A DNA stretch of 13,056 nucleotides, from contig JAUXGS010000006.1 of NCBI GenBank assembly GCA_030621945.1, positions 1-13,056 on the forward strand, written 5' to 3'. Origin of the DNA: Methanosarcinales archaeon (GTDB taxonomy: Archaea; Halobacteriota; Syntropharchaeia; Alkanophagales; Methanospirareceae). Positions 1-13,056 of the stretch are shown one piece after another (position 1 is the first letter of the stretch; each line of letters starts with the position of its first letter). Below the pieces are notes generated by a model. That model was given only the letters and a program-made list of their open reading frames with translations, was not told where the DNA came from and searched no databases. The position numbers and the translations under genes are program-made.

Positions 1-2
1 CG

Positions 3-1247
3 TATGAGTACAGAGAAGCGATGAATTCTGTGTTTACGGGAACGTTCGAGCCGACTGCGTTAACCGAAGAGAGTGTGGGGGATTTAAAGGTGAAATTGGC
101 TGAGTATAGATCGCCACAGATATACGGTGGAACAGGAGATTGTGTTATTCTCCCGCCTTTCACACCAGAACAGGCAGACCAGTGCTTGGAAGACACAAAG
201 GGATTCAGATTGATGGGGCAGCGGTTCATTCCAGATTCCTACATGTTTTCTAATTTGGTCGGTGCGTATACGGATGTTTACGTAGGGGATAAAGACCCGA
301 AACCGTTTACGTTCGTCATTTCTGGCGCGGGTCGGCCGATAAGAGGATTTCCACGCGGCTTGGATGTCATGGCGCTTTTAGGTTCTGATCGTGCGAAAGA
401 TTTACTGGACGAACTGGACGATTCCAATTATAAGCAGTATGACGAGGCGTATAACGAATTAGACGATGAATTCAAAGCTTTTAGTGATGCTGATTGGAAT
501 AGGAATCTGTACTGGAGCTGGCTGTTTACGCTGCAGCCATTGTTAAAAGAGTACGGAACCGGGTATCCGACATTCATGCAGACTACCGCGTGGCAGGATA
601 AGGAGCTCACCACTGCACTGGCTTCGTGGACTGAGCTACGGCATGATACCATACTGTATGCGAAGCAGAGCTATACGATGGCGGAAACCGGAATTCCGAT
701 GCCTACACCGGAGAAAAAAGTGGTTGGCTATGTCGAGCCTGTGCCTGAGTTTTACAACAGACTACTAGCGTTAACTCGGATGACCACTGACGGTTTGGAC
801 AGCATGAACGTTTTAGACGATGCATCAAAATATCGGTTAGAACATTTAGAAACGGTTTTAGAACGATTGGTTGATCTGTCGGAGCGGGAATTGGCAAATG
901 AAGAATTAACAGCGGAGGATTACGAGTTCATAGAGAACTTCGGTGATGAACTGAACGCTGTTATAAGCGAGGTGGATGACAAAGCAAAGAAGACGACCAT
1001 CGTTGCGGATGTACATACCGAGGGAAATACACGACAGGTACTGGAAGAAGGTGTCGGGTATGTTGATACAATTGTCGTTGCGTATAAGGTTCCTGACGGC
1101 AGGATTCTAATTGGCGCGGGGCCGGTGATGAGCTATTACGAATTTAAGCTGCCGATGCAAAACAGGCTTACAGACGAGCAATGGCGGGAGATGCTGAGCA
1201 CGGAACCGCCAGAAAGACCGGAATGGTATGCTAACTTTGCAGCATGA
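3..1247 (+). CDS. DUF3160 family protein, C-terminal part (5' end outside window)
   Basis: The frame is open from base 3 (Tyr-Glu-Tyr-Arg-Glu-Ala precede the first ATG at base 21), so the visible 414 residues are the C-terminal part of a longer protein; the ATG at 21 is probably internal. The pattern matches DUF3160: a WxWLFTLxPLL segment, GYPTFMQTTAWQDKEL, the ASWTELRHDTILYAKQSYT block, GYVEPVPEFYNRL, then ADVHT, EEGVGYVDTI and GPVMSYYEFK near the end. Family members are usually around 700-800 residues, so roughly half is missing off the left edge. Function is unknown; many homologues are exported proteins, but the N-terminus that would show a signal peptide is not visible. The product is acidic. 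A perfect hairpin overlaps its stop codon. Family assignment is confident from remembered family patterns; function is not inferred. Confidence 0.85.
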   Translation, partial: YEYREAMNSVFTGTFEPTALTEESVGDLKVKLAEYRSPQIYGGTGDCVILPPFTPEQADQCLEDTKGFRLMGQRFIPDSYMFSNLVGAYTDVYVGDKDPKPFTFVISGAGRPIRGFPRGLDVMALLGSDRAKDLLDELDDSNYKQYDEAYNELDDEFKAFSDADWNRNLYWSWLFTLQPLLKEYGTGYPTFMQTTAWQDKELTTALASWTELRHDTILYAKQSYTMAETGIPMPTPEKKVVGYVEPVPEFYNRLLALTRMTTDGLDSMNVLDDASKYRLEHLETVLERLVDLSERELANEELTAEDYEFIENFGDELNAVISEVDDKAKKTTIVADVHTEGNTRQVLEEGVGYVDTIVVAYKVPDGRILIGAGPVMSYYEFKLPMQNRLTDEQWREMLSTEPPERPEWYANFAA

Positions 1248-1255
1248 GCTGCAAA
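1236..1255 (+). terminator. Perfect 8-bp inverted repeat over the DUF3160 stop codon
   Basis: TTTGCAGC (1236-1243), loop ATGA, GCTGCAAA (1248-1255). The hairpin includes the TGA stop at 1245-1247. No T-run follows, so it is not a classical archaeal oligo-T terminator. It may stabilise the mRNA 3' end or assist termination before the rubrerythrin promoter. Confidence 0.35.
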
Positions 1256-1299
1256 AACGGGTGATTTCGGGACTCCGCAGGACAACGAGAATGATAAAA

Positions 1300-1307
1300 T
1301 ATAAAAA
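1300..1307 (+). promoter_or_regulatory. Archaeal TATA box for rubrerythrin
   Basis: TATAAAAA sits within an A-rich run in the 88-base gap before the rubrerythrin gene. Transcription would start about 25 bases downstream, near 1327-1333, giving a short leader carrying the GAGGTGA ribosome binding site at 1333-1339. The spacing fits archaeal TBP/TFB promoters; the start site is inferred. Confidence 0.5.
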
Positions 1308-1344
1308 GGGCCGAACTATAACTTAAATAACCGAGGTGAAAAAT

Positions 1345-1929
1345 ATGAATAACACAATTGAAAATTTGACTAAGGCATTTATTGGTGTGAGCCAGGCAAG
1401 AAACCGGTACACATTCTATGCTAAAATCGCCAAGAAAGAAGGATTTGAACAGATTGCAGAGATTTTCCTAATTACCGCAGAGAATGAGAAAGAGCATGCC
1501 AAGAGACTGTTTGAACATATACAGGAGCTGAAGCAGAGGTTGGGCGGGAATTTGGAGGAGATAACAGTTGAGGCAGCAGCGCCAACAATTTACGGTGATA
1601 CCGCCCAGAACTTGAAAGCGGCAATTGCGGGGGAGAATTATGAATATACCGAAATGTATCCGGAGTTTGCCAGGGTGGCGGAAGAAGAGGGTTTGCCTGA
1701 GATAGCCGAGAGATTAAAGGCATTTGCCAATGCCGAAGCGCATCATGGGGAGCGCTACAAGAAATTATTGAGAGAAGTAGAAGCTGGCACGGTTTTCAAA
1801 AAAGACGAAGAAGTTTGGTGGGTTTGCCGTGAATGTGGTTATCTCCATTTTGGAAGAGAACCACCAGAGATATGCCCTTCTTGTGACCACGAGAGAAGCT
1901 ATTATCAAGTTAAATGCGAGGATTTCTGA
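1345..1929 (+). CDS. Rubrerythrin (diiron/rubredoxin peroxidase)
   Basis: Rubrerythrins reduce hydrogen peroxide in the cytoplasm of anaerobes, with electrons passing from a rubredoxin-like Fe(Cys)4 centre to a diiron site. The 194 residues show a ferritin-like four-helix bundle (about 1-145) with ENEKEHAKRLF (E48, H51), GENYEYTEMYP (E97, E100) and AEAHHGERY (E131, H134), then a C-terminal rubredoxin-like domain with C161-x2-C164 and C177-x2-C180. ATG at 1345 is chosen because GAGGTGA (1333-1339) lies five bases before it; the upstream in-frame GTG at 1336 overlaps that ribosome binding site. Oddity: the conserved first-helix GESQAR motif reads GVSQAR here, so the first diiron glutamate is Val15 (codon GTG, one base from GAG). 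The gene has its own TATA-like promoter and is probably monocistronic. Family call is near certain; peroxidase activity is uncertain because of Val15. Confidence 0.93.
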   Translation: MNNTIENLTKAFIGVSQARNRYTFYAKIAKKEGFEQIAEIFLITAENEKEHAKRLFEHIQELKQRLGGNLEEITVEAAAPTIYGDTAQNLKAAIAGENYEYTEMYPEFARVAEEEGLPEIAERLKAFANAEAHHGERYKKLLREVEAGTVFKKDEEVWWVCRECGYLHFGREPPEICPSCDHERSYYQVKCEDF

Positions 1930-1959
1930 CGGTTTTCTTCTCTCGCTATCGCTCTTGCC

Positions 1960-2130
1960 TCTAACACGAAAACGTTGGTGACAACAGTACTCAGTGCAGT
2001 GTATGTGTTGCAAAACGGTTAAATTGATGGGGAGAGGTAAAAGGAAGGGGGAAAGGGGAATCGTGGAAAGGAGAGGTGCATCCATAGAGAGGTATATACG
2101 AAGTAAACTTCAGATATACCGAAGTTAGGC
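1960..2130 (+). repeat. attC-like site A (degenerate): CTAACAC start to GTTAGGC end
   Basis: TCTAACAC at 1960-1967 lies 30 bases after the rubrerythrin stop. GTTAGGC at 2124-2130 lies before the next gene and is followed by CGAAATGGCG. The two ends resemble the R'' (RYYYAAC) and R' (GTTRRRY) boxes of integron attC sites and match the ends of the better site at 2621-2705. At about 170 bases it is longer than usual attC sites and the inner arms pair poorly. CTAAC can also pair with the nearer GTTGG at 1974-1978. It may be a decayed site, two merged sites, or chance. Confidence 0.35.
2091..2120 (+). promoter_or_regulatory. 30-base interrupted hairpin upstream of the PD-(D/E)XK gene
   Basis: Outer arms GGTATAT (2091-2097) and ATATACC (2114-2120) and inner arms GAAGT (2100-2104) and ACTTC (2107-2111) are both perfect inverted repeats around an AA loop. 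A competing pairing, AACTTC (2106-2111) with GAAGTT (2121-2126), would exclude the inner stem. GGTATATA could also act as a TATA box for the gene starting at 2157. The function is inferred from position only. Confidence 0.35.
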
Positions 2131-2156
2131 GAAATGGCGATTCGGAAAGGTGAAAT

Positions 2157-2609
2157 ATGACGGAGAAGATACCAAGCGTATTAACGGGAGTGTCAGGAGA
2201 ATATTTCGTCGCCGCAGAATTGTCGCGACGAGGATATATTGCTTCAATAACATTGCGAAATACTAAAGGCATTGATGTTCTTGCCTCGAACCAAGACACG
2301 TCGAAGTCGGTAGGCATTCAAGTAAAGACTAATCATGGGAAAAGAAAAGCGTGGATATTGAACCAGAAAGCGGAAAACTATTTTGAAGAGAACCTCTTCT
2401 ATATCTTTGTGAATCTGAAAGGAACAAATGAGAGGCCTGACTTTTATATCGTTCCAAGCAAAGTGGTAGCAGAGTATATCGAAAAGAGTCACAGAGAGTG
2501 GTTAAACACACCGGGCAAAAAAGGAAAACCGCACAAAGACAATCCTATGAGGATGTTCAAGGATGAAGAAGACCAATATTTAGAAAAGTGGGGGTCATTA
2601 GGATTATAG
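2157..2609 (+). CDS. Stand-alone PD-(D/E)XK nuclease-like protein
   Basis: The 150 residues fit the core of the PD-(D/E)XK nuclease fold: a helix with GEYFVAAELSRRGY (E15), then GID (D40), then the strand VGIQVKTN (Q55, K57), giving an E-D-QxK set as in small archaeal resolvase-like and mobile-element nucleases. The C-terminal half has FYIFVNL, FYIVPSKVVAEYI and a Lys/His-rich TPGKKGKPHKDNP segment. Closely similar proteins occur singly across many bacteria, often within mobile or cassette regions, and have frequently been mislabelled aspartate ammonia-lyase; there is no lyase signature here. ATG at 2157 is preceded by GGTGA (2149-2153). The gene is flanked by attC-like sequences at 1960-2130 and 2621-2705, as expected of a cassette cargo gene. 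Nuclease activity is inferred from the fold and its substrate is unknown. Confidence 0.75.
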   Translation: MTEKIPSVLTGVSGEYFVAAELSRRGYIASITLRNTKGIDVLASNQDTSKSVGIQVKTNHGKRKAWILNQKAENYFEENLFYIFVNLKGTNERPDFYIVPSKVVAEYIEKSHREWLNTPGKKGKPHKDNPMRMFKDEEDQYLEKWGSLGL

Positions 2610-2620
2610 ATGCTACTTCC

Positions 2621-2705
2621 GCTAACACGGGCTATACGACTACGCTTCGCTACGCTTCTCCCAAATCCAGCAAAGCGGGACTTCAGATACGCTCGGAACG
2701 TTAGC
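2621..2705 (+). repeat. attC-like site B (best preserved)
   Basis: GCTAAC (2621-2626) pairs perfectly with GTTAGC (2700-2705) as outer R boxes. Inside, CGGGC (2628-2632) pairs with GCTCG (2691-2695, one G-T). TAT (2633-2635) then pairs with ATA (2687-2689), leaving C2690 unpaired. A paired outer box, an unpaired spacer, a second box and an extrahelical base are the layout of a folded integron attC site, and the 85-base length is in the usual range. It starts 11 bases after the PD-(D/E)XK stop and ends before the ribosome binding site of the next gene. Confidence 0.55.
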
Positions 2706-2744
2706 CGAAATGCCGCAAAATGTTCTTCATCGAGGTGGTAGATA

Positions 2745-3269
2745 ATGGATGAACGAAAAGGCTATAAGCGGAAAGTATATGAACATCGAAAAGATCTTGC
2801 TGGAGAACACTCGCTAAGTGACATAGGACAGATAATACTACTTATTCTTTTTCTTACAGGCTTGCTAATTGATAAGCGGATCCTACATTTCTCACTGTTC
2901 TTGGCACAACTTTTTCCGTTTTATCTTAGGATACTTTTCTCACTACCTTTTCTTATTCTTGCGTTTCTTTTAGCCCGATCCGGTCTCAAAGCTGTTTTTG
3001 GTGAACAAAGAGAAGAGTTAGTTCTTATAAAATCAGGTGTATTTTCCATTGTACGCCATCCAATCTATTTGGGTGCCATATTATTGTATTTGGGATTCAT
3101 CATTATTTCTTTATCCATTATTTCATTCTGTATATGGATTGTTATTATTCTGTTTTATTACTTTATTTCTCGATATGAAGAAAAGTTACTAATTGATAAA
3201 CTTGGTTCTCAATATGAAGAATATATGAATGCAGTTCCGATGTTCATTCCGCGAATAAAAAGGAAATGA
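2745..3269 (+). CDS. Isoprenylcysteine carboxyl methyltransferase-like membrane methyltransferase
   Basis: This is an integral membrane protein of 174 residues from the ICMT/phospholipid methyltransferase superfamily. These enzymes move a methyl group from S-adenosylmethionine to membrane-associated substrates. Hydrophobic segments lie near 27-42, 56-78, 107-124 and 125-142. The SAM-binding C-terminal signature is present: SGVFSIVRHPIYLG (97-110, with RHP), RYEEKLL (143-149, the conserved Glu region) and YEEYMNAVPMFIP (157-169). The basic N-terminus probably faces the cytoplasm. ATG at 2745 is supported by GAGGTGG (2732-2738). The gene is visibly more AT-rich than its neighbours and sits between attC-like sites B and C, suggesting horizontal acquisition as a cassette. 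The real substrate cannot be told; archaea lack prenylated CaaX proteins of the eukaryotic type, so a lipid or small-molecule substrate is possible. Confidence 0.82.
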   Translation: MDERKGYKRKVYEHRKDLAGEHSLSDIGQIILLILFLTGLLIDKRILHFSLFLAQLFPFYLRILFSLPFLILAFLLARSGLKAVFGEQREELVLIKSGVFSIVRHPIYLGAILLYLGFIIISLSIISFCIWIVIILFYYFISRYEEKLLIDKLGSQYEEYMNAVPMFIPRIKRK

Positions 3270-3276
3270 CAGTTTA

Positions 3277-3312
3277 TCTAACACAGCATATCGGGCTTCG
3301 TTTCATTCCGTT
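3277..3312 (+). repeat. attC-like site C (left half, right arm missing)
   Basis: TCTAACACAGCATATCGGGC begins eight bases after the ICMT-like stop and repeats the CTAACAC opening of sites A and B (CTAACAC at 3278-3284). The expected right arm (GTTAGA-like) is absent; only CCGTTTAAATCGGGTGGCGG follows. It therefore looks like a truncated end of the cassette array. Confidence 0.3.
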
Positions 3313-3420
3313 TAAATCGGGTGGCGGTCCAAAATACACCAAAATCGTACTTTACTTATCATGCACCTCCGAAGGAAGCTATTTATGTGACACCGTGTAA
3401 TAACAGAGTGCATAGAATCA

Positions 3421-3884
3421 TGCCACTAAAAAGCGAGTTGAAGGAGATTGAATGTCCAAAATGCTGGGTTACAATGAGCCAAGAGGAGGTTGAAGTCTTA
3501 GGCCCGAACATCATTATAGATATCTGCCCCGAGTGTGGAGGGATCTGGTTAGACCACGGGGAATTGAAGAAGCTGTTAAAAGATAGAAAACTATCGGATT
3601 ATCTGACGAAGCATATCGGCACTCAGAGCAAGAGCAAACTGGTATGTGCCAGATGCGGGTGGTTAATGGATATCGAGCCAGCAGAAGATGTAGAGGTAGA
3701 CGTCTGTTTGAAGTGCGGCGGTGTATGGCTTGATTACGGCGAGTTAGAGAAATTGAAGGATATATCGAAGGCAGGGTTTAAGGCTGATGAACTCGCAAAG
3801 GCTGAAGAGCGGTGGGAAGAGCTGGCACAAAAAGAGCGTGAATCGGTGCTTCTCGGGCTCTTCAATCGCTTATCACGAAGATGA
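3421..3884 (+). CDS. Tandem zinc-ribbon protein (zf-TFIIB-like, two copies)
   Basis: The 154 residues contain two tandem copies of the small zf-TFIIB-like zinc ribbon. Copy 1 has C12-x2-C15 ... IDICPECGGIWLDHGEL (C36, C39). Copy 2 has C76-x2-C79 ... VDVCLKCGGVWLDYGELEKL (C96, C99). A charged helical tail (about 120-154) follows. Each ribbon should bind one zinc; the molecular role of these proteins is unknown. The start is uncertain: the frame is open back to a GTG at 3321 with no good ribosome binding site, which would add 33 residues lacking zinc-ribbon features and would abut the attC-like site C. ATG at 3421 places the first ribbon near the N-terminus as in relatives. The gene ends five bases before the convergent phosphopantoate ligase gene, leaving no room for a separate terminator. 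Confidence 0.78.
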
Positions 3885-3889
3885 GCGGT

Positions 3890-4639
3890 TTATCTTAATT
3901 CCTCGTCCTTCAACCTCTCTGCGATCTCGTTAATAACTGCTCTTAAATTGTCCTTATTATTATAATCTTCTAATAATTTCACCTCGCCTTTCTTCTTCTG
4001 CGCTTTAACCATCGAAATGAGGTTCTTCAGCGCCCGTTCTATATCGTCCACAATGCTCACCGTCGCATGCTTGGACGTTCTTGATACTGGATTCAAATCA
4101 ATGGTTACCACCTTCTTCCCCATCGCGATAAGCGCCTCGCATCTATCTCCGTCTTCTAACGGTGCAAGAACTACGTCCGCACTGTAAATCCCTTCGTAGT
4201 CAACCCGTGCGCGTGCATGCTCTATCCCAGGTATCCTCGCATCTGCTTTAGCACCAAGCACGTTCGTGGCACCGTGCCGCTCCAAGTGCTCCTTTATCTT
4301 TATCACTCGCGCTTCCGTCCAATAAAAGATGTTCACCTCTAAGGGTGCGTTTAGTAGCTCGCCCAGTTCGCTCACCCTTTCAGGGACTAACGCAGCGACA
4401 TTGCCATTCACCGAAATCACAAGCTTATTTGCGGTGAGCAATAAAGCAGCGGCAGCTTCCGTCGCTCTCATCGCAGCCGGTAATGTTCGCTCACCAATCA
4501 GATAGTCAAAAGCTTCACCACGACCGTGCGCGATCAAGCCTTGTTTGCTGGTTATCCCTGCTACTATGCCTGCTACGATCTTTTCCCGTTTCAATAACGA
4601 TTTGTATCGAGGATGCGTTTCTGGAATTCGAAACATCAT
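3890..4639 (-). CDS. 4-phosphopantoate--beta-alanine ligase (archaeal phosphopantothenate synthetase)
   Basis: This enzyme joins 4-phosphopantoate and beta-alanine using ATP to make 4'-phosphopantothenate, the archaeal route to coenzyme A that replaces bacterial PanC and pantothenate kinase order. The 249-residue length fits the family. Signature blocks visible are IPETHPRYKSLLKREKIVAG at the N-terminus, GLIAHGRGEAFDYLIGERT (about 34-52), LVISVNGNVAALVPE, and the C-terminal GDRCEALIAMGKKVVTIDLNPVSRTSKHATVSIVDDIERAL. Two adjacent ATG codons (4639 and 4636) leave the start uncertain by one residue. It is the last gene of the rps19e-PDCD5 run, 42 bases after PDCD5, and probably co-transcribed. 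Its usual partner, pantoate kinase, is not in the window. The family match is strong across the whole length. Confidence 0.93.
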   Translation of the reverse strand: MMFRIPETHPRYKSLLKREKIVAGIVAGITSKQGLIAHGRGEAFDYLIGERTLPAAMRATEAAAALLLTANKLVISVNGNVAALVPERVSELGELLNAPLEVNIFYWTEARVIKIKEHLERHGATNVLGAKADARIPGIEHARARVDYEGIYSADVVLAPLEDGDRCEALIAMGKKVVTIDLNPVSRTSKHATVSIVDDIERALKNLISMVKAQKKKGEVKLLEDYNNKDNLRAVINEIAERLKDEELR

Positions 4640-4681
4640 AAACCTTAAAACGGAGCTTTACAGAAGGATCGTTCCGATCGC

Positions 4682-5014
4682 TTATACCCTTTTTATGCTA
4701 ATTTCGCGCTTCTTTGGCATTATCTGCCGCAGAATCTCTTTAAATTGCTCATCGGTTATCATGCTCTTCAGCCGTCCTGTCTGCGCCAATGCGATGAGCT
4801 GCGCTTCCAACTGGTCAGCCAATTCAGGCTTTGCCATGCGAATGGTATTCAACCGCTCTCTTGCCTCAGAGGTGAGAATCTGCCGGATAATATTCTTCTT
4901 TGCCTCTTCTATCTCCTGCCTCTTCTGTTCTGTTGCAGCAGCCCCTGCCTGTTCCTGCTGCATCTGCTCGTACTTCTGCCTTCTTATCGCCTCTAACTCT
5001 TCATCACCGGCCAT
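4682..5014 (-). CDS. PDCD5/TFAR19-family DNA-binding protein
   Basis: The 110 residues match the archaeal homologue of eukaryotic PDCD5, a small helical protein reported to bind double-stranded DNA; its archaeal role is not settled. Features are an acidic N-terminal helix (MAGDEELEAIRRQKYEQM), a Gln/Ala/Glu-rich linker helix, and the conserved core RQILTSEARERLNTIRMAKPELADQLEAQLIALAQTGRL, followed by IMPKKREISIKRV with the conserved basic tail. It lies 36 bases after rps19e, an arrangement common in archaea, where these genes often travel with rpl39e and rpl31e; here the next gene is the phosphopantoate ligase instead. GGTAGGT precedes the ATG. The long open frame on the opposite strand over this region is a shadow. 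Confidence 0.93.
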   Translation of the reverse strand: MAGDEELEAIRRQKYEQMQQEQAGAAATEQKRQEIEEAKKNIIRQILTSEARERLNTIRMAKPELADQLEAQLIALAQTGRLKSMITDEQFKEILRQIMPKKREISIKRV

Positions 5015-5050
5015 TTTTAATACCTACCACTTTTTCCATTCTCTTCTAAT

Positions 5051-5488
5051 CTATTTTTCATTCAGTTCCGCGTGCATATTCTTCAGTTCGTGCGCAGTGT
5101 TATCAAGAAACTTTTGCCCCTCAGGCGAGATCTTCCGTCCTCGTTTCGTCTTCGTCACATATCCCGCTTGTTCTAATTGCGAAAGCACCTCTCGTATTAT
5201 CTTCCCTGACGCTTCTCTGAACCGTCCCTTCTTTGCCCCCCGGTTAACCCTTCCACCGTAATAGGTGCGCAGCCTTGCCACTCCTACCGGCCCATGTAAA
5301 TAGATCTGCCGGAGCACAGAGGCGCATCTCACCCACCACCAGTCTTCATCCTGTGGTGGCAACTCTTTATTAGGCCCTCTTTTAACATCTAAGCCCCACT
5401 TTGGCAGAGAAATCGCTTTGTTCTTTTTTAATTTCCCGCCGACCTTCTTTACCAGTTTATCCGGTGGCACATCGTATACTGTCGTCAT
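5051..5488 (-). CDS. rps19e: 30S ribosomal protein S19e
   Basis: This is a component of the archaeal and eukaryotic small ribosomal subunit, absent from bacteria. The 145 residues show the family pattern throughout: TTVYDVPPDKLVKKVGGKLK, PKWGLDVKRGPNKELPPQDEDWWWVRCASVLRQIYLHGPVGVARLRTYYGGR (a winged-helix core with the conserved WWWVR), then NRGAKKGRFREASGKIIREVLSQLEQAGYV and RKISPEGQKFLD. The length is normal. It is the first gene of a run with PDCD5 and phosphopantoate ligase, and is divergent from gatB. There is no ribosome binding site directly before the ATG, and a TATA-like element sits about 30-36 bases upstream, so the transcript is probably leaderless or nearly so. Confidence 0.97.
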   Translation of the reverse strand: MTTVYDVPPDKLVKKVGGKLKKNKAISLPKWGLDVKRGPNKELPPQDEDWWWVRCASVLRQIYLHGPVGVARLRTYYGGRVNRGAKKGRFREASGKIIREVLSQLEQAGYVTKTKRGRKISPEGQKFLDNTAHELKNMHAELNEK

Positions 5489-5494
5489 TTTATT

Positions 5495-5524
5495 TTATCC
5501 ATTTATAGCAGTTATCCATTTATA
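5495..5524 (-). promoter_or_regulatory. rps19e promoter with duplicated TATA-like 13-mer
   Basis: On the minus strand TATAAATGGATAA occurs twice (5512-5524 and 5495-5507), exactly 17 bases apart. The distal copy places TATAAAT 30-36 bases before the rps19e ATG, the position expected for a leaderless archaeal transcript. The proximal copy lies only 13-19 bases before the ATG and would be between TATA box and start codon. Confidence 0.5.
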
Positions 5525-5597
5525 TGCCATCAAACACATAAAAGCTTATGTAATAAAAGTACGAAATGCTTGGTGAAATGTTTAGGTGAACGCATAA

Positions 5598-7022
5598 ATG
5601 AATGTGAAAATCGGATTAGAATGTCATGCACAGCTTCTTACAAAGTCAAAATTATTTTGCCCGTGCTCTACGGACTATCATAGTGCCGAACCCAATACGC
5701 ATGTCTGTGCTACGTGTTTGGGCTTACCGGGAGCGTTGCCCGCGGTAAATAGGCGTGCATTACGCTACGGCATAAAAATAGCGCTTGCATTAGGCTGCAC
5801 CGTTCAACCAGAAACAATTTTCTACCGTAAGAATTATTATTATCCTGACCTTCCACGGGGCTTCCAGATTACGCAGTATGATTTTCCCATTGCGTTCCGC
5901 GGCTTAGTGCGAATAGAAAGCGACGGCGGTGATGGCGGTAAAGAGCGGGAAATACGGATAACACGGGTGCACATGGAGGAAGACCCGGGCAGGCTGGTTT
6001 ATAAAGGAACGATAGACACTGCAACCTATGCGCTGGTTGATTACAACCGATCGGGAATGCCATTAGTGGAGATCGTGACCGAGCCGGACCTCAAGTCGCC
6101 GAAGGAGGCGCGGACATTCTTGAACAAGTTGAGGAGCATCCTGGAGTATTTGGACGTGTTTGACGGTGATTTAGAAGGCGCGATGCGCGTTGATGCGAAT
6201 ATATCAATTGAAGGCGGAGAGCGGGCGGAAGTAAAGAATATATCTTCGTTTAAAGGGGTGGAGAAGGCGTTATATTTCGAGATAACACGGCAGAGGAATT
6301 TATTGCGGCGTGGACTCACCGTTCAGCAGGAGACGAGGCATTACGATGAAGTGCGTGGCATCACGCTTTCCATGCGTACGAAAGAGTTTGAGCATGACTA
6401 CCGCTATTTCCCGGAGCCTGACCTCGTGCCTATTCGCATTGAGAAGTATATAGAGGAGGTACGGCGGGAAATACCCGAACTCCCGGACGAGAAGAAGCTG
6501 CGATTCATCAAGCGGTATTCTATAACGAGGGAGCATGCGAATTCGCTCACGTTCGATATACATACCGCGGATTTTTACGAAGATGTTGCCTCAAAAATAG
6601 ATCCGAAGTTAAGTGCCACGTGGATTGCAGACGTACTGAAGGGAGAGTTGAATTATCGCTCTATTTCAATGCGAGAGGCCGCAGAACAAATATCAGCCGA
6701 TGATTTTGTCGCTATTTTGACGTATTTGAAAGAGGGTGCGATCGCAGAGCGAGGAGCGACGGAGATAATACGGGAGATGCTCGATCACGGCGGTAAGCCC
6801 GAGGAGATATTAACGAAGAAAGGATTGGCAATTATCGGTTCCGAAGCGATTGAAACGGCGATCGCTACCGTGATAACGGAGAATGAAGCTGCGGTTCAAG
6901 ATTACCATGCGGGCAAGAAGGAAGCTTTGAATTTCTTAGTTGGACAGGTAATGAAGCTCACGCGAGGGACAGCAGATCCAAAAGAAGTTCGCACGATGCT
7001 CGAGGAAAAAATGGAGCAATAA
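5598..7022 (+). CDS. gatB: Aspartyl/glutamyl-tRNA amidotransferase subunit B
   Basis: GatB is the kinase/transamidase core of GatCAB, which activates the acyl side chain of Asp-tRNA(Asn) (or Glu-tRNA(Gln)) with ATP and converts it to the amide with ammonia from GatA. In archaea GatCAB mainly serves Asn-tRNA while GatDE serves Gln-tRNA. The 474 residues are full length: IGLECHAQL at the start, a zinc knuckle C21-x-C23 ... C37-x2-C40, YRKNYYYPDLPRGFQITQYD, HMEEDPGRL, DYNRSGMPLVEIVTEPD, and MRVDANISI with EVKNISSFKGVEKAL. A YqeY-like tRNA-binding tail ends the protein (about 330-474). GGTGA at 5585-5589 precedes ATG 5598 by eight bases. GatA and GatC are not adjacent. It converges with rad50. 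Confidence 0.97.
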   Translation: MNVKIGLECHAQLLTKSKLFCPCSTDYHSAEPNTHVCATCLGLPGALPAVNRRALRYGIKIALALGCTVQPETIFYRKNYYYPDLPRGFQITQYDFPIAFRGLVRIESDGGDGGKEREIRITRVHMEEDPGRLVYKGTIDTATYALVDYNRSGMPLVEIVTEPDLKSPKEARTFLNKLRSILEYLDVFDGDLEGAMRVDANISIEGGERAEVKNISSFKGVEKALYFEITRQRNLLRRGLTVQQETRHYDEVRGITLSMRTKEFEHDYRYFPEPDLVPIRIEKYIEEVRREIPELPDEKKLRFIKRYSITREHANSLTFDIHTADFYEDVASKIDPKLSATWIADVLKGELNYRSISMREAAEQISADDFVAILTYLKEGAIAERGATEIIREMLDHGGKPEEILTKKGLAIIGSEAIETAIATVITENEAAVQDYHAGKKEALNFLVGQVMKLTRGTADPKEVRTMLEEKMEQ

Positions 7023-7040
7023 AGGAACGAAGTTCGATAT

Positions 7041-7046
7041 TTTTTA
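7041..7046 (+). terminator. Oligo-T terminator candidate after gatB
   Basis: A T6 run lies about 20 bases after the gatB stop, within the short convergent gap to rad50. Archaeal RNA polymerase can terminate on oligo-T tracts without a hairpin. It is weak because only one short run is present. Confidence 0.4.
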
Positions 7047-7075
7047 GATATGTAAAATACTGGCTTTAAATAATT

Positions 7076-9490
7076 CTATACCTCCATCTTTACCCAGCTC
7101 ACGCCCGCCTCATCTTCCGTCACCCGCAGCACATATTCCATATAATCCCGCACATCCTCTATGTGTGTAATAAGAAATATCTGCCGGAACTTCTTTGAAA
7201 GCGCATTCAATGCCAGAATAATATTCCGTTTCCGAAACGCGTCCTGTGATCCGAAGATCTCATCGAGAATGATAAAATTCGTTTGGATCGCACTTCGTTC
7301 GGTAACCACGGCGGAAATCGCAAGTCGGAGGCAGAGATTTGCTAAATCCTCCTCACCGCCTGAGAACCGATTTAGCTCATACGGTGTCCCTTCGTCATAA
7401 ATGAACACGTCGTAGTTCTCATCCAGCTCCATCGCGCTGTATTTACCATCCGTTAACCTTCTGAGCATCTCTGATGCGTAATCAGAGAGCATTGGACGAA
7501 TCCTGCCGACCATATACACCTTAAAATCGTTCATGAGCTTTTCCAGCACACTCAGATACAGTATCTCTGTCTCCTCCTTCTCTTTCTCCGCCAATAACCG
7601 CTTCTGCTCCTCTATATCCGCCATTACTCGCTCTATGTCTCTGCACACGTTCTCGAACTCGTTTCGCTTTGCCAGAAGCTTTAACCGCGATTCGGTCAAT
7701 TCCTCCTTCTTACGATCGTATTTCGCCTTCTTTGCCTCATATTCACGTTTATCAAATGCTAATTCCTCTACATGTCTTTGTAAGACCGATATAGCCTCAG
7801 ACGTTGTGCGTTCCAAATCTCGTAACTTTTGCACGTTACTCTTCACGTCTCCAATCCGCCCTATCTCTGCTCGTAACCCGAGTATCTCCCTATAAACCAC
7901 TTCAAGATTATTGAGTGTGGAAATAACATTTTTGTAAGCATCAGCATCAAATTCCACATCCCTGATGGGCGTCAAATCAGCTTTTATCAATTCCAACTCA
8001 GTTTTCCAACGCTCTAACTCACGTTCTTCATGCGCAATTCGCGTATCCACTGCGCGCTTCTCTATTACACGCTTATCCAGCTCTTTATCCTTCTGTATGA
8101 GCAATTCCTCCGCACGTTCCCGAGAAGCACGTTCCTCCTTCTTCTGTTTGTACTCGTTAAAAATCGAATGAATGCTTTCTCTTTTTGTTTGTAGCTCTTC
8201 ATGTAGCTTCGTTAGTAACCATTCATAATGTGATCCTAATTTCCGTTCGCACAAGGGACATTCGCCCTCAGAGCCCAACTCCTCTATTCTCTTCTTCTTC
8301 CTGGTGCGCTCCTCTATCTCCTTCTTAGTCTGTACGACTTGAGATTTAAAAGCGCCGAGCGAAGCATGTATACGCTCCTTTTGTTTCTGTACCACTTCGA
8401 TCTCACGCTTTACCGCGTTCACCTGCTCCTCTACGCCTTCTAATTCTGCTCGCTGCTCCTTCAAACCATTTAAATTATCATCACGTTTCTGCAGCTCCAA
8501 CGAAGTTTTCTTTTCTCGTTTTACTAACTCCAGCTTTCGCTGATAGTTCTCTCGCAGCGCATCAAGCTGCTCCTTCTTCTCTCGAAACTGGAAATAGCGT
8601 GTTTCTTTATCTGCAATCTCTTCAAGTCGTTCTTTCTTTACGAGCAAATCTGCAAGCTCTTTCTCTTTCTCCTCCTTCCTATTCCTCACATTCTCCAGGT
8701 CACTTCGCCGCTCGCTCAGCTTACCGCTCAACGCTACGTAGTTCTCATAGTTCCTCGTGCCGATTTCCAATTCTTCTTTCGCGGCCTCTGCCTCCTTCTC
8801 TTTAATGCTCGTAGCGGCTTCTATCTCTTTGATAATCGGTAAAACCCCCTCTTGCGTTCTCCCCAGTTCTTCCTGCTTACTGCTCAGCACGTCTATCTTC
8901 TTCCTGCCCTCTTTATCCACGGTCGCCGCTTTTATACCCTCTATCCTCTTTTCGTTATCGCGTTTATCCTCTCTTATCGTCTGTATACTCTTCTCTATCC
9001 GTTCTATACCGAGCATTCGAAGCACAAGCTTCTTTCGCTCCGCAGCTTTCATAATAGAGAGCGCATTCAGCTCTTTCTGCCGTGCGAAGACCGACGTGAA
9101 AAAGGACAGGTAATCCATGCCGATTTTCTCCGTTATCACCGCGGTAACCTCATCGGAATTGTTCGTTATGGGCTTACCATTGATCATGAGACTTGCTTTT
9201 GGCATTAAATTCTTGCCTACCATCTCTCGTACTACGTTATACCCGTCACCTTCCAGCTCGAATTCCAGGGCTACACGGCACGGCTCATGAGGCGATGCAC
9301 CGTTCCGTTTTATCAGTTCCTTTGTTGTCCGCGCCGCATGATGACCGAACAGAACCCAGCCTATCGCCTCTATTAAAGTCGTTTTTCCCACTCCGTTCAG
9401 ACCGATAATGCCTATAACACCATCCGGGAACTCAACATACGCATCCTTATACTTTCGGTAATTCCTCAACGTGAGCGTTTTTAATAGCAT
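7076..9490 (-). CDS. rad50: DNA double-strand break repair ATPase Rad50
   Basis: Rad50 works with Mre11 to hold and process DNA ends at double-strand breaks. In this 804-residue protein the N-terminal ATPase lobe has Walker A GLNGVGKTT (30-38) and a Q-loop Gln at 138. Two long coiled-coil arms (about 165-405 and 420-670) flank the zinc hook CPLC (C411, C414), through which two Rad50 arms join. The C-terminal lobe has the ABC signature FSGGE (709-713), Walker B FIILDE (739-744) and switch His in FLITH (772-776). It is slightly shorter than the usual ~880 residues, through shorter arms. No mre11, herA or nurA flanks it, which is unusual because archaeal rad50 normally follows mre11. It is the last gene of the minus-strand run, 30 bases after the methyltransferase gene; GTATATAC in that gap may give it its own promoter. 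Confidence 0.95.
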   Translation of the reverse strand: MLLKTLTLRNYRKYKDAYVEFPDGVIGIIGLNGVGKTTLIEAIGWVLFGHHAARTTKELIKRNGASPHEPCRVALEFELEGDGYNVVREMVGKNLMPKASLMINGKPITNNSDEVTAVITEKIGMDYLSFFTSVFARQKELNALSIMKAAERKKLVLRMLGIERIEKSIQTIREDKRDNEKRIEGIKAATVDKEGRKKIDVLSSKQEELGRTQEGVLPIIKEIEAATSIKEKEAEAAKEELEIGTRNYENYVALSGKLSERRSDLENVRNRKEEKEKELADLLVKKERLEEIADKETRYFQFREKKEQLDALRENYQRKLELVKREKKTSLELQKRDDNLNGLKEQRAELEGVEEQVNAVKREIEVVQKQKERIHASLGAFKSQVVQTKKEIEERTRKKKRIEELGSEGECPLCERKLGSHYEWLLTKLHEELQTKRESIHSIFNEYKQKKEERASRERAEELLIQKDKELDKRVIEKRAVDTRIAHEERELERWKTELELIKADLTPIRDVEFDADAYKNVISTLNNLEVVYREILGLRAEIGRIGDVKSNVQKLRDLERTTSEAISVLQRHVEELAFDKREYEAKKAKYDRKKEELTESRLKLLAKRNEFENVCRDIERVMADIEEQKRLLAEKEKEETEILYLSVLEKLMNDFKVYMVGRIRPMLSDYASEMLRRLTDGKYSAMELDENYDVFIYDEGTPYELNRFSGGEEDLANLCLRLAISAVVTERSAIQTNFIILDEIFGSQDAFRKRNIILALNALSKKFRQIFLITHIEDVRDYMEYVLRVTEDEAGVSWVKMEV

Positions 9491-9520
9491 TTCACCATGA
9501 TGTATATACTTAACGCCTTA

Positions 9521-10303
9521 CTATTTTTCAGCATATACATTTATCCTTCTAAACGTTTCAAAATAAGTTCCGTCTCGTTTTTTTGTTCTCCCTACCAATC
9601 CTTCGACAACGGCGTCCCTGAAAGGTCTCTTCACGTCTTCCGGAAGCACCGCGATAAAGGGCACAAGACCAGCCTCTTCTACCATCCTAATCATTGATTC
9701 TTCATCTGGGAAATAACGGTCTTTGTTCTCTTTCCAGACTTTGTAATTCCTGAATTCGGTATGCGAAAGTAATGCTCCATACTCTTCGGGTTTGGGCATA
9801 TACCACGGCCATCGAAAATCTTTAAAATAGGGTACGTACGCTGGCAGTTCCATAACGCCTCTGACTACCTCAATAAAATTAGAAACGTTCCCCGCACCTC
9901 CAAATTGCGCACGCAAAAAACCACGCTGTTTTAAGGCACTATAAATCTTCTTCAGAAGTTTTTCATGGTCTAACATCCAGTGAAGAGCTGCATTTGAGAA
10001 TACAACATCAAATTCAGCTTCAAATGCCATTTCAGTTATGTCAAGAAGCTTGAGTTCCATATTCTCGGTTTTATGTGCTTTTGCCGCTTCAAGCATTGAC
10101 GGCGAACTGTCAACGCCTACAACTCGTCCTTGGGGGACTCGTTCCGCAAGTTCTTTTGTTATTGCGCCGTTGCCACAGCCGAGATCGAGAATGGTCTCAT
10201 TTCCTTTCAAATTCAATTCTTCAGCGAGCTTAGTACCCCATTCTCTCTGGCACTGAGAGGATTTTTCATACTTCTTGCCATCAAATGGATATTCGGTTTT
10301 CAT
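9521..10303 (-). CDS. Class I SAM-dependent methyltransferase (trans-aconitate methyltransferase-like)
   Basis: This is a cytoplasmic class I methyltransferase of 260 residues. Motif I is TILDLGCGNGAITKEL (about 37-52), motif II is RVVGVDSSPSML with the acidic ribose-binding Asp, and motif IV is FDVVFSNAALHWMLDHEKLL, typical of the trans-aconitate 2-methyltransferase/BioC-like group. The C-terminal region contains an FRWPWYMPKPEEY segment and a cap domain that would set specificity. The substrate cannot be told from sequence. ATG at 10303 follows the stop of the upstream radical SAM/HhH gene by six bases, and GAGGGAT at the end of that gene is its ribosome binding site, so translation is probably coupled. 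It precedes rad50 by 30 bases. Confidence 0.85.
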   Translation of the reverse strand: MKTEYPFDGKKYEKSSQCQREWGTKLAEELNLKGNETILDLGCGNGAITKELAERVPQGRVVGVDSSPSMLEAAKAHKTENMELKLLDITEMAFEAEFDVVFSNAALHWMLDHEKLLKKIYSALKQRGFLRAQFGGAGNVSNFIEVVRGVMELPAYVPYFKDFRWPWYMPKPEEYGALLSHTEFRNYKVWKENKDRYFPDEESMIRMVEEAGLVPFIAVLPEDVKRPFRDAVVEGLVGRTKKRDGTYFETFRRINVYAEK

Positions 10304-10309
10304 ATCCGT

Positions 10310-11017
10310 TTATCCCTCATTTATATTTATGCTATCTATCTCCTTATCCAATCTCTCACTCCTTCCGGTTACTAAAAAGTCCTCAATGGCTTTGGCAATA
10401 TTATCTCCTACGCCGGGAATCTCTTCCAATTTTCCTTTCCTAAAAATATCCCTTATGCTTTCGTTCAAGTTTTCTATCGCATTCGAAGCTTTATGATACG
10501 CCCATGCGGAATATGGATTTGCCGATTTAAACTCTTTGAAAAAAGCCATTTGCAATAAAAGAGTGGCTACTTCAAAATTATCTCTCTCATAGCCCTCTGT
10601 CGGTATCAAAGTTTTCTGTTTCGAGTCTCTTTCAAAACTCGGTGGCTCGATATAATTCTTTATCCCATATTTATTGCAGAACTCAAATGCACATCTATTC
10701 AACTGCGCGATGTAATCCCGTGGAGGGCTCTCCTGCTCACCGTATAAGTTCTCATATTTTTCCACAAATTCTGGAAAATCTTTCGTTAATAATTCTAAGA
10801 ATCTTATGCGTTGATTGCTCCTCAAGGTCATTCCTGCACCAATCAAAATATATTCTGCACACCCGGATGCTCTTTTAATCACCACTTCAATATTCTCCGG
10901 GCCATCCAAAAGATACGGTACAATGGGTGTACAGTTGACGCCTGCGTGTATTCCTGCTTCATTTAATTTCTTAACGGCTTCTAACCTCCTTTCCGGAGAA
11001 GGGGCAAACGGTTCCAG
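10310..11017 (-). pseudogene. C-terminal part of SPL-family radical SAM protein fused to PolX-like HhH domain (downstream of frameshift)
   Basis: Read from 11017, this frame continues the radical SAM protein encoded upstream: LEPFAPSPERRLEAVKKLNEAGIH, then PIVPYLLDGPENIEVV and GAGMTLRSNQRIRFLELL, which are the C-terminal radical SAM regions of spore-photoproduct-lyase-like proteins. After a linker the last ~90 residues match the N-terminal 8-kDa domain of family X DNA polymerases: NFEVATLLLQMAFF ... NPYSAWAYHKASNAIENL and the helix-hairpin-helix KLEEIPGVGDNIAKAIEDFLVTG. There is no start codon with a ribosome binding site; TTG at 10909 is only the first start-like codon and lies mid-domain. 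The part needs a frameshift at about 11018 to join its N-terminus. No polymerase palm domain follows. The domain match is clear; whether the gene is truly broken or misread is open. Confidence 0.8.
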
Positions 11018-11486
11018 GTAACAACTTCTTATCGAAGGTTATAATTGTTAAGGAAACATTACACCACGTCTGTCTCGCTATTTCTCGCAGTAAATCAATG
11101 TCTCTCAAAACCAAATCGCTCTTCGTGCCAATATGAACAGGAAACTCATGTTCCGCTAATATCTCCAATATCTTTCTTGTTAGCTCGTATTTCTTCTCTG
11201 CGGGCTGGTAAGGGTCGGTAACTCCTGACATCGCTACAACGTCCGGCTTATACTTTTTAACCTCCTTCCTTAAGACTTCAGGAGCATTCGTTTTTACATA
11301 GACGATTCTTGAAAAATCCTTGTAATCTTTATGCACGAGATACTTTTCGGTGAGGGCATCGCAATAGTTGCATGCAAACTGGCAGCCGCGATAAGGATTG
11401 AGATTGTAACGGTTCCAGAACCAATTGTCCCTATACTTCTGTCTTTGTAGAACGCTCTTTGCTTCGATTTCAACGTATTTTACCAT
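10971..11486 (-). pseudogene. N-terminal part of SPL-family radical SAM protein (upstream of frameshift)
   Basis: This part holds the radical SAM iron-sulphur motif NPYRGCQFACNYCDA with C35-x3-C39-x2-C42, then VYVKTNAPEVLRKEV, the family block SGVTDPYQPAEKKYELTRKILEIL (88-111), the HIGTKSDLVLRD block and NVSLTIITFDKKLL. This is the pattern of the spore photoproduct lyase-like family. Genuine sequence ends at about residue 156 (base 11019). The remaining 15 residues (PGTVCPFSGKEVRSR) are out-of-frame read-through to a stop at 10971. Removing one base (or restoring two) at TTACCTGG joins this to LEPFAPSPERR on the other frame, giving one protein of about 391 residues. The start ATG at 11486 is 14 bases after the restored end of the FMN split-barrel gene. 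Confidence 0.82.
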
Positions 11487-11500
11487 ATTATCTTTGCGTT

Positions 11501-11895
11501 TTATTCTATCTTTTGATCAGGGTTTATTGTGGAGTATATTTCTTCCACCTTTACCACCACTGCAGCTTTCGCCTATTATCGCGTCTTTTTTGGATTTCGG
11601 GTGCATTCTCAAATACCTTTCCCTCGGCGAAGATTTTTGCTTTTCCTTTAAGTTGATATGCTTTGAAATCCTCCATTACTTCAACAGCTATGGCAACTTG
11701 AGGATTTCCCTCTAAATTATTCCTCGTCTTGTCCATTAGAGTGTCAACGATCAACACTTCATCATCACTTATAACTTCAACATAACCAATAGGAACCACA
11801 TTCGGCTTTCCATCCTTGGTTGAAGTCGCAAAATGAACCCTTGGAGTTCTTGCCTTTTCGTTTATCGTCTCCTTTATTTCAACAGGCATTTTCAT
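11501..11895 (-). pseudogene. Pyridoxamine 5'-phosphate oxidase-related FMN/F420 split-barrel protein, frameshifted near C-terminus
   Basis: This is a small flavin-binding split-barrel protein: MKMPVEIKETI, FATSTKDGKPNVVPIGYVEVISDDEVLIVDTLMDKTRNNLEGNPQVAIAV, and YQLKGKAKIFAEGKVFE. As read, the frame stops at 11551 after 114 residues ending in an atypical RRKLQWW. Shifting frame at about 11572 gives AKAAVVVKVEEIYSTINPDQKIE with a stop at 11501-11503. That is exactly the C-terminal strand these proteins have, for a normal length near 129 residues. The ribosome binding site is excellent: GGGGTGAT lies just before ATG 11895 and overlaps the stop of the DUF3795 gene. Relatives bind FMN (some F420) and are often of unknown reaction. 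The frameshift may be sequencing error or recent decay. Confidence 0.82.
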
Positions 11896-11902
11896 GGTAG
11901 CA

Positions 11903-12448
11903 TCACCCCTTTAGATCAATTCCCAAATTTAAAAACAGTTTCTGGATAATCGCTTTCAATATTTTTGCCCTTGATTTCATATCAGAATCTGAGATTTTAT
12001 TGCTCATAATTTTTCCCCTCGCCTCTTCTATTGCATTATTAATTACCTCAACCGGCAATACTGTACACACCTTGCAATAAAAACTCATTGACCGCCCGTC
12101 ATTGTAATTATCCAGTAGATTTTCTACCAACAATCTCCTTTCTCTTTGACCCTTTAGCCAGTTGTCAAATCCCAACTTTTTAATTTCATCTAAATTTTCT
12201 TGAGCAGTTTTCAGGTCTTCTGGGTACTTAGCCAATCTTCTTTCATATCTTTCGCATGGATACTCACTGCAGTCAGCACAAGTCCCGAACCCGTATTTTT
12301 TCACGCAGCAATTCCAGATAGAACACCATGAATGCATCTCAGTCACTTTACAACCAATGCATCTGCTCTTTGCTCTTGACTGATATCTGGTACATAAACC
12401 ACAGTATATGCCGCATGCACCAATAAGGTCATTTTTTGTTTGACTCAT
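11903..12448 (-). CDS. DUF3795 cysteine-rich protein
   Basis: The 181 residues begin with the DUF3795 pattern: LIGACGIYCGLCTRYQSR (C12, C16, C19), C30-x2-C33, C42, C47-C48, then GTCADCSEYPCERYERR (C57, C60, C65). A helical half follows with LGFDNWLKGQRERR, and a second Cys pair occurs in FYCKVCTVLP. The cysteine spacing suggests bound zinc or an iron-sulphur cluster; the function of the family is unknown. It is common in anaerobic archaea and bacteria. ATG at 12448 is four bases after the stop of the membrane-protein gene, and its own stop overlaps the ribosome binding site of the FMN split-barrel gene, so the three are almost certainly one transcript. Confidence 0.85.
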   Translation of the reverse strand: MSQTKNDLIGACGIYCGLCTRYQSRAKSRCIGCKVTEMHSWCSIWNCCVKKYGFGTCADCSEYPCERYERRLAKYPEDLKTAQENLDEIKKLGFDNWLKGQRERRLLVENLLDNYNDGRSMSFYCKVCTVLPVEVINNAIEEARGKIMSNKISDSDMKSRAKILKAIIQKLFLNLGIDLKG

Positions 12449-12452
12449 TTTG

Positions 12453-12869
12453 CTATTCTTTTAGTTTTTCATAAATCACAGCAAGTATTATGCATAATAT
12501 TGCAATCTCTATATAACCTGTGATGAGGCTTGTAATTACCAATCTCAAGGGGATATTATACATGACAATGCTCGAAAAGGACATCATTACAACTCTGAAA
12601 AGACCAACAATTAGCCCATAGTACAAACCTTTTTTCCATCCAAATCCTGATATTCCATTGTAAATAATCACATAGACCGCAACGAGAATAAAACCGTTGA
12701 TCAAATCAAAAAAGAGTCCGGCTAAAATATTTGGTGGTGTTTTCCAGATTGGTAAATCAGAATAGGGAGCAAATATTGGACTTGTTGATATTACAATGAG
12801 CATGTCGAATATTATGAATAAAACACCCATTACCATGCTACATGCCAAGATTTTTTTCGTTTTCTCCAT
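12453..12869 (-). CDS. Four-helix integral membrane protein, unknown function
   Basis: The 138-residue protein has four predicted membrane helices: about 7-28, 48-71, 83-103 and 109-133. A short positively charged N-terminus (MEKTKK) and a basic loop (GWKKG) after helix 2 suggest cytoplasmic N- and C-termini. No enzymatic motif was recognised. It resembles the many small archaeal membrane proteins of unknown role. It sits between a HEAT/AlkD-like gene, 20 bases upstream, and the DUF3795 gene, four bases downstream. ATG at 12869 lacks a clear ribosome binding site. The sequence is AT-rich. Confidence 0.75.
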   Translation of the reverse strand: MEKTKKILACSMVMGVLFIIFDMLIVISTSPIFAPYSDLPIWKTPPNILAGLFFDLINGFILVAVYVIIYNGISGFGWKKGLYYGLIVGLFRVVMMSFSSIVMYNIPLRLVITSLITGYIEIAILCIILAVIYEKLKE

Positions 12870-12889
12870 ATCTTTACATGTGTATTATC

Positions 12890-13056
12890 TTATCTACTTA
12901 TACTAGCTAATATTTCCGTCTGCTTTTCTTCGGGCAACTTTTTCATTCCGTCCTTTATTATCCATCTCGCATCCTTGGTTGGATTTGCTTTTGCCCATCT
13001 TGTTAAAAACTCTGCAACACCATCAGGATTCTTCTTCGTTATTTCTCGCAAAACCC
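12890..13056 (-). CDS. C-terminal end of a HEAT-repeat / DNA alkylation repair-like protein (5' end outside window)
   Basis: Too short for an ORF search but open to the window edge, this frame reads VLREITKKNPDGVAEFLTRW, AKANPTKDARWIIKDGMKKLPEEKQTEILASISR and stops at 12890. The NPDGVAEFLTRW / ARWIIKDGMKKL arrangement resembles the last helical repeats of AlkD-like DNA alkylation repair proteins, where a helix pair ends in an Arg-Trp rich segment. With only 55 residues the assignment is tentative; another HEAT-like helical protein is possible. It ends 20 bases before the membrane-protein start and is probably the upstream member of the minus-strand run. Confidence 0.5.
   Translation of the reverse strand, partial: VLREITKKNPDGVAEFLTRWAKANPTKDARWIIKDGMKKLPEEKQTEILASISR

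Follow-up and report, generated by a model that had tools for sequence, protein, structure and literature searches.

The question raised by this locus is whether a row of genes in an archaeal chromosome is an integron cassette array and, if so, to what kind of integron it belongs. The window, i.e. the whole 13,056-bp stretch that was analysed, comes from an assembly of 1.19 Mb in 231 contigs that is 56% complete. Judging by the names of homologues, the organism is very probably a relative of ANME-1 / Methanophagaceae. Contamination by a bacterial contig is unlikely, because the contig holds genes for the S19e ribosomal protein, a PF01984 dsDNA-binding protein and a PF02006 phosphopantothenate synthetase, which we take to be archaeal-type markers. 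An initial annotation, made from the letters alone, had read three consecutive genes with similar palindromic spacers as cassettes of an attC cluster lacking an integrase.

The repeats on which that reading was built are all in place. CTAACAC occurs on the plus strand at 1961, 2622 and 3278, with no other copy in the window, at 31, 12 and 8 bases behind the ORF stops at 1929, 2609 and 3269, and the two near-identical 16-mers lie at 2124 (GTTAGGCGAAATGGCG) and 2700 (GTTAGCCGAAATGCCG). Three copies of CTAACAC compare with 0.81 expected, a count reached in 10 of 200 shuffles; the 16-mer family (up to 3 mismatches) has 2 copies versus 0.36 expected, reached in 12 of 200. By themselves the window repeats are weak and marginally above chance, as ~5-6% of shuffles equal them, and this counts in favor of ordinary genes with coincidental short repeats. 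Comparison with congeners and relatives lifts them above chance, because the repeated 16-mer agrees with a cassette-start consensus, GTTA-[TG]-N-Y-GAAAT, that continues after the R' box behind 106 attC matches in 56 loci. An Rfam search gave no fitting family.

The attC sites of relatives were modeled with a covariance model, R1, built from 14 aligned attCs of other genomes, with the window and its genome absent from the seed; it was run over 67 of the collected loci. It was relied on because our first detector, which required near-complete RYYYAAC/GTTRRRY boxes, missed the window attC and did not have a clean null (5 matches of at least 30 in 20 shuffled windows). Six of the 14 seeds came from a detector without a fixed spacer and the others from one allowing 0-3 and 2-7 nt, and since eight seeds were thus spacer-restricted, R1 leans to its own geometry. 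In the 14-site alignment the L arms covary, with double changes in 9 of 11 pairs; 87.7% of the cells pair, and there are 39 double-change cells versus 13.9 when shuffled and 5-9 when slid. The larger set of 107 matches, in an alignment fitted to the structure, has 338 such cells versus 131. The bottom strands, folded alone, were more stable than shuffles in seven of eight cases (z from -2.35 to -6.75). The exception is the window attC, at z -0.36 no better than its shuffles.

These sites share a lopsided geometry. In the seeds, the R''-L'' spacer is 1 nt in 11 of 14, 0 in two and 3 in one, and the L'-R' spacer is 4-6 nt in all 14. With spacers left free from 0 to 10 nt, the L' side was longer by 3-5 nt in 93 of 98 R1 sites and near-symmetric in three, by a rough measure applied to those 98 of the 106 sites whose AAC and GTT are exact. 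The similar spacers on both arms of canonical attCs are therefore not found here: among 20 candidate canonical sites upstream of three canonical IntIs, the same kind of rough measure gave 14 near-symmetric sites (2 nt or less), six otherwise lopsided and none of the archaeal form. The sites are arrayed on one strand in all 27 loci with at least two attCs (a second-strand call of the palindromic L198 site was dropped from the array and spacer counts). Spacings are 0.4-2.7 kb in 47 of 50 cases, with two of 181 bp and one of 4.4 kb, and the longer ORF is on the attC strand in 45 of 49 intervals under 4 kb (median 244 versus 50 aa). One-gene cassettes in a single orientation with G/TTRRRY boundaries, as in canonical integrons, are thus present, the boundaries being placed by sequence only. 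The conserved R''-L''-L'-R' imperfect palindrome is likewise present in the relatives, and the window retains one degenerate and one half site.

The first of the two cassettes in the window (2125-2700, plus strand) runs from TTAGGCGAAAT..., where the consensus follows R', to the G of the next R' box, and holds a single ORF in the same orientation (2157-2609, from the ORF list) for a 150-aa protein. No Pfam or NCBIfam family was found for this protein. It has 2662 homologues, and 80 bacterial loci were fetched; among the 51 genomes of the archaeal family, two others have distant matches only (38-46%). An attC search around the 80 bacterial loci gave mixed weak matches, with three R1 sites in L105 as the exception. 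Canonical IntI over the cut-off was seen in eight of 14 bacterial genomes with a cassette-1 homologue, chosen partly for attC-like matches, and this gene family may travel in both kinds of integron. The attC of cassette 1 is degenerate (2620-2706, plus strand; R1 31.5 bits, E 8.2e-5 in 75 kb and E 0.00128 for its own genome).

Cassette 2 (2701 to about 3330, plus strand) starts with the consensus as TTAGCCGAAAT and has lost its 3' boundary, so its end is approximate. It carries a 174-aa PEMT/ICMT-like methyltransferase gene (2745-3269; Pfam PF04191/PF04140). Membrane methyltransferases of this type recur as cassettes, at L114:10900-11496 and L187:7488-8264 as well as in the window; in L187 the one in question follows an unusually large archaeal cassette (L187:3600-8395 covers the stretch) with an acetyl-CoA synthetase (663 aa) and, by ORF reading, a broken transporter-like ORF between two attCs. 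Behind the window gene lies a 5' half attC (3273-3330, plus strand) with R'' ATCTAAC and L'' CAGCATATCGGG; L' and R' are missing, the remainder resembles the attC of L116, and an R1 search up to E 10 did not recover it. The zinc-ribbon gene that flanks the array (3321-3884, plus strand) probably starts at ATG 3420 instead of 3321. Its homologue in L116 begins at the ATG matching 3420, so the part of the ORF upstream of this codon would be a remnant of the array.

Most of the initial annotation holds at this level: there is one gene per unit, in one orientation, in cassettes of the integron type on an archaeal chromosome, and the units start at the G/TTRRRY point at 2125 and 2701. The palindromic spacers fared unevenly as attCs. 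The second is one, in degenerate form, the third is a half site without an R' box, and the first was rejected as an attC, since it is conserved directly behind the integrases of relatives and is an attI. The CTAACAC copy at 1961 is accordingly no attC half and probably a coincidence, and those at 2622 and 3278 fall within the degenerate and the half attC. The covariance-model search that the annotation had proposed, run here with R1, found the one 31.5-bit site and left the half site unmatched. It follows that a cluster in the CALIN sense (two or more attCs at distances below 4 kb, without integrase) is not what R1 detects in the window, which has one attC and a half site.

The attI site (2073-2139, plus strand) consists of a dyad, GGTATATAC...GATATACC, at about 2094-2121 and an R box, GTTAGGC, at 2124-2130, with the crossover point presumed to lie between 2124 and 2125. 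In the same place, L116 has a 63-bp stretch 84% identical to it and L114 a 53-bp stretch 75% identical. The homologue directly precedes the first cassette in the congeners G003 and G006, and a clean empty attI was not seen at this locus among the congeners compared. The motif GATATACC..GTTA occurs within 170 bp behind the integrase end in 11 of 21 distinct integrase-bearing loci, five of the 21 having at most 110 bp or nothing past the integrase in which to show it, and others lacking the motif. In L144 the attI element is repeated and its last copy meets GTTAGGC; these repeats recall the accessory repeats of attI1. A 15-base attI core, with one mismatch allowed, gave 226 copies in 45 of the 51 family genomes versus 2 for the reversed pattern. 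Six such places were fetched, three of them on contigs already known to hold attCs, and five have a same-strand attC 0.6-0.9 kb downstream.

The sixth is on contig C215 of the source genome, where no attC was found. This second attI-like site (L262:4330-4375) lies, by ORF reading, downstream of an enolase-like gene and before a transposase-like scrap, and R1 found no attC on the contig.

The same slot was then compared in six congeners (G001-G006), as the initial annotation had suggested. The zinc-ribbon gene and its downstream neighbours (phosphopantothenate synthetase, PDCD5-type, S19e, GatB and Rad50 genes) are kept in all six as far as their contigs reach, with ~2.4 kb extra between two of the neighbours in G003. 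The contents of the slot differ. G002 has the same methyltransferase (92%) in the same place with the same half attC. G006 has a gene for a 267-aa SAM methyltransferase, a clean attC and then a tautomerase gene, and in G003 a different PEMT-family gene (32% over part) precedes a clean attC and, by sequence, the same tautomerase. G005 has neither, and homology ends abruptly at window position 3358. Units are thus present or absent from genome to genome, with other cassettes and clean attCs in two sister genomes. Upstream of the slot the congeners differ as well, with rubrerythrin, dapA-like or Mrp-like genes by ORF reading. Immediately upstream of the attI there are integrase scraps in L116 (E 5.65e-8) and, more weakly, in L114 (E 0.035). 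Coincidence among ordinary genes, to which the poor fold of the window attC might still lend something, is hardly credible given the attI conserved in congeners, the match to an independently built model and the swapped gene content of one slot.

There is no integrase in the window, as had been annotated; scraps of one lie beside the attI in two sister genomes, and it is of a kind that had not been foreseen. As in canonical integrons, the attI adjoins an integrase gene in the relatives, and the window has the attI without it. The collection comprises 21 distinct loci that carry an integrase or remains of it. In 13 of them the sequence continues for 1 kb or more past the integrase, and each of the 13 has an attC on the same strand 0.5-3.6 kb downstream and none on the opposite strand. 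Seven of the 13 had been fetched by attC, one by a flank gene and five by integrase, and the fair linkage count is that of the 12 loci fetched by integrase, where an attC is present in 5 of the 5 with enough sequence. In one further locus the integrase is followed by an attC after 96 bp, and the remaining seven contigs end within 1 kb. Six assemblies (L140, L141, L142, L143, L146 and L150) end within 254 bp behind the integrase; breaks of this kind would not be surprising at arrays with variable or repeated contents.

Five further loci were picked by integrase: attCs lie within 2.1 kb in L271 and L272 and only at ~10 kb in L273, and L274 and L275 offer less than 200 bp to search. L271, from another family, is a 410-kb contig of a 95% complete genome. 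Its integrase frame runs for 362 codons without interruption and is followed first by attI-like dyad repeats, which have no clear GTTA box, and then by attCs. In the family of the source organism, most of the integrases detected are broken or truncated at contig ends. Two loci of a Patescibacteria-type phylum (L251 and L253) have an integrase without the additional domain (58 residues), divergent from arrays of 11 and 9 attCs that all lie on the strand opposite to the integrase; these integrases score under the cut-offs of both NF040815 and TIGR02249. This is the layout of classical integrons, combined with an integrase of a noncanonical kind. The remaining five of the seven Patescibacteria-type loci examined yielded no integrase frame of this sort. 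That integrase and attC are paired alike in two layouts and in two domains argues that they work together.

The gene adjoining the attI encodes a tyrosine recombinase of about 346 aa with Phage_int_SAM_4 and then Phage_integrase domains behind an N-terminal stretch that is weakly HARP-like (Pfam E 0.023, under the cut-off). Of five archaeal integrases scanned, the three longest scored 244-257 bits with the archaeal XerA model NF040815 (cut-off 220) and 226-239 with the IntI model (cut-off 265), and the two shorter ones 207 and 223 versus 168 and 213. NF040815 was the best model and over its cut-off in four of the five, the fifth being cut by a contig end. Positions ~180 to 233 of the IntI profile are unmatched, and there are 25 residues where IntI4 (PDB 2a3v) has 67. 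The distance between the KGxKDR and HxLRHS motifs is 59-63 residues in 111 of 120 homologues (nine were not measurable) and 62 in six archaeal loci, versus 100 in five of five canonical IntIs (six loci, of which L210 gave no ORF). The linked integrase is a XerA-like tyrosine recombinase without the ~40 residues that form the IntI additional domain, a canonical feature absent from the window and from its relatives alike.

The PDB sequence closest to the integrase was 4a8e (1.1e-45), with IntI4 nearly equal (6.8e-45), and IntI4 led the fold search with an AlphaFold model (mean pLDDT 79.7, pTM 0.49) that was used for fold look-up only. The first tree (42 rows, 23 of the 120 homologues) gave three groups only, the sister pair among them not being distinguishable. 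In the second (30 rows, 12 of the 120) the Patescibacteria integrases grouped with IntI (85/78), and a clade of archaeal and Patescibacteria integrases was not rejected (p = 0.30); placement in the trees is limited by long branches and by the absence of archaeal chromosomal XerA. The Xer rows L227, L236 and L238 are in neither tree, and L228, L230 and the archaeal L143 are absent from the second. One candidate, Xer_L214, was found not to be a recombinase.

An alternative is that the locus is a CALIN as known from bacteria, in which cassettes with canonical attCs depend entirely on a canonical IntI in trans for their movement. The window has no integrase, and most archaeal integrons in print are CALINs, according to the accessible part of Ghaly et al. 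2022 (PMC9668308). A search of the genome for IntI, also proposed in the initial annotation, gave no IntI-type match in the 56% complete source assembly, and relatives hold the integrase without the additional domain in its place. Over the canonical cut-off there was no IntI in the 51 family genomes and none in 294 genomes of the phylum. A strong match below it (E 1e-30) was present in 12 of the 294, and R1 sites were found in 11 of these 12 versus 67 of the 282 others, in counts that ignore kinship. Sub-cut-off TIGR02249 matches were rejected as proof of an integron integrase, as at E 0.001 all 14 control genomes match. The attC geometry is unlike that of the candidate canonical sites, R1, which leans to its own geometry, found no site in the canonical bacterial integron loci L219-L224, and a noncanonical integrase adjoins the attI. 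A CALIN of the bacterial kind is therefore improbable here.

The sites are widespread. At E 0.01, R1 found attCs in 49 of the 51 family genomes (632 matches), and at E 1e-4 in 78 of the 294 sampled from the phylum, among them members of several further families and a genome assembled in one contig. The phylum to which the Adlerbacteria genome G307 belongs (inferred to be Patescibacteria) had sites in 34 of 239 genomes, and the order of the Burkholderiales genome G299 in none of 150. All these runs used stricter Infernal filters, and their E-values are rough. Patescibacteria-type genomes (L251, L253, L105 and others) have long arrays of the same attC class. Sites on many contigs of many genomes would also be expected if the hairpins were the ends of a MITE or transposon family of short non-autonomous elements, with the integrase a bystander, and the attI-like site without attC before a transposase-like ORF on C215 (by ORF reading) would suit this. 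Such elements do not account for tandem arrays that keep to one strand and have a same-strand ORF in nearly all intervals, for different genes between similar ends, for arms that vary in sequence and keep their pairing, or for the order integrase, attI, attC; we consider this explanation very unlikely.

The locus in the window is thus very probably a decayed chromosomal integron of an archaeon, with an attI, two cassettes and a lost integrase of the XerA-like family without the additional domain, and the integron reading of the initial annotation was largely right. The integrase gene would once have stood immediately upstream, reading towards the attI, and been lost here with scraps left in two sister species. 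Two single-gene cassettes remain, the attC of one degenerate and that of the other half deleted. Several points count against this reading: the window has no integrase and its 56% complete genome no IntI-type match, the window attC is weak and folds poorly, the congeners differ upstream of the slot and show no clean empty attI there, most integrases of the family are broken or truncated, and the attI-like repeats of L271 have no clear GTTA box. With the integrase gone, one attC degenerate and one halved, the platform is dead or dormant.

In its working form, the attI would mark the place where circular cassettes insert. Most likely, integrase protomers bind the attI and a hairpin attC formed from one strand and cut at G/TT. 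Recombination would join the G/TTRRRY point of the attI with the same point of the folded single-strand attC, whose arms have a short (~1 nt) and a long (4-6 nt) spacer, and the cassette circle would enter at the attI. The comparisons show the attI and attC sites, the orientation of the cassettes, the changing contents of one slot, the integrase adjoining the attI, its missing domain and the covarying base pairs; that this integrase performs the recombination, that it acts on a folded strand and the choice of strand are inferred. The asymmetric spacer would do the job of the extrahelical bases, whose role in canonical attCs is summarized in the accessible part of PMC8946536.

Archaeal integrons, as well as CALINs, in archaeal MAGs are already in print (Ghaly et al. 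2022, PMC9668308). The accessible part of that paper describes attC arrays, cassettes in one orientation and an attI behind intI in archaeal MAGs, as here. Its sites come from HattCI/Infernal and IntegronFinder, its IntIs have the additional domain and its attCs are said to fold like bacterial ones, whereas here the domain is absent and the spacers are asymmetric. In the chromosomal integrons with reverse-oriented integrase that it presents as typical of Spirochaetota, the integrase reads towards the attI and array as in the archaeal loci, but those have IntIs, and the integrase here is XerA-like, with an N-terminal stretch that weakly resembles HARP.

XerA resolves chromosome dimers at dif. 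The archaeal XerAs (NF040815; PDB 4a8e and 5hxy) provide the best model and closest PDB sequence for the integrases described here; this branch, unlike them, is located at an attI next to cassette arrays, and its terminal motif, IKSPLD, is IntI-like. In the open-licence literature we found no title or abstract describing this class, and the accessible parts of PMC7380581 and PMC7923331 do not describe it; an earlier description is possible. The decayed integron of the window belongs to a class that is apparently undescribed.

Taken together, the comparisons suggest a widespread integron type whose integrase lacks a domain described as necessary in bacterial integrons. We think it somewhat probable that this is a large, mostly overlooked class in Halobacteriota-type archaea and Patescibacteria, run by tyrosine recombinases that either never had the domain or have lost it, and with an attC whose asymmetric spacer replaces the extrahelical-base code, that the window is one decayed member, and that the class may predate the gain of the domain. 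The additional domain is stated to be necessary for integron recombination in the accessible part of PMC9668308, citing earlier work. Natural attI sites and attC arrays with a linked domain-less integrase would make that rule testable, and such a system would offer a second solution to recognizing folded DNA sites. Such systems may escape searches designed around canonical sites and integrases. A domain-less class bears on the origins of integrons, and it would reveal cassette exchange among archaea that probably cycle methane, as well as among the reduced Patescibacteria.
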